From an uncultured Verrucomicrobia subdivision 3 bacterium (lineage in GTDB: Bacteria > Verrucomicrobiota > Verrucomicrobiia > Limisphaerales > UBA11358): a stretch of DNA of 64,000 nucleotides. This document shows, in pieces, positions 1 to 64,000 of this stretch (position 1 is the first letter of the stretch; each line of letters begins with the position of its first letter). The stretch lies in NCBI GenBank assembly GCA_903875465.1, contig CAIQWB010000117.1:1-64000 (forward strand). The letters run 5' to 3'. Position numbers and translations under genes: made by a program. Under the pieces are notes generated by a model. That model searched no databases and was not told the origin of the DNA. It saw nothing but the letters and a program-made list of their open reading frames with translations.

Positions 1-185
1 CAGTGTCAGTTAAAGTTTCAGTGACAGCACCGAAAAGTTAGCAAAAATAGTGACGAGTTAGCGCGAATTTACCTTGGAAATGCTTGGTTTTTCGCTAGTT
101 TATTGAAATCTGATTTAGATATACAGACTGTGCCCATCTGTGGCCAAACCCGCCTTTTTTGCCCCCTCCGCTCGCCTTCTGTCTT

Positions 186-268
186 TATTTCGTGTATTTC
201 GCGTCTTTCGCGGTTAAAACCCCTTCTGTTTATCTGCTCTTTGAGTTCTTTCGTGGCAAAAATCCCGC
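186..268. repeat. Dispersed intergenic repeat of the CGCGAAAGACGCGAAATACACG type
   Basis: Read on the minus strand, this stretch contains CCACGAAAGAACTCAAAGAG, then AACCGCGAAAGACGCGAAA and TACACGAAATAAAG. From general knowledge, this simple text recurs between genes in many environmental bacterial genomes and is usually non-coding. Here it overlaps the last codons of the neighbouring membrane-protein gene, so that the last ~15 residues of that protein are probably repeat-derived. No other copy is visible in the window. The rest of positions 1-185 shows no gene that I can support. Confidence 0.45.
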
Positions 269-888
269 TTCCGCGCCGCCGTATCCAACCCAAACACCAA
301 ACCCAGCATCACTCCGGCCGGGACAAAAAAGGCCCACGTAAAGACTTCCACAAATTGCATCATGGTGTAATCGTGACCCGGCACGATCCCACGCATAAAA
401 ACGATCCACCACAAGGCCGTGAAGCCGGCGGCCACCCCGCCAATGACATCCCGGGTGCGCTTCGAGCCGATCACCGGAAACCGGCGGTAACCCAAGCGCC
501 CGAACCAGCTCAATGAGGAGAAAATGCCCAGGGCCGCCAGGCTGGAAAGCAATTGTGCGGCCGTCATATCCGCTCGATGGAACAGGACTGAACCTGCCAT
601 GCCCGCTGGCAGGACAATGGCGGCCAGCACCAGCATGCCGAGCATGAATTTCTCCTCGCGGACCGTGCTGGTTGCCATGACTTTGGCAAACTCCGCCTGC
701 ATCCCCGGTGCCGCGCCAATCTTCTGCTCAGCCAACTTAAACGCCTCCGCCTCGCGCTTCCCCGATTTTAATTGCTGCTCCATCTCCTCGCGCAAGTGCT
801 CCTCCAACTCTTCCAAAGGCACCGGCGATTGGATCCCCGCCGTCCGCATGCGCCGCCGCCATTCCGTGATGTTTGCTTCTATATTCAT
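214..888 (-). CDS. Membrane protein with permease-prefix-like N-terminal domain (third paralogue)
   Basis: 224 residues. The first ~65 residues (ITEWRRRM..., PVPLEELEEHLREE, EAFKLAEQKIG) match the N-terminal domain of the next two genes upstream. It resembles the helical 'permease prefix'/HAAS-type domain that accompanies PadR regulators. Four hydrophobic helices follow (about residues 85-105, 115-130, 150-170, 180-205). I chose the ATG at 888 because it forms an ATGA overlap with the stop of the preceding gene and begins exactly at the conserved domain; the reading frame is open further upstream, but that part is shadow. It is the last gene of a PadR-led operon. The final ~15 residues run through a dispersed repeat and may not be conserved. 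The cellular function is unknown; a role in membrane stress or transport regulation is only inference. Confidence 0.75.
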   Translation of the reverse strand: MNIEANITEWRRRMRTAGIQSPVPLEELEEHLREEMEQQLKSGKREAEAFKLAEQKIGAAPGMQAEFAKVMATSTVREEKFMLGMLVLAAIVLPAGMAGSVLFHRADMTAAQLLSSLAALGIFSSLSWFGRLGYRRFPVIGSKRTRDVIGGVAAGFTALWWIVFMRGIVPGHDYTMMQFVEVFTWAFFVPAGVMLGLVFGLDTAARKRDFCHERTQRADKQKGF

Positions 889-1580
889 CGGGTGCGATCC
901 ATTAAATGTATGCTGGCGAGGACCGCCAGAATCAACATGGCCAAAATTAACATCAAGACGAACGAATTTAGAAAAAACGCCGTTGCTCCCAAAACCAGGC
1001 GGCGCCGCCGCGCCCACCCACGGGCGCGCCATTCCAAAGCCGTTAGCACCAAACCGGCCACCACCAGCACTAGTGGCAGGTGATACTTCAACAGGTCGGA
1101 CAACGCCAAAATGAATAAAATGGGCTTGGGCCCGACCGTGTTGGCGACCGAGCAAATCTCCCGGAGTTTGGGCAGCACAAACACATTGGATGCCATCCAA
1201 ACCAGCGTGGCCGGAAAAACCCAGCCCAGCGTTTTAACATAAGTGGCCCAGCGGGGTTCGCTGGCCGGCAGAGGCGTGTTCACATTCATATTCGTGGCCA
1301 GTTGATAATCCGGAATTCCCGCCAGGGTGCGCATGGCTTGCTTCCAACGTTCATAAACCGGTCCGCCCGCCCTGGCAAACTCACTTTTCAAGTCTCCGGT
1401 GGGACCAATCTCCTCGACCGCCGCGGCGAAGGCTTCGGACACACCCCACCCGGAGCGCATCTTTGCCTCCACATCCTCCCGCAGATGATTGTCCAATTCT
1501 TCCAGCGGCACCGGCGATTTGATGCCAGCCGCCAGCATCCGTTGCCGCCATTCCGCGATGGCTAGTTCGAGGTTAAACAT
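885..1580 (-). CDS. Membrane protein with permease-prefix-like N-terminal domain (second paralogue)
   Basis: 231 residues. The N-terminal domain (IAEWRQRMLAAGI, PVPLEELDNHLRED, SEAFAAAVEEIG) is nearly the same as in its two neighbours, while the C-terminal half is different: three to four membrane helices (about residues 115-135, 150-170, 180-230). The gene sits 28 bp after the first paralogue and overlaps the third by ATGA, so co-transcription is very likely. The pattern of a conserved cytoplasmic domain joined to unrelated membrane parts suggests that the shared domain binds a common partner, possibly PadR or an ABC permease. That partner is inference; no enzyme motif is visible. Confidence 0.75.
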   Translation of the reverse strand: MFNLELAIAEWRQRMLAAGIKSPVPLEELDNHLREDVEAKMRSGWGVSEAFAAAVEEIGPTGDLKSEFARAGGPVYERWKQAMRTLAGIPDYQLATNMNVNTPLPASEPRWATYVKTLGWVFPATLVWMASNVFVLPKLREICSVANTVGPKPILFILALSDLLKYHLPLVLVVAGLVLTALEWRARGWARRRRLVLGATAFFLNSFVLMLILAMLILAVLASIHLMDRTR

Positions 1581-1608
1581 AAAGTTCCAGTTTCGGCACG
1601 CTGATTGG

Positions 1609-2241
1609 CTAATTCACGGCCACCCGGGCATGCCGCCCGGGCCGCAACCACCAGAGCGTTACCAAGTCAAAGAAAACGTGAGCCAGAATGTAGCCGATTG
1701 TGGCCGGATGGTTATGCGGGTGGAACAGGGCGAACGTATCGGGAATCAAGGCCAGCACCGCGACGGTGCAAATTAAATAACGTCCCCCGGCCGCTCCCCG
1801 CAGCAGCAGAATGCCGCCGATAATCCCGCCCAATTCCTGAAAGGCAATAATGCCCAGAACCAAGATTAACAATCCGGCCGTCGGCTTCGTCGCATCCTGA
1901 AAAAAGCGTTCGTGGCAGATGAGCAAGGTATTGCTCAGCAACCAAAAGCTCAGCCCCACCCAAGTGAGCGCCAATAGCCGGTTTAGCCGCGTTGCCAGGT
2001 TCTCGCCCAGCCCGCCCCAAAGCCCGCCCGCCCAGGCAAACTCCCGTTTCAACAATCCCGCTTTGCCCAGTTCATCGCCAGCAGCCTTAAAGGCGGCGGC
2101 CTCATCCCACCCCGCGCGCACCTTCTCCCCCATGCTTTCGCGCAGGTGGCTTTCCAATTCGTCCAGCGTCGGCGGCGTTATAATTCCCCCCGCCCGCATC
2201 CGCTGGCGCCATTCCGTGATCGCTTGTTCCCGATCAAACAT
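1609..2241 (-). CDS. Membrane protein with permease-prefix-like N-terminal domain (first paralogue)
   Basis: 210 residues. It begins MFDREQAITEWRQRM and carries the same ~65-residue amphipathic domain as the next two genes (TPPTLDELESHLRES, EAAAFKAAGDELG). Four probable membrane helices follow, at about residues 88-108, 120-145, 153-170 and 180-198. The ATG lies 8 bp inside the end of the padR gene, so translation is probably coupled. No catalytic motif is seen. In other bacteria, PadR regulators are often followed by HAAS/permease-prefix membrane proteins or by FtsX-type permeases; this operon has the prefix domain but no FtsX domain. Confidence 0.75.
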   Translation of the reverse strand: MFDREQAITEWRQRMRAGGIITPPTLDELESHLRESMGEKVRAGWDEAAAFKAAGDELGKAGLLKREFAWAGGLWGGLGENLATRLNRLLALTWVGLSFWLLSNTLLICHERFFQDATKPTAGLLILVLGIIAFQELGGIIGGILLLRGAAGGRYLICTVAVLALIPDTFALFHPHNHPATIGYILAHVFFDLVTLWWLRPGRHARVAVN

Positions 2242-2566
2242 AACTTTCCCCCTTCAAGCCGGCCAGCACGGCATGCACCATCGTCCATTGCTCATCGTGT
2301 TTGGCCATGGCGGCTTTGCCATCCTTTTTCAGGGAGTAATATTTTCGCTTCCGGCCCGTCTCGCTTTCACCCCAGCGCGCCTGGATCAACCCCCGCCGCT
2401 CCAGCCGGTGCAGCACCGGGTACAACATCCCATCCGTCCACTGCAACTGCCCGCCGGACCGTGCCTTCACCTCCTGGATGATGGCATAACCATACGACTC
2501 CCCCCTCGCGAGCAACGCCAGTACCAGTGGCTCCGCCGAGGCCGCAACCAGTTCCTTCCGTATCAT
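2234..2566 (-). CDS. PadR-family transcriptional regulator
   Basis: 110 residues with the PadR winged-helix signature: KELVAASAEPLVLALL, then GESYGYAIIQEVKARSGG, TDGMLYPVLHRLERRGLI, and a basic wing with GRKRKYYSLKKDGKAAM. PadR proteins repress neighbouring genes and usually their own. I prefer the ATG at 2566 (MIRKEL), where family similarity begins; an in-frame ATG at 2581 would add five residues and would overlap the palindrome CTATGCATAG. It is the first gene of a four-gene operon with three prefix-domain membrane proteins, which it presumably regulates. The inducer is unknown. Confidence 0.85.
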   Translation of the reverse strand: MIRKELVAASAEPLVLALLARGESYGYAIIQEVKARSGGQLQWTDGMLYPVLHRLERRGLIQARWGESETGRKRKYYSLKKDGKAAMAKHDEQWTMVHAVLAGLKGESYV

Positions 2567-2573
2567 AGAAACA

Positions 2574-2583
2574 CTATGCATAG
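2574..2583. promoter_or_regulatory. Candidate PadR operator (perfect 10-bp palindrome)
   Basis: CTATGCATAG is its own reverse complement and lies 8 bp upstream of the preferred padR start, where an autorepressor would block the operon. ACATGT lies a further 6 bp upstream. This is inferred from symmetry and position only. The rest of 2584-2795 holds no gene that I can support. Confidence 0.35.
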
Positions 2584-2795
2584 AACTCACATGTATGGCA
2601 AGTGCCTGAACCAGCGGGTTGCCCGCCGAAAGGATCCCCTCTGAACGCGGGAACTTTGGTCGAAAAACCTTCAAAACCGGCCTGTTTTACAATCTTTTCC
2701 GCTATTTAATGATTTTGCTCTTTGGCGGGGCGCAAGTTGGCAGCAATGGTTACCCTGCCGCCGTTGGGCACCGCCCACCCCAGCGCCCGGGTGAA

Positions 2796-3872
2796 TCACT
2801 CGGCACCATGGCGGCGTTGCGGGCGGATGACCTGGGGTCGGTTGCTGCGGGCCGACTGGCAGGCCGCTTCGATGATTTCCATCGAGGCCAGTCCCAATTC
2901 GCCCGGCGAGCCATTGGGGGCATTACCTAAAATGGCGTCGATGAAATTCAAGGCCGGCGCTTGCGCCGGATAAATTTCCGGGTCGGCCAGGACCGGGAAT
3001 TCGGTGCGTTGACCGGCAAAATCAATGAGGGACATGGTGCCGCGCCAGAGTTCGAGTTGCAAAATGGCCCGCCGGCCGAAGATGCGGATTTCGTAAGTGC
3101 GCTCCACCAGCGGCGTGGCCCCGGTGCTGGCCAGCGAAACCAGCGCGCCATTTTCCAGTGTGATCGTCAGGGCGTTGTAAATGTCGTTCGGGGAACCATC
3201 CTGGTCAAAGCGCGCATACACTTCGGCCGGCCGCAGGCCGGTGAGAAAAGTCAAATAGGCGGCCGCATGCGAGACCTGGCAATAGATCTGGCCGCCCCCG
3301 GCGATGGCCGGATCATTGTAAGAGCCCAGGCAGGGTTCCACGTACACGTTCGCCATGCCATGGGTGGGCGAAGTGCTCCGGCCCCGCAATAATTGGTCAA
3401 TCGGGTTGGTCATCAGCACCGAGATCATCTTGATCTCGCCGAGGGCGCCGGACTGGATGAGTTCCCGGGCCGCCCGGCCATGCCGCGTAAAATGCCACGG
3501 ACAACTAATCAGGAGCTGTAATTCCTGCCGCGCCGCCAGTTCGACCAGGTCTTTCGCCTCGCGGGCACCCAAGGTCATGGGTTTTTCCAGCAACACATGC
3601 CGGCCACTCGCTAGCGCGGCGCGGGCCTGCGCGTAATGGACATTTGGCGTGGAAGCGACAATCACCGCATCCAACGCCGGCAGCGCGAGCAACTCCTCCA
3701 CGCTGGTGCAGGCGTGCTGCGCCCCGAAGTCCCGGGCGATCTTCGCGGCCGCAACCGCTTCGCGGGTTTGCACCGCCACCAATTCCGCCCGGGGATGTGA
3801 CTTCACAGCCGGCAGATGGGCAAAGGTCCCCCACCAACCCGCCCCAATCATGCCGACCCGCACGGCCTTCAT
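2796..3872 (-). CDS. Gfo/Idh/MocA-family NAD(P)-dependent oxidoreductase
   Basis: 358 residues, the usual family length. The Rossmann dinucleotide motif is GMIGAGWWGTFAHLP at residues 7-21, and the family EKPM motif is at 96-99 (Lys97 is the conserved catalytic-region lysine). The C-terminal alpha/beta domain is complete. Members oxidise or reduce sugars and cyclitols, often making 3-keto sugars; the substrate cannot be read from the sequence. A candidate AraC site lies 114-131 bp upstream of the start, so this gene is probably a target of the adjacent AraC regulator. A DUF1080 protein, a family linked to 3-keto-glycoside breakdown, lies 17 kb away and may or may not be related. Confidence 0.88.
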   Translation of the reverse strand: MKAVRVGMIGAGWWGTFAHLPAVKSHPRAELVAVQTREAVAAAKIARDFGAQHACTSVEELLALPALDAVIVASTPNVHYAQARAALASGRHVLLEKPMTLGAREAKDLVELAARQELQLLISCPWHFTRHGRAARELIQSGALGEIKMISVLMTNPIDQLLRGRSTSPTHGMANVYVEPCLGSYNDPAIAGGGQIYCQVSHAAAYLTFLTGLRPAEVYARFDQDGSPNDIYNALTITLENGALVSLASTGATPLVERTYEIRIFGRRAILQLELWRGTMSLIDFAGQRTEFPVLADPEIYPAQAPALNFIDAILGNAPNGSPGELGLASMEIIEAACQSARSNRPQVIRPQRRHGAE

Positions 3873-3985
3873 GGCTGCGCCGGGGCATTGGCCGTGCCCG
3901 GCAGGATGGACAGCTCCGGCCGCATAACGTTGATAATGTGCATCTGGATCAGGCTGGATAAGTTACCGGCGGCCTGGGCATATCA

Positions 3986-4003
3986 AAATGGACAAAATGA
4001 TAT
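3986..4003 (-). promoter_or_regulatory. Candidate AraC operator, copy A (upstream of oxidoreductase gene)
   Basis: On the minus strand this reads ATATCATTTTGTCCATTT, identical over 18 bp to the site at 5011-5028 and in the same orientation to its downstream gene. It lies between the AraC gene and the oxidoreductase start. In copy A only, TATCA and TGATA also form short inverted ends (3981-3985 and 3998-4002). A chance 18-bp match within 1 kb, placed symmetrically around an AraC gene, is unlikely. Confidence 0.6.
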
Positions 4004-4050
4004 AATGAGTAGACTTTTTGCCCAAGTTGCCTGGCCGGAAACGGAAGTAA

Positions 4051-4944
4051 TCAGGCATTTTGCCGGCGCTCCCGCCACTGGCTGGGCGTGCACTTGAGTT
4101 TTTGGCGGAAGAGCCGGGAGAAATAATGTTCGTCCTGAAAACCGGTTTGTTGGGCGATTTCTTTCACGGCCAGCGTGGTGCCCACCAACAGGTTGCGGGC
4201 GCGCACCAGCCGCATTTCCAGGACATATTGATGCGGGGCCAGGCCGGTGTGCATGGTAAAGGCAGTGCGAAACCAGCTATAACTCACGCCCAATTCCTGC
4301 GCCAGCTTCTTGATATCCAGCTCCCGTCCCAAATCCGCCTCCAGGCGGGCAATGGCCAGTTCAATCGCATTCGATCCCGGGTCGCCGGCCTCCGGCGGGG
4401 CCTGCTGGGCGGAATAGCAAAGCCCCACCAGGTTGGCGGCGGCGCCCGCCAGAATTTGTTGCAGGGCCGGCCGGTTGGCCCGGGCGGCTTGGAGGATACG
4501 GTTGAAGGTGGCCAGCACGGTGTCCTCGGTATTGATCTTGAACACCGGTTTCGCGGGGGCAATGAAATGGTTGAGCTGCCAGTTGCGCGCAGTGTCGCCA
4601 TCGAAGCCGATCCAGAACTCGTGCCAGCCAGTTCTAGCCTCCGGCTGATAGCGGTGCCAGACCCCGGGGAAGAGCAGGAATACATTTCCTGGCTCCACCG
4701 GCAGATTGATTTTGCCCTCCGACTCGAACCGTCCCTGTCCCCCGGCAATATAAACCAGGGCAAAACCCTCCAGCACCCGGCCCTGCTGCCAGTCAAAGGC
4801 ATAGCCTTTGGGATGCACGGCGAGCGGATAGGAGGTATGCGGGGGCACGCGGGTTTCGCCAATGGTGTTCACAAACAATCCCCATTTCCGGTCGCGCTGG
4901 CTGACCGGAAAATAGCGGTGGAAGGAAAAACCAGGGCTTTTCAT
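4051..4944 (-). CDS. AraC-family transcriptional regulator
   Basis: 297 residues. The N-terminal half is a cupin-like sensor domain (VYIAGGQGRFESEGK, FLLFPGVWHRYQPE, GWHEFWIGFDG). The last ~100 residues are a double helix-turn-helix AraC domain, ending GFQDEHYFSRLFRQKLKCTPSQW. Such proteins are usually sugar-responsive activators. The gene lies between an oxidoreductase gene and a very large secreted protein gene, both of which have the same 18-bp site upstream, so it probably controls both and perhaps itself. No signal peptide; cytosolic. Confidence 0.9.
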   Translation of the reverse strand: MKSPGFSFHRYFPVSQRDRKWGLFVNTIGETRVPPHTSYPLAVHPKGYAFDWQQGRVLEGFALVYIAGGQGRFESEGKINLPVEPGNVFLLFPGVWHRYQPEARTGWHEFWIGFDGDTARNWQLNHFIAPAKPVFKINTEDTVLATFNRILQAARANRPALQQILAGAAANLVGLCYSAQQAPPEAGDPGSNAIELAIARLEADLGRELDIKKLAQELGVSYSWFRTAFTMHTGLAPHQYVLEMRLVRARNLLVGTTLAVKEIAQQTGFQDEHYFSRLFRQKLKCTPSQWRERRQNA

Positions 4945-5010
4945 GGGCGCACCCGCCGTTGCGAGTAATGTTCGGAAAGATACGGGTGCCAGTCAAATTA
5001 TCCACGCCAA

Positions 5011-5028
5011 ATATCATTTTGTCCATTT
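5011..5028 (+). promoter_or_regulatory. Candidate AraC operator, copy B (divergent intergenic region)
   Basis: ATATCATTTTGTCCATTT, the exact match of copy A. It sits 67-84 bp upstream of the AraC start and about 112 bp upstream of the secreted-protein start. A -10-like TATAAT begins 17 bp downstream of it on the plus strand, with no good -35, as expected for an activator-dependent promoter. Confidence 0.6.
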
Positions 5029-5045
5029 GCAAACGCCATGGCGGG

Positions 5046-5051
5046 TATAAT
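5046..5051 (+). promoter_or_regulatory. -10 element of the large secreted protein gene
   Basis: A perfect TATAAT, 17 bp downstream of the AraC site and ~90 bp upstream of the preferred start codon. There is no TTGACA-like box at 16-18 bp; the AraC site occupies roughly that place, which suggests class II-like activation. This is inference from position. Confidence 0.4.
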
Positions 5052-5139
5052 GTAATCTCACAACCCATGCCATAATACCTGAGCAACCGCCGGTTCGCCC
5101 AGTGAGTAAGTCATGTGTCACCCAAATACCCAATACAAC

Positions 5140-8100
5140 ATGAAAATAATAAACAAACTGACCGCCCTGGCGTCGCTTGCGGCTCTCGCCTGGGCGCACG
5201 ATGCCCATGCCGATCTCGTCGGCAATTATACCGCCGATAGCAACACCGTGGTCCTGCTGCATTTTGACCAGCCAGCCGGCGGTTCGGTGGTCACCAATTA
5301 TGGCACCTTGGGCAGTAATTTTATTACCGCCAACATGACCGCCAACAACCATTCGACCTCGACCGCAGTTACGACTTACGTCGGGGTTCCTTCTTATGTG
5401 AGCGGCCCGACCAATTTTGGCAACGCCTTGGGCGTCGGCCCGGGAACCACCACGTTTGGCGTTTGCGGCTTTGATTATAACAATAACGGCACCTACAACC
5501 TGGATGGCGATGTGTTTCCCTCAAAATTACTGGGCATCGGCAACGGCGGTCAGACCCCGTTCACCTTGGAATGCCTCGTCTACCCCACGAATAGCGCCGG
5601 TGGGACCCTTCTTTCCACCGACACCTCCCTGGCCAACCGGGGTTTCCAATTTGCCCTCACCGCCACCACCCTCAGTTTTAACTTCATCACGAGCGGTGGC
5701 ACCATGTCAGGCACCCTGCCAACCACGGGTAATAATGCATTTACGAGCAACCAATGGTATCATGCGGCCTTTACGTATGATGGCACCAACGGGACCCTCT
5801 ACTGGACCCTGCTCAATGGGACCAACGGCGCGGCGGCCGTTTTGGCCACCCAGCCGCTGACAATTGGGACGGCGGCGGGCAACGTCAGCGGCGAGTTGGT
5901 GGTGGCCGCCAACTCCCGCAACGTTTCCCAGGCACCCTTCAAAGGCTATGTGGATGAAGTGCGCATCAGCAAAGTGGCGCGGGGTTCGGGCCAGATGCAG
6001 TTTTATTCCCCGGCGGTCACCATCACGCTCAATCCCGTGAGCCAAAACGTGGACTATAACCTGCCGGTGACTTTCTCAGTGGGCGCGTCCAGCCAGTTCC
6101 CGTTGGGCTATCAATGGCGTTTCAATTCCAATTCCATCGCGGGCGCGACCAATACCGCCTACACCATCCCGAACACGGCGGCTGGCAACGCGGGTTATTA
6201 TGACTGCGTGGTGACCAACACCATCGGCTACAAGAACGTCAGCACCGGGGCCTCACTGGTGGTTGGCGCGGCCAACTTCCTGGGCAACCGTTATAGCTTC
6301 AACACCAACTGGGTGGATCTCGCGAGCGGCTTGACCGTCACGCCCGACAGCGTCGGTGGGCAAACCGCCACGAATTTCGGAAATGCCTACGTCACGAATG
6401 GTTCCTTGGTGCTGGATGGAACGACCGGCACGTTTGTGCAACTGCCCTCCAACCTGTTCACCGCGCAGAATGCCACCGCCCTCACCCTCGAGTTTTGGGC
6501 GACTTTGGGCACCAATCCGAACAACGTCGATGTCTTTGCTTTTGGCGTGACGAACTATGTCATTGGCTCAGGCATCATTGGTTTTAACGATGTGCAATAT
6601 TCGCCCCATACCGCCGCCGGACAACTCGCGGTGGTGAATAATAATAATCAGTCGGTCACGGCCGCCGGCAATCTGGACAATCAGACCGTCCATGTCGCCG
6701 TGGTGGTGGATGCGCCGGATCGCGTGCTCTCAATTTACACCAACGGTGTGCTCGAAGCGATCAACACCAACTTCACGGTCAATCTCAGCAGCTTGAACGA
6801 CAAGTTTTCCTGGATCGGCCAGTCGCTGACTGCTGCCAGTCCCAATCTCACCGCCAGCATTGATGAGTTCCGCCTTTTCCGTGGCGCGCTGTCTCCCATC
6901 AGCATTGCCCAGAGTCAGGTTCAAGGTCCGAATGTGCCTCTCGCCGGTGGCCCGGCCAAGTTCCTGGCGCAACCCGGCGATGTAACGGTTCCTGCCGGCC
7001 AGCCGGCACTGTTCTCCGTGGCCACCATTGGATATCTGCCCATCACCTACCAATGGTACAAAAATGGCTCACCGATTACCGGGGCAACCAATGTGTCCTA
7101 TGCTTACCTTCCCCCGCTCGGCGACAATGGTGCAACCTTCACCTGCCGGGCGGCCAATACCATTGGCACGACCACGTATCTGACCAACAGCACCAGTGCG
7201 ACCCTAAATGTGTTCCTGCCCCCCACGCTGGCGTGGCTGGGCAGCACGGCGGGCGGGATGGATAACGGCTGGAATACCAGTTCCCTGGATTGGACGAATG
7301 ATGCGCTCGGTGGCGGCATCATGGCCTTTACCCAGACAAATGGTGTGCTGTTTGACGACCGCAGCGGCGGTGGATATGTGGATCTCGAATCGCCCATCAC
7401 CCCCTATAGCATTAATGTCAACGCCACGTCCGCCTATACGCTGACCTCCGCCGGCAACACGGGCGTGCTCACCGGCCCGAGTCCGTTGACCCTGCAAAAT
7501 TCCGGCACCTTTACGATTGACCTGAGCAACAGCCTGAGCGGTGCGGTCACGATCTCCGCCGGGAAATTGCAAATTGGCAACAATGATTCCAGTGGCTCGC
7601 TGGGCACCAGTGTGGTGACCAACAACAGCATCCTTTCACTGAACCGTGGCGACACCATTCTCAATGTCGGCAACGCCATTCACGGCACCGGGAGCCTGAG
7701 TGTGGACGGCAGTGGCGGGGTGACGCTCTCCGGCAATAGTGATTATACCGGCCCGACGTGGCTGAACGCGGGCGTCACTTATCTAACCAGTGCGACTGGT
7801 CTGGGCTCGCCGGTCTCGCGCACGACAGTCGCCAATGGCGCACTCCTGTATGTGACGGCCAACCTCACCCTGGCTAATCCCCTGACGCTGAATGGCGCCG
7901 CACTCCAAAAAGGTGGCGGTGGCTTGACGGTGGATACCGCGCCCGTGGCGCTCGCTTCGGACGCGACGATCAGTCTGGACGGCGGAGCGACACTGGTGCT
8001 GAGCAACAGCATCACCGGGGGATTTAATCTGACTGCGGCGGGTAGTGCCAGTGGCACATTGACATTAGCTACTAACAATACAATCAGTGGCTTTGATCTG

Positions 8101-9246
8101 AACGGGCCGGTCGTGAACGTCGGCAGTGCCGGCGCGCTCGGCACCGGCACGGCCACGGTTGATGGTCCCGGTCGCCTGATGCTGGCCACCGGCATCACTC
8201 TGGCCAATCCCATCGTTGCCAACACGGTTTCCCCCGGTGCGGGAACGGGTTTGATCATGGTGAATGACAATACCAACGGTACGGTTACCACCGTCAGCGG
8301 TCCGATCACGTTCAACGTGGCGGCGGTCAATGGCGGTAACTTTGCGGGCCCCGTCAGTTCGGGCTATTTGAATATTCTCAACCGGGTTTCTTCCCCTGGC
8401 GTCAATATCGTGGTGCGCTTTGGGAATGTGCGTTTCTCGGGCGGCGGTGATTGCACCGAATTTCAGATTCGTTCCCAAACCACCAGCCTCGGCGCGAACA
8501 ACGGTATCTCCACCAACGCCGTGGTTGATATCGGCGCCAACGGCAGTCCGACCATCCCCACCTATTTTGATTTGAATGGCTTCAATCAGAAGGTCCTGGG
8601 ATTGAAGAACACCATTGTGCCGACCAACCTCGGCATGGTGACCAATAGCAGTGCGAAGGTGGCCACTTTGACGCTGGACCCCGGCACCGGCAATTTTAAT
8701 TCATTTGACGGTGCTGTGGTGGGCAACATCGCGCTGGTGCTGAGCTCCGGCCAGCAGACCTTCACCGGGGTGCTCGCCACCAATGCCTACACCGGGAACA
8801 CCACCGTGAATGGCGGCCTTTTGGAACTGGCGAATGCGTCCCTGGCCACCAATTCCACCGTGACCATCGCCACCGGCGCCACCCTCCAACTGGACTTCGC
8901 AACGACCAACCAGATTGGCGCTTTGGTGCTGAATGGGGCCAGCCAGGCCCCCGGCTTATACAATAGCACTACCAGCCCTGCCTTTATTGGCGGCGCCGGC
9001 AGTCTGCTCGTGGTTCCGCCCGTTAACCTGGCCCCGACCAACTTGGTGGCGACCGTCAGTGGCGGCACCCTCACCCTGACCTGGCCGGCTGACCACACCG
9101 GCTGGCGTTTGCAGGCGCAAACCAACTCGCTGACCTCCGGGTTGGGCACCAACTGGGTGAATGTGCCGAACAGCAGCAGCAGCAACAGCTATAATGTCAC
9201 GATCGATACGAATGCCCCGGCGGTTTTCTACCGCCTCGCGTATTAA
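5140..9246 (+). CDS. Large secreted LamG/Ig/autotransporter-repeat protein
   Basis: 1368 residues from the ATG at 5140; an in-frame ATG at 5113 would precede the signal peptide. Signal peptide at about residues 1-24 (KLTALASLAALAWAHDAHA). Order of domains: LamG/concanavalin-like domain (about 30-290), Ig-like domain (SQNVDYNLPVTFSV...AGYYDCVVTN), second LamG (about 385-590), second Ig-like domain (QPGDVTVPAGQPALFSV), a long Thr/Asn/Gly-rich beta-helix with autotransporter-associated repeats (for example GNTTVNGGLLELAN), and a C-terminal fibronectin-like tail ending FYRLAY, common in verrucomicrobial secreted proteins. Probably exported and polysaccharide-binding. It is likely activated by the adjacent AraC and ends at a strong terminator. 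No catalytic domain is visible. Confidence 0.85.
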   Translation: MKIINKLTALASLAALAWAHDAHADLVGNYTADSNTVVLLHFDQPAGGSVVTNYGTLGSNFITANMTANNHSTSTAVTTYVGVPSYVSGPTNFGNALGVGPGTTTFGVCGFDYNNNGTYNLDGDVFPSKLLGIGNGGQTPFTLECLVYPTNSAGGTLLSTDTSLANRGFQFALTATTLSFNFITSGGTMSGTLPTTGNNAFTSNQWYHAAFTYDGTNGTLYWTLLNGTNGAAAVLATQPLTIGTAAGNVSGELVVAANSRNVSQAPFKGYVDEVRISKVARGSGQMQFYSPAVTITLNPVSQNVDYNLPVTFSVGASSQFPLGYQWRFNSNSIAGATNTAYTIPNTAAGNAGYYDCVVTNTIGYKNVSTGASLVVGAANFLGNRYSFNTNWVDLASGLTVTPDSVGGQTATNFGNAYVTNGSLVLDGTTGTFVQLPSNLFTAQNATALTLEFWATLGTNPNNVDVFAFGVTNYVIGSGIIGFNDVQYSPHTAAGQLAVVNNNNQSVTAAGNLDNQTVHVAVVVDAPDRVLSIYTNGVLEAINTNFTVNLSSLNDKFSWIGQSLTAASPNLTASIDEFRLFRGALSPISIAQSQVQGPNVPLAGGPAKFLAQPGDVTVPAGQPALFSVATIGYLPITYQWYKNGSPITGATNVSYAYLPPLGDNGATFTCRAANTIGTTTYLTNSTSATLNVFLPPTLAWLGSTAGGMDNGWNTSSLDWTNDALGGGIMAFTQTNGVLFDDRSGGGYVDLESPITPYSINVNATSAYTLTSAGNTGVLTGPSPLTLQNSGTFTIDLSNSLSGAVTISAGKLQIGNNDSSGSLGTSVVTNNSILSLNRGDTILNVGNAIHGTGSLSVDGSGGVTLSGNSDYTGPTWLNAGVTYLTSATGLGSPVSRTTVANGALLYVTANLTLANPLTLNGAALQKGGGGLTVDTAPVALASDATISLDGGATLVLSNSITGGFNLTAAGSASGTLTLATNNTISGFDLNGPVVNVGSAGALGTGTATVDGPGRLMLATGITLANPIVANTVSPGAGTGLIMVNDNTNGTVTTVSGPITFNVAAVNGGNFAGPVSSGYLNILNRVSSPGVNIVVRFGNVRFSGGGDCTEFQIRSQTTSLGANNGISTNAVVDIGANGSPTIPTYFDLNGFNQKVLGLKNTIVPTNLGMVTNSSAKVATLTLDPGTGNFNSFDGAVVGNIALVLSSGQQTFTGVLATNAYTGNTTVNGGLLELANASLATNSTVTIATGATLQLDFATTNQIGALVLNGASQAPGLYNSTTSPAFIGGAGSLLVVPPVNLAPTNLVATVSGGTLTLTWPADHTGWRLQAQTNSLTSGLGTNWVNVPNSSSSNSYNVTIDTNAPAVFYRLAY

Positions 9247-9276
9247 TCAGCCGCGGCAGTTATCCTAAAGTTCACC

Positions 9277-9321
9277 TTGCCGGGATGAGAACGATCACGT
9301 TGTCATCCCGGCAATTTTTTT
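9277..9321 (+). terminator. Rho-independent terminator after the large secreted protein gene
   Basis: A 12-bp perfect stem, TTGCCGGGATGA with TCATCCCGGCAA (9277-9288 and 9303-9314), followed by seven T residues. It lies 30 bp after the stop codon at 9246. Confidence 0.9.
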
Positions 9322-9426
9322 GGCAAGCGAAGTAAAAGCAGGCGGGTTGAACCAACCGAAGCTCTCCCTGCGGCGTTCCACCTCGCCTGCGTTACTGAAA
9401 TGTCCGACTTGCCCCCACCAAGGGCT

Positions 9427-11481
9427 TCAATTAGCGGTGACCGTCCGGTAAAACCTGCTGGGGGACAGGTTGGTGCTCCCACTGTCGAGATAAAGCAAGG
9501 TGCCGTAACTATCAAAAAGCTCCAGCAGCGTGCCTTGCGGCCAGGCAGCATTCCCTTTCAAACCCGCCAGATTATTGGTGGATTGTAAGTAAAAGCGCTG
9601 GTCCGGCTGCCCGGTGAACAAAAACACGCTCTGGCCCGATTTCAATGAATACCCGGTGATCGCCACCGGGGTGGTGGCCGGGATGACCTGGCTGCGGAGG
9701 ATGATGCCATTCACTCCCACCGCCACCAACTGGCCGCCATTGACCGCCAACCCGTAGAGGGACTGCTTGGTAATCGTCCCCGAATTAATCCAATTGATGC
9801 CGTTTGTGCTGATGAGCAAGGTGCCCTGGTTGCCCGCGATGAACAGGGCGCCGCTGATGGCCGCCACGGAATTAAGCCAGTTCGTGGTGCCACTGGCCAC
9901 CGTGGTCCAGGCCGTGCCATTGGCGCTGGTGAGGATCGTCCCGTTTTGTCCCACCGCGATTAGTTTATTATTCACGTAAGCCACTTGGGATAGCCAGTTG
10001 GTCGTGCCGGAAGTTTGGCGGGTCCAGTTGGTCGAGTTGGGGCTGGTGAGAATGGTGCCGGACTGGCCCACCACTACCACGCCATTGGTCGTCTGGGCGA
10101 AGCTCGTGAGGAAGCCCGTGGCCGGGGTCGTGCGCGCCACCCAGTTCGTGCCGTTGGCGCTTGCCAAAATGGTGCCATTGCCACCACTCAGCAGGTAGCG
10201 GGTGCCGTCGTACCACACTCCCGATAAATCGTTCGTGGTCGGGGCTGGGGTGACGGCCTTCCACAAATAAGCATTGGTGGCCCACCACACGGTGCCCCGC
10301 GAGCCGGCGATGAGGAAGAGGTTAGTGCTCCCGCCCACTCCGAGCAGCACCGCGTTGGTGGTGGCCGTGACGGCATTCGTGGGCGGCAATTCCACCTCCC
10401 AATTGATGCCATTGGCGCTGGAGAGGATAGTCCCGTAATTGCCCACGGCCAGATAATTGGTCTGCGTGGCATTTTGCAAATGGGCGACCTGCCAGAGCCA
10501 GCTCCGGTAGGAATTGGTGCTGGTGGTCCAGCTGGTGATATTGTTTGACGTGGCACTCACCGCCAGCAGACCGGTCAGGCCGGCCACCAGGTAATTGGAA
10601 CCGTTCCACGTGGCGGCATAATAGGGCCAGGCGGGGGCTGGGGCGGCGAGGCTGGTGGCCAGTTGGTTCGCATAGCTCCCCGCGCCTTGCAGCAGCAATG
10701 CGGAGTCGCCCGCCAGCAAACGGCTGGAATTCGTGCCTGCCACTACATACAAATCATTGGTTACGCCCGTGGAAACAGTGGTCCAGGACGTGCCGTTGGG
10801 GCTGCTAACGGCCACCCCCCCGCCCGCCACCGCCAGGAAACGGTCGCCCAGCCACGCCACACAGTTAAAATAAGCCGTTGTGCCGCTGCTTCGCGTGGTC
10901 CAAGTGGTGCCGTTGGCACTGGTGGCAATGAAACCGCTGGCCCCCACGGTCACGAAAGTGTTGGTGCCATACGCGACACTGCTCAGCCAATTGTTGAATC
11001 CGACGCTTTGGCGGGTCCAGTTCACCGCGTTGGTGCTGGTGTAAATGGCCGCGTTGTCCCCCACGGCTACCACCAAGTTGCTGTTGGCGGCCAAGCCCAC
11101 CAGCCAATCGGTGGTGGCCTGGCTGGAGTCATAAAAGGTTGCCAGGTCGTCCGAAATCAAAATTTTGCCGTTCGCGCCGGTGACCACCAGCCGTCCGCCC
11201 AGATAGCCCGCCGCGCAGAGGTCGTTGGTGGTGCCCGTGGTCGCCGGATTCCAGGTCAGGCCGTCACTACTTTCAAAAATCTGCCCGCATTCGCCCGTTT
11301 CTATATACGTCCCACGGCTGGATAACAGGGCATAAATATCCGCGCCATTGGGCTGGGGGTTGGACCAGCGCCACACCGGGGGCAAATTGAAGGCGGTCGC
11401 CGGGCCCGCTGCGGCGAGCAGCAATAGCCCAAGACAGCCAGCCGCTAGGCGGCGGGCGGTTTCTCGCAAGCGCTCACTCAT
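9427..11481 (-). CDS. Secreted beta-propeller protein (BNR/sialidase-fold-like repeats)
   Basis: 684 residues. Signal peptide at about 1-30 (CLGLLLLAAAGPATA). The body is about 13 repeats of roughly 40 residues with the pattern G-x-x-G-x-I-x-x-S-x-N-G-T-x-W-T...SGTTxWLxxVAY, typical of BNR/Ycf48-like propellers. The C-terminal ~70 residues (QRFYLQSTNNL...SPSRFYRTV) are a small beta-domain common in this lineage. It starts 6 bp after the histidine kinase stop codon, so it is the last gene of the same operon. It probably binds a ligand outside the cytoplasm; catalytic sialidase residues are not seen. Function unknown. Confidence 0.8.
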   Translation of the reverse strand: MSERLRETARRLAAGCLGLLLLAAAGPATAFNLPPVWRWSNPQPNGADIYALLSSRGTYIETGECGQIFESSDGLTWNPATTGTTNDLCAAGYLGGRLVVTGANGKILISDDLATFYDSSQATTDWLVGLAANSNLVVAVGDNAAIYTSTNAVNWTRQSVGFNNWLSSVAYGTNTFVTVGASGFIATSANGTTWTTRSSGTTAYFNCVAWLGDRFLAVAGGGVAVSSPNGTSWTTVSTGVTNDLYVVAGTNSSRLLAGDSALLLQGAGSYANQLATSLAAPAPAWPYYAATWNGSNYLVAGLTGLLAVSATSNNITSWTTSTNSYRSWLWQVAHLQNATQTNYLAVGNYGTILSSANGINWEVELPPTNAVTATTNAVLLGVGGSTNLFLIAGSRGTVWWATNAYLWKAVTPAPTTNDLSGVWYDGTRYLLSGGNGTILASANGTNWVARTTPATGFLTSFAQTTNGVVVVGQSGTILTSPNSTNWTRQTSGTTNWLSQVAYVNNKLIAVGQNGTILTSANGTAWTTVASGTTNWLNSVAAISGALFIAGNQGTLLISTNGINWINSGTITKQSLYGLAVNGGQLVAVGVNGIILRSQVIPATTPVAITGYSLKSGQSVFLFTGQPDQRFYLQSTNNLAGLKGNAAWPQGTLLELFDSYGTLLYLDSGSTNLSPSRFYRTVTAN

Positions 11482-11487
11482 ATAAAA

Positions 11488-12906
11488 TCAGGACTTGGCC
11501 AGGGCTTCCGCCAGCCGGGCGGAAGGAATGGTTAACTCAAAGATACAACCATTCGCATCGGTCTTGGCAAGGTCCAATTCCGCACCCATCTGGCTGGCCA
11601 GTTGGTGGCTGATGGCCAGGCCAATTCCATTGCCGCCATGGCGCGAAGGGCAGGGCAGGAACAAGCGGTCTCGCAACGCGGCCGGATAGCCCGGACCTTC
11701 ATCCGCCACCTGGCACACCACCCCGCCCGGGGCGGTCCGCACCCGCACCCGCACCCGTCGTCCGCGTGGGGTCACTTGCAGGGCGTTTCGCGCCAGGTTG
11801 TCCAGAATCAGCAAAACCAAGTTGGCGTGGCGGTTGTTCAGGTGGCCGTCCGCTTCCGCTCGCACGTCGCAGACGACGCCCGCGGCTTGGGCTGGGGCGG
11901 CGATTTTTTGGGAAAAGATTTCCGCCAGTTCCGCCAGGGTGATTTCGTAATCGTCAGTGCAGTTCTCCTCGGCCAGCACGCGGACCACCTCCTGAATGAT
12001 TTGCCGCATGCGCCCCGTGGAGGCCACCAGATCCTGCCATTCCTCCCCCGCCAGACCTTTGTCCTGCTGGGCTCTCATAAAGGCCTGCAGATTGGCCAGG
12101 GGATTGCTCAGGCCATGTACCAGATGGGCGGTTACTGCTCCCAGGGCTCCGGTTCGGGCGGTCAGGGACAGTTCATGATTCGCGTGTAACAACCGGGTTG
12201 TGCGGGCCTGCAACAGCGCCTGGCTGTGTTGCAACCGCCGCCAGGCCCAGGCAAAGACGCCGGTCAGCAAGGCACTGCCCGCCAGCCAGGCACCTCCCGC
12301 CTGCCACCCAAGATCGTAATCCAAGGCCGCCAGTGCGCGCTGCAGTGGTTGCGCATCCACCATGATCTGGGCCGAGGCCAGCAATCGATCCTGGCCATGC
12401 GCGTGGATGGGGAGGTTGACCTCCAGCAACGGCGTGGGGTTGGTCGCCATCGCCGCCGCCGTGCCGGGAAAAAATTCTGCCCCCAGCACCGCCCGGGACC
12501 GGTAGCGGCTCACGGTGTGTAATTGTTGCAAGGCGGTCACGGTTCGCATCGTCAGCTTCCCCTCCGCCACTTCGGCGGGGAACGCCGTGACAAATGTGCC
12601 TCCCGAATCAAATAGCCGGACTGCCAGCACGCCGTCCATGATTTGGGAAATGTTCAGCACCAGCGCCAGTTGTTCCGCCGGATTCTGCAACCTCACCGCC
12701 AGGTTCGTTTCGCCCCCGGGCAAGAGCCGGGCTTGGGCCACCGCATTTAATAGGTCCCCGTCCCGATTGATGAGTTGGTCCCCCAGGCTGCGGCGCAAGC
12801 GCCAGGTGCCCGCGCCAATGGCCGCCCCGAACAGCGCCAGGGCCAGCGCCAGCAACAGCCACGGCGCCCAGCGGGGCGTGCGCGGCAGCGGGAGATGTTC
12901 ATTCAT
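11488..12906 (-). CDS. Membrane sensor histidine kinase
   Basis: 472 residues from the ATG at 12906; a GTG two codons upstream is also possible. Two membrane helices (about 14-32 and 203-222) enclose a ~170-residue periplasmic sensor. The phospho-acceptor is His264 in AHLVHGLSNPL; the usual Glu after the His is Gly. The HATPase domain has NLARNALQ (N box), DEGPGYP (G1) and GNGIGLAIS (G2). It lies between an outer-membrane beta-barrel gene and a secreted propeller gene. The likely partner is the NtrC-type regulator encoded at 18471-19862, since no other orphan response regulator lies in the cluster. This pairing is inferred. Confidence 0.88.
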   Translation of the reverse strand: MNEHLPLPRTPRWAPWLLLALALALFGAAIGAGTWRLRRSLGDQLINRDGDLLNAVAQARLLPGGETNLAVRLQNPAEQLALVLNISQIMDGVLAVRLFDSGGTFVTAFPAEVAEGKLTMRTVTALQQLHTVSRYRSRAVLGAEFFPGTAAAMATNPTPLLEVNLPIHAHGQDRLLASAQIMVDAQPLQRALAALDYDLGWQAGGAWLAGSALLTGVFAWAWRRLQHSQALLQARTTRLLHANHELSLTARTGALGAVTAHLVHGLSNPLANLQAFMRAQQDKGLAGEEWQDLVASTGRMRQIIQEVVRVLAEENCTDDYEITLAELAEIFSQKIAAPAQAAGVVCDVRAEADGHLNNRHANLVLLILDNLARNALQVTPRGRRVRVRVRTAPGGVVCQVADEGPGYPAALRDRLFLPCPSRHGGNGIGLAISHQLASQMGAELDLAKTDANGCIFELTIPSARLAEALAKS

Positions 12907-12971
12907 GGCCACCGTTTGGAGCGTATTAAACCAAGTCTGGCTGGCTGAAGAAATACCATGCCGGCGAAAAA

Positions 12972-14132
12972 TTAAAAGTGATATTCCAAACCCGCGCTGG
13001 TGGTGGTGGTGGTGTAAGCGTCGTAGCCCGCATTGGAAATCGAGCGTTCATAACTGGCACTCGCAAACACCTTGAACGACTTCCCCAGACGCTTGCCCGC
13101 ATAAATCCCCGCAGCCAGGGAGGTTTTGCGCCGGAGGGAATCATCGGTCTGGCTGGCCGGTTGCACGGTGAAATCATAGTAATTCACTCCGCCGGTCAGG
13201 GCGAAATCCCAGGTGCCCGGATGGTACTTGAGCTCTTCAGCCAGGTGGTATTGCCAATAATTATAATATCCGGAGCCATTGTCCTGGTTGTAATCCAGAC
13301 CCGCCCGGGTGACTGTTTGCCAGTGTTTGGCCGCATCCCAGCCCTGTTGCCAAAGAAACTCTGTCGAGTGGGTCTGAAAAAGCAAACGCGTTCCCGGGAC
13401 GGCGAATCCGCTGGCCGAGGTCTGCTCGCGAGTGTCGAAATCCACCAGTGCCCATTGATAAAACAGACTCACCGACGAACCCTTTGGACCGTAATCCCGG
13501 CCCACCGCCAGCCGCGCCCCAGGCTGCCAAAAGCCGTCCAAGGGCACCGCCAGCCATTCTCGGGACAGGCTCAACGTCATTTCCGACCAGCCGGGCTGGA
13601 ACGTTTTGCGGACAAACCACCGGCCGGTCAAATTCTCGCCCACGATGTCTGTGACGCTACTCCCGTTGGTTTGTGTGACCGTCGTGTCGACCACTTGGTC
13701 CTGATAAAAGGCACTGACACTGCCCCCGGTTTTCCAACTGCCACCCCAGTCCTTGGTTAATTGCCCCAGGGCCATGCCCGTCTGTTCGGCACTGGCGCTG
13801 CTGGCCCCGCCCACCGGCACGTAATTCAAATAATTGTAGGTGCCAAACGCGCTGAACTGCCAGCCGTTCACGGGCAGCCGGAAGGTGAGCAGGTCACCGC
13901 CCGCCGCCCAATAAGCATAATTCGCCGACCCGCCACTGCTGCTCAGCGTGGGATTGTCCCGGTAGCCCGCACTGGTGCGGACCGTGACATCCGTGTTCCA
14001 ATAGGAAACTTTGGGAATTTGAAGGCCGGGAGGAAGTGTGCCGGGCAACGTGTGGGACGCCGCGACCTGAGCCGACAGGATACCCCCGGCCCCCAGTGCC
14101 CTCAGCCTCCACGTTGCCTGCCGGAATGCCAG
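12972..14132 (-). CDS. Outer-membrane beta-barrel protein (start codon uncertain)
   Basis: The clear beta-barrel body starts near 14048 (VSYWNTDVTVRTSAGYRDNP) and ends AGLEYHF with the terminal Phe typical of barrel proteins inserted by BamA. The first ATG/GTG/TTG in frame is a TTG at 14048, but the frame upstream encodes a convincing signal peptide (WRLRALGAGGILSAQVAAS), and no ATG, GTG or TTG lies between it and the stop at 14154. I therefore suggest CTG at 14132, or ATC at 14141, as the start. A sequence error is an alternative. The length is about 386 residues, compatible with a 14- to 18-stranded barrel. It lies in an apparent operon with the proline-rich protein and the kinase. Confidence 0.7.
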   Translation of the reverse strand: MAFRQATWRLRALGAGGILSAQVAASHTLPGTLPPGLQIPKVSYWNTDVTVRTSAGYRDNPTLSSSGGSANYAYWAAGGDLLTFRLPVNGWQFSAFGTYNYLNYVPVGGASSASAEQTGMALGQLTKDWGGSWKTGGSVSAFYQDQVVDTTVTQTNGSSVTDIVGENLTGRWFVRKTFQPGWSEMTLSLSREWLAVPLDGFWQPGARLAVGRDYGPKGSSVSLFYQWALVDFDTREQTSASGFAVPGTRLLFQTHSTEFLWQQGWDAAKHWQTVTRAGLDYNQDNGSGYYNYWQYHLAEELKYHPGTWDFALTGGVNYYDFTVQPASQTDDSLRRKTSLAAGIYAGKRLGKSFKVFASASYERSISNAGYDAYTTTTTSAGLEYHF

Positions 14133-14165
14133 ATAGTTGATGGGTTGACGGCCTTAAGCCATAAA

Positions 14166-14195
14166 GGTTGGACGGCCCGGGTGAGCCGTCCAACC
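14166..14195 (-). other. Strong hairpin between heptad-repeat and beta-barrel genes
   Basis: An 11-bp perfect stem, GGTTGGACGGC with GCCGTCCAACC, with an 8-nt loop. On the minus strand it is followed only by TTTATGG, so it is a weak terminator or an RNA-stability/attenuation element separating the upstream proline-rich gene from the distal genes. Confidence 0.5.
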
Positions 14196-14231
14196 GCGAA
14201 TCGTAAATGATTTAATAATTGCTGATGAAGC

Positions 14232-14933
14232 TCACCGCGGTTTGGTTGCACCACCACCGGCCGGCGGCGGATTATTGTGCACCGGATCAAAACCATTATT
14301 GAATTGCTGTTGCATCTGCTGCGCCTGTTGTTGGGCCTGTTGCCGCAACTGGCCGATTTGTTGCTGGAACTGGTCGCGCTGTTGCTGCAGCGTGCCCAGG
14401 ATGGCCGCCCGCTGGGAGGCCGAGGCCGACTGCAATTGGTTAATCAAAGCGTTGCGATCCGTCTGAAATTGAGTCACCACTTTGTTCACATCCGGGGGTG
14501 CCTGCGGCGGCGCACCCTGGCCGGGAGCCAGTTGTTTGGGCCGGGGCGGCAGGTTGGTGCAATTCAAAGGCGGTGGCGTATTGGACCAGCCAATCGGGGG
14601 TGGCTGCGGGGCATTATTCGTCCACACCGGCGGGGTGTTCGTAAACAGCGGCGGCAGATTGGTCCATACCGGCGGAGTGTTCGTGAATACCGGGGGAAGA
14701 TTGGTCCATACCGGGGGCAGGTTCGTGAATACCGGGGGGGTATTTGTAAACACGGGGGGCGTGTTGGTCCATATCGGGGGTGTATTTGTGAATATCGGTG
14801 GCAGGTTGGTCCATACCGGCGGATGGTTGGTACCAAAGCTGGGGGGGAGCGGCGGCGGCTGCGGCTGCGCGCTTGCCTGGTGGGCGACGACTAGGGCCAG
14901 CCAAACTGCGGCGAAGGCGATAATTTTTTTCAT
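14232..14933 (-). CDS. Secreted proline-rich heptad-repeat protein with Gln-rich coiled coil
   Basis: 233 residues. Signal peptide at 1-22 (AFAAVWLALVVAHQASA). Residues 35-104 are ten tandem heptads of the form TN(T/L)PP(V/I/L)(W/F), with W and F largely alternating. After a Pro-rich linker, residues ~150-215 are a Gln-rich coiled coil (QQQRDQFQQQIGQLRQQAQ). It may be a rod-like periplasmic or surface spacer, by analogy to other proline-rich wall-spanning linkers. It is the first gene behind a full-consensus sigma-54 promoter. I recognise no named family. Confidence 0.75.
   Translation of the reverse strand: MKKIIAFAAVWLALVVAHQASAQPQPPPLPPSFGTNHPPVWTNLPPIFTNTPPIWTNTPPVFTNTPPVFTNLPPVWTNLPPVFTNTPPVWTNLPPLFTNTPPVWTNNAPQPPPIGWSNTPPPLNCTNLPPRPKQLAPGQGAPPQAPPDVNKVVTQFQTDRNALINQLQSASASQRAAILGTLQQQRDQFQQQIGQLRQQAQQQAQQMQQQFNNGFDPVHNNPPPAGGGATKPR
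14622..14831 (-). repeat. 21-bp tandem repeats (ten units) coding the heptads
   Basis: Ten in-frame 21-bp units encode TN(T/L)PP(V/I/L)(W/F). Units differ at third positions, so the array is old enough to have diverged but keeps its period. Such arrays can expand or contract by slippage. Confidence 0.85.
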
Positions 14934-15001
14934 GTGTTCGTTACGATTAAGTTATTGGTTGTTTCCCGGCAAACCGCCGGAAAATCTATGGCAAATTTAA
15001 T

Positions 15002-15017
15002 AGCAATCCACATGCCA
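15002..15017 (-). promoter_or_regulatory. Sigma-54 (-24/-12) promoter
   Basis: The minus strand reads TGGCATGTGGATTGCT, matching the sigma-54 consensus TGGCAYRNNNNTTGCW at every defined position, with GG-N10-GC spacing. It lies 69 bp upstream of the heptad-repeat gene, and an NtrC-type activator is encoded in the same cluster. Together these make it a strong call. Confidence 0.85.
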
Positions 15018-15079
15018 GTGTTGGATGCAAATTTGCAAGTGTTTGAATTCCAATATATTGGCGCATTTCGATGGGGAGC

Positions 15080-15166
15080 GTTCCCGATTGGTGGCACCCA
15101 CTGATTCCAAATAGTTCCCAATCACCCCCGGTGGTTGCCGGCACAATTTGGAACTGGTTCCAAGCC
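15080..15166 (-). promoter_or_regulatory. Candidate enhancer (UAS) for the sigma-54 activator
   Basis: This holds the inverted repeat TTGGAAC-TG-GTTCCAA (15148-15163) and two more GTTCCC sites in direct orientation (15080-15089 and 15114-15123). They lie about 65-150 bp upstream of the -24 element, the usual range for enhancer sites. Between them and the promoter lie the palindromes TGCAAATTTGCA (15026-15037) and CAATATATTG (15051-15060). The assignment is inferred from symmetry and distance. Confidence 0.4.
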
Positions 15167-15248
15167 GTTTTCGGCATCCCGCCCAAACCGCCGCCATTTA
15201 TACCATGCCAGCCAATGTCCCGGCGATTGTCCCAGTTTGATGCGGCAA

Positions 15249-18179
15249 TTATTTCCCGACAAAACCGATGCTGTTGGTATAAGTAACCCCGCCGGTTAGG
15301 GATTGGCCATTTCCAGTCGAACTCACCTCGATGATGGCCTGGGTGGTGGAAACGGCGACCTGAAACAGTGAAGTGCGCATGCCACCGTCGTTCGACGGTG
15401 AACCACCGGTGGAGGTAGGACCAGCCGTGAACCAAACTCCCGGTGGACTGGCGTAGGGATGCGCGAAATTGATGGTCAAAATCTTCTGCCCGGTGACATA
15501 CGCAACGGTGTTGGTCGAAACAAACCAAAAGGTGATATTTTGGTCGCCATTATTGGAAACCAGCCCCGCCGCCGAGGCCCCAATATTGGTGGTGAAGGTC
15601 GGCACGCCTGAAGCGTGAAGCATTTGGGCGGCCAGCCAGCTATCCAACACATTGGTGGCCAGCGAGCCGCTGGTCAGGTTGCCAGCATTTAAATTGGTCA
15701 AGCCGCTGCCATTCCCGTTGACAGTCCCCGCCAGGTAAGTGGCGGTCTGGCCGCTCCCCAGGCGGACCACGTTGCTTTCCGCAACGGTGCCCGCATTGCC
15801 AATTAGGATATTCCCCGATTCGGCACCGCTGTAATTGCTACCGGCCTGGTAGCCCAGAATGAGGTTGTTGTTGCCTGAGGTGGTGTTGGCCAGAGCAAGA
15901 CTGCCCAGCACGGCATTATTGCTGCCGATTAAATTGCTTTGGAGGGCGGCATAGCCGATGGCCACATTGTTATGTCCGGCATTTGCCATCGACCCGGCGT
16001 TAATGCCTAAAAAGGTGTTGGAATTATTGTCGATGGTCAATATCGGGGCGTTTCCCGATCCCTGCGACAATACGACCTGGGCATAGGTGTCCAGCGAACC
16101 GGATAGCGTCCCATTGGTAATGGCAATGCCAGCGACCACATTGGAGGCCACGGAAGCCGTGGCGGCATTGCCGGTGGTGTTTATGCTGGCCACTCCGGTT
16201 AATTGCGCCGCAGCGAGATTCGTCAGACCACCGCCATTGCGGATGGGTGGATTCAGGGCGTAAGCCACGCCAGAAACCAGCAGGTTGCTGACGCTGTTGT
16301 AAGCGGCCGCCGTCCAGTGGTTGGAGTCATTAAAGAAATAAACCGGGTTGTTGGAGCAGGAAAGGAACGGCCCAATATTGGGGGCGGCATGGGTGGGCAC
16401 AACCGCCGCAAACAGGTTGGTATTGGACATGATTTGATTGGCCAGATTGGTGCCCTGGCCCGGCGACAAAATATCGGTTTGGAAACTGGAGGCCGGCGTT
16501 GCCACCATGAAACTCCAATTGTTAGAGGCGTACACGCTGGCAATATTGGTTAGCAAACCATAGGTCTGCAAATAGCCCCAGCGAGCCACGGACTCATTAA
16601 TGTCGCTGGCATACAAAAAGGCCAGGTGATCTCCCGGAACCGAGCGCAACCAGTTAATGTTGGCCAGCAAGTTGGTGTACTGCGCCCCGCTGGACTGGCC
16701 CGGGAAGCAGGTGAAGCCAACCCTTTTGCTGGGGTATGCGCCATGGTATTGGTCCTTAAACGTCGCGCCGTTAGTCGACACCACCCCCGTGGCAATGGAA
16801 TCGCCCATGATCAAAAAATCCACCCGGTCCACCCGGTATTTGGTGGTGTAAAACTGGGCGATGGTGGCCTTCTGAGCGAGGGACATCGACGCCCCGTTGG
16901 TGAAGATGAGTAATTTTAAAATGTCGCCATTGTATGCGTGCCAGGAGCTGTTGGCAAAATTGCCCAGATAAAGGTTGTTGCCACTGAACCCCAGCCCCGA
17001 TCTTCGGTTGGGAACTCCCGTGCATTGCGGCAAACCATTTACCCAAATGGTGAGGTTGTTGGGATTGTAATCCCAGGCAAGCACCACGGGTAATCCGTCA
17101 TAATTTTTGGAGATTTGCAAGTTGGCATTGGTGCTGTACTCGAAGCCGATCCCATTCGCGCTCTGGTTGTCCAGGATGTTCAAACCCGATGCGCCAGCCC
17201 GATTGCCCGCCACCAAAATTTGTCCCCCCGGCGGGTAAGGCTGGTTGATCCCGAGTTGCGGGGTTTGAAACACAAACACGGCAAAACAGTTGGTGTTGAG
17301 CGCGGGGTTGTTCGCGAGGAAGGTTGAATTACTCGCGAGACAGGCGGCCGGATACAACGGGCTGCCCAGATGGAAGCCGCCGCCAATGCCTGCAAAAGCG
17401 TTAAACGTCCAGTTGGCGGCATTGAAATGATTGCCGTTGCCGGAAAGGTCATAAACTATCGGAATGGGGGCTCCATTGGTCAGACTGTTATACGAAATCG
17501 CGTCGAGATTCAAGCCAATGCCCGGCAATTGCTCCGGGGTAAACCATCCGTTGGTGCTGACCGCGCCCACCTGGGCCGCCGTGGTGGGCAGCGCGTTCGT
17601 TGGCAGGCTGGCCCACCCATCCAGGTTGCTGCCCCCACCCGGCCCGCCAGTCCCGGCAGGCAGGCTGAGATTGGTAAGTCCGGCCCCGTCCCCGGAAAAC
17701 TTTCCGGACAAATACACCCCGGTTGCGCCGTTCAAGAGCACATTCGTGGGTAGTTGGGTTGTGGGCAGCGGTCCCGTGAGTCCCCCCGCTGTGTTCGCAT
17801 AAATGGCCCAGGGCACGGGCGTGATGGCCTGCCGGGGCAGGAGGGGCACGAAACCGTTCCCTTGGTTCGTCTGCACGGCGATTTCCAGCCAGTTGCTCCC
17901 CCCGGCAAACACGCCGGTTCCGAAATCAATCGTAACCGCAAATTGGCCGCCACTGACCTCGGTGGCCAAATTGGTCACCGGCCCGGCCACCGGGGCGCCG
18001 CCATTGCTGCTAAAATAAAGAGTGAAGGTGAAATCATAACTGCCCGTTAAGGGGCCGTTGGTGTCGAGCAACCGGCCTTGATAACTGAAAGCCGTGCCCG
18101 CCGCCTCCCCCGCCAGACAGCTGAACAGAAACCCGAGCTGCCACACCAGGCAACAAAGGGCGTAAAATAATTTTCTCAT
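15249..18179 (-). CDS. Secreted LamG - SGNH hydrolase - YadA-head-like protein
   Basis: 976 residues. Signal peptide at about 1-24. The N-terminal module (FSYQGRLLDTNG...PRQAITPVPWAIYA, 29-128) is common in verrucomicrobial surface proteins. A LamG-like domain spans about 225-445. An SGNH/GDSL hydrolase-like domain follows at ~453-640, with the block I motif FLIMGDSIATG (putative nucleophile Ser461) and the block V motif NDSNHW (Asp618, His621). Residues ~722-800 contain YadA-head/tail-fibre-like repeats (NNVAIGYAALQSN, NNAVLGSLALAN, NNLILGYQAGSN). A receptor-like beta-domain closes the protein. It may be a trimeric surface fibre with an esterase. Its own promoter is unclear: a poor GG-N10-GC match lies at 18219-18232. 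Confidence 0.8.
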   Translation of the reverse strand: MRKLFYALCCLVWQLGFLFSCLAGEAAGTAFSYQGRLLDTNGPLTGSYDFTFTLYFSSNGGAPVAGPVTNLATEVSGGQFAVTIDFGTGVFAGGSNWLEIAVQTNQGNGFVPLLPRQAITPVPWAIYANTAGGLTGPLPTTQLPTNVLLNGATGVYLSGKFSGDGAGLTNLSLPAGTGGPGGGSNLDGWASLPTNALPTTAAQVGAVSTNGWFTPEQLPGIGLNLDAISYNSLTNGAPIPIVYDLSGNGNHFNAANWTFNAFAGIGGGFHLGSPLYPAACLASNSTFLANNPALNTNCFAVFVFQTPQLGINQPYPPGGQILVAGNRAGASGLNILDNQSANGIGFEYSTNANLQISKNYDGLPVVLAWDYNPNNLTIWVNGLPQCTGVPNRRSGLGFSGNNLYLGNFANSSWHAYNGDILKLLIFTNGASMSLAQKATIAQFYTTKYRVDRVDFLIMGDSIATGVVSTNGATFKDQYHGAYPSKRVGFTCFPGQSSGAQYTNLLANINWLRSVPGDHLAFLYASDINESVARWGYLQTYGLLTNIASVYASNNWSFMVATPASSFQTDILSPGQGTNLANQIMSNTNLFAAVVPTHAAPNIGPFLSCSNNPVYFFNDSNHWTAAAYNSVSNLLVSGVAYALNPPIRNGGGLTNLAAAQLTGVASINTTGNAATASVASNVVAGIAITNGTLSGSLDTYAQVVLSQGSGNAPILTIDNNSNTFLGINAGSMANAGHNNVAIGYAALQSNLIGSNNAVLGSLALANTTSGNNNLILGYQAGSNYSGAESGNILIGNAGTVAESNVVRLGSGQTATYLAGTVNGNGSGLTNLNAGNLTSGSLATNVLDSWLAAQMLHASGVPTFTTNIGASAAGLVSNNGDQNITFWFVSTNTVAYVTGQKILTINFAHPYASPPGVWFTAGPTSTGGSPSNDGGMRTSLFQVAVSTTQAIIEVSSTGNGQSLTGGVTYTNSIGFVGK

Positions 18180-18470
18180 TAATTCATGGCGTCACATGTC
18201 CACCAATATCATTTTCAAGCCTTTCAAACACCGCTCCGGTTGTCAATTTTAATGGCCTGCCCCAAGGTGCTGGAGAATGCCGCTTGTTGCCTTCGGGGCG
18301 TGGCGATACGCTGGCTAAACCTTGAACTTCCACCGTTGCGAGGAATTTCGTCTCACCCCCACTAAACTCATACCGTCCGTTGACGAATTATTGTGCGCTT
18401 CAAGATGGCCCTGACGGGGGACGGCCAACAGGGGGGGGGTTAGGTGCCAAAAGGCCCCCCGATCCTGCCA
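18180..18470. other. Intergenic region, no gene seen
   Basis: It lies between the NtrC-type regulator and the 976-residue protein. It holds a run of ten G residues at about 18431-18440 and a weak sigma-54-like GG-N10-GC (18219-18232, minus strand) 40 bp before the start codon. I see no RNA gene and no credible small ORF. Confidence 0.5.
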
Positions 18471-19862
18471 TCAACTGCATTTCTTCTTCTTTCGCCCCAG
18501 GCGGTAGCGAATAAAGTCGTGCGGCACGCCCAGCAGCCGCCCGGCGGCGGAAATATTACCCCCGGCCTGTTCCACTGCCAGATGCACCATGCGGTTGATC
18601 GCCTCATCCAGCATAAAGCCTTGTGAGGGAAACTGGAAGCCGGGGCTCAGCCAGCCGGAGTCGTCGGTGGGCGTGGGGCCCGCCGCCACCCCACCCAGTT
18701 GTGCAAAATGCAGCTCCGCCCCTTCTTCAAACACAATGGCCCGTTCCAGTTCATGCGCCAGTTCCCGCACATTGCCCGGCCAGGCACCGGCCAGCAGCCG
18801 CTGACGGCCCTCCCGGGAAATCGGCCTCGGTGCCAGTCCGTGTTTCTGACAAAGCTTCCCGGCCAGCAGTTCTGCCAGGGTCACAATGTCCGCGCCCCGC
18901 TCACGCAATGGCGGGATGTCAACCCGGTACAAATCCAGGCGGTGTTGCAAGTCTTCCCGGAATTCCCGGCGCGCCACCATTTCCCTCAGATCACGGCTCG
19001 TCGCGGCAATGGTCCGTACGTCCACCGGCATGGTCTTGCTGGCCCCCACCCGGCGGATTTTGCCGTCTTCCAGCGCCGTGAGCACCTTCGCCTGGAGGGG
19101 CAGCGCCAGGCTTGGTAATTCGTCCAGAAACAATGTGCCCCCGTTCGCCGCCTCAAACAGTCCCATCCGCGCCGTGCGCGCGTCCGTGAACGCCCCCCGC
19201 TCATGCCCAAATAATTCTGACTCCGCCAGCGACTCGGGCAATGCCGAGCAATTGACCTCCACCAGCTCCCGGTCCGCACGCGGACCGTGCCCATGCAACC
19301 AGCGCGCGAGGGTCGTCTTGCCCGTGCCCGTTTCCCCCTGGATTAGCACCGGCGGCAGCGGCCCGTGCATGCGCCGGTCCGCGGCCAGAATCTTGTGCAA
19401 GTGTTGCTCCAACCCGGCCAGCGCCGTCCCAAAAAACAAAGGGGCTTTTTCGGCGTCCGCCCGGCGGTGCTCCACCACCCGCGCCGCCTGGCGGCCGCGC
19501 CGTGCCCGTTCCAGCACCAGCGGCAATTCCTCCGCATCAAAGGGCTTCACCAAATATTCCCGCGCCCCCAGCCGCATGGCCTCCACCGCCCCCGCCACCC
19601 CGCCATGTGCCGTCATCACGATCACCCCCGTGTTGGCCGGGATGACTTGGTCACGCAGCAAATCCGGACCCAGGCCATCCGGCAGGTTGACATCCAGTAA
19701 TGCCAGGTCAAAATCCTGCCCGGCCAGCAACTGCCGCGCCCCCTGCACGGTCTCCGCCGCCGCGACCGCAGCTCCCAGCCGGGTTAATTGCACCCCCAGC
19801 CGCTTGCGCAGCATCACATCATCTTCCACCAGCAAAATGGCCAGTCCGGCGAGGGAACTCAT
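18471..19862 (-). CDS. NtrC-family sigma-54-dependent response regulator
   Basis: 463 residues. The receiver domain (1-120) has the acidic pair Glu13-Asp14, phospho-acceptor Asp57 and Lys106. The AAA+ domain has Walker A GETGTGKT (176-183), Walker B GTLFLDEL, and the sigma-54 contact loop GAFTDA (223-228), where the canonical motif is GAFTGA. The C-terminal Fis-type HTH is ISAAGRLLGVPHDFIRYRLG. It probably activates the sigma-54 promoter at 15002-15017 in the same cluster, with the histidine kinase at 11488-12906 as partner. An Asp in the GAFTGA loop matches the NorR G266D bypass substitution, which loosens control, so its regulation may be unusual. Confidence 0.92.
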   Translation of the reverse strand: MSSLAGLAILLVEDDVMLRKRLGVQLTRLGAAVAAAETVQGARQLLAGQDFDLALLDVNLPDGLGPDLLRDQVIPANTGVIVMTAHGGVAGAVEAMRLGAREYLVKPFDAEELPLVLERARRGRQAARVVEHRRADAEKAPLFFGTALAGLEQHLHKILAADRRMHGPLPPVLIQGETGTGKTTLARWLHGHGPRADRELVEVNCSALPESLAESELFGHERGAFTDARTARMGLFEAANGGTLFLDELPSLALPLQAKVLTALEDGKIRRVGASKTMPVDVRTIAATSRDLREMVARREFREDLQHRLDLYRVDIPPLRERGADIVTLAELLAGKLCQKHGLAPRPISREGRQRLLAGAWPGNVRELAHELERAIVFEEGAELHFAQLGGVAAGPTPTDDSGWLSPGFQFPSQGFMLDEAINRMVHLAVEQAGGNISAAGRLLGVPHDFIRYRLGRKKKKCS

Positions 19863-20037
19863 CCGCTTTTTCTAAAGCCCCACCTCGCTTGTGTCCAGAT
19901 TTTCTTTCCCCTGCCGTCCCGCGCCCCGGGTGCTGGATTTCCCGATGATTGAAGTTTGAATTTTGGATTTTCCGGCCCGTGTCCGTCCGTCCCCTCCTGG
20001 TGCATTATCAATTGTCCATTGTCAATCATCCCTATTC

Positions 20038-20472
20038 ATGGCTTTATATCTGCCGATGAATATTCAAGTAGCTGTGTTGTGCGACGCCGCCACGAATGAC
20101 AATGAGAAGCTGAACCTGCTCGGGGCGTTCGACACCATCTACGCCCAGCAACTCCCGGCTATTCATCCCCAATGCTCGGTCGCCCTCCGCCTCACCTTCA
20201 CCCCGGGTGATGAAGGTCACCACCAGGTCACCCTCAACTTCGTGAACGCCGATGGTCGGGCCATCATGCCCCCCATGGACCTCCCCGTGGCGGTCACCCT
20301 CCCGGACGATGCGCATTTTCTCACCCGTAATTTCATCATCAACATCCAGCAACTGAAATTCAACGAGCCCGGAATGTTCTCCCTGGACGTCCTGCTCGAC
20401 GGACGTTCCCAGGCGAGCATTCCCCTCTTGGTGAAAATCACGCCTCCCAGCGCCTCGTCCGAAGTCCCATAA
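20038..20472 (+). CDS. Conserved cytosolic protein, DUF6941-like
   Basis: 144 residues from the ATG at 20038; the ATG at 20056 (MNIQVAVLCDAATND) is equally possible and closer to the family start. The pattern VLCDAAT...KLNLLGAFDTIYA..., FIINIQQLKF and SIPLLVKI fits the small all-beta DUF6941 family, as far as I recall it. No signal peptide and no catalytic motif. It is a single gene with a bidirectional terminator downstream. The longer open frame upstream of 20038 runs through low-complexity intergenic text and is not likely to be coding. Confidence 0.65.
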   Translation: MALYLPMNIQVAVLCDAATNDNEKLNLLGAFDTIYAQQLPAIHPQCSVALRLTFTPGDEGHHQVTLNFVNADGRAIMPPMDLPVAVTLPDDAHFLTRNFIINIQQLKFNEPGMFSLDVLLDGRSQASIPLLVKITPPSASSEVP

Positions 20473-20488
20473 CTAGCTTGCGCCAAGC

Positions 20489-20550
20489 AAAAACCAGCGA
20501 GCGGAAGCCATCGCAGCGGGTCGTTCCCCGCTGCTATTTCGCTCGCTTTT
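20489..20550. terminator. Bidirectional terminator between convergent genes
   Basis: A nested hairpin: outer stem AGCGAGCG/CGCTCGCT (20496-20503 and 20540-20547) and inner stem GCAGCGGG/CCCGCTGC (20513-20520 and 20527-20534). TTTTAT follows on the plus strand, and GGTTTTTGC on the minus strand. It serves the DUF6941-like gene and the DUF1080 gene. Confidence 0.7.
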
Positions 20551-20590
20551 ATGAATGGATTAAAGTGGCCGGGGCGATGGATTGTCGCCC

Positions 20591-21319
20591 TCAGGGATTG
20601 GCCGGCAAGGGACGGATCTTGATATTCCGGAAACTCACGCTGCCGTGGTCGCCCTGCAAGGCCAGCCAGCCGGTCTCGAACTTGGCAAAGTTCGGCATCT
20701 TGGCGAATTTGGTATGGGCCACGCGATTGGTAAAATCACTGCTGCCCAGCACGTATTCAAAATATTTGGTGCCGTTGATCTCATGGACACATTTCTGCGG
20801 GCTGATGACCAGTCGCACATGATTCCATTCCCCCACCGGTTTGGTGGCATCCAGGGTTTTGCCGGTGGTCGCGTCCACCGGGGGTTGGTACAGGGCGTAG
20901 AGCCAGCCGCAACGGATGGGGTCGGCGGCTTTTTGGTTGTCTTCCAATTGAAATTCCGGTCCCGTGGCCCAGACCGCGCCACCCGCATCGGTGACGTGGT
21001 ACATGATACCGCTATTGCCTCCCTCGGAGATCGTGTAATCCAGTTGCAATTCGAACCAGTCAAACTTGTCGCTGGTCACAATATCACCCGCTTGGTGGGG
21101 ATCCACGCAGGCGAGGGTGCCGTCCTTGATCTGCCACCCCGGGCGCACGCCGTCCGCTTTAAAATTATGCCAGCCGTCGAAATTAGTGCCATTGAACAGC
21201 AAGCGCCAGCCGGCGGCGGTTTCGTCCGGAGTGAGGCTGTTGATAGCAGTTTCCTGAGCAAACGCCATTTGGAAAGAGGCCGCGAGGGTCAGAGCCAGAC
21301 ACGCGAATTTTTGGATCAT
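20591..21319 (-). CDS. Secreted DUF1080 (3-keto-disaccharide hydrolase/lyase-type) protein
   Basis: 242 residues from the ATG at 21319 ([21 protein letters not shown], a signal peptide). It has the DUF1080 landmarks: [45 protein letters not shown] and [12 protein letters not shown]. The fold is a LamG-like jelly roll. Some members act on 3-keto-glycosides made by Gfo/Idh/MocA enzymes; the substrate here is unknown. It is transcribed away from the nucleotidyltransferase gene and ends at a bidirectional terminator. Confidence 0.85.
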
Positions 21320-21464
21320 GCGAAGGAGATACCAAATGCCCGGGCGGGATGACAATCAAATTCAGCGGGGTGCCCGGCAGGGCCGGGGTCTTTTAAACCA
21401 ATTTAAATTTGCAGTCGCCTTTGCTCTCAAAACTGGCAGAATTTTGGCCAATCAAGTAATCAAC

Positions 21465-22301
21465 ATGGAAATCCGCAAAACTGTGATCACGGCCGCCGGC
21501 CCCGGGCAACGCACGCTGCCCTTGCAAACCCTCGTGGACCGGGACGGCAAAACTAAGACGGCCCTGAACATCATCATCGAGGAGGCGCTCCATTCGGGCG
21601 CGCAGGAAATCTGCGTGGTGGTGCACCCCGGTGATGTGGCGGCGTTCCGCACGGCCGCCGGCAGCCATGGCACCCGCTTGCATTTTGTGGAGCAGGCCCA
21701 ACCGCTGGGCTACGGCCACGCCATCTGGAGTGCTCATGAATTTACCGGGGGCGATCCGTTTTTGCTGTTGGTGGGCGATCATTTGTATCTGAGCCGGGAA
21801 ACCCGCAGTTGCGCGCGGCAGCTTGTGGAAGTTGCCGCCGCCGAAGCCTGTGCGGTCTCCGCTGTGCAAGCCACGCATGAAAGCAAACTTCCCTATTATG
21901 GCACTGTCGGCGGCCGTCTGGCGGAAAATCGCCAGCGCCTTTATCTGGTTTCCGAGGTCTTGGAAAAACCCACCCCGACCGTGGCGGAACAGCGGTTGAT
22001 TGTTCCGGGTCTGCGCGCCGGCCATTATCTGTGCTTTTTCGGCATGCATGTCCTCACCCCATCGGTCATGACGGCACTCGGTGCCAGCATCGCGGCTGGC
22101 CAGCCGGCGAGCCTCAGCCAGACCTTGTCACGGCTGGCGAGTCAGGAACGGTTCCTGGCCCTGGAACTGGCGGGCCGGCGCTTCGACATCGGCTTGAAAT
22201 ACGGCCTGCTCACGGCGCAACTGGCGCTGGCATTCGCCAGCCCCGCCCGCGCGGAAGTCCTCGCAGGCCTGGTGGAACTCCTGGCCCAGGAGGGGCAGTA
22301 A
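21465..22301 (+). CDS. GalU-like sugar-1-phosphate nucleotidyltransferase
   Basis: 278 residues from the ATG at 21465 ([12 protein letters not shown]); the frame upstream is probably not coding. The nucleotidyltransferase fold shows in [47 protein letters not shown], and a C-terminal [16 protein letters not shown], as in GalU. The usual N-terminal loop AAGxGTRxxPxTK is altered to [13 protein letters not shown], so activity on UTP and glucose-1-P is not assured. It is followed 30 bp later by a kinase-pyrophosphorylase fusion, probably in one operon for nucleotide-sugar synthesis. Confidence 0.8.
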
Positions 22302-22331
22302 CCAGCCCACGCCTGCAACCCTCAAAAAACC

Positions 22332-25300
22332 ATGGCCAGCCCGCTTCTCGACATTATTACTTCGGCGGATCCCGCCATTCGCAACCAGTCGCTCGACGCC
22401 GTTTGCGCCCGTTCCAGTGCGGCTGAATTAGTCACCGCCTGCGGCGAACTGGATGCTTTCCGGCGCCGTAGTGAAAATTTGTATGAACGGGTGCGCGCCC
22501 TGTTTTTTCTCTACGCCATTCACCGCTTTCATTTGCCCGGCAAAATTCCGGCCGGGGCTGCGGGCATGATTCCCTTCAAGGGTTTTGAGCACCTGTTGCA
22601 GCGGCGCTTTGAGGAGGCCCTGGATCAGTTTCTCGCGGTGCAAAACGGCAGCGGTCCCAGCGATGCCATTTCCAGCGCGCTGGCCGTGGTGTATCAGCGC
22701 ATCGCCTTCCAAACGCTGGCCGACCAAGTGCGGCGCAGTGTGCGCTCGGTGCGGGGGAATCAATGGATGTTCCGCATGGGGCACCCGGCGGATCATCCGC
22801 TGCGGCTGCGCCCGGAATTGCTTGAGCGGGGCGCGGACGGTACCTACCCGGTCTTGCGCGAATTGACCCCGGTGCGGATGGATTTGAGCCATTCCGGCTG
22901 GAGCGATATTTTCTTTTTGGGTATGGATTATCCCGAGGGGGCGCGGGTCCTCAATATTTCCGTGGACCTGGGGGTGCACGGGCGCGACGCCGTGACCAAG
23001 CCGCCGGTGGAAGCCTGTTTGCGGGTCATTGAGGAGCCGGTGTTGCGACTCACCAGCGTGGACCTTGGGGCCACGGTGGACATTACCAGCCTTGCGGAGG
23101 TGTTTGATTTTGCGCGGGATTATCTGGGTTTGCTCAAAGCGGCAGTGATCGCCGCAGGCATTGTGCCCCCCGGGATTGAGGGCTCCGGCATGGAGCTGGC
23201 CGACCTGCTCGCGCGGGTGGTCGGTCCGGGCCGCGGATTGGAACTGGTCAGCCATGTGAATGACATCCCCAAAGGATCGCGCCTGGCGGTCTCGACCAAC
23301 CTGCTGGCCTCGTTGATTGCTGTCTGCATGCGGGCGACCCGGCAGGCCGAGTCGCTGACCGGCGAACTGGCCGAGTCCGAGCGCCGGCTGGTGCTGGCCC
23401 GGGCGCTGCTCGGCGAATGGCTGGGCGGGTCCGGCGGTGGCTGGCAGGATTCCGGCGGCGTGTGGCCCGGGATGAAATTAATCACGGGCGTGGCGGCAGT
23501 GGCCGGCGATGCGGAATTTGGCATCAGCCGGGGCCGGCTCATGCCCGCGCACCAGATATTGAGTCGCGAGCAGGTCACCCCGGACACCCGGCGGCGTTTG
23601 CAGGACAGCCTGGTGCTCGTTCACGGTGGCATGGCGCAAAACGTGGGGCCCATTCTGGAAATGGTCACCGAGAAATACCTGCTCCGTTCGCCTACCGAAT
23701 GGGTGGGCCGGCAGGTGGCGCTCACGCTTTTGGACGAGATCGTGCAGGCCTTGCAAGCGGGCAATGTGCAGGCCCTGGGTGGCCTGACCATGCGCAATTT
23801 CCGCGAGCCGATTCAAACCATCATTCCCTGGGCGAGCAATGCGTTCACGGAAACGGTGATTGCCGCCGTCCAAAAGGAATTCGGCCAGGATTTCTGGGGC
23901 TTTTGGATGCTCGGCGGCATGTCCGGGGGCGGCATGGGTTTTATTTTTGAACCAAGCCGCAAGGCGGAGGCGCAGCAGCGGTTGCAGACCATCCTCTCCC
24001 GCACCAAGCGCGAATTGGAGCACGCCCTGCCGTTTGCCATGGAGCCGGTGGTTTACGATTTCGCCATTAATGAGCACGGCACCCGCGCGGAGCGGCTGAC
24101 GGGCGAGGCGGCCCTGCTGCCGCGGGGTTATTATGCGTTGCATGTGCCGCGCTGGCTGCGGTCCGATCCCCAGAGTCTCACCCGTCCCCAGCGCGCCGAG
24201 TTGGACAAATTTAGCGCCGCCTGCCGCACGCGGCCGGAATTTTCGGGCATGCTGCAAACCCTCTTCGACCGGCTCCTCCCCCGCTTAAAAACCGGCAGCG
24301 GCCACCAGCACAGCCTCGTCGAGTTGCTGGAGCAAAATGGCTTTGACCGGTTGCAGCACGAGCAAATTCGCGAGGATTTGAAAAATGGCCGCATCGGCCT
24401 GGCGCAAAACCGTTTGCCTGCCGCTGCGGATATCAAAGATGTCTCGGATGCCGAAGTTTGGAATGCCACGGTCCCGCTGGCGGATGAGTTGCGCCAGGCC
24501 GGGCTGGCCGCAATTGCGCGGGGCGAACTGGCCATCGTCACCCTGGCGGCCGGCGTGGGTAGCCGCTGGACCCAGGGGGCTGGGGTCGTCAAGGCCCTGC
24601 ATCCATTTTGCAAGTTTGCGGGCCGGCACCGGACCTTCATCGAAACTCATCTGGCGAAGAGCCGGCGCATGGCCCAACTGGCTGGACAGCCCGCGCGGCT
24701 GCCGCATATTTTTACCACGAGCTACCTGACGCATGCGGCCACAGAAGAATATTTGGCCCGGGTGCAAGCGCACCATTACCCGGGGCCGTTGCTCCTGTCA
24801 CCCGGCCGTTCCATCGGCCTGCGCCTCATTCCCATGGTGCGCGACCTGCGCTTTCTCTGGGAGGAAATGCCCCAGCAACGCCTGGACGAGCAACAGCAAA
24901 AAGTGCGGGCCAGTCTGCGCGCCGCCCTGCTCAACTGGGCGGGCACGGCCGGGGAGGGGACAGATTACACCGATAACCTGCCCGGGCAGTGTCTGCACCC
25001 GGTGGGCCACTGGTTCGAAGTGCCCAATCTTTTGCGCAACGGGGTGCTCGCGCGCCTGCTGGCCGAACAGCCGCAATTGCAGCATCTGATGCTCCACAAT
25101 ATTGACACGCTCGGGGCGGATGCCGATCCAGCCTTGTTCGGCCTGCATCTGGCCCAGGGAGCCGGGCTGACCTTCGAGGTGATCCAACGCCGGCTGGAGG
25201 ACCGTGGCGGCGGCCTGGCCCGGGTGAATGGCCAGGTGCGCCTGGTCGAAGGGCTGGCGATGCCCCGGGAAGAGGATGAATTCCATTTGCGGTTTTATAA

Positions 25301-25658
25301 TTCCAACACCTGCTGGATTCACATTGACCGGTTGCTGGCCATCTTTGGGCTCGAACGCAGTGAGTTGGGGGATGCCGCGCGGGTGGCGGCCGCAGTGCGG
25401 TCCGTGGCCGCCCGCATGCCGACGTATATCACCATTAAGGACGTCAAGAAACGCTGGGGCCACGGCCAGGAGGACGTATTCCCCGTGACCCAGTTTGAAA
25501 AACTGTGGGTGGACATGACGGCCCTGCCGGAGATGAAAACCCACTTTGTTGCCGTGCCCCGTGCCCGTGGCCAGCAACTCAAAGACCAGGCGCAATTGGA
25601 TGGCTGGCTGCGTGATGGCTCGGCGGATTATGTGAACGGGCTCTGTGCCTGGGGGTGA
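22332..25658 (+). CDS. Bifunctional GHMP sugar kinase - UDP-sugar pyrophosphorylase-like protein
   Basis: 1108 residues. N-terminal ~175: helical, not recognised. Residues ~178-560 form a GHMP kinase close to fucokinase: MDLSHSGWSDIFF (183-195), GGSGGGWQDSGGVWPGMK (365-382) and the last glycine-rich motif GGMSGGGMGFIF (528-539). Residues ~690-1108 resemble the UDPGP (UTP-glucose-1-P uridylyltransferase, PF01704) family: VTLAAGVGSRWTQGAGVVKALHP (736-758), HNIDTLGAD and NTCWIHIDRLL. The two halves could phosphorylate a free sugar and then load it on UTP. This order is opposite to the known fucokinase/GDP-fucose pyrophosphorylase fusions. The sugar is unknown. Confidence 0.8.
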   Translation: MASPLLDIITSADPAIRNQSLDAVCARSSAAELVTACGELDAFRRRSENLYERVRALFFLYAIHRFHLPGKIPAGAAGMIPFKGFEHLLQRRFEEALDQFLAVQNGSGPSDAISSALAVVYQRIAFQTLADQVRRSVRSVRGNQWMFRMGHPADHPLRLRPELLERGADGTYPVLRELTPVRMDLSHSGWSDIFFLGMDYPEGARVLNISVDLGVHGRDAVTKPPVEACLRVIEEPVLRLTSVDLGATVDITSLAEVFDFARDYLGLLKAAVIAAGIVPPGIEGSGMELADLLARVVGPGRGLELVSHVNDIPKGSRLAVSTNLLASLIAVCMRATRQAESLTGELAESERRLVLARALLGEWLGGSGGGWQDSGGVWPGMKLITGVAAVAGDAEFGISRGRLMPAHQILSREQVTPDTRRRLQDSLVLVHGGMAQNVGPILEMVTEKYLLRSPTEWVGRQVALTLLDEIVQALQAGNVQALGGLTMRNFREPIQTIIPWASNAFTETVIAAVQKEFGQDFWGFWMLGGMSGGGMGFIFEPSRKAEAQQRLQTILSRTKRELEHALPFAMEPVVYDFAINEHGTRAERLTGEAALLPRGYYALHVPRWLRSDPQSLTRPQRAELDKFSAACRTRPEFSGMLQTLFDRLLPRLKTGSGHQHSLVELLEQNGFDRLQHEQIREDLKNGRIGLAQNRLPAAADIKDVSDAEVWNATVPLADELRQAGLAAIARGELAIVTLAAGVGSRWTQGAGVVKALHPFCKFAGRHRTFIETHLAKSRRMAQLAGQPARLPHIFTTSYLTHAATEEYLARVQAHHYPGPLLLSPGRSIGLRLIPMVRDLRFLWEEMPQQRLDEQQQKVRASLRAALLNWAGTAGEGTDYTDNLPGQCLHPVGHWFEVPNLLRNGVLARLLAEQPQLQHLMLHNIDTLGADADPALFGLHLAQGAGLTFEVIQRRLEDRGGGLARVNGQVRLVEGLAMPREEDEFHLRFYNSNTCWIHIDRLLAIFGLERSELGDAARVAAAVRSVAARMPTYITIKDVKKRWGHGQEDVFPVTQFEKLWVDMTALPEMKTHFVAVPRARGQQLKDQAQLDGWLRDGSADYVNGLCAWG

Positions 25659-25780
25659 TGCGCTCAGGGCCGCCCGCCACCCGGCATCAGGTTTTTCCTG
25701 ATTAGGGTAAGGGTTGGCGGCCTCCTTGAATCAGGGTCAGCCCAATTGTTGCCCGGCGGGGGTTAGCGTAAATTGGCGAC

Positions 25781-26770
25781 ATGGAAACAAAAATTGCTGG
25801 CCAGTCAAATGTCACCGAGGCGGCTGCGCCCGGTTCCTTGCGTGCGGATTTCGCGGTTACGGCCGCGAACAACAATGGCAACGACAGCGGTAATGTCAAT
25901 CGCTCATTGGTCCAGGCGCTGACCACTTCCAAGATTTACCGCGATTACGCCCGCGCCTTCGGCGACCTTACCGGTCTGCCGCTGGCGCTGCAACCAGTGG
26001 AAACCTGGCAGTTGCCCCATCACGGCTGCCGGAACGAAAACCCCTTTTGCGCCATGATTTCGCGCACCAGTCGCTCCTGCGCCGCCTGTTTGCAAAGCCA
26101 GGAGCGCCTCTGCGCCAAGGCCACCCACGAACCCCAGTCCGTCGTCTGCCCCGCCGGCCTCTGCGACACGGCCGTGCCCGTCCGCATGAGCGACCGGCTG
26201 ATCGGGTATCTTCAGAGCGGCCAGTTTTTCAAAAGCAAACCCGATAAAAAGCAATTTGAAAAGATGCTCGCGCTGGCCGATGAATGGGGCCTGGACGTGG
26301 ATCGCGAGAAATTAAAAGCCGCTTATCATGCCACCAAGGTGGTGTCGCCCGCCCAGCAAAAGGCCGCGCTTAAAATGCTCACCATTTTTTCCCAGCACCT
26401 CGCCATGATGAGTAATCAAGTGTTTATTCAGCAGGAAAATGCCGAACCCCCGGTGATCAAAAAGGCCCGGGACTATATTCAGGAGCATCAGGGCGAGAAG
26501 CTGTCCCTCGGCCAGGTCGCCCGGGCGGTTAACATGAGCACCTTCTATTTCTGCAAAACCTTCAAAAAGGTCACCGGCATCAATTTTACGGATTACCTTT
26601 CGCGGGTGCGCATTGAAAAATCCAAAAATCTCCTGCTCAATCCCAATTTGCGCGTCAGCGAAATTGCCTTTGAAGTGGGCTTCCAGTCCCTGACCCATTT
26701 CAACCGGGTTTTCAAAAAAATTCTCGGTCAGTCACCCACGGATTACCGGGCCCAATTACTGGCACATTAA
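25781..26770 (+). CDS. PocR-domain AraC-family regulator
   Basis: 329 residues. Residues ~50-200 are a PocR ligand-binding domain with the conserved cysteines (CRNENPFCAMI, SCAACLQSQERLC, VVCPAGLCDTAVPV) and GYLQSGQFF. Residues ~230-329 are an AraC DNA-binding domain ending FQSLTHFNRVFKKILGQSPTDYR. PocR domains are PAS-like and are often found with two-component proteins. The next two genes are a PAS histidine kinase and its response regulator in the same direction, so one signalling operon is likely. The 120 bp upstream contain only a small hairpin, ATCAGG-T5-CCTGAT (25686-25702). Confidence 0.88.
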   Translation: METKIAGQSNVTEAAAPGSLRADFAVTAANNNGNDSGNVNRSLVQALTTSKIYRDYARAFGDLTGLPLALQPVETWQLPHHGCRNENPFCAMISRTSRSCAACLQSQERLCAKATHEPQSVVCPAGLCDTAVPVRMSDRLIGYLQSGQFFKSKPDKKQFEKMLALADEWGLDVDREKLKAAYHATKVVSPAQQKAALKMLTIFSQHLAMMSNQVFIQQENAEPPVIKKARDYIQEHQGEKLSLGQVARAVNMSTFYFCKTFKKVTGINFTDYLSRVRIEKSKNLLLNPNLRVSEIAFEVGFQSLTHFNRVFKKILGQSPTDYRAQLLAH

Positions 26771-26856
26771 GTCGGCCCGCATTATTTGTGAGTCGGAAGC
26801 CTCGGTTTGCAGTTGGCAGCGGCCAGGATTTTCCTGATAGTGAGTTCATCGGCTCG

Positions 26857-28005
26857 ATGAAAGACTATCGGAAAATGTCCCGGGATGAGTTGCTGGGCTG
26901 GATTACGCAGTTCAAATCCCGCCAGGCGGCGCGTGCCCGCACCCGCAAACAGGCGGCTTTGTCGGCCCTCGGGGATTCCGAGGCGCGTTTGCGCGCCATT
27001 TTGGAGACGGCGGTTGAGGGCATCATTACCATTAACGAGCGGGGCATCATTGAGTCCTTCAACCTGGCTTCGGAAAAAATGTTTGGTTATCTGGCGGCCG
27101 AGGTCATTGGCAAAAATGTCAGTGTGCTCATGCCCGAACCTCATCATGCCCAGCACGACGGCTACCTGGCCAACTACCGGGGCAGCGGTCAGGCCCGGAT
27201 TATTGGGATCGGCCGGGAAGTCAGCGGCCGGCGGAAAAATGGCACCGTCTTCCCCATGGATTTATCCGTGAGCGAGGTGCAGCTGGCCGATCGCCGGATT
27301 TTTACCGGTTTTATTCGCGACATTACCGAACGCAAACAACTGGAAAAGGAAATTCTCGAGATTAGCGAGCGGGAACAACGCCGCATCGGGCACGATCTGC
27401 ACGATGGTATTTGCCAGCATCTGGCCGGGATCGAACTGATGAGCCAGGTGCTGGAGCAAAAACTGGAGCGCCGCTCCCGGGATGGCTCCACCCGGGCAGG
27501 CACCATTGCCAAAAACGTTCGTGAAACCATTTCGCAAACGCGCGCGCTGGCCCGGGGGCTCTCGCCTGTCACTCTGGAGGCAGAAGGCTTGATGTCCGCC
27601 CTGGGCGAGCTGGCCGAGAACACCAGTAAAATCTTCCGGGTGAACTGCCAGTTCCAATGTGATCCGCCGGTGCCCGTGAATGACCAGGCCATCAGCACCC
27701 ATCTGTTCCGCATTGCCCAGGAGGCGGTGTCCAACGCCCTGCGCCATGGTCAGAAAGTGCGGCGTGTGACCATCCAGTTGCAGGCGGCTGACGGACGTCT
27801 CTGGCTCAGTGTGAGCGATGACGGAACCGGTTTTCCCACGACCAAAGCGGCCAATGGCAAAGGCATGGGCCTCCGCATCATGCAATCCCGCACCGGGATG
27901 ATCGGCGGCACCCTGGCCATCGGCGGCAATCCGGCCGGCGGGGCCACGGTCACTATTTCTGTCCCGGCGGCGAACGCCAACCCCGCCCCTCAACATGGCC
28001 GTTAA
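26857..28005 (+). CDS. FixL-like PAS sensor histidine kinase
   Basis: 382 residues from the ATG at 26857; a GTG at 26788 would add 23. The PAS domain (~40-155) is strikingly like FixL: VLMPEPHHAQHDGYLANY and ARIIGIGREVSGRRKNG. The His of HDGY (His100) aligns with the FixL haem ligand His200, Tyr103 with Tyr203, and Arg120 with the distal Arg220; FixL Arg206 is Asn here. The kinase is of the HisKA_3/NarX type (REQRRIGHDLHDGICQHLAG, phospho-His179), with an HATPase domain (SDDGTGF, GKGMGLRIM). No membrane helices. Its stop overlaps the start of the response regulator. A haem-based O2 or redox sensor is likely but unproven. Confidence 0.9.
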   Translation: MKDYRKMSRDELLGWITQFKSRQAARARTRKQAALSALGDSEARLRAILETAVEGIITINERGIIESFNLASEKMFGYLAAEVIGKNVSVLMPEPHHAQHDGYLANYRGSGQARIIGIGREVSGRRKNGTVFPMDLSVSEVQLADRRIFTGFIRDITERKQLEKEILEISEREQRRIGHDLHDGICQHLAGIELMSQVLEQKLERRSRDGSTRAGTIAKNVRETISQTRALARGLSPVTLEAEGLMSALGELAENTSKIFRVNCQFQCDPPVPVNDQAISTHLFRIAQEAVSNALRHGQKVRRVTIQLQAADGRLWLSVSDDGTGFPTTKAANGKGMGLRIMQSRTGMIGGTLAIGGNPAGGATVTISVPAANANPAPQHGR

Positions 28006-28669
28006 AAATAAAAGCACCGCTCAAAAACTCCTCATTGTGGACGACCATCCCATGATGCGCACCGGCCTGGGCCAGTTAATTGATAACGAGCCCGACCTGG
28101 TGGTCTCCGCCGAGGCGGATAATGCCGCCCAGGCGCAGGAGGCGGTCATGAAACAAAAGCTCGACCTGGTCCTCCTTGATATTTCCCTCCCGGATAAAAA
28201 CGGCCTTGAACTCATCAAAGATCTGCGGGCCTTGAAGCCCGACCTGGCCATTTTGGTCGTGTCCATGCATGATGAAACCCTATATGCCGAACGGGTGCTC
28301 CGCGCCGGCGCGCGCGGTTACATCATGAAGCAGGAGGGCGGTAAAAAATTTCTGCTGGCCATGCGCAAGGTGCTGGCCGGCGGGATTTATGTAAGCGAAA
28401 AAATGGCCTCGCGCATTCTGGAAACCTTTTCCGGCCAGACCAGCGGGGCGGCGGCCTCACCCGTGGCCCGGCTTTCTGATCGTGAATTTGAAGTCTTTCA
28501 ATTGATTGCCCGGGGCAGTGACACCGGGGCGATTGCCCGGCAGTTGCATGTGAGCGTCAAAACGGTCGAGGCGCATCGCGTGCACATCAAGGAAAAACTT
28601 CAACTCAAAACGGCCAATGACCTCGTGCGTTATGCGGTGCGCTGGATTGAGTCCGAGGGGAAAAATTGA
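27995..28669 (+). CDS. NarL/FixJ-type response regulator
   Basis: 224 residues. The receiver domain has Asp16-Asp17, phospho-acceptor Asp62 (LVLLDISLP) and Lys112 (YIMKQEGG). The C-terminal LuxR-type HTH is LSDREFEVFQLIARGSDTGA and KTVEAHRVHIKEKL. It overlaps the kinase gene by 11 bp, so it is its cognate partner. Targets are not evident from the sequence; the upstream PocR-AraC gene may act in the same circuit. Confidence 0.93.
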   Translation: MAVKNKSTAQKLLIVDDHPMMRTGLGQLIDNEPDLVVSAEADNAAQAQEAVMKQKLDLVLLDISLPDKNGLELIKDLRALKPDLAILVVSMHDETLYAERVLRAGARGYIMKQEGGKKFLLAMRKVLAGGIYVSEKMASRILETFSGQTSGAAASPVARLSDREFEVFQLIARGSDTGAIARQLHVSVKTVEAHRVHIKEKLQLKTANDLVRYAVRWIESEGKN

Positions 28670-28679
28670 TCCCGGGCGC

Positions 28680-29852
28680 TCAGCCCTTGGCCTGGGGATT
28701 TAAGCGCAAAGCGATCAGCCCACCCAAACCGCAGAGCAGTAATACCGTCACTGCCACCGTTCCGCTGTTGGCCATTTGCGGTAGAAATTGCAGGGAGGCC
28801 GCCCCCACCGCCGGTCCCAAACAGTTGCCCGCGCCGATGGCCGCCTCGTGAATGCCACCGTGCTCGCTGTTCGAGTCATGCGCATCCATGGCGTAAAATA
28901 GTGAGGAATAATATAACAGGCCAATCGCAGCGCCAAAAGCCCCTTGCGCCACCACCAACAACGCCAGGGAATGCGTCATCAATATGGTGGCAAAGGACAG
29001 CACCAGCAGGCCATAAGCCGTCAGCAAACCCCGAAACCGGTAATGCCAGGCTGTCCAGTACCATAACACCACAAACATCCCCAGCCGCACAAAGCACCAC
29101 AGCGAACAGGTGAACCCCGCCAGCATGGGGGAGAGGTTAAATTTGGCGGCCACGCCCGGCATCACGGCCAGCAGGGTGTTCACCGCAATGTAGGCGAAAG
29201 GATTGGCCAGCCAGGCCATGTGTTGAAAGGAGCGGGCTTGCGCGGGCGTCGGCCGCCCCGCCTCGGGGGCGTGCGCCCCCGCCTGGGGAGCGCCGGCCAC
29301 TGCCGGTCGGTGCGGTTGCAAGCGCCGGGCGAGTTCGAATTGGGCCAGCATGAGCACGAACGGAACGTAAAAAATTGCCCCATACCCGAATTTTTCGATC
29401 AGGGCGCCGCCCAGAAAATAAGCCAGGGCGTTGGTGGCCGCCCAGGTTATATTGTATATTCCAACGGCGTCGGCGGCCACCGCCCCTTCGCTCACCAGCG
29501 CCTCCAGGGTGGGCCAGATCAGGCACATGCCCACATTGATGATGCAGGCGGCGGCAATCGCGCCGGTCACCGTGTGCAGTTGCGCCCCCGCCAGCAGGCC
29601 CGCCGCCATCACTGCGTACCCGCCTTTCAACGCCGTGAAATAACCGAAACGCGTGGCCAGCTTGCCCGCCTGCCAGGAGGCCAGGGTGTAAATCAGCCCA
29701 ATAAACGAGGCCAGTTCGAGGTTTTCCTTGTTGTCGAAGCCAAAGTTGTCCCGGAAATAGAAATAGAGGTAGTTGAAATAAATGACCACCGCGAAGGAAT
29801 TCAGTCCTTCCAGGGTGTAGCAACCGGCCCGGAAACGTTGCGCGGTGGTCAT
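28680..29852 (-). CDS. MFS transporter
   Basis: 390 residues from the ATG at 29852, which overlaps the NUDIX stop as ATGA. About 11-12 hydrophobic helices are visible; residues GYFTALKGGYAVMAAGLLAG and the central His/Pro/Ala-rich cytoplasmic loop (about 180-210) are typical of two six-helix bundles. No substrate motif is recognised. Coupling with a NUDIX hydrolase suggests export of a nucleotide-like or toxic compound, but this is a guess. Confidence 0.8.
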   Translation of the reverse strand: MTTAQRFRAGCYTLEGLNSFAVVIYFNYLYFYFRDNFGFDNKENLELASFIGLIYTLASWQAGKLATRFGYFTALKGGYAVMAAGLLAGAQLHTVTGAIAAACIINVGMCLIWPTLEALVSEGAVAADAVGIYNITWAATNALAYFLGGALIEKFGYGAIFYVPFVLMLAQFELARRLQPHRPAVAGAPQAGAHAPEAGRPTPAQARSFQHMAWLANPFAYIAVNTLLAVMPGVAAKFNLSPMLAGFTCSLWCFVRLGMFVVLWYWTAWHYRFRGLLTAYGLLVLSFATILMTHSLALLVVAQGAFGAAIGLLYYSSLFYAMDAHDSNSEHGGIHEAAIGAGNCLGPAVGAASLQFLPQMANSGTVAVTVLLLCGLGGLIALRLNPQAKG

Positions 29853-30313
29853 GGCCAGCGCGGAATTTCCGTGACCGCCTGCTCGCAATACCAGATCACC
29901 GCCGGGGACATGGGCGGTTGCAAGGCCGCAAAATCCGCCGGAGCGCACCAGCGAATATCATGATGTTCCTCCGTGGCCAGGGTCACCGTTCCCTGCCGGG
30001 GCCTTGCCCAGTAAATCATTCCGATGTGCTCGTGGGTGTCGTTGATGCGGTGGATGTCCAGGAAGCGCGGCGCAATCAGCGCGCGGGTGCCGGGCGAAGT
30101 CGTGGGCGGACGCTCGCCGAGCAGTTCCACGTCCAGTCCGCTTTCCTCCCTGGCTTCGCGAATGGCCGCCTGCTCCGGATCCTCATCCAGTTCAATATGA
30201 CCGCCCAACGGCAGCCATTTGTTCAGCTTCCGATGTTGGATCAACAGGATTTTGCCTGCGTGAACCACAAAGATTGCGACCGTGAAATCAATTTTTTCGT
30301 GTATGTGCGCCAT
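29849..30313 (-). CDS. NUDIX hydrolase
   Basis: 154 residues. It has a perfect NUDIX box, G-x5-E-x7-RE-x-REESG (GGHIELDEDPEQAAIREAREESG). Such enzymes cleave nucleoside diphosphates linked to another group, with Mg2+ held by the REESG glutamates. The substrate is not evident; the sequence is closer to general housecleaning NUDIX enzymes than to MutT. It is translationally coupled to the MFS gene. Confidence 0.9.
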   Translation of the reverse strand: MAHIHEKIDFTVAIFVVHAGKILLIQHRKLNKWLPLGGHIELDEDPEQAAIREAREESGLDVELLGERPPTTSPGTRALIAPRFLDIHRINDTHEHIGMIYWARPRQGTVTLATEEHHDIRWCAPADFAALQPPMSPAVIWYCEQAVTEIPRWP

Positions 30314-30522
30314 GTAACAAGGTTTCCCAAATCCCTTTCAGCATACCGCAAGGCAGCCCCTCCGCCAAATAACAAAACGGTGACCTTCCAGACGACGTTA
30401 CACCACCACCACCCGAGGCAGTTTGCGGCTGAGGGGGTCATGGATCATCGGCACCTTGCGCCTACCCCCCCAAAAGGGGTGCTTGGACATTGAAGTTTGG
30501 AGTTTGAATTTTATTTTCCCGC

Positions 30523-30573
30523 TTGACGAATTGGTCATGGCTTGCAAATATATCCGTAGCAGATACATCCGTA
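30523..30573 (+). promoter_or_regulatory. padR promoter with candidate operator repeats
   Basis: A -35-like TTGACG (30523-30528) is followed after 17-18 bp by AAATATA. Two direct repeats ATCCGTA (30552-30558 and 30567-30573, 15 bp apart) lie at and downstream of the -10, between promoter and padR start, where an autorepressor would bind. The 200 bp before this (30314-30522) contain low-complexity text with no gene. Confidence 0.45.
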
Positions 30574-30588
30574 AACATACTAAGTTGC

Positions 30589-30978
30589 ATGGCCACTGTT
30601 CAAAAAAATCCCGAGGAATTCCTGCCGCTCACCCCGGCCGTGTTTCATGTGCTGCTGGCCCTCGCCGACGGCGAACGCCATGGCTACGCCATCATGCAGG
30701 AGGTTGCCGCCAGCACCAGCGGCCAGATCAAAATGGGCCCGGGCACCCTGTACGGTACCATTAAGCGCCTGCTGGAAATACGCCTCATTGAAGAATCCGA
30801 GGAACGTCCCGATCCCCGGCTTGATGACGAGCGCCGGCGCTATTACCGGCTCTCGGGCATGGGCCAGCTTGTGGTGCGGGCCGAGGCCGGGCGTTATGCC
30901 GCCATGGTGGAAGTGGCGCGGGGCAAACGCCTCCTCGACAAGTCCCTGAACCCGGTCACGTTGGGAGGCCTCGCATGA
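30589..30978 (+). CDS. PadR-family transcriptional regulator
   Basis: 129 residues from the ATG at 30589. PadR winged helix: TPAVFHVLLALADGERHGYAI, GPGTLYGTIKRLLEIRLIEE, DDERRRYYRLSGMGQLVV. It overlaps the next gene as ATGA, so it probably represses an operon with that gene. It is not closely similar to the PadR at 2234-2566: it carries the 'GPGTLYG' form, common in regulators paired with FtsX-type permeases. Confidence 0.9.
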   Translation: MATVQKNPEEFLPLTPAVFHVLLALADGERHGYAIMQEVAASTSGQIKMGPGTLYGTIKRLLEIRLIEESEERPDPRLDDERRRYYRLSGMGQLVVRAEAGRYAAMVEVARGKRLLDKSLNPVTLGGLA

Positions 30979-32564
30979 ACCCGACGAATCCGTCTCTCCG
31001 GCAACCTCCGTGGCAATTCTCCCAGCGATTGTACCAGCGGCTGCTTGCCGCCTATCCCCGGGCGCATCGCGAAGCATACGGACCCGCCATGGCCCAATTG
31101 TTTCGTGACCAATGCCGCGATGCCTGGACCGAGGGCCGCGCCTGGGGCTTGGCAACTCTCTGGTGCCGCACCCTGCCGGATTTGCTCAAAACTTCTTTCC
31201 TCGAACGCTGTGCCACCCTCCGACCTGGAAAATATATGACCAACAAACTCACCTCCCTGTTTAACCCGGGCCGCGGCCCCCTCCTCACCTTTTGCCTCGT
31301 CTTTTCCGTGGTCTTTCTGATTACTTTCGTCATCGCCGTGGTGGTGACCTTCATCCTGCCCGAATCCTATGCCAGCACCGCCCGCATCAAGGTCGAATCG
31401 GATATGGTGGATAATAGCTACACCACCGGTGGCCCGGCTGATCACGTGCCTTCCTACGATCCCTATTTTATCCAGACCACCTTCGAAGTCATCCAATCGC
31501 AACTCGTCTTGAGCAATGTGGTCACCGCCCAGAACCTCAATGTGAAATGGGGGAAACGCTATTATCGCGGGGAAACGCTGAAGCTAACCGAGACCATGGA
31601 TATTCTTAAACGGCGCCTGGTGCTGGCCCCGGTGCGCAACACCAGGCTCATCACCATCACCGTTTATGATGAGGACCGACAGGAAGCCGCCGACCTCGCC
31701 AATGCCGTGGCCAAAGCCTATCAGGACTACCGGCTGCAAGTTCGCGAACAAATGGCGCTGGTGGGTCAAGCCGTCCTCGCCGAACAAGTGAAAGCATCGG
31801 ATGCCAGCATTGACCGGCTCACGGCCGAGACGGAAACCTTGCGGGCTAAATTTGGCATCCCGGAAAATGTGGATCAGCTGCGGGCCAAATACCAGGAACA
31901 ATTAATTGATGGCCAGCGCACCTATGACTCGCTCCAAACCCAGTTGACCCAATTGCAAGGGTTGCATCCGCAACCATTGCGGGATGTGCTGCCCACTGTT
32001 ACGACCGACCCCATGCTGGTGGAGTTGCTGGGCAAACTACACACCACCGAGCAAGCACTGGTAACCATCACCAATGACTACGCCCCCGACAACCTGCATG
32101 TAACCCGTTTGCAATCCACTTTGAATGAACTCAACCGTGAGCTTGATGCCCGGGTGGCCGGTATCATGATCGCTTTGGAAAACGAGGTGAAATCCAAACA
32201 CACCGCCCTGGATTCCCTGCAAGCCTTCTTGGATGAAGCGCTGCAGAAATCCAAGCCCACCCCTGAAACCCAGCCTTATTGGGACAAACAAAGGGAATTG
32301 GCGGGACAGTTGGAATTTCGCAAAACCCTCGCGGCCAAAATCGCCGCCGCCAAACTGGACCTGACGATCCCCAAAACCTACCATTTGGTGGAGGTCATCG
32401 ACTCCGCCGAACCGGGCCTGGCGCCCGTCAAGCCCAACAAACCGCTCAACCTGGCCATCGGCGCCGTACTCGGTATTTTGCTGGGTACCGTGGCTGGCTC
32501 GCTCGCCGCCCTCGTGACCGTTCGGCTCGCCCGCCGGCTCCCCAAGCCCGCGCTTCAATCGTAG
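30975..32564 (+). CDS. Permease-prefix - Wzz/GNVR chain-length-determinant-like fusion protein
   Basis: 529 residues. Residues 1-75 (RLYQRLLAAYPRAHREAYGPAM, AQLFRDQCRDAW, LWCRTLPDLLKTSFLERC) match the prefix domain usually found at the N-terminus of PadR-linked FtsX permeases. Residues ~95-529 are instead a Wzz-like polysaccharide co-polymerase: first membrane helix ~95-125, a long periplasmic coiled-coil region (~250-450), GNVR-like part, second helix ~490-515. No tyrosine kinase domain. An internal ATG at residue ~88 (MTNKLTSL) could give a plain Wzz, but the frame is continuous and coupled to padR. It may control the length or export of a surface polysaccharide. Confidence 0.78.
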   Translation: MNPTNPSLRQPPWQFSQRLYQRLLAAYPRAHREAYGPAMAQLFRDQCRDAWTEGRAWGLATLWCRTLPDLLKTSFLERCATLRPGKYMTNKLTSLFNPGRGPLLTFCLVFSVVFLITFVIAVVVTFILPESYASTARIKVESDMVDNSYTTGGPADHVPSYDPYFIQTTFEVIQSQLVLSNVVTAQNLNVKWGKRYYRGETLKLTETMDILKRRLVLAPVRNTRLITITVYDEDRQEAADLANAVAKAYQDYRLQVREQMALVGQAVLAEQVKASDASIDRLTAETETLRAKFGIPENVDQLRAKYQEQLIDGQRTYDSLQTQLTQLQGLHPQPLRDVLPTVTTDPMLVELLGKLHTTEQALVTITNDYAPDNLHVTRLQSTLNELNRELDARVAGIMIALENEVKSKHTALDSLQAFLDEALQKSKPTPETQPYWDKQRELAGQLEFRKTLAAKIAAAKLDLTIPKTYHLVEVIDSAEPGLAPVKPNKPLNLAIGAVLGILLGTVAGSLAALVTVRLARRLPKPALQS

Positions 32565-32620
32565 TGGCCTCCCGGCCGAGCGCCCTCCTAAATGTGCTTC
32601 ATTTGCGCCACATCGGCTAC

Positions 32621-33284
32621 TCAATCGGCTGCCTCACCAGCAAATGATCCTCCGAACTTTTCCACTACCTCCGCCGGCAAAAAATTGCGTAGACGTGGAT
32701 GTGGCCCCACCAGTCGCATAAGCCCGAACTCCGAAATTAAAATGCCCGGGATGCGTCATGATATTGGAGCAGAAACGCTTTGGAAAAATCGCCGCATACC
32801 CGCAGCGGTCTGGTAAGACTGCCTCTGCGCGAAGCGCACACCCTTAAATGGGCAACTGCTTGGCAGCGGCTTGGGAAGCCACTTTTCCAAACCGTTTATG
32901 CCCAATAGATGGATGCAGACCGGGCGTTTTAATTTCGGAGTTCGGGATAAGATCCAGCAAGTGGTTTTGCCGTTTACTAGCTTGTCGTTTGGGGGTCTGC
33001 CAGTCGACCAGTTTGCCTCTCAAGGCATCCTCCCGGCTGGTTGCACGCTTAGAAAGCGATGATAATTCCCCTTCCGCAGCTGTCCCTTTAGGCTTTCCAT
33101 GGCTGTCCCGATCCTTGCGCAGGGCCGCCTTAATTGCTGCCGGCTGGGCTCGACGAGTAGCATCAGGAAACCTTCCCGGGTTCGGACCGGCCTAACCAAG
33201 GGGGGACTTCCTTTTCTACCAGTTCCACCACCCACACACTGCCGTCGGGCTGGCGGGAGGCATCAAAGGCCACGCTGGGTGGAA
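32621..33284 (-). pseudogene. Gene remnant interrupted by the foldback element
   Basis: On the minus strand, protein-like text (VAFDASRQPDGSVWVVELVE) starts just after an in-frame TAA at ~33285, shifts frame near 33173, and continues PAAIKAALRKDRDSHGKPKG to the foldback element at 32946. If the element and one ATAAG copy are removed, the frame joins exactly as NHLLDLMRLVGPHPRLRN and runs to a TGA at 32621-32623. This shows that the target was coding or recently coding. I do not recognise the family. The rest of 32565-33386 has no other gene. Confidence 0.6.
32723..32946 (+). mobile_element. Foldback MITE-like element, copy 1, with 5-bp target duplication
   Basis: 224 bp. Terminal inverted repeats are CCCGAACTCCGAAATTAAAA and its exact complement (32723-32742 and 32927-32946). 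Inside them, the arms stay imperfectly complementary for ~70 bp (for example AAACGCTTTGGAAAA against TTTTCCAAACCGTTT). ATAAG flanks both ends (32718-32722 and 32947-32951), a target duplication. No transposase is encoded, so it is non-autonomous. A second copy, about nine-tenths identical, lies at 38155-38381. Confidence 0.85.
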
Positions 33285-33331
33285 ATTATTCCACGGAACA
33301 ACTGCGCCCATGCTTGGCAGCAACCCCTTTC

Positions 33332-33351
33332 ATCGGGGGATCACCCCCGAT
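33332..33351 (-). other. Hairpin downstream of livF
   Basis: ATCGGGGG/CCCCCGAT stem of 8 bp with a 4-nt loop, 36 bp past the livF-like stop codon. There is no T tract on either side, so it may be a 3'-end stabiliser or a factor-dependent stop rather than an intrinsic terminator. Confidence 0.4.
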
Positions 33352-33386
33352 TTGGGAATGGTTTCACAGGTCCTTCCGCAAGCACT

Positions 33387-34094
33387 TCAACCGCCCAAAT
33401 AGGCGCTCTTAACCTGTGGATTCTGCCGCAGTTTGGCGGATTCATCGGACAAGATAATGCGGCCGGTTTCGAGGACATAGCCGTAGTGGGAAATTTCCAG
33501 GGCCAGATTGGCGTTTTGTTCCACCAGCAAAATGGTCAGGCCCTGCTGGCGGTTGATCTCCACGATTTTCTCGAAGATGGTTTTGACCAGCAAGGGGGCG
33601 ATGCCCAACGAGGGTTCATCCAGCAGCAGAAACCGGGGCTTGCTCATCAGCGCCCGGCCAATGGCAAGCATTTGCTGTTCGCCCCCGCTCAACGTGCCGG
33701 CCACTTGCTCGGCCCGCTCTTTCAAGCGCGGAAACGTGGTGAAAACGAAGTCGAGTTCCTGCCGGATGACCGCCGCGTTGGTTTGCAGGTAGGCCCCCAT
33801 GCGGAGGTTTTCCATCACCGTGAGATTGGCAAAGACCATGCGGCCCTCGGGCACATGGGAGAGGCCACGTTTGACGATTTCGTGTGGCGGCAGCCCAACC
33901 AGGCTGCCGGCTTCGTAAATGATTTCGCCAGACTTCGGTCGGATCAGTCCGGAGACGGCCCGCAGGGTGGTGCTCTTACCGGCCCCGTTGGAGCCAATCA
34001 GGGTGACGATCTGGCCCTGGTCCACGCGCAGGGAAATCCCGTGCAGGGCGTTGATGGCACCGTAACTGACCGCGAGATTTTTAATTTCCAGCAT
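33387..34094 (-). CDS. livF: Branched-chain amino-acid-type ABC transporter ATPase (LivF)
   Basis: 235 residues from the ATG at 34094 (MLEIKNLAVSYG). Walker A GSNGAGKS, signature LSGGEQQMLAIGRAL, Walker B FLLLDEPSLG, and the HAP-family VPEGRMVFANLTVMENL. It is one of the two ATPases of a high-affinity amino-acid/amide importer and is the last gene of the operon, 4 bp after livG. The substrate class may be leucine-type amino acids, urea or short amides; the sequence alone does not decide. Confidence 0.93.
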   Translation of the reverse strand: MLEIKNLAVSYGAINALHGISLRVDQGQIVTLIGSNGAGKSTTLRAVSGLIRPKSGEIIYEAGSLVGLPPHEIVKRGLSHVPEGRMVFANLTVMENLRMGAYLQTNAAVIRQELDFVFTTFPRLKERAEQVAGTLSGGEQQMLAIGRALMSKPRFLLLDEPSLGIAPLLVKTIFEKIVEINRQQGLTILLVEQNANLALEISHYGYVLETGRIILSDESAKLRQNPQVKSAYLGG

Positions 34095-34098
34095 GGCT

Positions 34099-34878
34099 TC
34101 AGTGGGGTGCGGTGACTTCCTCTCCCAAATACGCCTCAATCACTTTGGGGTTTTTGCGCACGGATTCGGGGGTGCCCTCGGCGATCTTAACTCCGTAATC
34201 CAGCACGGCCACGCGGTCGCAAATGCCCATCACCACCCGCATGTCGTGCTCGACGAGCAGCACGGAGATGTGGAATTTTTCCTGAATGAACCGGATGAGC
34301 CGCGTGAGTTCGACTTTCTCGGTGGGATTCATGCCGGCCGCCGGCTCATCGAGGAGCAGGAGCTTGGGCCGGGTGGCTAGGGCCCGGACAATTTCCAACC
34401 GCCGTTGGTCACCGTACGGGAGGCTCCTGGCTTCATTATTCCGGGCCTTGCTCAGGCCAAAGATTTCTAGCAGTTCGAGCACTTCGCGTTCCACTTCCGC
34501 CTCGCCCTCGCGAAAGCCGCGGCCCCGCCAGAGGGCGTTGATAATGCCGTGCGGACGGTGCAATTGCACGGCGGTGCGCACATTGTCAAACACGCTCAGG
34601 CTGGCAAACAGGCGGATGTTTTGAAACGTGCGGGCAATGCCGAGGCGGGCGAGTTGATGGGCTTTGAGACCGCCGGTGGCGCGACCGTTAAAAGTGATTT
34701 TGCCGGTGGTCGGCTGATAGACCCCCGTGATCAGGTTGAAGGCAGTGGTTTTGCCCGCGCCGTTGGGGCCGATGAGTCCGACGAGTTCGCCGGTGCCAAT
34801 GGCGAGGTTCAACTCAGACACGGCCGTCAAGCCGCCGAAGCGAATGGTGACTTGGTCGAGTTGGAGCAGGGGGTTCAT
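34099..34878 (-). CDS. livG: Branched-chain amino-acid-type ABC transporter ATPase (LivG)
   Basis: 259 residues. Walker A GPNGAGKTT, LivG-type signature LPYGDQRRLEIVRAL, Walker B LLLLDEPAAGMNP, and the C-terminal extension KVIEAYLGEEV typical of LivG. It overlaps the livM stop by ATGA. It pairs with LivF to power the permeases LivH and LivM. Confidence 0.93.
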   Translation of the reverse strand: MNPLLQLDQVTIRFGGLTAVSELNLAIGTGELVGLIGPNGAGKTTAFNLITGVYQPTTGKITFNGRATGGLKAHQLARLGIARTFQNIRLFASLSVFDNVRTAVQLHRPHGIINALWRGRGFREGEAEVEREVLELLEIFGLSKARNNEARSLPYGDQRRLEIVRALATRPKLLLLDEPAAGMNPTEKVELTRLIRFIQEKFHISVLLVEHDMRVVMGICDRVAVLDYGVKIAEGTPESVRKNPKVIEAYLGEEVTAPH

Positions 34879-35810
34879 GCGGCTTTGGCCCGGCCGAAGC
34901 TGAACAGGCCCTGGGGCCTGGCGATCATCAGGAGGATGATCAGCAGGGCATAAATGATCATCCGGTATTCCGCAAAGGGGCGGAGAAATTCCGGCAGCAG
35001 CGTGAGAATAATCGCCGCCACAATGACCCCCCCAGTCCGCCCCATCCCGCCCAGAATCACCATGACCACGATATCGATCGACTTCATGAAGTCGAAGTTG
35101 GTGGGGGACAGAAAGAGTTTATGATGGGCGAACAGCCCGCCGGCGAGCCCCGCAAAAAAAGCGCCGATCACGAAAGCCGTGACCTTGTAACGTGTGGGAT
35201 TGATGCCCGAGGCGCTGGCGGCGACTTCGTCGTCATGCACGGCGATAAAGCCTCGGCCGTAGGTCGAATTGACCAGGCTGCCAATGACGTAGACGGTGAC
35301 CGCCGCCAGGCCAAAGGACCAGAACAAGGTGGTTCGTTCCGGGATGCCGCTCAAGCCGCTGGCCGCGCCCACGCATTCCATATTTTGCAAAACTACCCGG
35401 ATGATCTCGCCGAAGCCGAGGGTGACGATCGCCAGATAATCGCCCCGCAAGCGCAGGGTGGGAATCCCCACGGCGAGCCCGGCAATGGCCGCCAGCAAGC
35501 CACCCGCCAGCAGCGAGCCGGCAAACAAGAGGCCGGACAATACGACCGAAGGCGACCCAGACAGGTGCGGGGTAATGGCCAGAGTGATGGCCGCGGCCGT
35601 GTAGCCGCCCACGGCCATGAAGCCGGCATGACCCAGGCTGAACTGGCCGGTGTGGCCATTGATGAGGTTCAGGCTGACCGCGAGAATGATATTGATGCCC
35701 ACATCGATCGCCACGCCGAGATAATAGCGATTGAAATAGGCCGACAAAGCAGACACGCCGGCCGCCACCAGAATGGCCAGGATCAAAAAGCGTTTGGCGC
35801 GGGTGTGCAT
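34875..35810 (-). CDS. livM: Branched-chain amino-acid-type ABC permease (LivM)
   Basis: 311 residues and about ten membrane helices. Family motifs SLNLINGHTGQFSLGHAGFM and the EAA-like loop YLAIVTLGFGEIIRVV, and GRGFIAVHDDEVAASASGIN. It is 10 bp downstream of livH and overlaps livG. It forms the inner-membrane channel with LivH. Confidence 0.92.
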   Translation of the reverse strand: MHTRAKRFLILAILVAAGVSALSAYFNRYYLGVAIDVGINIILAVSLNLINGHTGQFSLGHAGFMAVGGYTAAAITLAITPHLSGSPSVVLSGLLFAGSLLAGGLLAAIAGLAVGIPTLRLRGDYLAIVTLGFGEIIRVVLQNMECVGAASGLSGIPERTTLFWSFGLAAVTVYVIGSLVNSTYGRGFIAVHDDEVAASASGINPTRYKVTAFVIGAFFAGLAGGLFAHHKLFLSPTNFDFMKSIDIVVMVILGGMGRTGGVIVAAIILTLLPEFLRPFAEYRMIIYALLIILLMIARPQGLFSFGRAKAA

Positions 35811-35820
35811 TAGCTTCGGA

Positions 35821-36732
35821 TTATACCTTTTCCACCTGGGATTTGCCGAGGAGACCGGCGGGTTTGAAGAGCAGGATTAAAATCAGGATGGCGAAGGCAA
35901 TGCCATCGCGGTAATTGGACAGGCCGGGAATGCCCCCGGCAAAAGTTTCGAGGAGGCCGATGACCAAGCCGCCCAGGGCTGCCCCCGGCAGGTTGCCAAT
36001 CCCGCCCACCACGGCGGCAATGAACGCGCGGAGACCGGGTTGCACGCCCATCAAGGGATCAATGCCGGGGGCGCGGAGGGCGTAGAAAATGCCGGCGACC
36101 GCCGCCAGCGCCGAGCCCAGTCCGAAGGTGAGGCTGATGATGCGGTTGACGTTCACGCCCATCAGGGCCGCCGCCCGGTCGTTGAAGGCCACGGCGCGCA
36201 TCGCCATGCCGGCCTTGGTGTGCTGCACGATGAACCACAGCGCGCCGAGCAAGCCGGCGGTGACCAGCAGCGTGGCCACGTCATTGCTGTCCACGGTCAA
36301 CGCCCCGAGGTGCAAATCGTGCTTGGGCAGCAGCGGGGGAAAGGGCCGGGTCTGCGCCCCAAACACGGCGCGGTGCTGGCAGGCGTATTCAATGAATAAC
36401 GAGACTCCGATCGCGGTGATGAGCACGGTGAGTTTGGGCCGGGCGCGCAGGGGGCGGTAGGCCAGTAGTTCAATCAGCATGCCCAGGCCGGCACAAATCG
36501 CCGCGGCCAGCAGGATGACCACGAGGGCTCCGGCATAGGATGAGGCCGGAAACACGTGGCCCACCCAGGGGGCCAGAAAGTAGGCGGCGAACGCCCCCAG
36601 CATCAGCACGTCGCTGTGGGCAAAGTTGATGAACCGCAGCACGCCATAGACCATCGTATAGCCCAGGGCGATGAGCGCGTAAATCGAGCCGAGGGCCAGC
36701 CCGTTGACCAGTTGTTGGATGAATTCGTTGAT
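35821..36732 (-). CDS. livH: Branched-chain amino-acid-type ABC permease (LivH), non-canonical start
   Basis: The first ATG in frame (36654, MVYGVLRFINFAH) lies inside the first membrane helix. The frame upstream encodes the expected LivH N-terminus, NEFIQQLVNGLALGSIYALI, back to the codon ATC at 36732, 9 bp after the livJ stop. No ATG, GTG or TTG lies there, so initiation at ATC (or CTG a few codons later) or a sequence error must be assumed. About 303 residues; conserved AVAFNDRAAALMGVNVNRII and AALGGLVIGLLE. Partner of LivM. Confidence 0.85.
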   Translation of the reverse strand: MNEFIQQLVNGLALGSIYALIALGYTMVYGVLRFINFAHSDVLMLGAFAAYFLAPWVGHVFPASSYAGALVVILLAAAICAGLGMLIELLAYRPLRARPKLTVLITAIGVSLFIEYACQHRAVFGAQTRPFPPLLPKHDLHLGALTVDSNDVATLLVTAGLLGALWFIVQHTKAGMAMRAVAFNDRAAALMGVNVNRIISLTFGLGSALAAVAGIFYALRAPGIDPLMGVQPGLRAFIAAVVGGIGNLPGAALGGLVIGLLETFAGGIPGLSNYRDGIAFAILILILLFKPAGLLGKSQVEKV

Positions 36733-36741
36733 AACGTTGGC

Positions 36742-37893
36742 TTACGGATTCACGGTTTCCAAATATTTGAACTTGCCTTTCGTGACCTGCAGGATCACGG
36801 CCGGTTTCGTGGCGTCGCGCTGCTCGTTGATCGTGGTGATACCAGTCACGCCGTCGAAGTTTTTGGTGGCGGCCAGGGCGGTGCGCACTTTCGGTCCGTC
36901 GGTGGTCCCGGCACGTTTTATCGCGTCGGCCAGAATCATGGCGGAATCATAACCGAGGGCGGCCATGGCATCGGGGGTTTTGCCATTGAAACGTTTCTGA
37001 TAGTCGGCCACAAACTTCTGGCTGTTCGTGGTCGCCACGTCCGGCGCGTAGTGCGTGGAGAAATAATTGCCTTCCACGGCGTCCTGGCCGATTTTCACGA
37101 GGTCCTCGCCTTCCCAACCATCACCCCCGGTGAGCGGCACATTGATCCCCAATTGTTTGGCCTGGATGCAAATCAAGGCCACATCCGTGTAATAGCCGGG
37201 CACAAATACCGCGTCGGGGTTCGACGCTTTGATGGCCGTGAGCTGGGCCTTGAAATCCTTGTCGCCGCCGTTGAAATCCAGTTCGGCCGTGATTTGCCCG
37301 CCGAGTTTGACAAAGCTTTCCTTGAAATATTTGGCGAGGCCCTTGCTGTAATCGCTTTTCACATCCGTGAACACGGCGACCTTGCGGGCCTTCAGGGTGT
37401 TGTAGGAGAAATTGGCCATCACCGTGCCCTGGAAGGGATCAATGAAGCACACGCGGAAAATATAATCGCCCGTTTCCGTCACCTTGGGGTTGGTGGAGGA
37501 AGGCGAAATCATGGGGATTTGATTTTGCTGGCAGATCGGCGCGGCTTCGAGTGAGCGGCTGGAGGCCACCTCCCCCAGCACGGCCACGACATTGTCCTTG
37601 GAGACGAGCTTGTTCACCACCGTGGCGGGTTCGCCCGCCTTGGACAAATCATCCTCGGTAATGAGCTGGAACTTGCGTCCGAGGACACCACCGGCATTGT
37701 TCAAGCTTTCAATCGCGAGCAGGGTGCCTTCATGGGAGGAAATGCCGAAATTGGCCTCCTTGCCCGAGAGGGAGGCGTATTCGCCGATTTTAATGGGATT
37801 ATCGGCGTCGCTGCCGCCGCTGGGCTTGCAGCCCGTTAACCCCGCCACGCCGGCGAGAACGATCAAAGATATCCACCCATGCCAATGTTTCAT
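36742..37893 (-). CDS. livJ: Periplasmic substrate-binding lipoprotein of the Liv-type ABC transporter
   Basis: 383 residues from the ATG at 37893. Lipoprotein signal LAGVAGLTGC. Type I periplasmic-binding fold: IKIGEYASLSGKEANFG, GVLGRKFQLITEDD, MISPSSTNPKVTE, GRKVAVFTDV-like TDVKSDYSKGLAKYF. It is the first gene of the operon and captures the ligand. The promoter region 37894-38154 lies next to foldback element copy 2. Confidence 0.9.
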   Translation of the reverse strand: MKHWHGWISLIVLAGVAGLTGCKPSGGSDADNPIKIGEYASLSGKEANFGISSHEGTLLAIESLNNAGGVLGRKFQLITEDDLSKAGEPATVVNKLVSKDNVVAVLGEVASSRSLEAAPICQQNQIPMISPSSTNPKVTETGDYIFRVCFIDPFQGTVMANFSYNTLKARKVAVFTDVKSDYSKGLAKYFKESFVKLGGQITAELDFNGGDKDFKAQLTAIKASNPDAVFVPGYYTDVALICIQAKQLGINVPLTGGDGWEGEDLVKIGQDAVEGNYFSTHYAPDVATTNSQKFVADYQKRFNGKTPDAMAALGYDSAMILADAIKRAGTTDGPKVRTALAATKNFDGVTGITTINEQRDATKPAVILQVTKGKFKYLETVNP

Positions 37894-38154
37894 AATTGTG
37901 ACTGAATAATGGTTCCTTGCCACTCGCGGGCACAATAAAGGGTTTCCGCGTGGGATTCAAGCTTGGCGGTGGGAGTTTTCTAAATCTTAAGGCATTCGGC
38001 CAAAAAGCCGGCCCGGCGGTGAATTGGATTGCCCCCATTTATTGGGCCGCCTGCCCCACCAGCGAGGGCCATTGCGTGCTGGTGAAGGCGACATTCGCCG
38101 CCGCCGCCAGGGTCAGCTCATCACCCTGGAAATTTAGGGTAAACGTCATTTGAA
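37894..38154. other. Upstream region of the Liv operon with a small coding-like fragment
   Basis: A 36-residue frame on the minus strand (38039-38146, MTFTLNFQGDELTLAAAANV..., stop TAA) starts 9 bp from foldback element copy 2 and looks like part of a gene, but I cannot name it. No clear promoter for livJ is seen. Positions 38382-38506 beyond the element also hold no gene. Confidence 0.35.
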
Positions 38155-38381
38155 CCCAAACTCCGAAATTAAAATGGCTGGGATGCGTCAAGATATTGAA
38201 GCAGAAACACTTTGGAAAAATTGCCGGCCTACCCGCAGTGGTCTGGTGAGACTGCCGCTGCGCGGAGCGCGCATTCTTAAATGGGCAACTGCTTGGCAGC
38301 GGCTTGGGAAGCCAATGTTCCAAAGCGTTTATGCCCAAGAGTGGTTGATGCAGACCGGCCGTTTTAATTTCGGAGTTCGGG
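38155..38381 (+). mobile_element. Foldback MITE-like element, copy 2
   Basis: 227 bp, same orientation as copy 1. Left end CCCAAACTCCGAAATTAAAA (one change), right end TTTTAATTTCGGAGTTCGGG. The inside matches copy 1 at roughly nine of ten positions (for example AAATGGGCAACTGCTTGGCA and GCGGCTTGGGAAGCCA). Its flanks (TTGAA and CTTAG) do not form a target duplication, so this copy is older or rearranged. Confidence 0.8.
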
Positions 38382-38506
38382 CTTAGTTCCGAGAAATAAT
38401 GAATCCCTGGGAGGCTGTCACGAACGGAATCGGCGGCCTCTCCCTTTGGGGGGGTGCGCCGGACGGTGCAGGAGTGGCCGGGTGAACACCCAGCCTGGGG
38501 AGGTGC

Positions 38507-39178
38507 TTACGCTTCTTCCTCGGGCACTTCCAGGGAGGCGTAATGCACGCCGAGATTGTGCTGGGCAGTTTTGTCACCCTGGCGGGCGGCACGAATGAAC
38601 CATTTCACCGCTTCCTGGGTGTTTTGTTCCACGCCCCGGCCGGTTTGGTAGCACAGACCCAAATTGCACTGGGCCGGCGCACATTCTTGTTCGGCTGCGG
38701 CACGGTACCATTGCACGGCCTCAGTAAAATCCTGTTCGACCACCTGGCCGGATTCGTAAAAAACGCCCAGATTGAATTGGGCCGAGGGATAACCACGTTC
38801 GGCCGCCTCCTGGTACCATTTCAGGGCTTCGGGATAATTGAGCGGCACCCCCTGGCCGGTTTCGTACAACATGCCGAGGTTGAACTGGGCGGCCGGATCA
38901 CCTTGCTCGGCGGCTTCGCGCAACCAGCGGGCGGCTTCAGTATATTCCTGGGGAACGCCCGCGCCGGTAATGTAGCTTACCCCCAGATAACATTGGGCCA
39001 CGGGATCGTTTTGGTCAGCGGAACGCCGAAACCACTTGATGGCCTCCCCAAAATCTTGTTTGACGCCCTGGCCGTTTTGAAAACAGACCCCGAGATAGCA
39101 CTGCGCTTGCGCGTCCCCCTCCTCGGCGGCGGCGCGCATGGCCTCAAAATTGTCCCAAGTCCGACGATGCCCTGACAT
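38507..39178 (-). CDS. Sel1-repeat (TPR-like) protein
   Basis: 223 residues from the ATG at 39178. Six Sel1 repeats of 36 residues, pattern A-x-x-G-x-x-x-A-Q-x-x-L-G-x-x-Y-x-x-G-x-G-V-x-x-(D/N)-x-x-E-A-x-x-W. No signal peptide, so probably a cytosolic scaffold for protein contacts. The repeats are very regular. It is divergent from proC, with 120 bp between. Confidence 0.9.
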   Translation of the reverse strand: MSGHRRTWDNFEAMRAAAEEGDAQAQCYLGVCFQNGQGVKQDFGEAIKWFRRSADQNDPVAQCYLGVSYITGAGVPQEYTEAARWLREAAEQGDPAAQFNLGMLYETGQGVPLNYPEALKWYQEAAERGYPSAQFNLGVFYESGQVVEQDFTEAVQWYRAAAEQECAPAQCNLGLCYQTGRGVEQNTQEAVKWFIRAARQGDKTAQHNLGVHYASLEVPEEEA

Positions 39179-39300
39179 GTTTGGTCTTTCTGCAATCAGC
39201 GTGGCAAAAACCACACCGCTCTGAAAATAAAGAGAAACCCGGTGAATTCAAGTCGTGAATTCAGCTTTCGCCGGAGCCCCCGGCCTGTTACAACCCTGTC

Positions 39301-40116
39301 ATGGCAGACAAGCTCACCATTGGATTCCTGGGCGCCGGCAAAATGGCCACCGCCCTGGCCCGCGGCTTTGTGAATGCGGAACTGGTTTTCCCGCGTGAAA
39401 TCATGGCCAGCGACCCTTATGCCACCGCCCGGGACCATTTTGCCGCCGAGGTGGGCGCGGCGGTGACGGCCAATAACGGGGAAGTGGCCCAATTCGCCCA
39501 GGTTTTAATTCTGGCTACCAAGCCGGACCAGGTGGCCCCGGCCCTGGCGGAAATTCACCCCTATATTACCAGCCATCACTTGCTCATTTCCATCGCCGCC
39601 GGGGTGACGCTGGCCAAATTGCAGGCGGCCCTGCCTGCCGGGGCGCGCGTCATCCGCGTGATGCCCAATACTCCGGCCTTAATTGGGGCGGGCGCCTCCG
39701 CCTATGCCTTGGGCGCGCAAGCCACCCCGGGCGACGCCGAACTGGCGGGTCGCCTGCTCTCGGCCGTGGGGCTGGCTCTGCCCGTAAAAGAGGTTTTGCT
39801 CGATGCCGTCACCGGTCTGAGCGGCAGCGGACCCGCCTATGGCTACCAATTTATCGAGGCCTTGAGTGATGGGGGCGTGGCCGCCGGATTGCCCCGGGAC
39901 GTCGCCACCCGTTTGGCCGCGCAAACCATGCTGGGTGCCGCGAAAATGGTGCTGGAAACCGGCTTGCATCCCGGCGTGCTGAAAGACCAGGTAACCAGTC
40001 CCGGTGGCACCACCATTGAAGGCTTGCATGAACTGGAAAAAGGCCACTTGCGCGGCACGGTCATGAGTGCGGTCCGCGCCGCCACTGAACGCTCCAAGAA
40101 ACTGGGCCACGCATGA
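39301..40116 (+). CDS. proC: Pyrroline-5-carboxylate reductase
   Basis: 271 residues, the usual length. NAD(P)-binding GFLGAGKMATALARGF; the ProC signature region AVTGLSGSGPAYGYQFIEALSDGGV and QVTSPGGTTIEGLHELE are clear. It makes proline from pyrroline-5-carboxylate in the cytosol. It overlaps the following permease gene by ATGA. Confidence 0.95.
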   Translation: MADKLTIGFLGAGKMATALARGFVNAELVFPREIMASDPYATARDHFAAEVGAAVTANNGEVAQFAQVLILATKPDQVAPALAEIHPYITSHHLLISIAAGVTLAKLQAALPAGARVIRVMPNTPALIGAGASAYALGAQATPGDAELAGRLLSAVGLALPVKEVLLDAVTGLSGSGPAYGYQFIEALSDGGVAAGLPRDVATRLAAQTMLGAAKMVLETGLHPGVLKDQVTSPGGTTIEGLHELEKGHLRGTVMSAVRAATERSKKLGHA

Positions 40117-41261
40117 ACGCGCACTTGCCCACCCCCACGCAACGACGGATTCTCTGGCTGGCCCTGACCGGGCTGGCGGTCGCGGCCATCCTGGCGCTGG
40201 TGGGCGCGGTCGTCTGGGGCCTGGGGCGCGTGCTGGACATCCTCGGCCCGGTATTGTGGCCGCTGGCCGTGGCGGGGGTGGTGGCTTGCGTGTTATCCCC
40301 CTTGGTTGACTGGCTGGAAAAACGCCGCGTGCCGCGTATCCGGGCCATTTTGATGGTGTTTGTCGTGGTCTTTGCCCTCAGCGCCGGCGCGCTGGCCAGT
40401 CTCATCCCGCAGGTGGTGGTCGAGACCCAGGAGCTCGTTGCCAAAATTCCCGAATACTCGGTGCGCCTGCAACATCGGGTGGCCGATTTCCTCGCCAAAC
40501 CGCCGGAGTTTTTGCGGCAATTCTTACCCGCCCCGCCCAAGGCGGACGCCGGCGCGATCAGTGACCAAGAGCAGGCGCTGGCCTCGGCCATGGGCCTGCT
40601 GAGCGAACATTGGTCCGGCTGGGGCACCTGGCTCTTTTCGCAAAAGGATAAAGTGGCCTCCAGTTTTGGTGTGCTGGCCGGGCTGGCCCTGATTCCCGTC
40701 TACGCGTTTTATTTCCTGCTGGAGACCCGCAAGATCAAAGATCATTGGCAGGACTATTTGCCCGTGCGCGATTCCCGCTTGAAGGTGGAAACGGTCTTCG
40801 TACTCGGCTCCATCAGCGAATACATGGTGGCATTCTTTCGGGGGCAGGTGCTGGTCGCCTTGTGTGATAGTGTGCTTTATACCATTGGTTTTGTCTCGGC
40901 GGGCTTGAATTATGCCTTCCTATTGGGCTTTGCGGCGGTGCTGCTTTCCATGATCCCCTTTCTGGGGGCCATTGTCCTCGCGGTCTCCGCGGTGACTCTG
41001 GCCGTCGTGCAATTTGGCGACTGGCTGCACCCGGTGATTATTCTTGGGGTGTTTGGCGTGGTGCAAGTCCTCGAAGGCCTGGTGATTTCACCCAAGATCA
41101 TCGGCGACCGGGTGGGCCTGCACCCACTGGTGATCATCATCGCCGTGATGACCGGCACCACCCTCCTGGGCGGCATCCTGGGGGGCATTCTCGCGATCCC
41201 CCTGGCGGCCGCCTTGCGGGTGATTTTGTTCCGCTATGTGTGGAAGGTGCGGCAGGAGTGA
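40113..41261 (+). CDS. AI-2E family transporter (PerM-like)
   Basis: 382 residues. Eight-helix pattern of the family: paired N-terminal helices (~12-65), a soluble loop (~85-165), then helices up to 370. Conserved elements include VLWPLAVAGVVACVLSPLVDWLE, YFLLETR, and the C-terminal ISPKIIGDRVGLHPLVIIIAV. Members include TqsA, PerM and Na+/H+ antiporter-like proteins; the substrate is undecided. Co-translated with proC. Confidence 0.88.
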   Translation: MNAHLPTPTQRRILWLALTGLAVAAILALVGAVVWGLGRVLDILGPVLWPLAVAGVVACVLSPLVDWLEKRRVPRIRAILMVFVVVFALSAGALASLIPQVVVETQELVAKIPEYSVRLQHRVADFLAKPPEFLRQFLPAPPKADAGAISDQEQALASAMGLLSEHWSGWGTWLFSQKDKVASSFGVLAGLALIPVYAFYFLLETRKIKDHWQDYLPVRDSRLKVETVFVLGSISEYMVAFFRGQVLVALCDSVLYTIGFVSAGLNYAFLLGFAAVLLSMIPFLGAIVLAVSAVTLAVVQFGDWLHPVIILGVFGVVQVLEGLVISPKIIGDRVGLHPLVIIIAVMTGTTLLGGILGGILAIPLAAALRVILFRYVWKVRQE

Positions 41262-41262
41262 C

Positions 41263-41835
41263 TCACGCCGGCACAATCAACGTGCGCACATCCACCGCAT
41301 CCATGCCGGCGGACCGAATCGCTTGCATGCCCAGATCGGTGTCTTCGTAACCCCGGCAAAACTGCGGCTCCACCCCAATGCGTCGGGCGGCTTCTAAAAA
41401 AATGTCCGGGGCGGGCTTTTGGTTCACCACCATTTCACTGGTCACCACGGCGTTGAAGAGCTGCCGGATTTTCAAGTGCTCCAACACGGCCACGATGATG
41501 GGCTGGGTGCCCCCCGAAGCGACTGCCATGGGGATTTTGCCGAAATGTGCCCGGGCGATTTCCACCACGGCGTGAATGGGTTCCACCTCGGCCATCAAGG
41601 GCAGATAGGCCTCTTCTTTTTCGTGGGCCACGGCAATGTGATCCAGCGTCCGGCCTTGTTCCTGGGCCAGCATCTTTAATATATCCCGCGACGGCACGCC
41701 GCCCAGTGCATAAAACCGGTCGATCGGGAAATGCAGGTCGTGACGCTGGGCAATGAGCTGCCAGGCGCGCCAGTGCAGCGGCATGGTGTCCGCCAGCGTG
41801 CCGTCACAATCGAAAACCAAGCCTTTAATTTGCAT
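41263..41835 (-). CDS. HAD-superfamily phosphatase, beta-phosphoglucomutase-like
   Basis: 190 residues. Motif I DCDGTLADT (nucleophile Asp and acid/base Asp), motif II S in AVASGG, motif III Lys in NQKPAPD, motif IV YEDTDLG. The cap domain is short. Probably a sugar-phosphate phosphatase or mutase. Its ATG shares one base with the stop of the four-helix-bundle gene (TAATG), so coupling is likely. Confidence 0.9.
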   Translation of the reverse strand: MQIKGLVFDCDGTLADTMPLHWRAWQLIAQRHDLHFPIDRFYALGGVPSRDILKMLAQEQGRTLDHIAVAHEKEEAYLPLMAEVEPIHAVVEIARAHFGKIPMAVASGGTQPIIVAVLEHLKIRQLFNAVVTSEMVVNQKPAPDIFLEAARRIGVEPQFCRGYEDTDLGMQAIRSAGMDAVDVRTLIVPA

Positions 41836-42272
41836 TATTTTAGAGAAGTAAGGAGTCCGGAGGCAAAAGTCAGAATTTTTGCGGAGTACGACTCCAATAA
41901 TTTGCTGACTTCAACCAGTTGTTGATAAAGTTGCGCCGTGTCGGTGTAATTCAAATCTTTCGCCAAAATTAAATAGTAACGGCATTCTTCGAGCGAACCC
42001 TGCGCGATGTTCAAAAACCGGACCTTGTCCGGCCGCCCGCGTTTCTTAAAACCCTCCGCAATGTTCGCTGGGATCGAAATCGCGGCCCGGCGAAGTTGCG
42101 ATGTCAGCCCATAAATTTCCTGCTTCGGAAACCCTTCCGTCGTCCGATAAACTGCCAGAACAAATTGATGCGCCTTCTGCCAGACTATCAACTGCTCAAA
42201 ACTCCGCGCCGGTCCGGCGGGAATTGTCCGCATTCCGGCTTTTGAATTCTGGCTCCTGTCTCCTGCATTCAT
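41835..42272 (-). CDS. Four-helix-bundle protein (S23/IVP family)
   Basis: 145 residues from the ATG at 42272, supported by GAGGAG 8 bp upstream. Signature SFEQLIVWQKAHQFVLAVY, FPKQEIYGLTSQLRRAAISIPANIAEG, GSLEECRYYLILAKDL. The family occurs in 23S rRNA intervening sequences and as stand-alone genes; some relatives are accessory (Avd) proteins of diversity-generating retroelements, but no reverse transcriptase is near. The gene is flanked by GAATTCTGGCTCCTG-type tracts. Confidence 0.88.
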   Translation of the reverse strand: MNAGDRSQNSKAGMRTIPAGPARSFEQLIVWQKAHQFVLAVYRTTEGFPKQEIYGLTSQLRRAAISIPANIAEGFKKRGRPDKVRFLNIAQGSLEECRYYLILAKDLNYTDTAQLYQQLVEVSKLLESYSAKILTFASGLLTSLK

Positions 42273-42371
42273 GCTTCTCTCCTCATTCGGCAATAAATTC
42301 GTGATCACTCCGAGCGCATCCGCACGCCATGTTCCCCATTCTGGCTCCTGAATTCTGACTCCTGACTCCCG
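42241..42371. repeat. GAATTCTGACTCCTGACTCC-type short tandem text
   Basis: Two tracts (42243-42268 and 42339-42371) carry degenerate copies of (GAATT)CTGRCTCCTG. One is inside the start of the four-helix-bundle gene and one is 70 bp before it. This text often surrounds such genes in other genomes, as far as I recall. A related GGAGTC...AGTCAGAATT piece lies at 41852-41878, near the 3' end of the gene. Confidence 0.5.
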
Positions 42372-42375
42372 CCCC

Positions 42376-43455
42376 TCATAACTTCAACGCCGCCAGCTTC
42401 GTGTCCATGTCATGGTTCATGAGCGGCTCAACCAGGGCATCCAGCTCGCCCTCCAGGAAATTGGCCAGATTGTACAAGGTGACCTCAATCCGGTGGTCGG
42501 TTACCCGGTTCTGTGGGAAATTGTAGGTGCGGATTTTTTCGCTGCGTTCGCCCGTGCCCACCTGGTCCTTGCGGGCCGCGGCATACTTCGCATTCTCCTC
42601 GGCAATTTTTCGTTCGAGCAATCGGGAACGCAGGACCGTGAGCGCCTGGGCCTTGTTTTTCTGCTGCGATCGCTGGTCGGCGCAGCGCACAATCATCCCG
42701 GTGGGCTTGTGAATAATTTGCACGGCGGAATCCGTGGTGTTCACTCCCTGTCCGCCCTTGCCGGAGGCCCGGCAGACGTTGATCTCGATCTCATCCGGGT
42801 TGATTTGCAAATCCACTTCCTGCGCTTCCGGGAGCACGGCCACGGTTACGGTGCTGGTGTGGATGCGGCCCTGTGCCTCGGTGGCGGGCACCCGCTGGAC
42901 GCGATGCACGCCGCTTTCGTATTTGAGCCGCTTAAAGACATCCTCGCCGGTCACCTCAAAGATAACTTCCTTGAAACCACCCAGATCCGAGGAGCTGGAA
43001 TCCAGCGGATCAATCTTCCAACCCCGCGTTTCCGCGTAGCGCGAATACATCCGATATAAATCGGCGGCGAACAGGGCGGATTCAGAACCCCCAGCCCCGG
43101 CGCGGATTTCCACAATGGTATTGCGGGAATCGGTGATGTCGGGCGGCACCAAGCCGCGCAGCACCTGGACGGTAAGGCGCTTTTCCTCCGCTTCCAGCCG
43201 GGCGATTTCCTCGCGGGCCATTTGCCCCATCTCGGAATCGGGCAATTCCGTTTTCCAGAGAGCGCGGTTGTCCGCCAGCTCCGCCAGTGTGCGCAGATAG
43301 GCGTTGCCTGTGGCCACCAGCTCCTTGAGCCGGGCGTATTCGCGGGACAGTTCCTGGGCGCGCTGCGCATGGTCGAACACCCGTGGATCACTCAGCGCCG
43401 CCTCAACTTCAGCAAGGCGGCGGGCGAAACGTTCGATGTGCGGTTGTAAATCCAT
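42376..43455 (-). CDS. prfA: Peptide chain release factor 1
   Basis: 359 residues. The GGQ catalytic motif (234-236, SGKGGQGVNTTDSAV) drives peptidyl-tRNA hydrolysis, and PAT (190-192) reads UAA/UAG, marking RF1 rather than RF2. Full length. It is downstream of rpmE but separated by a strong terminator, so it has its own promoter or read-through. Confidence 0.95.
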   Translation of the reverse strand: MDLQPHIERFARRLAEVEAALSDPRVFDHAQRAQELSREYARLKELVATGNAYLRTLAELADNRALWKTELPDSEMGQMAREEIARLEAEEKRLTVQVLRGLVPPDITDSRNTIVEIRAGAGGSESALFAADLYRMYSRYAETRGWKIDPLDSSSSDLGGFKEVIFEVTGEDVFKRLKYESGVHRVQRVPATEAQGRIHTSTVTVAVLPEAQEVDLQINPDEIEINVCRASGKGGQGVNTTDSAVQIIHKPTGMIVRCADQRSQQKNKAQALTVLRSRLLERKIAEENAKYAAARKDQVGTGERSEKIRTYNFPQNRVTDHRIEVTLYNLANFLEGELDALVEPLMNHDMDTKLAALKL

Positions 43456-43488
43456 GGGGGGCAGGGGCGGATTCAGCGGGGACCCGGT

Positions 43489-43533
43489 AAAAAAGAATCC
43501 GCCCGCCCGCGCATAAAATACGCGGGCGGGCGG
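43489..43533 (-). terminator. Rho-independent terminator of rpmE
   Basis: A 13-bp stem, CCGCCCGCCCGCG with CGCGGGCGGGCGG, and a 9-nt loop, followed on the minus strand by ATTCTTTTTTA. Very stable. Confidence 0.9.
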
Positions 43534-43548
43534 TGGAAAGGCAGGGGA

Positions 43549-43794
43549 CTATACTTTCTTTTTCTTCTTGCCGGCGAACGCCGTCTGGGCAGCCAGAGTT
43601 TTGGCGGCGCGCTGCTGGAATTTATCCACGCGACCGGCGGTGTCCACGAATTTCTGCTGGCCCGTGTAAAAAGGATGGCAGACGTTGCAAATGCCAACGA
43701 TGACCGTGGGCTTGGTGGAACGCGTCTTGATCACATTGCCGCAGGCGCAACGAATTTCCGCGTCCACATATTTGGGATGTATGTCCGTCTTCAT
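43549..43794 (-). CDS. rpmE: 50S ribosomal protein L31
   Basis: 81 residues from the ATG at 43794 (MKTDIHPKY). Zinc-binding form with CACG and [21 protein letters not shown]. The C-terminus is lysine-rich (GKKKKKV). It is divergent from rplU. A component of the 50S subunit contacting the central protuberance. Confidence 0.95.
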
Positions 43795-43876
43795 AAAATG
43801 GACGCCCATAATATCATGGAATCAGGGGATGACAAGGAGCTTTTTAAAAAAGGTTTAAAAACTTTAAAATGATTCG

Positions 43877-43907
43877 TTGACAGTTTCGAAAATATCTGGC
43901 TTAATTA
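43877..43907 (+). promoter_or_regulatory. Sigma-70 promoter of rplU-rpmA
   Basis: TTGACA (43877-43882), 18-bp spacer, TTAATT (43901-43906); AT-rich surroundings. It is 23 bp upstream of the rplU start. Confidence 0.65.
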
Positions 43908-43929
43908 TCAACCCATTGCGGGAAAATTT

Positions 43930-44241
43930 ATGTACGCCGTTTTAGAAACCGGAAGCAAACAATATCGCGTCGCCGCTGGCGACACGCTGGAAATCGAGCG
44001 CCTGGCTGTTGAAGCCGGACAGCCGTTCACTTTTGACCGCGTCCTGCTGGTTAACCGCGATGGCGCGGTGGCCGTGGGCACGCCGGTTGTCACCGGAGCC
44101 ACTGTGGTGGCGGATGTCGTCGAGCACATTCGCGGTGAAAAAAAACTGACTTTCAAGATGAAGCGCCGCAAAGGTTATCACAAAACCATCGGCCATCGTC
44201 AGGAATTGACGATCGTCAAAATCAAAGAAATCAAAGCTTAA
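43930..44241 (+). CDS. rplU: 50S ribosomal protein L21
   Basis: 103 residues, the standard length. [25 protein letters not shown] and [23 protein letters not shown] are the family landmarks. It is followed 9 bp later by rpmA and then obg, the conserved order. Confidence 0.96.
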
Positions 44242-44250
44242 GGCATAGTT

Positions 44251-44514
44251 ATGGCACATAAAAAAGGACAAGGCAGCGTAAAAAACGGCCGCGACAGCGT
44301 AAGTAAGCGGTTGGGCGTAAAAGAATTTGGCGGCACGATTGTCAGTGCCGGCAGCATCATCGTCCGCCAGCGTGGCAGCAAGTTCCTGGCCGGCAAAAAC
44401 GTTGGCACCGGTCGTGACTGGACCCTGTTCGCCCTCGTTGACGGCAAGGTTCTGTTTGACAAGGGCAGCCGCCGCGTCAATGTGGTGGCCGAAGCCGCCG
44501 TCGCGCAAAACTAA
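44251..44514 (+). CDS. rpmA: 50S ribosomal protein L27
   Basis: 87 residues. It starts [24 protein letters not shown] and has [22 protein letters not shown]. There is no Firmicutes-type N-terminal cleavage extension. The N-terminal tail reaches the peptidyl transferase centre. A terminator follows. Confidence 0.96.
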
Positions 44515-44537
44515 GCGTCGCCCCAGCTCATTTTCAC

Positions 44538-44567
44538 GGCGAGGTCACCGGCCTCGCCTTTTTTATT
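44538..44567 (+). terminator. Rho-independent terminator after rpmA
   Basis: A 7-bp stem, GGCGAGG/CCTCGCC (44538-44544 and 44552-44558), followed by TTTTTTATT. It separates the ribosomal genes from obg. Confidence 0.85.
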
Positions 44568-44658
44568 TGGTGGCGGGCCAGGGCTTGTCCGAAACAGCCA
44601 GCCGATTTTACTATTCGGCCCCCGCCTTTCGGTGTATTTAACGATCCAGCCAGAGTTC

Positions 44659-45861
44659 ATGTTTATTGACGAAATCAAAATCTACGCGCGCGCCGGCCAC
44701 GGTGGCAAAGGCTGCGTCGCGTTTCATCGCGAAGCTTACATCACCAAAGGCGGCCCCAGCGGCGGCAATGGCGGTCGCGGCGGCAGCGTGATTTTGCAGG
44801 CCGATCATGACTTGAACAATCTCATCGCCCAGTATTATGTGCCCCGCTTGATCTCCCAGGACGGTGAGGCCGGCATGGGCAAGGGCATGGATGGCCATGC
44901 CGGCAAAGATTTGATCATCAAAGTCCCCTGCGGCACCCTCGTCTGGCGCTTGCCTGACCAGGCGGTTCCGGCCGATTCCGTCGTGGCCAAAGCCCAGGAG
45001 GAAGATGACGAGGATGCCGAAGCAGTCGAGGAACAGCCCCGTTTGCACACCAGCGGCCGCAAACGCCCCTTGCTGCGCAGCGCCAGTGGCGAAGTCGCCC
45101 AGGAAGTGGATTTAAACGTGGATACCACCAGCGAATCCGCCGTGGCCGATTCCACCAAGGGTGAAATCATCGCCGATCTCACCCAGCATGGGGAGCAATT
45201 CATTCTATGCCAGGGCGGACGGGGCGGTCTCGGCAATCGTAATTTCGCCACCGCCGCCCGCCAGACCCCGCGCTTCGCGCAACCCGGTGAGCCGGGTGGG
45301 GAAGGTAATTATCTCCTGGAGCTGCGCATTCTTGCCGAAGTGGGTTTGGTCGGCTACCCCAATGCCGGCAAATCCACCCTGCTCACCGCCATTTCCCATG
45401 CCCGGCCCAAAGTGGCCGCCTATCCCTTTACCACCCTGCATCCCCAAATTGGCATCGTGGAATATGCCGACTGGCATCGCCTCACCGTCTGCGACGTCCC
45501 CGGCTTGATCGAAGGCGCCCACCAAAATGTGGGGCTGGGGCACGCCTTCTTGCGTCATATCAAGCGCTGCCAAATCCTGGTGCTGCTCCTCGACATGGCC
45601 GGCACCGACAATCGCAAGCCCTGGGATGATTATAAATGCCTGTTGAAGGAACTCGAATTGTACGATCCTTCCATGCTCGAAAAACCCCGTTTGGTGGTCG
45701 CCAATAAAATGGATGAGGCCGTGGCCGAGGAGAATTTGAAACAGTTTAAAAAGAAGGTGCGCAAAGTCACCGTGCTGCCCATTTCCGCGGCCTTCGACCA
45801 GGGAGTTGATCAATTCAAGGAAACCATCCGCGCCGCGGTCGCGGAAGCGGCCGCCCAATGA
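44659..45861 (+). CDS. obg: Obg/CgtA GTPase with acidic insertion
   Basis: 400 residues from the ATG at 44659 (MFIDEIKIYARAGHGGKGC). Obg fold with glycine-rich GGPSGGNGGRGG; GTPase motifs GYPNAGKST (G1), DVPGLIEGAH (G3), NKMD (G4) and SAA (G5). Odd feature: residues ~97-166 (44947-45156) are an extra segment inside the Obg domain, very acidic at first (EEDDEDAEAVEE) and then with a basic patch (GRKRPLLR), between GTLVW and KGEIIADL, where relatives have only a few residues. The extended C-terminal domain is absent. Essential ribosome-assembly GTPase. Confidence 0.94.
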   Translation: MFIDEIKIYARAGHGGKGCVAFHREAYITKGGPSGGNGGRGGSVILQADHDLNNLIAQYYVPRLISQDGEAGMGKGMDGHAGKDLIIKVPCGTLVWRLPDQAVPADSVVAKAQEEDDEDAEAVEEQPRLHTSGRKRPLLRSASGEVAQEVDLNVDTTSESAVADSTKGEIIADLTQHGEQFILCQGGRGGLGNRNFATAARQTPRFAQPGEPGGEGNYLLELRILAEVGLVGYPNAGKSTLLTAISHARPKVAAYPFTTLHPQIGIVEYADWHRLTVCDVPGLIEGAHQNVGLGHAFLRHIKRCQILVLLLDMAGTDNRKPWDDYKCLLKELELYDPSMLEKPRLVVANKMDEAVAEENLKQFKKKVRKVTVLPISAAFDQGVDQFKETIRAAVAEAAAQ

Positions 45862-45899
45862 GGTGCCGCTGCTTTACCGTTGCTCTTTAAATACCGGCC

Positions 45900-47276
45900 A
45901 TGAATATCACCAATCTTAACCCCGATACCGCCATTGGCGCCAGCGCCTGGCTCGTGGAGGTGGACGACCATCGCTTGCTGCTCGATGCCGGCATGCATCC
46001 CAAGCGCGAAGGTCGTGAGGGCCTCCCCGTTTACAAGTCCATCGGCCAGAACGATCTGGACGCCATTGCAATTTCCCATTGCCATCATGATCACGTGGGC
46101 ACGCTGCCCGTGGCCTTGCGCCATTTTCCCAAGGCGCATGTGCTGATGAGCGAGCTCAGTTACTTCATTATCGAGCGGGTCCTGCATAACTCCGTGAATG
46201 TCATGACCCGGCAGCGGGATGAACTGGGCATCCGCGATTATCCCCTCTACTCGCACGACGAAGTGGATGACATCGCCTCCCGCTTTCAAGGCTTTCGCTA
46301 CAATCGCGAAATCGAATGGGCCGGCTTCCAGAAATCCCGCCAGGGCAAACCCTCCCCCACCCTCGAATTTTTTGACGCCGGCCACACCCTGGGTTCCGCT
46401 GGCATCATGGTGCGCGGCAAAAAAGAAACCTTGTTCTATACCGGCGACGTTTGTTTTCACGATCAGACCATTCTGCGGGCCGCCCGTTTTGAAGGCGTCA
46501 AGGCCGATGTCTTGATCATGGAAACCACCCGTGGCGCCCGCGCCGTCGCCCCGGAATTCACCCGCGAAAAGGAAATTGAACGGCTCAGTAATGCCATTCA
46601 AAACGCCCTCAAACGCAAGGGCTGCGTCCTGATTCCCTCCTTCGCCCTGGGTCGCACCCAGGAAATTCTCGCCTTGCTCGCCCAGTTGATGCGCGCCGGC
46701 AAATTGAAAAACCAGCCGATTTACATCGGTGGTCTGGGCCGGGTGTTTACCGAAATTTACGACTTGGAAGCCCACCGCACCCACCGGCAGCACACCAATT
46801 TGCAGTTGCACGAAGCCCTCAACCTCATCGTATTGGAGCAGGGTCAGTCCGAAAACATGAAGCTGACCGGTGGCCGGATTTTTGTGATCACCGCCGGCAT
46901 GATGAGCGAAAATACGGCCGCGCATAATCTCGCCGCCCGCATGATCGGCGACGAGAAGCAGGCAATTTTCTTTGTGGGTTATGCGGATCCCGAAACGCCC
47001 GGTGGCCGTTTAAAAGCCTCCAAGCATGGCGAAACCTTCGTTTTCAGCCCCAGTGCCGGCCAGGTGACCCGCCGGTGCGAAGTGGATGATTTTGATCTCA
47101 CCGCCCATGCCAATCGGGCCGATTTGCTCGATTTTGTCGGCCAGGTTTCCCCTCGCGTGGTCTTGCTGGGCCATGGCGATGAAGCTGCCCGCCAGTGGTT
47201 CGAGGAACAAATTCGCATCCGCCACCCCAAAATCAAAGTCATCCAGCCCCAGCCGGGCAAAGTAGTGGCGGTGTAG
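45900..47276 (+). CDS. MBL-fold/beta-CASP RNA-processing exonuclease-like hydrolase
   Basis: 458 residues. Metal site HxHxDH (His60, His62, Asp64, His65: SHCHHDHVG), the later FFDAGHTLGSAGIMV, the beta-CASP module (CVLIPSFALGRTQEILALL, FVITAGMMSENTAAHNL) and the last LLGHGDEAARQWF. These match the CPSF73-like/YsnF-type RNase family. Cytosolic. It is 39 bp after obg and ends at a bidirectional terminator, so it may be co-transcribed with obg. Confidence 0.9.
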   Translation: MNITNLNPDTAIGASAWLVEVDDHRLLLDAGMHPKREGREGLPVYKSIGQNDLDAIAISHCHHDHVGTLPVALRHFPKAHVLMSELSYFIIERVLHNSVNVMTRQRDELGIRDYPLYSHDEVDDIASRFQGFRYNREIEWAGFQKSRQGKPSPTLEFFDAGHTLGSAGIMVRGKKETLFYTGDVCFHDQTILRAARFEGVKADVLIMETTRGARAVAPEFTREKEIERLSNAIQNALKRKGCVLIPSFALGRTQEILALLAQLMRAGKLKNQPIYIGGLGRVFTEIYDLEAHRTHRQHTNLQLHEALNLIVLEQGQSENMKLTGGRIFVITAGMMSENTAAHNLAARMIGDEKQAIFFVGYADPETPGGRLKASKHGETFVFSPSAGQVTRRCEVDDFDLTAHANRADLLDFVGQVSPRVVLLGHGDEAARQWFEEQIRIRHPKIKVIQPQPGKVVAV

Positions 47277-47310
47277 ACCGCTTCCCTTCCTTGCGAACGG
47301 AACAGCTGGT

Positions 47311-47345
47311 AAAAAGGGCGCATTCACTGAATGCGCCCTTTTTTT
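47311..47345. terminator. Bidirectional rho-independent terminator
   Basis: A 10-bp perfect stem, GGGCGCATTC/GAATGCGCCC (47316-47325 and 47329-47338), with AAAAA before it and TTTTTTT after it. It works for the hydrolase (plus) and the pseudopilin (minus). Confidence 0.92.
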
Positions 47346-47397
47346 ATGCCTTAATGGACTTGATACCTTGGGAATAGCCTTCCCGCAGGGCTTGATA

Positions 47398-48255
47398 TCA
47401 ATTAGTGGGGTCCAAATAAATGATATTAGTGGCGTAATTCTGGCCAACGGCTTCCGAATGCCCATCCACAAAGGTGGTGTTGCTCCGTTTGCTGTGGCGC
47501 ACCGTCAGGAAGTTGTTCAGCGACGTTTTGGCGGTATTAAAGGGCTGAAATCGCCCGCATTGCACCACCCAGCTCGATCCCATGGCCTTTTCGATATCCG
47601 GCTCGTCGCCTGGTACCAGCCGGGCCACCGGTTCCACCACCATCATTTTACTCGAGGGCCGCCGCACGGCGGTGGATTTAAACTTATACGCCACCCCATT
47701 GAGGTCAATAATCGTGGTGATTCCCGAGCCCGTCGAACCATTCACGTTGAAACTGGTCATTTCATAACTAAATAAATAAGGCCCATCCCCACTTTGCGCA
47801 TAGGTAATCCGGTCCCGATCGTCCGTATCCATCGGACACCGAAACATGTTGGTGGAACCGCCGGTTCCCAGTTGGGTTACCAAGGTGCTCTTGTTCAGGG
47901 TCATCAACGTGCCATTGACTGTCTGCATGTTTGCTCCAGCACGCCAGTAAATCCAGTCCTCCAAATGCGGACCATAAGTATTGGCCGAGGCGGCCCCCGG
48001 GTAAACATCGTTGTTGTCGCCCACATAAAGCACCATGGCCAGACCTAATTGTTTGGAATTATTGGTGCAATATGCCTGTTGCGCCTTGGCTTTTGCCTTG
48101 GCCAGAGCCGGCAGCAACATGGCTGCCAGGATCGCAATAATGGCGATAACCACCAAAAGTTCAATAAGTGTAAAGGCGGCTGGTGAAGTGCCTTCTTGGG
48201 AGCGGCCACGAGTAAACGCCAAGCGCGGGTAGTTTTTCATAAGTTCTGGGTTCAT
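47398..48255 (-). CDS. Type II secretion pseudopilin-like protein with H-X9-DG motif
   Basis: 285 residues from the ATG at 48255; the ATG at 48240 is an alternative. Prepilin peptidase site and N-terminal helix: [29 protein letters not shown] (basic leader before it). The C-terminal motif [16 protein letters not shown] fits H-X9-DG, a hallmark of this paralogue-rich family of Planctomycetes-Verrucomicrobia. It is probably cleaved by a PilD-like peptidase and built into a pseudopilus or anchored to the membrane. Confidence 0.9.
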
Positions 48256-48347
48256 CGCGAAAGTAGCAGGCTGGCCGGTGCCATTCAATCCCAATTCACC
48301 CGCCCGGCATCGTATGTTTGTACTACCCGCCGGCGAAATGCCGGGGC

Positions 48348-48785
48348 TCACTCCCGGGTATAAATAATCTGCCGGGCATGGCGATCCCCCAATCCATCCG
48401 GCATCTTCGGGTTTCCGGGAGGATTGGCCGTGATCACCAGCCGGTCGTGGCCCTCCGTACCCAGTTCGAGCTGGTACACCGCATGGATCGGTTGCCCCGC
48501 CGATTTTGGCACGGACGATTGCGTCAGGCTCACCGTCATTTGCTTGGGGCTGGCCGTTTCCAATAGCGTAAACGTTCCTCTGTACCATTCCTTGCCGTCG
48601 GCGGCACGCAATTCGTATTCCCGGCCGGTAAGATTCAACCAGCTTTTGTAAACCTGACCTTGGCGGAATTCCCGCCCGGCCCAAGTGCCCTGGATGGTGT
48701 CCGCATCCGCCAGGTGTGGTGCCGTCGCGCAACCAGCCATCGATAAGAGGGCCACACTGCTTAGTGCCAATAATAAAGTCTTCAT
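48348..48785 (-). CDS. TIGR03067-type lipoprotein
   Basis: 145 residues from the ATG at 48785. Lipobox LSMAGC in [13 protein letters not shown]. The mature part starts [15 protein letters not shown] and includes [20 protein letters not shown], like the TIGR03067 domain of Planctomycetes and Verrucomicrobia. Function unknown; probably a small beta-barrel lipocalin-like fold in the periplasm. Confidence 0.8.
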
Positions 48786-49233
48786 AAATTTAGAAACTGC
48801 CAGCTGGCTGCACCCGGTCGTTATCATTATTCCGTCACGCCCCACCCGATGACCCCTCTGCCGGGCCGTCCACCCGAACCCCGGGGGCAGACTTTGGCTG
48901 CCCAGACAATACCGTGACGCCGCCGCTCGGCCAATGAATTTTCCATCCCATGCTCAATGAATGATCCCCTGTTGCCTCCGAAAACCAGCTCGGTCAGAGG
49001 TTTCAGGTGGAGCATCCGATCATTCACGTGCCTCCGGGTGCTGCGGGATCAAGTGACCGACTTTTGCCCAGTTCAATTAGGTCTGATAAAAAAGTATTGT
49101 CACAATTTGGCAAATATTATAACGTAACGGGCAAATGCACTTAACCGTGCGACGGCAAACTGGGTTTGCCGGAGGCGCATTGGCGCAAACAAACAAAGTA
49201 AACAAACAAAACAAACAACATCGGAGGAACAAG
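48786..49233. other. Intergenic region with porin promoter and AC-rich leader
   Basis: The last 140 bp carry a candidate promoter (TTGTCA 49097-49102, TATAAC 49118-49123, 15-bp spacer) and a leader made of CAAACAAACAAAG-type repeats (49186-49222), which should be unstructured. The first 250 bp show no gene that I can support. Confidence 0.45.
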
Positions 49234-50472
49234 ATGAAGTTTAATAAATGGACATTGGGTCTGGCAGCTGTCGGCGTGGTCAGTTTGACCTCGGCGGCTC
49301 GTGCCGACGAAAAACCGAGCGCCGTGCAAACCGCGCTCTCGAACACCACCATCAGTGGTTATGTCAGCGCTTCGGCCAACGTGGGCTTGACGGATAAATA
49401 CTACAGCTCCCCCGCTGCGGCTATCCCGTTTCAGTCTGGCAAGGAAAATGGTTTCAACCTCGATGTGGTGAAGCTCTCCATCGCCAAGCCCGAAGACGCG
49501 ACCCCTTGGGCGTCCGGTTATCAAGTCGACCTGCTCGCTGGTCCTGATGCCGTTGGTTACAATACTTCCGTTGGCACGAAAGCCACGACCTCGAGCGATT
49601 TCGCCATTAAACAGGCGTTCGTCAGCTTGAATGCCCCGGTGGGCAATGGTCTGGATTTCAAAGTCGGCGTGTTTGACTCCCCGCTCGGCTACGAAGTCTT
49701 TGATTCGGGCAGCAACCCGAACTACACCCGTTCCTATGGCTATGCCATCGAACCGACCGAATTGACCGGCGTTTCCGCCACTTACAAGGTTAACGATCTG
49801 CTGTCCCTGAACGGTGGCGCGGCTGATACGTCTGCCGGATTCATCAATAACCGCAACAGCAACAGCGGGCTGACCCAGAGCACCTGGCATCTGGCTTACT
49901 TCGGTGACGCTACCATCACGGCTCCCTCTTCTTGGGGCTGGGCGGCTGGTTCTGCTGCGTTCGTCGGCGTCCTCTACGGTGGTGCGAACACGGTTCAAAA
50001 CGGCTACACCGGCGGTTACATGGGTGGCAACCAGGTCAACTACTACGGTGGTTTGACCCTGAACACTCCTTGGAAAGAAGTCACTGGCGGTCTGGCTTTC
50101 GACTACGCCCGCAACTTCTTGGGTGGCTATGAAAACACGGGTGGCAACACCTTTGATTATGACGTGCTGGCACTCGGCCTGTACGGCAAATATCAAGCCT
50201 CCGACAAGTTGAGCTTCAGCGCTCGTGGTGAATATGTTGAGGCCGATTCTTATACCGCCTCGAAGTATTCTGGCTCTCTGAACTTGGTGGAATTGACCGG
50301 CACGATCGAGTATGATCTGTGGGCCAATGTCATCTCCCGTTTGGAAGTCCGCTGGGATCAAAACCTCCAGGGTGGCGGCAATTTGTTGCCCAACACGAGC
50401 TACGTTAGTGGCAACTTGACCACCAAGCGTGATTCCGTTGGCCTCTATGCCAACATCATCTACAAGTTCTAA
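49234..50472 (+). CDS. Outer-membrane porin-like beta-barrel protein
   Basis: 412 residues from the ATG at 49234, with a perfect Shine-Dalgarno GGAGGA 6 bp upstream, the best in the window. Signal peptide MKFNKWTLGLAAVGVVSLTSAARA. The body shows alternating beta-strands (SGYVSASANVGLTDKYY, GLYGKYQASDKLSFSARGEYVEAD) and ends ANIIYKF with a terminal Phe. It is like the OmpL/DUF1597-type outer-membrane proteins abundant in Verrucomicrobiota. Strong translation signals and terminator suggest high expression. Confidence 0.88.
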   Translation: MKFNKWTLGLAAVGVVSLTSAARADEKPSAVQTALSNTTISGYVSASANVGLTDKYYSSPAAAIPFQSGKENGFNLDVVKLSIAKPEDATPWASGYQVDLLAGPDAVGYNTSVGTKATTSSDFAIKQAFVSLNAPVGNGLDFKVGVFDSPLGYEVFDSGSNPNYTRSYGYAIEPTELTGVSATYKVNDLLSLNGGAADTSAGFINNRNSNSGLTQSTWHLAYFGDATITAPSSWGWAAGSAAFVGVLYGGANTVQNGYTGGYMGGNQVNYYGGLTLNTPWKEVTGGLAFDYARNFLGGYENTGGNTFDYDVLALGLYGKYQASDKLSFSARGEYVEADSYTASKYSGSLNLVELTGTIEYDLWANVISRLEVRWDQNLQGGGNLLPNTSYVSGNLTTKRDSVGLYANIIYKF

Positions 50473-50490
50473 GTTAACTTAGAATCCTTT

Positions 50491-50522
50491 GCCCCTTTCG
50501 GCTCTGCCGGAAGGGGCTTTTT
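50491..50522 (+). terminator. Rho-independent terminator of the porin gene
   Basis: An 11-bp stem, GCCCCTTTCGG with CCGGAAGGGGC (one G-U pair), a 5-nt loop and TTTTT. Confidence 0.9.
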
Positions 50523-50588
50523 CCTTTTTTACACATCCAAATAGACAAAGCTTGGCATCGTTTGTCGTGACCATCATAATTTAAGGGC

Positions 50589-51476
50589 ATGGCACTCATC
50601 CGCGATATATTAGCCGCCAAAATGGCGGCCCGTCAGCCCGCCGTTTCATTTGAATTTTTCCCCCCGAAAACCGAGGAGGGGGATCGAAATTTGCTCGAAC
50701 GGCAAATCCCGGCCCTGCTGGCCACCCGTCCGGATTTTTGTTCGGTTACTTATGGTGCTGGCGGCAGTACCCGGGAAAAAACCCTGATGATTGTGGATCG
50801 TATTCAGCGGGACCACCACCTCACCGCCCTCGCGCATCTCACCTGTGTGAACCACACTCAGGCCGAAATCCTCGCTCTCTTGGAAAAATTCCGCGCCTTG
50901 GGTTGTCACAATATTCTCGCCCTCCGCGGTGACCCGCCCGGCGGTGGCGTGTTTCAGGCGACCGCCAATGGGTTTGAATATTCCTCCCAATTGGTTAAAT
51001 TCATCCGTGATCATGGTGATTTTTCCGTGGGCACCGCCGGCTTTCCCGAGGGGCACATCGCCTGCACCGCGGGCAAGCACACCGATTGGCAGCATCTGCG
51101 GGAAAAGATCGATGCCGGCGCCGATTTTGTGCTCACCCAGTTATTCTTCGATAACGCGGACTATTTTGAATTTCGCGATTACCTCACCCAAAAACTCGGA
51201 GTGACCGTTCCGCTTATTCCCGGCATCATTCCCATCTTGAATGCCGGGCAGATTACGAAGTTCACCCAGCTTTCCGGGGCAAAAATCCCCGCTGCCCTCC
51301 AGCAATCCTTGGACAAACTCGTTGGCAATGACGAGGCCGCCACCGAATTCGGCATCGAATATGCCACCCGGCAGTGCGAGGAACTCCTGCGTGCCGGCGT
51401 GCCCGGTTTGCATTTTTACACTCTGAACAAAGCCCGATCCACCGTGCAAGTGCTCAAAAACCTGCATTTGGCCTAG
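50589..51476 (+). CDS. metF: Methylenetetrahydrofolate reductase
   Basis: 295 residues. VSFEFFPPKTEEGDRNL (catalytic Glu in EFFPPK), CSVTYGAGGSTREKT, HNILALRGDPPGGG and DFVLTQLFFDNADYFEF match MetF. It reduces 5,10-methylene-THF to 5-methyl-THF with FAD for methionine synthesis. The next gene starts 12 bp later. Confidence 0.95.
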   Translation: MALIRDILAAKMAARQPAVSFEFFPPKTEEGDRNLLERQIPALLATRPDFCSVTYGAGGSTREKTLMIVDRIQRDHHLTALAHLTCVNHTQAEILALLEKFRALGCHNILALRGDPPGGGVFQATANGFEYSSQLVKFIRDHGDFSVGTAGFPEGHIACTAGKHTDWQHLREKIDAGADFVLTQLFFDNADYFEFRDYLTQKLGVTVPLIPGIIPILNAGQITKFTQLSGAKIPAALQQSLDKLVGNDEAATEFGIEYATRQCEELLRAGVPGLHFYTLNKARSTVQVLKNLHLA

Positions 51477-51488
51477 CCGCCTTCAACT

Positions 51489-52055
51489 ATGGGAAACTTC
51501 TATACCAACCTGACGCTGCGTGGGCCCACTCAGGCGGAGGTGGCGGCTGCTTTGGCCGGGCGGACGGCCTTGGTCACCCCTTCCGAGGCAGGCTGCGTGG
51601 TGGTTTTTGATGAGGCCTGCGATTCCCAGGATCCCGAACTTCTCGCCGGACTTGCCGAGCAGCTCTCCCGGCAGTTTCGTTGTCCCGTGCTGGCCGTCCT
51701 CAACCACGACGACGATATTCTCAACTACCTGCTTTATTTGTATGGCAACCTGGAGGATCAATATGATTCCTCCCCGAATTATTTTGATCCCGACGCTGAA
51801 CCTGCCGCTCCCTCGGGTGGGGATGCGGCTAAATTATGCGCTGCCTTTGAATCCCCCAACGTCGCGGCGGTGGAATCAATCCTGCGCCAGTCAGGTTTGG
51901 ATGAGGACGGCTACACCTTTGAGGTGGAGCGGCACGAGGATCTGGTACTGGCCCTGGGCCTGCCAACCTTCGGCGTGGGGGCCGGCTATAATTATGTCAG
52001 CCAGGGTGAATTGCCCGAAGGCTTAACCGAGCTCGACTTGATACGAGTCCAATAA
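51489..52055 (+). CDS. Uncharacterised protein linked to metF
   Basis: 188 residues, acidic, no signal peptide or membrane helix. MGNFYTNLTLRGPTQAEVAAAL at the start, then CPVLAVLNHDDDILNYLLYLYG and SSPNYFDPD. I recall similar 'MGNFYTN' proteins in other phyla but no function. Its position behind metF suggests co-transcription only. Confidence 0.7.
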   Translation: MGNFYTNLTLRGPTQAEVAAALAGRTALVTPSEAGCVVVFDEACDSQDPELLAGLAEQLSRQFRCPVLAVLNHDDDILNYLLYLYGNLEDQYDSSPNYFDPDAEPAAPSGGDAAKLCAAFESPNVAAVESILRQSGLDEDGYTFEVERHEDLVLALGLPTFGVGAGYNYVSQGELPEGLTELDLIRVQ

Positions 52056-52066
52056 TTAAACCCGGG

Positions 52067-53017
52067 TTAAAACAGATTGCCCGCCATAATCCCCAGAATA
52101 CTGAGCGGCCCCTGATCTTCCAATCCATCGGCCGCCTTGTCCAGCTTTTGGAGCGAGACCTTCGCATTGACCAGTAAATCATCATTATTGACCAGCTTGC
52201 CCACCGAACCCTGGCCATTGTTGATCTTGTACAGGATTTGATTCAAGTTGGTCATCGAGGCCGTGGTGGACCGGTACAGCGCCTCATCGGTCAACAACTT
52301 CCCAATCGTGCCCTGGCCGGCACTGACATTATCCACCATGAGTTTCGCCTCCGTCACCGTTTCGTGAATGTTGGTCACGGTCGACATGGCGGAACTGTAC
52401 AAGCTGTCATCATAAAGGAGTTTGCCCACGGTTCCCTGTCCAGCGGCAATCTGGCTCGAAACATTCTTGATATTCGCAATCGTGGCGGTGAGCGGGCCGC
52501 TGTTTTGTTTAAAGAAATCGGTGAGCGGACCGAGGACGTTGTCAATTTTGTCACCCGAGAAACTGCTGGCCACCTTGGCAATCCCTGAGGCCGCATTATC
52601 CAGTTTGGCCATAATTGCACTCAGGTCGGGTTGTTCCGCCGTCTCCAATACCGCGTTATCCAAAGCTTTGGGCGCCGCCGCTGAACCAAAGTCAATCGCC
52701 ACAAAATTCTGCCCCATCAGCCCGGTGAATTTGATCAGTGCTTTGCTGTCGGTTTTCACCATGACATTGTCATGCAGCTTCATCGTGACTTGAACTTTCT
52801 GTTCCGCCAGGGCGATTTTTTCCACGCGACCAATTTCCACCCCCGCCATTTTCACCAGGTCGCCCACTTTCAAATCTTGGGCCGTGTCAAACTGGGCCAC
52901 CACATGGTAGCCACCGCGAAACATCTCCACGCCGCCCAGGGTCTCCACAATGAACCACGCGGCCAGCACAGCCACGACGACAAACATGCCCAGCTTGGTT
53001 TCCAATGAATTTTTCAT
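52067..53017 (-). CDS. mlaD: MCE-domain lipid transport protein (MlaD-like)
   Basis: 316 residues. One N-terminal membrane helix (LGMFVVVAVLAAWFIVETLGG), the MCE domain (VVAQFDTAQDLKVGDLVKMAGVEIGRV, ~38-110), then a long tail with three GQG(T/S)(V/I)GKL repeats. It is the periplasmic part of an ABC lipid transporter. Its ATG overlaps mlaF as ATGA. Homohexamer in the known systems. Confidence 0.92.
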   Translation of the reverse strand: MKNSLETKLGMFVVVAVLAAWFIVETLGGVEMFRGGYHVVAQFDTAQDLKVGDLVKMAGVEIGRVEKIALAEQKVQVTMKLHDNVMVKTDSKALIKFTGLMGQNFVAIDFGSAAAPKALDNAVLETAEQPDLSAIMAKLDNAASGIAKVASSFSGDKIDNVLGPLTDFFKQNSGPLTATIANIKNVSSQIAAGQGTVGKLLYDDSLYSSAMSTVTNIHETVTEAKLMVDNVSAGQGTIGKLLTDEALYRSTTASMTNLNQILYKINNGQGSVGKLVNNDDLLVNAKVSLQKLDKAADGLEDQGPLSILGIMAGNLF

Positions 53018-53787
53018 ATATTTTTAAATCGAGGTTCGCGTTTAAAATCCGCGTTCAGAAAAGTTTGCACCCGTGCATCGGGAAAGGCCTTTACCGCCTC
53101 CGGGGTGCCGATCGTGAGAATCTGGCCCCCATCCATGACTGCAATGCGATCCGCCACCCCAAAGGCCAGGTCACGGTCATGCGTCACCACCAGCGAGGTC
53201 ACGCGGGTGTTTTGGTTGAGATTCCAAATTTCCTGGCCAATGACCACGGAGGACAGGGGATCCAGTTCACTCGTGGGTTCATCGTAAAGAATCAATTGGG
53301 GCTCAATTACCAGGGCCCGGGCAATGGCCGCCCGCTTTTTCATGCCCCCGGAGAGCTCCCCGGGCATTTTATGGATTGCCTCGCTCAACCGCACATCCGC
53401 CAGCTTCTCGCGGACAATGCGCTCGATTTCCGCCGGTGGCTTCAAACGGTGTTCCGTCAAATACAGCCCCACATTTTCCCCCACCGTGAGGGAATTGAGC
53501 AGCGCCCCCGATTGAAAAACCAGCGCCATGCGGTATTTGGCCGCAATCTCCGGTGTCATGATGGATTCGCCGTTCACCAGGATCTCCCCCGCATCCGGCG
53601 CTTCCAGGCCGATCAAATGCTTCAGTAGCACGCTCTTGCCGCTGCCGCTGGGGCCCATGATCACAAAAATTTCGCCGGGCTGCACGGTGAAGTCCAGTCC
53701 TTGGAGCACTTCCTGGCTGGCAAAACTCTTGCGCAACCCGCGCACTTCGAGTTTGACGCCATCGGGTTTTTGAGCAGGTGAATTCAT
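53014..53787 (-). CDS. mlaF: MCE-type ABC transporter ATPase (MlaF-like)
   Basis: 257 residues. Walker A GPSGSGKS, signature LSGGMKKRAAIARAL, Walker B LILYDEPTSELDP, and the family EALK-type loops. It powers lipid movement through MlaE. It overlaps both neighbours. Confidence 0.94.
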   Translation of the reverse strand: MNSPAQKPDGVKLEVRGLRKSFASQEVLQGLDFTVQPGEIFVIMGPSGSGKSVLLKHLIGLEAPDAGEILVNGESIMTPEIAAKYRMALVFQSGALLNSLTVGENVGLYLTEHRLKPPAEIERIVREKLADVRLSEAIHKMPGELSGGMKKRAAIARALVIEPQLILYDEPTSELDPLSSVVIGQEIWNLNQNTRVTSLVVTHDRDLAFGVADRIAVMDGGQILTIGTPEAVKAFPDARVQTFLNADFKREPRFKNI

Positions 53788-54524
53788 CAGTGAAGCAACA
53801 AGCGGGTAAGGATGTAATCAAACATCACAATCAAAATAATGGAATTCACCACCGCCTTGGTGACCGACCGGCCAATGCCGCGCGGGCCGCCAATCGTCGC
53901 CATGCCTTGGTGACAGGAAACCGTCCCAATGATGATCGCAAAACAGAAGGTTTTGAAAACCCCATTCGCCACATCCTTGAGCTCCACCATGCTGCGGAGG
54001 TCACCAAAGAAAACGGCAAAGGGAATGGCCATGTGATGGTTGATTTCCGCCACCGTCGCCCCCCCAAACCAGCCAATCAGAATCGCCAGCACCACCAGCA
54101 TCGGCAGGGCCAGGGCAATCGCCACCAGTCGCGGCAGCACCAGGTAATGAATGGGATTGATGTTCATGGTGCGCAGCGCATCGATTTCCTGGTAAACCCG
54201 CATGGAGCCAATCTCCGCGGCCATGGCGGAGCCGATGCGCCCCGCAATCAGGATCGCCATCATCACCGGAGCCAGTTCCCGGGCCACCGCCAGACCCACA
54301 ATCCCCCCCACTGCACTCGGCAGGCCGCGTTCCACCAGCGCCGGGCCGGTTTGCAGCGAAAGCACGCCGCCAATGAAAAAGGACAGCATGCAAACCATCA
54401 GCAAACTCGCGTTCCCAATTTCAAAAAACTGCTCAAATACCTTCTGCCGTTGCCGCCACGCCAGCGGCAGCGCCCCCAGCGTGCGCCAGAATAGCAGGAC
54501 CATTTGACCAATGTTATCAAACAT
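53787..54524 (-). CDS. mlaE: MCE-type ABC transporter permease (MlaE-like)
   Basis: 245 residues and about five membrane helices. Family landmarks QTGPALVERGLPSAVGGIVG, APVMMAILIAGRIGSAMAAEIGSMRVYQEIDAL (EQ-loop region) and GGPRGIGRSVTKAVV near the end. Its stop shares a base with the mlaF start (TGATG). Confidence 0.93.
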   Translation of the reverse strand: MFDNIGQMVLLFWRTLGALPLAWRQRQKVFEQFFEIGNASLLMVCMLSFFIGGVLSLQTGPALVERGLPSAVGGIVGLAVARELAPVMMAILIAGRIGSAMAAEIGSMRVYQEIDALRTMNINPIHYLVLPRLVAIALALPMLVVLAILIGWFGGATVAEINHHMAIPFAVFFGDLRSMVELKDVANGVFKTFCFAIIIGTVSCHQGMATIGGPRGIGRSVTKAVVNSIILIVMFDYILTRLLLH

Positions 54525-54544
54525 AATTTGGGCGTGGCGTCAGA

Positions 54545-56002
54545 TCATTGAACCGGCGTGTTTACCTGCTTGGACAAGTTGAAATCCAGACCGTAAAAAC
54601 AGTGCCAGCGGTCCGTGTCACCAGCATGCATATACTGGAAAAGGCCAAACAGGAGCGAGCTTTTTTTTGTGGTGGCCGTGCTCTCGCTGCGGTACAAGTT
54701 CCACAGCAGGGAGCGGCTGCTATGGCCATTGGTCGCATTGTCCTCCGCCCGCCACACGGACCAGAGGGGCGACCAGTTGCGGTTCACCCCGCGTTGCTCA
54801 TTCAAGGCCGGTTCAATCGGGGCGAATACTTGCAAACGCGTGCTGCCGTGCTCATCCCGGTGCCAGGTGAAAAACGGCCACATGTCTAATCGTCTTTTCT
54901 CCGTGCCCTTCGCGAGGTTGTGCTCCACCGTGCTTTCATAGAGATAAAACATCACCCGGTGGCGCTCGCTCGCCACCAAATCGGAATGGAATCCGCGATA
55001 CTGGTACAGCGGCCAGAGGTAGGAATCACTCTCCTGTTTCGCATTGGCAGATTCACTGAACACCGGCCAAACCCGCGAAGTATGCTTGCCTTCCCCGCGG
55101 GTGAAAACCACCAATGGCCACGGGCCCTGCCACTCGTGGTAATGCTTCTGCCGGTCGTCGATCCAGCTAAAGAACGGCCAAAGCACGGAGGTTTCATCGC
55201 GCTCGGGCGAGCGCGATTGCGTGTAGAAGGGAATGGCCCCCTCGGAATACTCCGGGTTCTCCGAGCCCAGACCGGTGGCGGTCTTATGGTAAATCGGCCA
55301 AAGCGCAAAGAATTTATCGTGCCCCGGCACCGTGGTCACCTCCCCAAACCCATTTGTGGTCCAGGTGATTTCCTTGTGCTCGTGGCCCGCCAGTGGCCAG
55401 GCTTTCCACCCCTCCAGATGGTCTCCCTGGCGCAAGGAAACAAAGGGATACAGGTAATTGTCCGTCACGTACCCCTTTTTGCGCGTTTCCGCATAAAACG
55501 GAAACATCACAAAATAAACATCATTTAGCATTAACCGGTGCTTGATGTGGCCATAGAACGGCACCACCGCCGTGTAGTTTTCGTCCGCATTGGTGGAACG
55601 TTGCTGGAAATAAAGCGGGTAAATGGTAAAACGCCGGGCGTCACCATCCTCCGGATAGGACCCGCCGGCAAAATTAAGCATCTGCGCAAATTGCCAGTGG
55701 TATTCCTTGCCATAAACATTGTACGAAAGCAGCGGATACAAATAATTATCCTCCCGCGCCTCCAGGGCGGGGTTGGTGCAGCGGGAAAAAAATGGCGGCC
55801 AGGCTATGGTCGTCTCGGTGCCGCGTTGCTGCCGGTAATAAAATGGCCCGGCCATCTCCGTGCGCGTGCCGGTTTCCAAGGTCAGCTCAAAGGTCTGCCA
55901 GGCCGGTCCAGCGCAGGCGTCCGCCAGGGCGGCCATGGCTGGAGTAAAACCCAGCCAAGCCACCCAAATCACGACCAAACCCGATCTGCCAAATCGCTTC
56001 AT
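54545..56002 (-). CDS. Secreted WPF/YPL-repeat protein (undescribed)
   Basis: 485 residues. Signal peptide ~1-24 (LVVIWVAWLGFTPAMA). The body has at least 14 copies of an aromatic-Pro motif (WPPFFSR, YPLLSY, YPLYFQQ, FPFYAE, YPFVSL, WPIYHK, IPFYTQ, WPFFSW, WPVFSE, WPLYQY, WPFFTW) spaced by about 20-40 residues, each at the start of a likely beta-strand. It may be a beta-barrel or propeller. It is 20 bp before mlaE, likely in the same operon, which suggests a role in envelope lipid transport (inference). I recognise no named family. Candidate -10 on the minus strand: TATAAG at 56033-56038. Confidence 0.75.
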   Translation of the reverse strand: MKRFGRSGLVVIWVAWLGFTPAMAALADACAGPAWQTFELTLETGTRTEMAGPFYYRQQRGTETTIAWPPFFSRCTNPALEAREDNYLYPLLSYNVYGKEYHWQFAQMLNFAGGSYPEDGDARRFTIYPLYFQQRSTNADENYTAVVPFYGHIKHRLMLNDVYFVMFPFYAETRKKGYVTDNYLYPFVSLRQGDHLEGWKAWPLAGHEHKEITWTTNGFGEVTTVPGHDKFFALWPIYHKTATGLGSENPEYSEGAIPFYTQSRSPERDETSVLWPFFSWIDDRQKHYHEWQGPWPLVVFTRGEGKHTSRVWPVFSESANAKQESDSYLWPLYQYRGFHSDLVASERHRVMFYLYESTVEHNLAKGTEKRRLDMWPFFTWHRDEHGSTRLQVFAPIEPALNEQRGVNRNWSPLWSVWRAEDNATNGHSSRSLLWNLYRSESTATTKKSSLLFGLFQYMHAGDTDRWHCFYGLDFNLSKQVNTPVQ

Positions 56003-56187
56003 TTCTGTAACCGACCTTTCCCGTGCGGCTTTCTTATAAAAATTGTTAATTTTACGTTAACGTTATTTGTCATTCTAAGAGGAACAAATTCACGCTCTTT
56101 TGTCAAAGTTAACATAGGGTTTGACAATTTTAACATTTTTAAATAAAGTACTCCTAATTGAGGTTTTTCACCTCGGTTCCTCCAGAA

Positions 56188-56225
56188 CCCGGTGCCGGTT
56201 TTGTCCAGCCGGTGCCGGGTTTTTT
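56188..56225 (+). terminator. Terminator-like hairpin facing the plus strand
   Basis: CCCGGTGCCGG (56188-56198) pairs with CCGGTGCCGGG (56209-56219) including two G-U pairs, followed by TTTTTT on the plus strand. On the minus strand the two wobble pairs become mismatches and no T tract follows. The neighbouring genes are all on the minus strand, so it would stop antisense transcription. The rest of 56003-56238 is AT-rich with a small GAGGT-ACCTC hairpin. Confidence 0.5.
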
Positions 56226-56238
56226 ATTTTCCGGCTTT

Positions 56239-59200
56239 TTATTCCGCTGCCGTCTTTTTATCGATCAAAAGTCCTTTTTTTCCCAGCAATGCCAGGAGTG
56301 CCGGCAGAAACGTCAGTCCCGCCACCATGCACAAGGCAATCCCGCTGGCCATGACAAATCCCAAACTATGAATACCACGATGTTTCGCGAGAATCAAGCT
56401 GCCGAAACCCGCGATCGCCGTCAGGCCGGAGACGAGCACGGCCTTGCCCGTGCTCCGCGATAAAATACCGGGCGTGCGCTCCTCCGCATACCGGTTCAAA
56501 ATATGAATGCCGTTGGTGACCCCGATGCCAATGACCAGCGGCAGGGTCATGATGTTGGCTGGATTAAATGGCACTCCCAGCCAGCCCATCAAACCGGCCA
56601 GCCAGAGCGTGCCAATGCCCACCGGGATCAAGGCGAGGACCACGGCCAGCAAGCTGCGGAAGTGAATCATCACCAGCAGGGCGATGGCGATCAGGGAATA
56701 AATGGCCGCGCGCTCGTAGCTTTCCTTGAGCAGGGAGGTGTATTCGTACAGTTGCACTGGTGTCCCCGTCACATTGGGGTCCACGCTGCGAAGATCCTGG
56801 ATGAATTTTTCCTGGTACTCCCGCTGCCATACATTTTCGCGCGGGTAAATTTGCAGCAGGTATTTGCCGGTGCCTCCCACAAACCGGTCCCGCAAGGCCG
56901 GGGGTAAATCCGCCACGTTCAGCGGTGCACTGTCATCCTGGTTTTGCAGGGCCTGGAAGGTGTCGTGGATGTCCCGGAACAGTGCCTGCTGAAATTGAGC
57001 GATTTTTTCCGCGTGCACGGTCACCATCACTCCCTCCCCACTGAGCATGTCCGCGCGGAATTGCTGGATGGCCTGGCGCAGCGATCCCAATTGTTTGGTC
57101 AGCGCGGGATCATTGGTGCCCACTTCCGCCTGGGCCGCCCCCAGGTAGCCATAGAGCGAGTAGAGCGTGCGGCTTAAGGCGCTGGTATCCGCCGGCCCTG
57201 CGTCCGGCGGCTGGAATTGCAGGCTGGCCACCTCTTGTTTGATTTGGTGGATGAGTTGCAGTTTCCCCGCCTGGTCCGGGGTCATAAACGCCGCCACCGA
57301 CTCCACATCCGCCACCGTGTTGGTCAGCGCCTTGAACTTTTTTTCCAGCTCCCGGGCCTGCGCCAGATTGTCCGCCACCACGGCACCGTAGAGCACTGAT
57401 TTATCCGCCGAATTGATCAATTTTTCCTCAAACACCACCGCTGGCAGGCCGGCGCTTTGCATGTTTAACAAGTTGTAATCGAAAAATACCTTGGGCAGTT
57501 GCGTGGCCGCCAGCGAGCAGGTGATCACGATAAACACCGTCACCAGCAGCGGTCGTTGCAACCAGAGATTTTCTATCCTCGCCCGGGCCTCCGTGGCCGA
57601 CGGCTGGTGGTCGATGACGTTTTGGCGGCCGCGCAGCAGCATGACGGGCAGCAGCGTCATCATGGGGATGAAACACACCATCAAACCACCGCCGCAAATG
57701 ATGCCCATTTCCTGGATGCCTTTGAAATCCGTGAACCACATGGCGATGAAGGCGCCCGCCGTGGTGAGGGCGCCCGTGAAAATCCCCTGGCCGGTGTACA
57801 CCATCGCTTTGACCAAAGCCTCCTCTTCCGTGCGTCCATGCCGCAATTCCTCTTCGTACCGCGTGACCAGATGCACCCCAAAATCAATCGCCAGGCCAAT
57901 CAATATCGGCACGAAGGTGATGGTCAGGATGTTCAGGTGGCCCACCGTCAGCGTGGCGAATGCCAGTGTATACGCCAGACCCACCACTAGGCAAAGGGTC
58001 GCCTTCACCGGCCGCCCGGTCTCATTGTAGCCGTAAATAAAAATCAGCGCGCATAACACCAGCGACACAATGCTCGCCACCGTGGTGTCCTTTTGCGACT
58101 GGGCCATTTCATCCTGCTCCAGCACCGGCTCGCCGGTCAGTCCGACATTCAGCCCCGGCACTTCCGTGATCGTCTGTGCCACCAGTTCGCGGAAACGTTT
58201 CACCGCCGCCTCGTTCAGGTCGTCATTCGGCGCATGCGCCGAGACCAGGAAAATGGTTCCCCTGGCAAACGTGATGTAGCTCGCGTTCTCAGCCTCTGCA
58301 CTGCTGTCAAACAAAGCATTCACGCCCGGGGACAGGGGGGGGCCCGGTTGCGTCAGGCTGTCCTTCGCCTGTGTCAAAATCCGCTGGAGCGCCGGCAGCG
58401 CCCCGATCAACGAGTCCGTTTGCGCGCTCGCCTCCCGCGGGGCCGTGCGGAATTGCGTGTTCACCTGGTCGAAGAATGTTACCAGATTGGTCGCCCGGGT
58501 GAATTGGGTAATGAAGGGGCGAAACACCTTCAGCGTCCGCAGTAATTCCTCCAAATCACTCCGGGAAATTTCCTCCGGATAGGCATCCTCCAGCAGCAAC
58601 CGGTTGAGCATCGCCAGTCGCTCCCCGCCCGCCGGCGCGTCGCGGAGCAGTTTCTGCGTGGCGGCTCGCAGGGGGATGCCGCTGAAGCGTTGGGGATTGT
58701 AAATCAGTGGCCCATGGACCAGGCGGTTTAAATCATTCGTCAGGACCGTGAGCAATGGCGTGGCGTCCGCGCGGGCACCCCCGTATTGCGCCAGGGCTGT
58801 CCGCGTGGCCGGGGACAAGTGGTCTCTGACATATTGGGAAACCGCCTCGACCGCCGGGGCCGTCACCGGTTGACTGGCATCCGCGGGTGCTTTGAACTTG
58901 TCCACCAAAGCGGCCAGATTTTTGAAATTGCCATGGTCAAAGTCCGGGCTTTCCTCCGGCACAAACAGCAGGGCCTTCGGGCCCATCATTTTCAGGTCCC
59001 CTTTGTAAAAAACATCCGTGAAGAGATTGGTTTCCGCCTCCAGCCGCGCGCCCAGGCGTTCGACAAACTGCCGGTTTTTCTCGGCATTTTCGCTTTGCAC
59101 CACCACCACCAGATCATCCTGCTGGGTGAACTCCTTTTTGAATTCCAGAAAATTGTGCTGGTACTTCTTGTTCGCCCCCACCAAGTCATCCCGGTTGGTG

Positions 59201-59361
59201 TCAAATTCCAGCCAGCCATACGGCTGGGGCAGGGCATAGAACACACACACCACAAAGAGCACCACCTGCGGGATGACAAACCAGCGGGGATGACGAACGG
59301 TCGCCCGCGCCAGTTTGCCCAGCAGTCGCGCCATCAGGGAATCCGCACTCAGCGCCTTCAT
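56239..59361 (-). CDS. RND-superfamily (MMPL/HpnN-like) lipid exporter
   Basis: 1040 residues. Twelve membrane helices in two halves (first helix ~25-45; helix groups ~430-600 and ~850-1030), two large periplasmic loops (~50-420 and ~640-850), like the hopanoid-associated HpnN and MMPL proteins. Motifs: TNRDDLVGANKKY at the start, LIGLAIDFGVHLVTRYEEEL in the first half, LVIGIGVTNGIHILNRY in the second. The first-half Asp in IDFG fits the proton path; the second half has Thr-Asn instead. It is upstream of the WPF-repeat and Mla genes, suggesting a lipid or hopanoid export function. Confidence 0.88.
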   Translation of the reverse strand: MKALSADSLMARLLGKLARATVRHPRWFVIPQVVLFVVCVFYALPQPYGWLEFDTNRDDLVGANKKYQHNFLEFKKEFTQQDDLVVVVQSENAEKNRQFVERLGARLEAETNLFTDVFYKGDLKMMGPKALLFVPEESPDFDHGNFKNLAALVDKFKAPADASQPVTAPAVEAVSQYVRDHLSPATRTALAQYGGARADATPLLTVLTNDLNRLVHGPLIYNPQRFSGIPLRAATQKLLRDAPAGGERLAMLNRLLLEDAYPEEISRSDLEELLRTLKVFRPFITQFTRATNLVTFFDQVNTQFRTAPREASAQTDSLIGALPALQRILTQAKDSLTQPGPPLSPGVNALFDSSAEAENASYITFARGTIFLVSAHAPNDDLNEAAVKRFRELVAQTITEVPGLNVGLTGEPVLEQDEMAQSQKDTTVASIVSLVLCALIFIYGYNETGRPVKATLCLVVGLAYTLAFATLTVGHLNILTITFVPILIGLAIDFGVHLVTRYEEELRHGRTEEEALVKAMVYTGQGIFTGALTTAGAFIAMWFTDFKGIQEMGIICGGGLMVCFIPMMTLLPVMLLRGRQNVIDHQPSATEARARIENLWLQRPLLVTVFIVITCSLAATQLPKVFFDYNLLNMQSAGLPAVVFEEKLINSADKSVLYGAVVADNLAQARELEKKFKALTNTVADVESVAAFMTPDQAGKLQLIHQIKQEVASLQFQPPDAGPADTSALSRTLYSLYGYLGAAQAEVGTNDPALTKQLGSLRQAIQQFRADMLSGEGVMVTVHAEKIAQFQQALFRDIHDTFQALQNQDDSAPLNVADLPPALRDRFVGGTGKYLLQIYPRENVWQREYQEKFIQDLRSVDPNVTGTPVQLYEYTSLLKESYERAAIYSLIAIALLVMIHFRSLLAVVLALIPVGIGTLWLAGLMGWLGVPFNPANIMTLPLVIGIGVTNGIHILNRYAEERTPGILSRSTGKAVLVSGLTAIAGFGSLILAKHRGIHSLGFVMASGIALCMVAGLTFLPALLALLGKKGLLIDKKTAAE

Positions 59362-59418
59362 GCCCGAGCCTCCGTGGTCATCGGGTTTGCCCCCATAAAA
59401 TCAACCCTCGCCTGCACA

Positions 59419-59754
59419 TCACGTTGCCTCGACAAACACCGCCGTGCCATAGCACAAGACCTCGGTGATGCCCGGCGCAATTTCCGTCGCATCATAGCGC
59501 ACGCCAATCACCGCGTTCGCCCCCAATTGACCCGCGTGGGTCAACATCAGGTTAAAGGTGTCCTCCCGGGCCCGCTCGCACAGCTCCGTGTACAGGGAAA
59601 TGTTGCCGCCAAACAGCGCTTGAATGCTCGCCCCCACATTGCCAATCACCGACCGCGAGCGCACCATGATGCCGCGCACCACCCCAAACGATTTCACCAC
59701 CCGGTAGCCCGGCAGCTCAAACGCCGTGGTGGTCAGAGGATGTGTCAAACTCAT
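59419..59754 (-). CDS. YbjQ/UPF0145-family protein
   Basis: 111 residues from the ATG at 59754; a GTG six codons earlier is possible. Family landmarks: ELPGYRVVKSFGVVRGIMVRSRSVIGN, GANAVIGVRYDATEIAPGITEVLCYGTAV. It is predicted to form a pentamer that may bind metal. It lacks a signal peptide. It is between the RND gene and DUF2752. Confidence 0.9.
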   Translation of the reverse strand: MSLTHPLTTTAFELPGYRVVKSFGVVRGIMVRSRSVIGNVGASIQALFGGNISLYTELCERAREDTFNLMLTHAGQLGANAVIGVRYDATEIAPGITEVLCYGTAVFVEAT

Positions 59755-59808
59755 AGTGGGAAGATTGAACACGACTCTGCCCTTCCATTAAAGCCAAAAG
59801 TTCCTGCC

Positions 59809-60261
59809 TCATGGGGACAGCCACGCCCCCATGGGCAAATTCCGCACCACTCCAAAGACCAAAGCCAGCACCAGCCAGGGAATCAGCGACCAGGTGGGAA
59901 TCAGGGAAGGCACCGGCCGCTCCCGCTGCCGCTCCACCCCCAGCCAGCCGGCCCGGGCCAGCAAAACCACGCCGGTCAGCATCACCAGCGCATTGTCTTT
60001 CAGTGCCCGCCGCCAATCGCCATGCAGCAAGGCATGCATCCCGCGCGTCGCCCCGCAACCCGGACAATTCAGACCCGTGACCCGGTGAAACGCACAGCCG
60101 GGATACAATGCCGTGGCCGCTGGATCAAAGAAATAAATCACCAGCAATCCTCCCAAAACCAGCAAGGCCAGCGTTGCCATGCCGAACCATAACGGCACCG
60201 CGAGGGGCGGCCGCTTTAAGGGCGGCGGCACCGGTGTGGGCGAGCCTGCTTGCGGATTCAT
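59809..60261 (-). CDS. DUF2752 membrane protein
   Basis: 150 residues, three probable membrane helices. The conserved CxFxxxTGLNCPGCGATRGMHALLHGDWRRAL motif (cysteines in CPGCG) is the mark of DUF2752. Function unknown. It is 8 bp behind the GYF/DUF4190 gene. Confidence 0.88.
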   Translation of the reverse strand: MNPQAGSPTPVPPPLKRPPLAVPLWFGMATLALLVLGGLLVIYFFDPAATALYPGCAFHRVTGLNCPGCGATRGMHALLHGDWRRALKDNALVMLTGVVLLARAGWLGVERQRERPVPSLIPTWSLIPWLVLALVFGVVRNLPMGAWLSP

Positions 60262-60269
60262 GTCAGGGG

Positions 60270-60713
60270 TTAACGATACAGTAGCGCCCCGCCCAGCACT
60301 AAAAAGCCCAATATCGACAAAACCAGTCCCAGAATGGCCAAATCACGGCCTTCATAACGCTGCGGATTTTCCCCGATCTGAATGAGGGCAATCACCGAGA
60401 AAACCAGACCTAATATATTAAACGGGAATCCCCCGCAGCAACAGCCAAGCGTTATCGATAATACTCCGCAAAATAAGCCCGCATTCGCCATGGAGCGACT
60501 CCGTTTCGGCAGGGTGGGAGGCGCTCCTATAATCGCGTCCGCCGAAAATTCCCCGGCAAATTCCGGCAACAAGCCCACCAGGGTCCATTCCGCTGAACCC
60601 GTCACCAACACATGAGTCTGCGCTTCCACCCGGTTTTGCCGGATCCACTGCCGCACTTGCTCCCCCGTGGCCGGACCGTAGGACTTTCCGTTGGTGCCGA
60701 TGATTTTATACAT
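60270..60713 (-). CDS. GYF-DUF4190 membrane protein
   Basis: 147 residues. N-terminal GYF_2 domain (YKIIGTNGKSYGPATGEQVRQWI...EWTLVGLLPEF), then two membrane helices with the DUF4190 pattern (MANAGLFCGVLSITLGCCCGGFPFNILGLVFSVIAL, LAILGLVLSILGFLVLGGALL). Of unknown function; it is common with DUF2752 in this phylum. Confidence 0.85.
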   Translation of the reverse strand: MYKIIGTNGKSYGPATGEQVRQWIRQNRVEAQTHVLVTGSAEWTLVGLLPEFAGEFSADAIIGAPPTLPKRSRSMANAGLFCGVLSITLGCCCGGFPFNILGLVFSVIALIQIGENPQRYEGRDLAILGLVLSILGFLVLGGALLYR

Positions 60714-60734
60714 GCAGCGTGATGTTCCGCGCCG

Positions 60735-61547
60735 TTATTCCGCTTCGCCAACACTGGCTCGCCCTGAGCCCCGCTTGGTCTTGAAATCAGCGCACCAGCC
60801 GCGCTTGCTCGCCCCGATGAATTCCAGCAACTGCACGGCTCCCGGGCTGTGAAATTCCGCCCGGGCTTGGGCCAGGGCCGCGCTGAACGAACCGTTGCGG
60901 CGAAACAGTTGATGGTAAAGTCGTTTCAATTCCAGCCGTTGTTCCGGGTTGAATCCCGCCCGCCGCAAACCCACGCTATTGAGTCCGCAGAGGCTGTTGA
61001 TGCCACTGGCAATCGTAAACGGCGGCAAATCCTTGCTGATCGCCGCGCCCCCCTGCATCAAGGCCAGCGTGCCCACGCGCACAAACTGGTGCACCAGGGC
61101 GTTCCCGGAGATAAATACCCGGTCGTGCACCGTGACATGCCCTGCCAGCAGCGCGCCGTTGGCCATGATTACGTGATTCCCCACCTGGCAATTATGCGCC
61201 ACATGCGACCCGGCCATCAAAAAATTATGCGATCCCACCAGGGTGTCCTCCGTGACTTTGGCTGACCGGTGCACCGTCACATGCTCGTGAAAGACGTTGT
61301 GATCCCCAATCCGCAACCCCGTGGGCTCCCCATTATATTTCAAGTCCTGCGGTGCATCCCCGATCACGGCCCCGGCATGGATGACATTATGCGTGCCCAG
61401 CACCGTGCGCCCGGTCAGATAAACGTGCGGTCCCACGACACAATGGGCGCCCAGCACCACCTCCCCATCAATCACCGTATACGGCCCCACCCGCACCGTG
61501 CTGTCCAGTTTGGCCCCCGGATGAATAACCGCAGTCGGATGAATCAT
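60735..61547 (-). CDS. lpxA: Acyl-ACP--UDP-N-acetylglucosamine O-acyltransferase
   Basis: 270 residues from the ATG at 61547 (MIHPTAVIHPGAKLD). Left-handed beta-helix of hexapeptide repeats, then a C-terminal helical domain. Key LpxA signatures: HNVFHEHVTVHRS (the catalytic His is in this region), GSHNFLMAGSHVAHNCQVGNHV, LCGLNSVGLRRAGF. It transfers the first acyl chain in lipid A synthesis, so the organism makes LPS-type lipid. It is a single lpxA without lpxB or fabZ beside it. Confidence 0.94.
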   Translation of the reverse strand: MIHPTAVIHPGAKLDSTVRVGPYTVIDGEVVLGAHCVVGPHVYLTGRTVLGTHNVIHAGAVIGDAPQDLKYNGEPTGLRIGDHNVFHEHVTVHRSAKVTEDTLVGSHNFLMAGSHVAHNCQVGNHVIMANGALLAGHVTVHDRVFISGNALVHQFVRVGTLALMQGGAAISKDLPPFTIASGINSLCGLNSVGLRRAGFNPEQRLELKRLYHQLFRRNGSFSAALAQARAEFHSPGAVQLLEFIGASKRGWCADFKTKRGSGRASVGEAE

Positions 61548-61680
61548 GGGCTCAGCCTCCGGCAGGCGGAGGTCAACGGCAGGAGTTTGCAGGACAACAT
61601 ATTCACGATTAACCTCAACACTGCCAACAACCCGGCCATGACGCAAGCGCAAGCCGCCGCCCGGCCGTTGTCCATTGGCC

Positions 61681-62385
61681 TCAATGGCGGGAGCCAAAGA
61701 CGCTGTCCAGAATGACCTCCTTGGTTTTCCAAAGCAGGGCCATGGTCATGGCCAGCGGCAGCAGGGCAAAAAAGACCAGCACCCAGAAACCCCCATCCTG
61801 CATCCAGACGAGTAAAAGTCCGATGCCCACCGAGGGTTGCGGGATTTGCAGCAGGCCCACATAAGCCGCCGTCAGCAGCAGCAAAGTGAACAGCAGGCTC
61901 CGGTTGAGCGCCGTGAACTGCCGGGTTTCCTGCCGCAACGTCTCCTCCGGCAGCATGGCCCCCAGCCGTTCAATCACTTGATTCAGGTGGTACAGGAAAA
62001 TCAGGGCCGTGACTTGCAGCACCACCACCATGAACGTGAAAAAGAACTGGCTCGGTTCCTTGTTGTGCCAATAAATAAACGGGCACAGCCCAAAGTTCAC
62101 CAGCCCCGAAAGCTTCGCCCGGTCCAAAGCCCGCAACCACGGGCGTTCCGTCCGTTGAAAACTGCCCATTTGCCACAGCCCGTACAGCAACAAACCATTC
62201 GTGGCCAGCCCCGGCAGCAATCCCAGTGGCTTGAGCCAGTCCGCCCGCGCCGTTTCCGCCGCCACCACCAGTGTCGCCGGCAAACCCCAGAACAATGCCG
62301 ACAACCCCCGGGCCAGCTGCCCCAGGGAGCGCAGCAGGGCACCTTCTGTCCGGGGATCCGGGCCCTGATTTTGGGAGGAGGTCAA
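61681..62385 (-). CDS. Uncharacterised integral membrane protein
   Basis: 234 residues and about five membrane helices (~45-70, ~85-100, ~115-135, ~165-185, ~195-215). WYWHNKEPSQ-like FIYWHNKEPSQFFF between helices 2 and 3, and GAMLPEETLRQETRQF. It overlaps speA by ATGA, so it is co-translated. The 130 bp to lpxA hold no gene. I cannot name the family. Confidence 0.7.
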   Translation of the reverse strand: MTSSQNQGPDPRTEGALLRSLGQLARGLSALFWGLPATLVVAAETARADWLKPLGLLPGLATNGLLLYGLWQMGSFQRTERPWLRALDRAKLSGLVNFGLCPFIYWHNKEPSQFFFTFMVVVLQVTALIFLYHLNQVIERLGAMLPEETLRQETRQFTALNRSLLFTLLLLTAAYVGLLQIPQPSVGIGLLLVWMQDGGFWVLVFFALLPLAMTMALLWKTKEVILDSVFGSRH

Positions 62386-64000
62386 AACGACAAATACGTG
62401 TAAGCTTTCAAGCCGCGTTCATACTCTTCCAGCAAACGCATCGCCTCCGAGGGCTTCATGCGGTCTGTCTTGATGGCCTCGTCCATCTGCGCCTTCATCT
62501 GGCGCTTCAATTCATTCTCGTCATACTGCACCGCGGTCAGCGAATGAATCACGGTGTTGCCCTCGATGATTTCCTCAATGTAATAGCCCACCGGTTCGTC
62601 CGGTTCCAGGAAGACGTGAACCTCATTGACCCGGCCAAACAAATTGTGCAGGTCACCCATGATGTCCTGGTACGCCCCCATCAGGAAGAAACCGATGTAG
62701 TAAGGCTCGATTTTACCCTGGCTGTTGATGTTCAGCGGATGCAGCGAAAGGGTGTCGCGCACATCCCGCAGATCAATGAACTTGTTCACCTGGCCGTCGG
62801 AATCGCAGGTGATGTCCACCAGCGTGGCCTCGCGCGTCGGCCGTTCGTTCAAGCGGCAGACCGGCATGATCGGGAACAACTGCCCCAGCGCCCAGTGGTC
62901 CAGCAGTGATTGGAACACGGAGAAATTGCACAGGTACTGGTCGCTGAGACTATCCTCCAGCTTGCGAATTTCCTCGGGAATGTACGCCTGCCCGCGAAAG
63001 CTCTGCACCACTTCCTGGCCAATTTCCCAATACAAATTTTCAATCCGCGCCTTGTCCGGCAAATCCAGCAGCCCCAGCGTGAACATTTGCTGCGCGTCCT
63101 CCCGCCGTTCCTGCGCGTCGTGGTAAGCCTCCAGTTTGTTCGCGCGGTCCAGGTTCTTTTTAATGTCCAGCAATTCCTTCACCAGTGCATGCTCCGAATC
63201 CCCATAGATGAAGGCATTCCCCGGGCGGATTTTTTCAATGGACCCAAACACTTCCACAATCAGCACGCTATGATGCGCCACGATCGCCCGGCCGCTCTCA
63301 CTGATAATGTTCGGATGCGGCACTTTCTCGGCATTGCACACATCGGCGATGTAATAAACGATGTCATTCGTGTATTCCTGCAAAGTGTAATTCGTCGAGC
63401 TGTCAAAGGCCGACCGGCTGCCGTCATAATCCACGCCCAGGCCACCCCCGACATCCATGTATTCGATCGCAAATCCCATTTTATACAGCTTGGCATAAAA
63501 ACGGGCCGCCTCCTGCACCGCTTTCTTCACCGTCAAAATATCCGGCACCTGCGAGCCAATGTGAAAATGCAGCAGCTTCAGGCAATGCCCCAGGTTTTCC
63601 GACCGCAGCAATTCCGTGGCCGTGAGCAGCTCCACCGTGCTCAGCCCAAATTTCGCGTTCTCGCCGCCGCTCTCCGCCCACTTGCCCGCCCCCTTGCTCA
63701 GCAACCGTGCCCGGATGCCCACGATTGGCTCCACCCCCAGTTGCTTGGAAATGGCAATGATATGGCGCAGTTCCTCGAGCTTCTCCACCACCATGATGAC
63801 TTTCTTGCCCAGCTTGATGCCCAGCAGCGCCATCTTGATGAAATCCGCGTCCTTGTAACCATTGCACACAATCAGGCAGCCCACCTGGTTTTGCAACGCC
63901 AGCCCGGCAAACAGCTCCGGCTTGCTGCCCACTTCCAGCCCAAAATCCCACGCCTTGCCCGCATCCAGAATTTCCTCCACCACCTCGCGCAGTTGGTTCA
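62382..64000 (-). CDS. speA: Biosynthetic arginine decarboxylase (partial, 5' end outside window)
   Basis: At least 539 codons; the frame is open to the window edge and reads NQLREVVEEILDAGK at the edge, so the PLP-lysine region (KVNQ) lies immediately outside. Landmarks: LIVCNGYKDADFI, KLLHFHIGSQVPDI, DVGGGLGVDYDGS (phosphate-binding glycines), HPNIISESGRA, FSVFQSLLDHWALGQLFP, GAYQDIMGDLHNLFGR. It forms agmatine for polyamine synthesis. Its stop overlaps the next gene. Confidence 0.95.
   Translation of the reverse strand, partial: NQLREVVEEILDAGKAWDFGLEVGSKPELFAGLALQNQVGCLIVCNGYKDADFIKMALLGIKLGKKVIMVVEKLEELRHIIAISKQLGVEPIVGIRARLLSKGAGKWAESGGENAKFGLSTVELLTATELLRSENLGHCLKLLHFHIGSQVPDILTVKKAVQEAARFYAKLYKMGFAIEYMDVGGGLGVDYDGSRSAFDSSTNYTLQEYTNDIVYYIADVCNAEKVPHPNIISESGRAIVAHHSVLIVEVFGSIEKIRPGNAFIYGDSEHALVKELLDIKKNLDRANKLEAYHDAQERREDAQQMFTLGLLDLPDKARIENLYWEIGQEVVQSFRGQAYIPEEIRKLEDSLSDQYLCNFSVFQSLLDHWALGQLFPIMPVCRLNERPTREATLVDITCDSDGQVNKFIDLRDVRDTLSLHPLNINSQGKIEPYYIGFFLMGAYQDIMGDLHNLFGRVNEVHVFLEPDEPVGYYIEEIIEGNTVIHSLTAVQYDENELKRQMKAQMDEAIKTDRMKPSEAMRLLEEYERGLKAYTYLSF

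Follow-up and report, generated by a model that had tools for sequence, protein, structure and literature searches.

A Secreted Aromatic-Proline Repeat Protein Is a Candidate Fourth Subunit of an MCE Lipid Transporter in Verrucomicrobiota

Directly before an MCE-type lipid transporter in the window (the whole 64,000-nucleotide stretch of DNA analyzed), we found a gene for a secreted aromatic-proline repeat protein, here called WPF. With modest confidence, we favor the reading that WPF is a dedicated fourth subunit of this Verrucomicrobiota transporter, folded as one beta-meander with an aromatic-Pro edge and a polar edge and doing the job of MlaC and MlaA together. The case is built on a gene family, its operon, its co-occurrence with one mlaE subtype, its exclusivity with MlaC in the genomes sampled, and an antiparallel repeat, all computed here. 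WPF is near-universal in Limisphaerales and present across Verrucomicrobiota.

Results

A preliminary description of the window had placed an open reading frame (ORF) of 485 residues at 54545..56002 without giving a strand. The ORF exists and lies on the minus strand, with its ATG at 56002. A probable Sec signal peptide, recognized by eye, spans approximately residues 1 to 25 (55928..56002, minus strand), with cleavage near the junction of AMA and AL. The WPF repeat region covers residues 53 to 453 (54644..55846, minus strand) with a period of ∼19 residues, as defined by conserved Pro columns, period-19 hydrophobicity, and covariation. Across the family, 171 of 184 members carry a hydrophobic segment near the N terminus and merely 12 of 184 a lipobox-like motif (the window protein has none by eye); WPF therefore looks Sec-secreted and, in most members, is not a lipoprotein.

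Neighboring genes were assigned with Pfam and NCBIfam. In order on the minus strand, the locus encodes an HpnN-like RND/MMPL transporter (56239..59361; PF03176; TIGR03480 at 552 bits versus a cut-off of 752), WPF, and then mlaE, mlaF, and mlaD. The 20 bp between the WPF stop and the mlaE start (54524) agree with the spacing given previously. The mlaE permease gene (53787..54524; PF02405, 7.4e-71) belongs to a WPF-linked subtype, as judged from the tree and co-occurrence data below. It overlaps the mlaF ATPase gene (53014..53787; PF00005, with the MlaF model among the matches) by one base, and mlaF overlaps mlaD (52067..53017; PF02470, 1.8e-19) by four; this mlaD encodes the long form of the protein, 316 aa with one MCE domain. 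Just past mlaD, on the opposite strand, window positions 49135-51476 hold a BBP2-type porin (PF07642) and an ORF labeled MTHFR by eye, and an MTHFR-type neighbor was found again in the loci of several relatives. The ORF at window positions 47398-48732 contains a prepilin-type N terminus of a kind typical of Verrucomicrobiota.

The mature part of the WPF protein (459 residues) contains 13 [FWY]P, 8 WP, and 13 "hydrophobic-P-[FLIV]-[FYVLA]" sites. None of 2,000 composition-preserving shuffles reached these counts (shuffle means, 4.6, 1.2, and 0.6, respectively; maximum for [FWY]P, 11). The earlier count of at least 14 aromatic-Pro motifs holds when aromatic residues before or after Pro are both accepted, which gives 18 sites. 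Aligning the window protein with 30 relatives from across the phylum (21 to 27% identity to it) yielded 18 invariant columns, 14 of which are motif prolines: P70, P90, P129, P148, P168, P186, P203, P236, P258, P276, P296, P313, P331, and P376.

The family was also undescribed in the collections searched, as had been suspected. The window protein matched no Pfam or NCBIfam family, and a PDB sequence search with two WPF profiles returned nothing up to an E value of 10. Profiles for MlaA (PF04333) and MlaC (PF05494) had no match among the WPF proteins scanned, IMG/VR scans gave no relative, and none of the literature listings searched describes a WPF-type protein beside mlaE. When 31 diverse members were compared with Pfam and NCBIfam, just one weak NCBIfam match and one weak Pfam match were obtained. 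Residues 177-275 of one relative (L098) matched NF047486 (LA_1737_Cterm) at an E value of 2.3e-6 and 27.7 bits, under the curated cut-off of 60; this model had no match in 30 of the 31 members scanned or in any of 58 order genomes. We take NF047486, from its locus tag, to be a Leptospira family, and judging from this one sequence match Leptospira may have the aromatic-Pro repeat as well.

Genome searches for WPF covered Verrucomicrobiota. All 49 genomes of the genus or family encoded it, as did 265 of 320 Limisphaerales genomes, including 143 of the 154 good ones (completeness, ≥90%; contamination, ≤5%). The profile search detected WPF in 105 of 384 genomes at the class level and 169 of 387 at the phylum level. 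Named relatives were nearly all metagenome-assembled genomes (MAGs) of Verrucomicrobia subdivision 3 or Limisphaerales.

To describe the surroundings of the gene, we used 184 loci spread across families: 30 from the 49 genus genomes, 94 from elsewhere in the order, 20 from elsewhere in the class, and 40 from other classes. A same-strand mlaE lay directly downstream of WPF in 169 of the 184; these loci were chosen from the listed, stronger matches, so weak homologs are under-sampled in this count. Adjacency was kept across classes, as expected of an MlaEFD subunit (30/30 in the genus, 80/94 in the rest of the order, 20/20 in the rest of the class, and 39/40 in other classes), with a median of 19 bp from WPF to the first matched MlaE residue. 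Two of the 15 loci lacking a downstream mlaE stop at a contig edge. In 12 of the 94 order loci and 1 of the 40 phylum loci, enough downstream sequence was present to show that WPF stands apart from mlaE.

Upstream, an HpnN-like gene preceded WPF in 54 of 79 usable Limisphaerales loci but in 0 of 20 from other orders of the class and 0 of 38 from other classes, and HpnN was therefore rejected as a constant partner outside Limisphaerales. Genes upstream of WPF elsewhere include those for phosphoglucomutase-like, OTCase, MBL-fold, and MacB/FtsX-like proteins. The refuting case named in the preliminary description, homologs that never occur near lipid-transport genes, is contradicted; the proximity that it asked about is general for mlaE and absent for HpnN-like genes beyond the order.

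Where WPF and mlaE have separated within the order, they are still found together in the genome. All 12 order genomes with an unlinked WPF keep an mlaE that is 61 to 77% identical to that of the window, and the other mlaE copies in these genomes are at most 37% identical. In the 13th genome with an unlinked WPF, which belongs to another class, mlaE matches at 34 to 36% only. Among WPF-negative order genomes, the subtype was found in 6 of 55, those six being 57 to 82% complete; all 11 good genomes lacked it. WPF thus comes and goes together with one mlaE subtype (12/12 and 0/11), as expected of an MlaEFD subunit. A tree was computed from 91 MlaE rows, of which 69 were linked to WPF (most of them drawn from the 169 available) and 22 were not. 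All WPF-linked sequences fell to one side of one branch with weak support (87/49), and none of 500 label shuffles scored as low. The window genome itself has three mlaE genes, and WPF occurs only at that of the window. WPF is encoded directly before the transporter and is kept or lost together with it, which makes it a strong contender for the missing outer-membrane link. The split loci in which the subtype is kept elsewhere (L060, L079, L083, L085, L155, L157, L161, L179, L203, L206, L207, and L209) show that the operon has come apart in several families.

We then compared the Mla components of 63 genomes, 44 WPF positive and 19 WPF negative. MlaC was detected in none of the 44 and in 4 of the 19; MlaA was detected in 7 of each group, leaving 37 of the 44 WPF-positive genomes with no MlaA at all. 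The four MlaC-bearing genomes (G326, G348, G356, and G381) encode MlaC and MlaA after mlaEFD, an arrangement beside mlaE that was confined to WPF-negative genomes, and their MlaD proteins, measured from hit start to stop, are 151 to 175 aa. By comparison, WPF-linked MlaD proteins range from 231 to 454 aa (median, 325; all 133 hits scored). Both wirings, WPF with a long MlaD and MlaC/MlaA with a short one, occur within a single family (f72). Long-MlaD operons lacking WPF were also found, so WPF is not the sole possible partner of a long MlaD. At loci L140, L146, L147, and L148, all from Verrucomicrobiota, the operon has the proteobacterial style, mlaE-F-D-C-A, and a short MlaD (151 to 175 aa). 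These operons contrast with a paper on Veillonella, according to which short MlaD is confined to Proteobacteria (PMC10665443).

The window genome has no MlaC. It does encode a single protein with an MlaA domain, in a frame of 709 aa (L149:4175-6301, contig 78) away from any mlaE, and it is therefore not strictly MlaA-less. Consequently, the earlier suggestion of a partner for MlaA-less systems needs qualification in the genome that gave rise to it. Association with the MCE transporter holds generally, and co-occurrence outlasts linkage. The C-terminal part of the 709-aa frame appears alpha/beta hydrolase-like by eye (GDSMG motif) with no Pfam match, and long MlaA frames resembling it (∼630 to 810 aa) are present in several other genomes. 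Such frames possibly join an outer-membrane lipid extractor to a lipase. An MlaA-WPF fusion was rejected: although the frame has many X-P sites, its second part fails to align to WPF.

Averaged over the family, hydrophobicity shows a strong period of 19 residues. Aromatic and hydrophobic residues flank each Pro, with polar stretches between, and hence the protein would have one aromatic and one polar edge. Mean-field covariation was computed from 184 sequences, which count as 165.5 effective sequences at 80% identity, and many of the top covarying pairs lay on antidiagonals around short turns. The hairpin signal was 1.93 at the aromatic-Pro motifs and 2.30 at the polar midpoints, compared with 0.06 at the quarter points, a phase matched by 0 of 5,000 phase shuffles. 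The pattern recurred in the 124 order sequences alone and in the 60 distant sequences alone (0 of 2,000 shuffles for each). Covariation thus shows WPF as an unbroken antiparallel meander whose short strands turn at the aromatic-Pro motifs and again midway between them. It would have ∼40 strands of ∼9.5 residues each and ∼20 aromatic-Pro hairpins, the strand count being approximate because peak picking imposes a minimum spacing.

Other folds were considered against the same data. A beta-propeller with four-stranded blades is not favored: it predicts that every fourth turn lacks a hairpin, and most turns show the hairpin signal. A beta-solenoid would be expected to show same-phase covariation at lag 19 or 38, and none was seen beyond local lags. 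Transmembrane dyad alternation exceeded a z score of 2 in 0 of 184 members (median z, −0.94); five PF07642-type porin controls scored 1.6 to 3.2. Ring closure was not seen in N- to C-terminal covariation (best score, 3.3), and long-range covariation pairs, such as residues 199-204 with 413-418 at 5.3 versus an expected maximum of ∼4.9, are too weak to use. AlphaFold2 returned no usable fold for the full protein with 20 alignment rows (mean pLDDT, 32) or for residues 121-346 (mean pLDDT, 35).

Discussion

In the reading that we favor, WPF, MlaE, MlaF, and MlaD would form one lipid transporter. WPF would be secreted and would fold as a single long antiparallel beta-meander, with a row of ∼20 Trp/Tyr/Phe-Pro-aromatic turns along one edge opposite a polar edge. 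It would probably provide the long, barrel-less MlaD with an end on the outer-membrane side, place an aromatic-Pro edge in the inner leaflet, and take the role that MlaC and MlaA fill beside the short MlaD of other Verrucomicrobiota. We infer contact with MlaD, seating at the outer membrane, and passage of lipid. More tentatively, WPF could be the missing outer-membrane end of an ancestral-type MlaEFD bridge, its ∼20 tips dipping into the inner leaflet and moving phospholipid or hopanoid to and from the MlaD needle. Hopanoid is a possible substrate in Limisphaerales, where a hopene cyclase scored over cut-off in 22 of 24 sampled genomes and an HpnN-like gene is often adjacent to WPF.

These data were weighed against three other explanations. 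Given that WPF is secreted, mostly without a lipobox, and that MlaC is missing from all 44 WPF-positive genomes sampled, the protein might be soluble in the periplasm and ferry lipid between MlaD and the outer membrane, analogous to MlaC and not to MlaA or PqiC. However, a long MlaD lessens the need for a shuttle, the conserved aromatic edge appears membrane-seeking, and we know of no lipid carrier that is a 460-residue repeat meander; we regard a carrier as unlikely. Less probable still is an assembly or regulatory factor, such as a chaperone or stabilizer of MlaD, that makes no contact with lipid. Genetic coupling alone cannot tell a conduit from a stabilizer, but the 14 strictly conserved motif prolines with aromatic or hydrophobic flanks suggest a surface under direct selection, and co-loss with a whole mlaE subtype better fits a subunit.

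The continuous antiparallel meander, secretion, and an operon shared with mlaEFD would also suit an integral outer-membrane beta-barrel translocon. We consider this the least probable of the explanations: no member showed dyad alternation over 2 (0/184; porin controls, 1.6 to 3.2), the strand pitch (∼9.5 residues) is on the short side for crossing a membrane, and hydrophobicity is gathered at one end of the strands. The WPF family offers a concrete and genetically tight candidate, for one whole phylum, for how a barrel-less, MlaA/MlaC-free MlaEFD reaches the outer membrane. It also shows two alternative wirings in that phylum, WPF with a long MlaD or MlaC/MlaA with a short MlaD, and the aromatic-Pro edge makes a testable feature of the family.

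Several known systems resemble this arrangement in part. TGD4, which works with the MCE transporter TGD1-2-3 at the chloroplast outer envelope, is beta-rich and separately encoded and serves such a transporter at an outer membrane, as WPF would; TGD4 is a transmembrane barrel, whereas WPF lacks dyad alternation. The proteobacterial MlaC-MlaA arm (PF05494 and PF04333) is also secreted and encoded with mlaE, mlaF, and mlaD, and WPF would similarly pass lipid to or from the outer membrane. In contrast, WPF operons contain neither gene and use a long MlaD, and WPF matches neither profile. PqiC, described as a separately encoded outer-membrane ring for PqiB in PqiABC (PMC10897342), is comparable in being a separate secreted protein that meets a long MCE protein on its outer-membrane side, as WPF would. 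It is, however, an octameric lipoprotein (PMC10897342), and WPF mostly lacks a lipobox and has no Pfam match.

According to the Veillonella paper, MlaABC occurs mostly in Proteobacteria and an MlaD-fused barrel in other lineages, and MlaD of PVC and FCB bacteria has no C-terminal beta-barrel at all; the paper leaves room for proteins still to be identified (PMC10665443). The system of Veillonella parvula resembles that proposed here in having MlaEFD without MlaC or MlaA, a long MlaD, and an all-beta outer-membrane end (PMC10665443). It differs in that its 10-stranded barrel is fused to MlaD (PMC10665443), whereas WPF is encoded by a separate gene upstream of mlaE, has ∼20 aromatic-Pro hairpins, and belongs to bacteria for which the fused barrel is reported to be missing. 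If WPF is indeed the outer-membrane end of an ancestral-type MlaEFD bridge, it would represent a new beta-meander architecture and a third way of reaching the outer membrane, alongside MlaC/MlaA and the barrel fused to MlaD.
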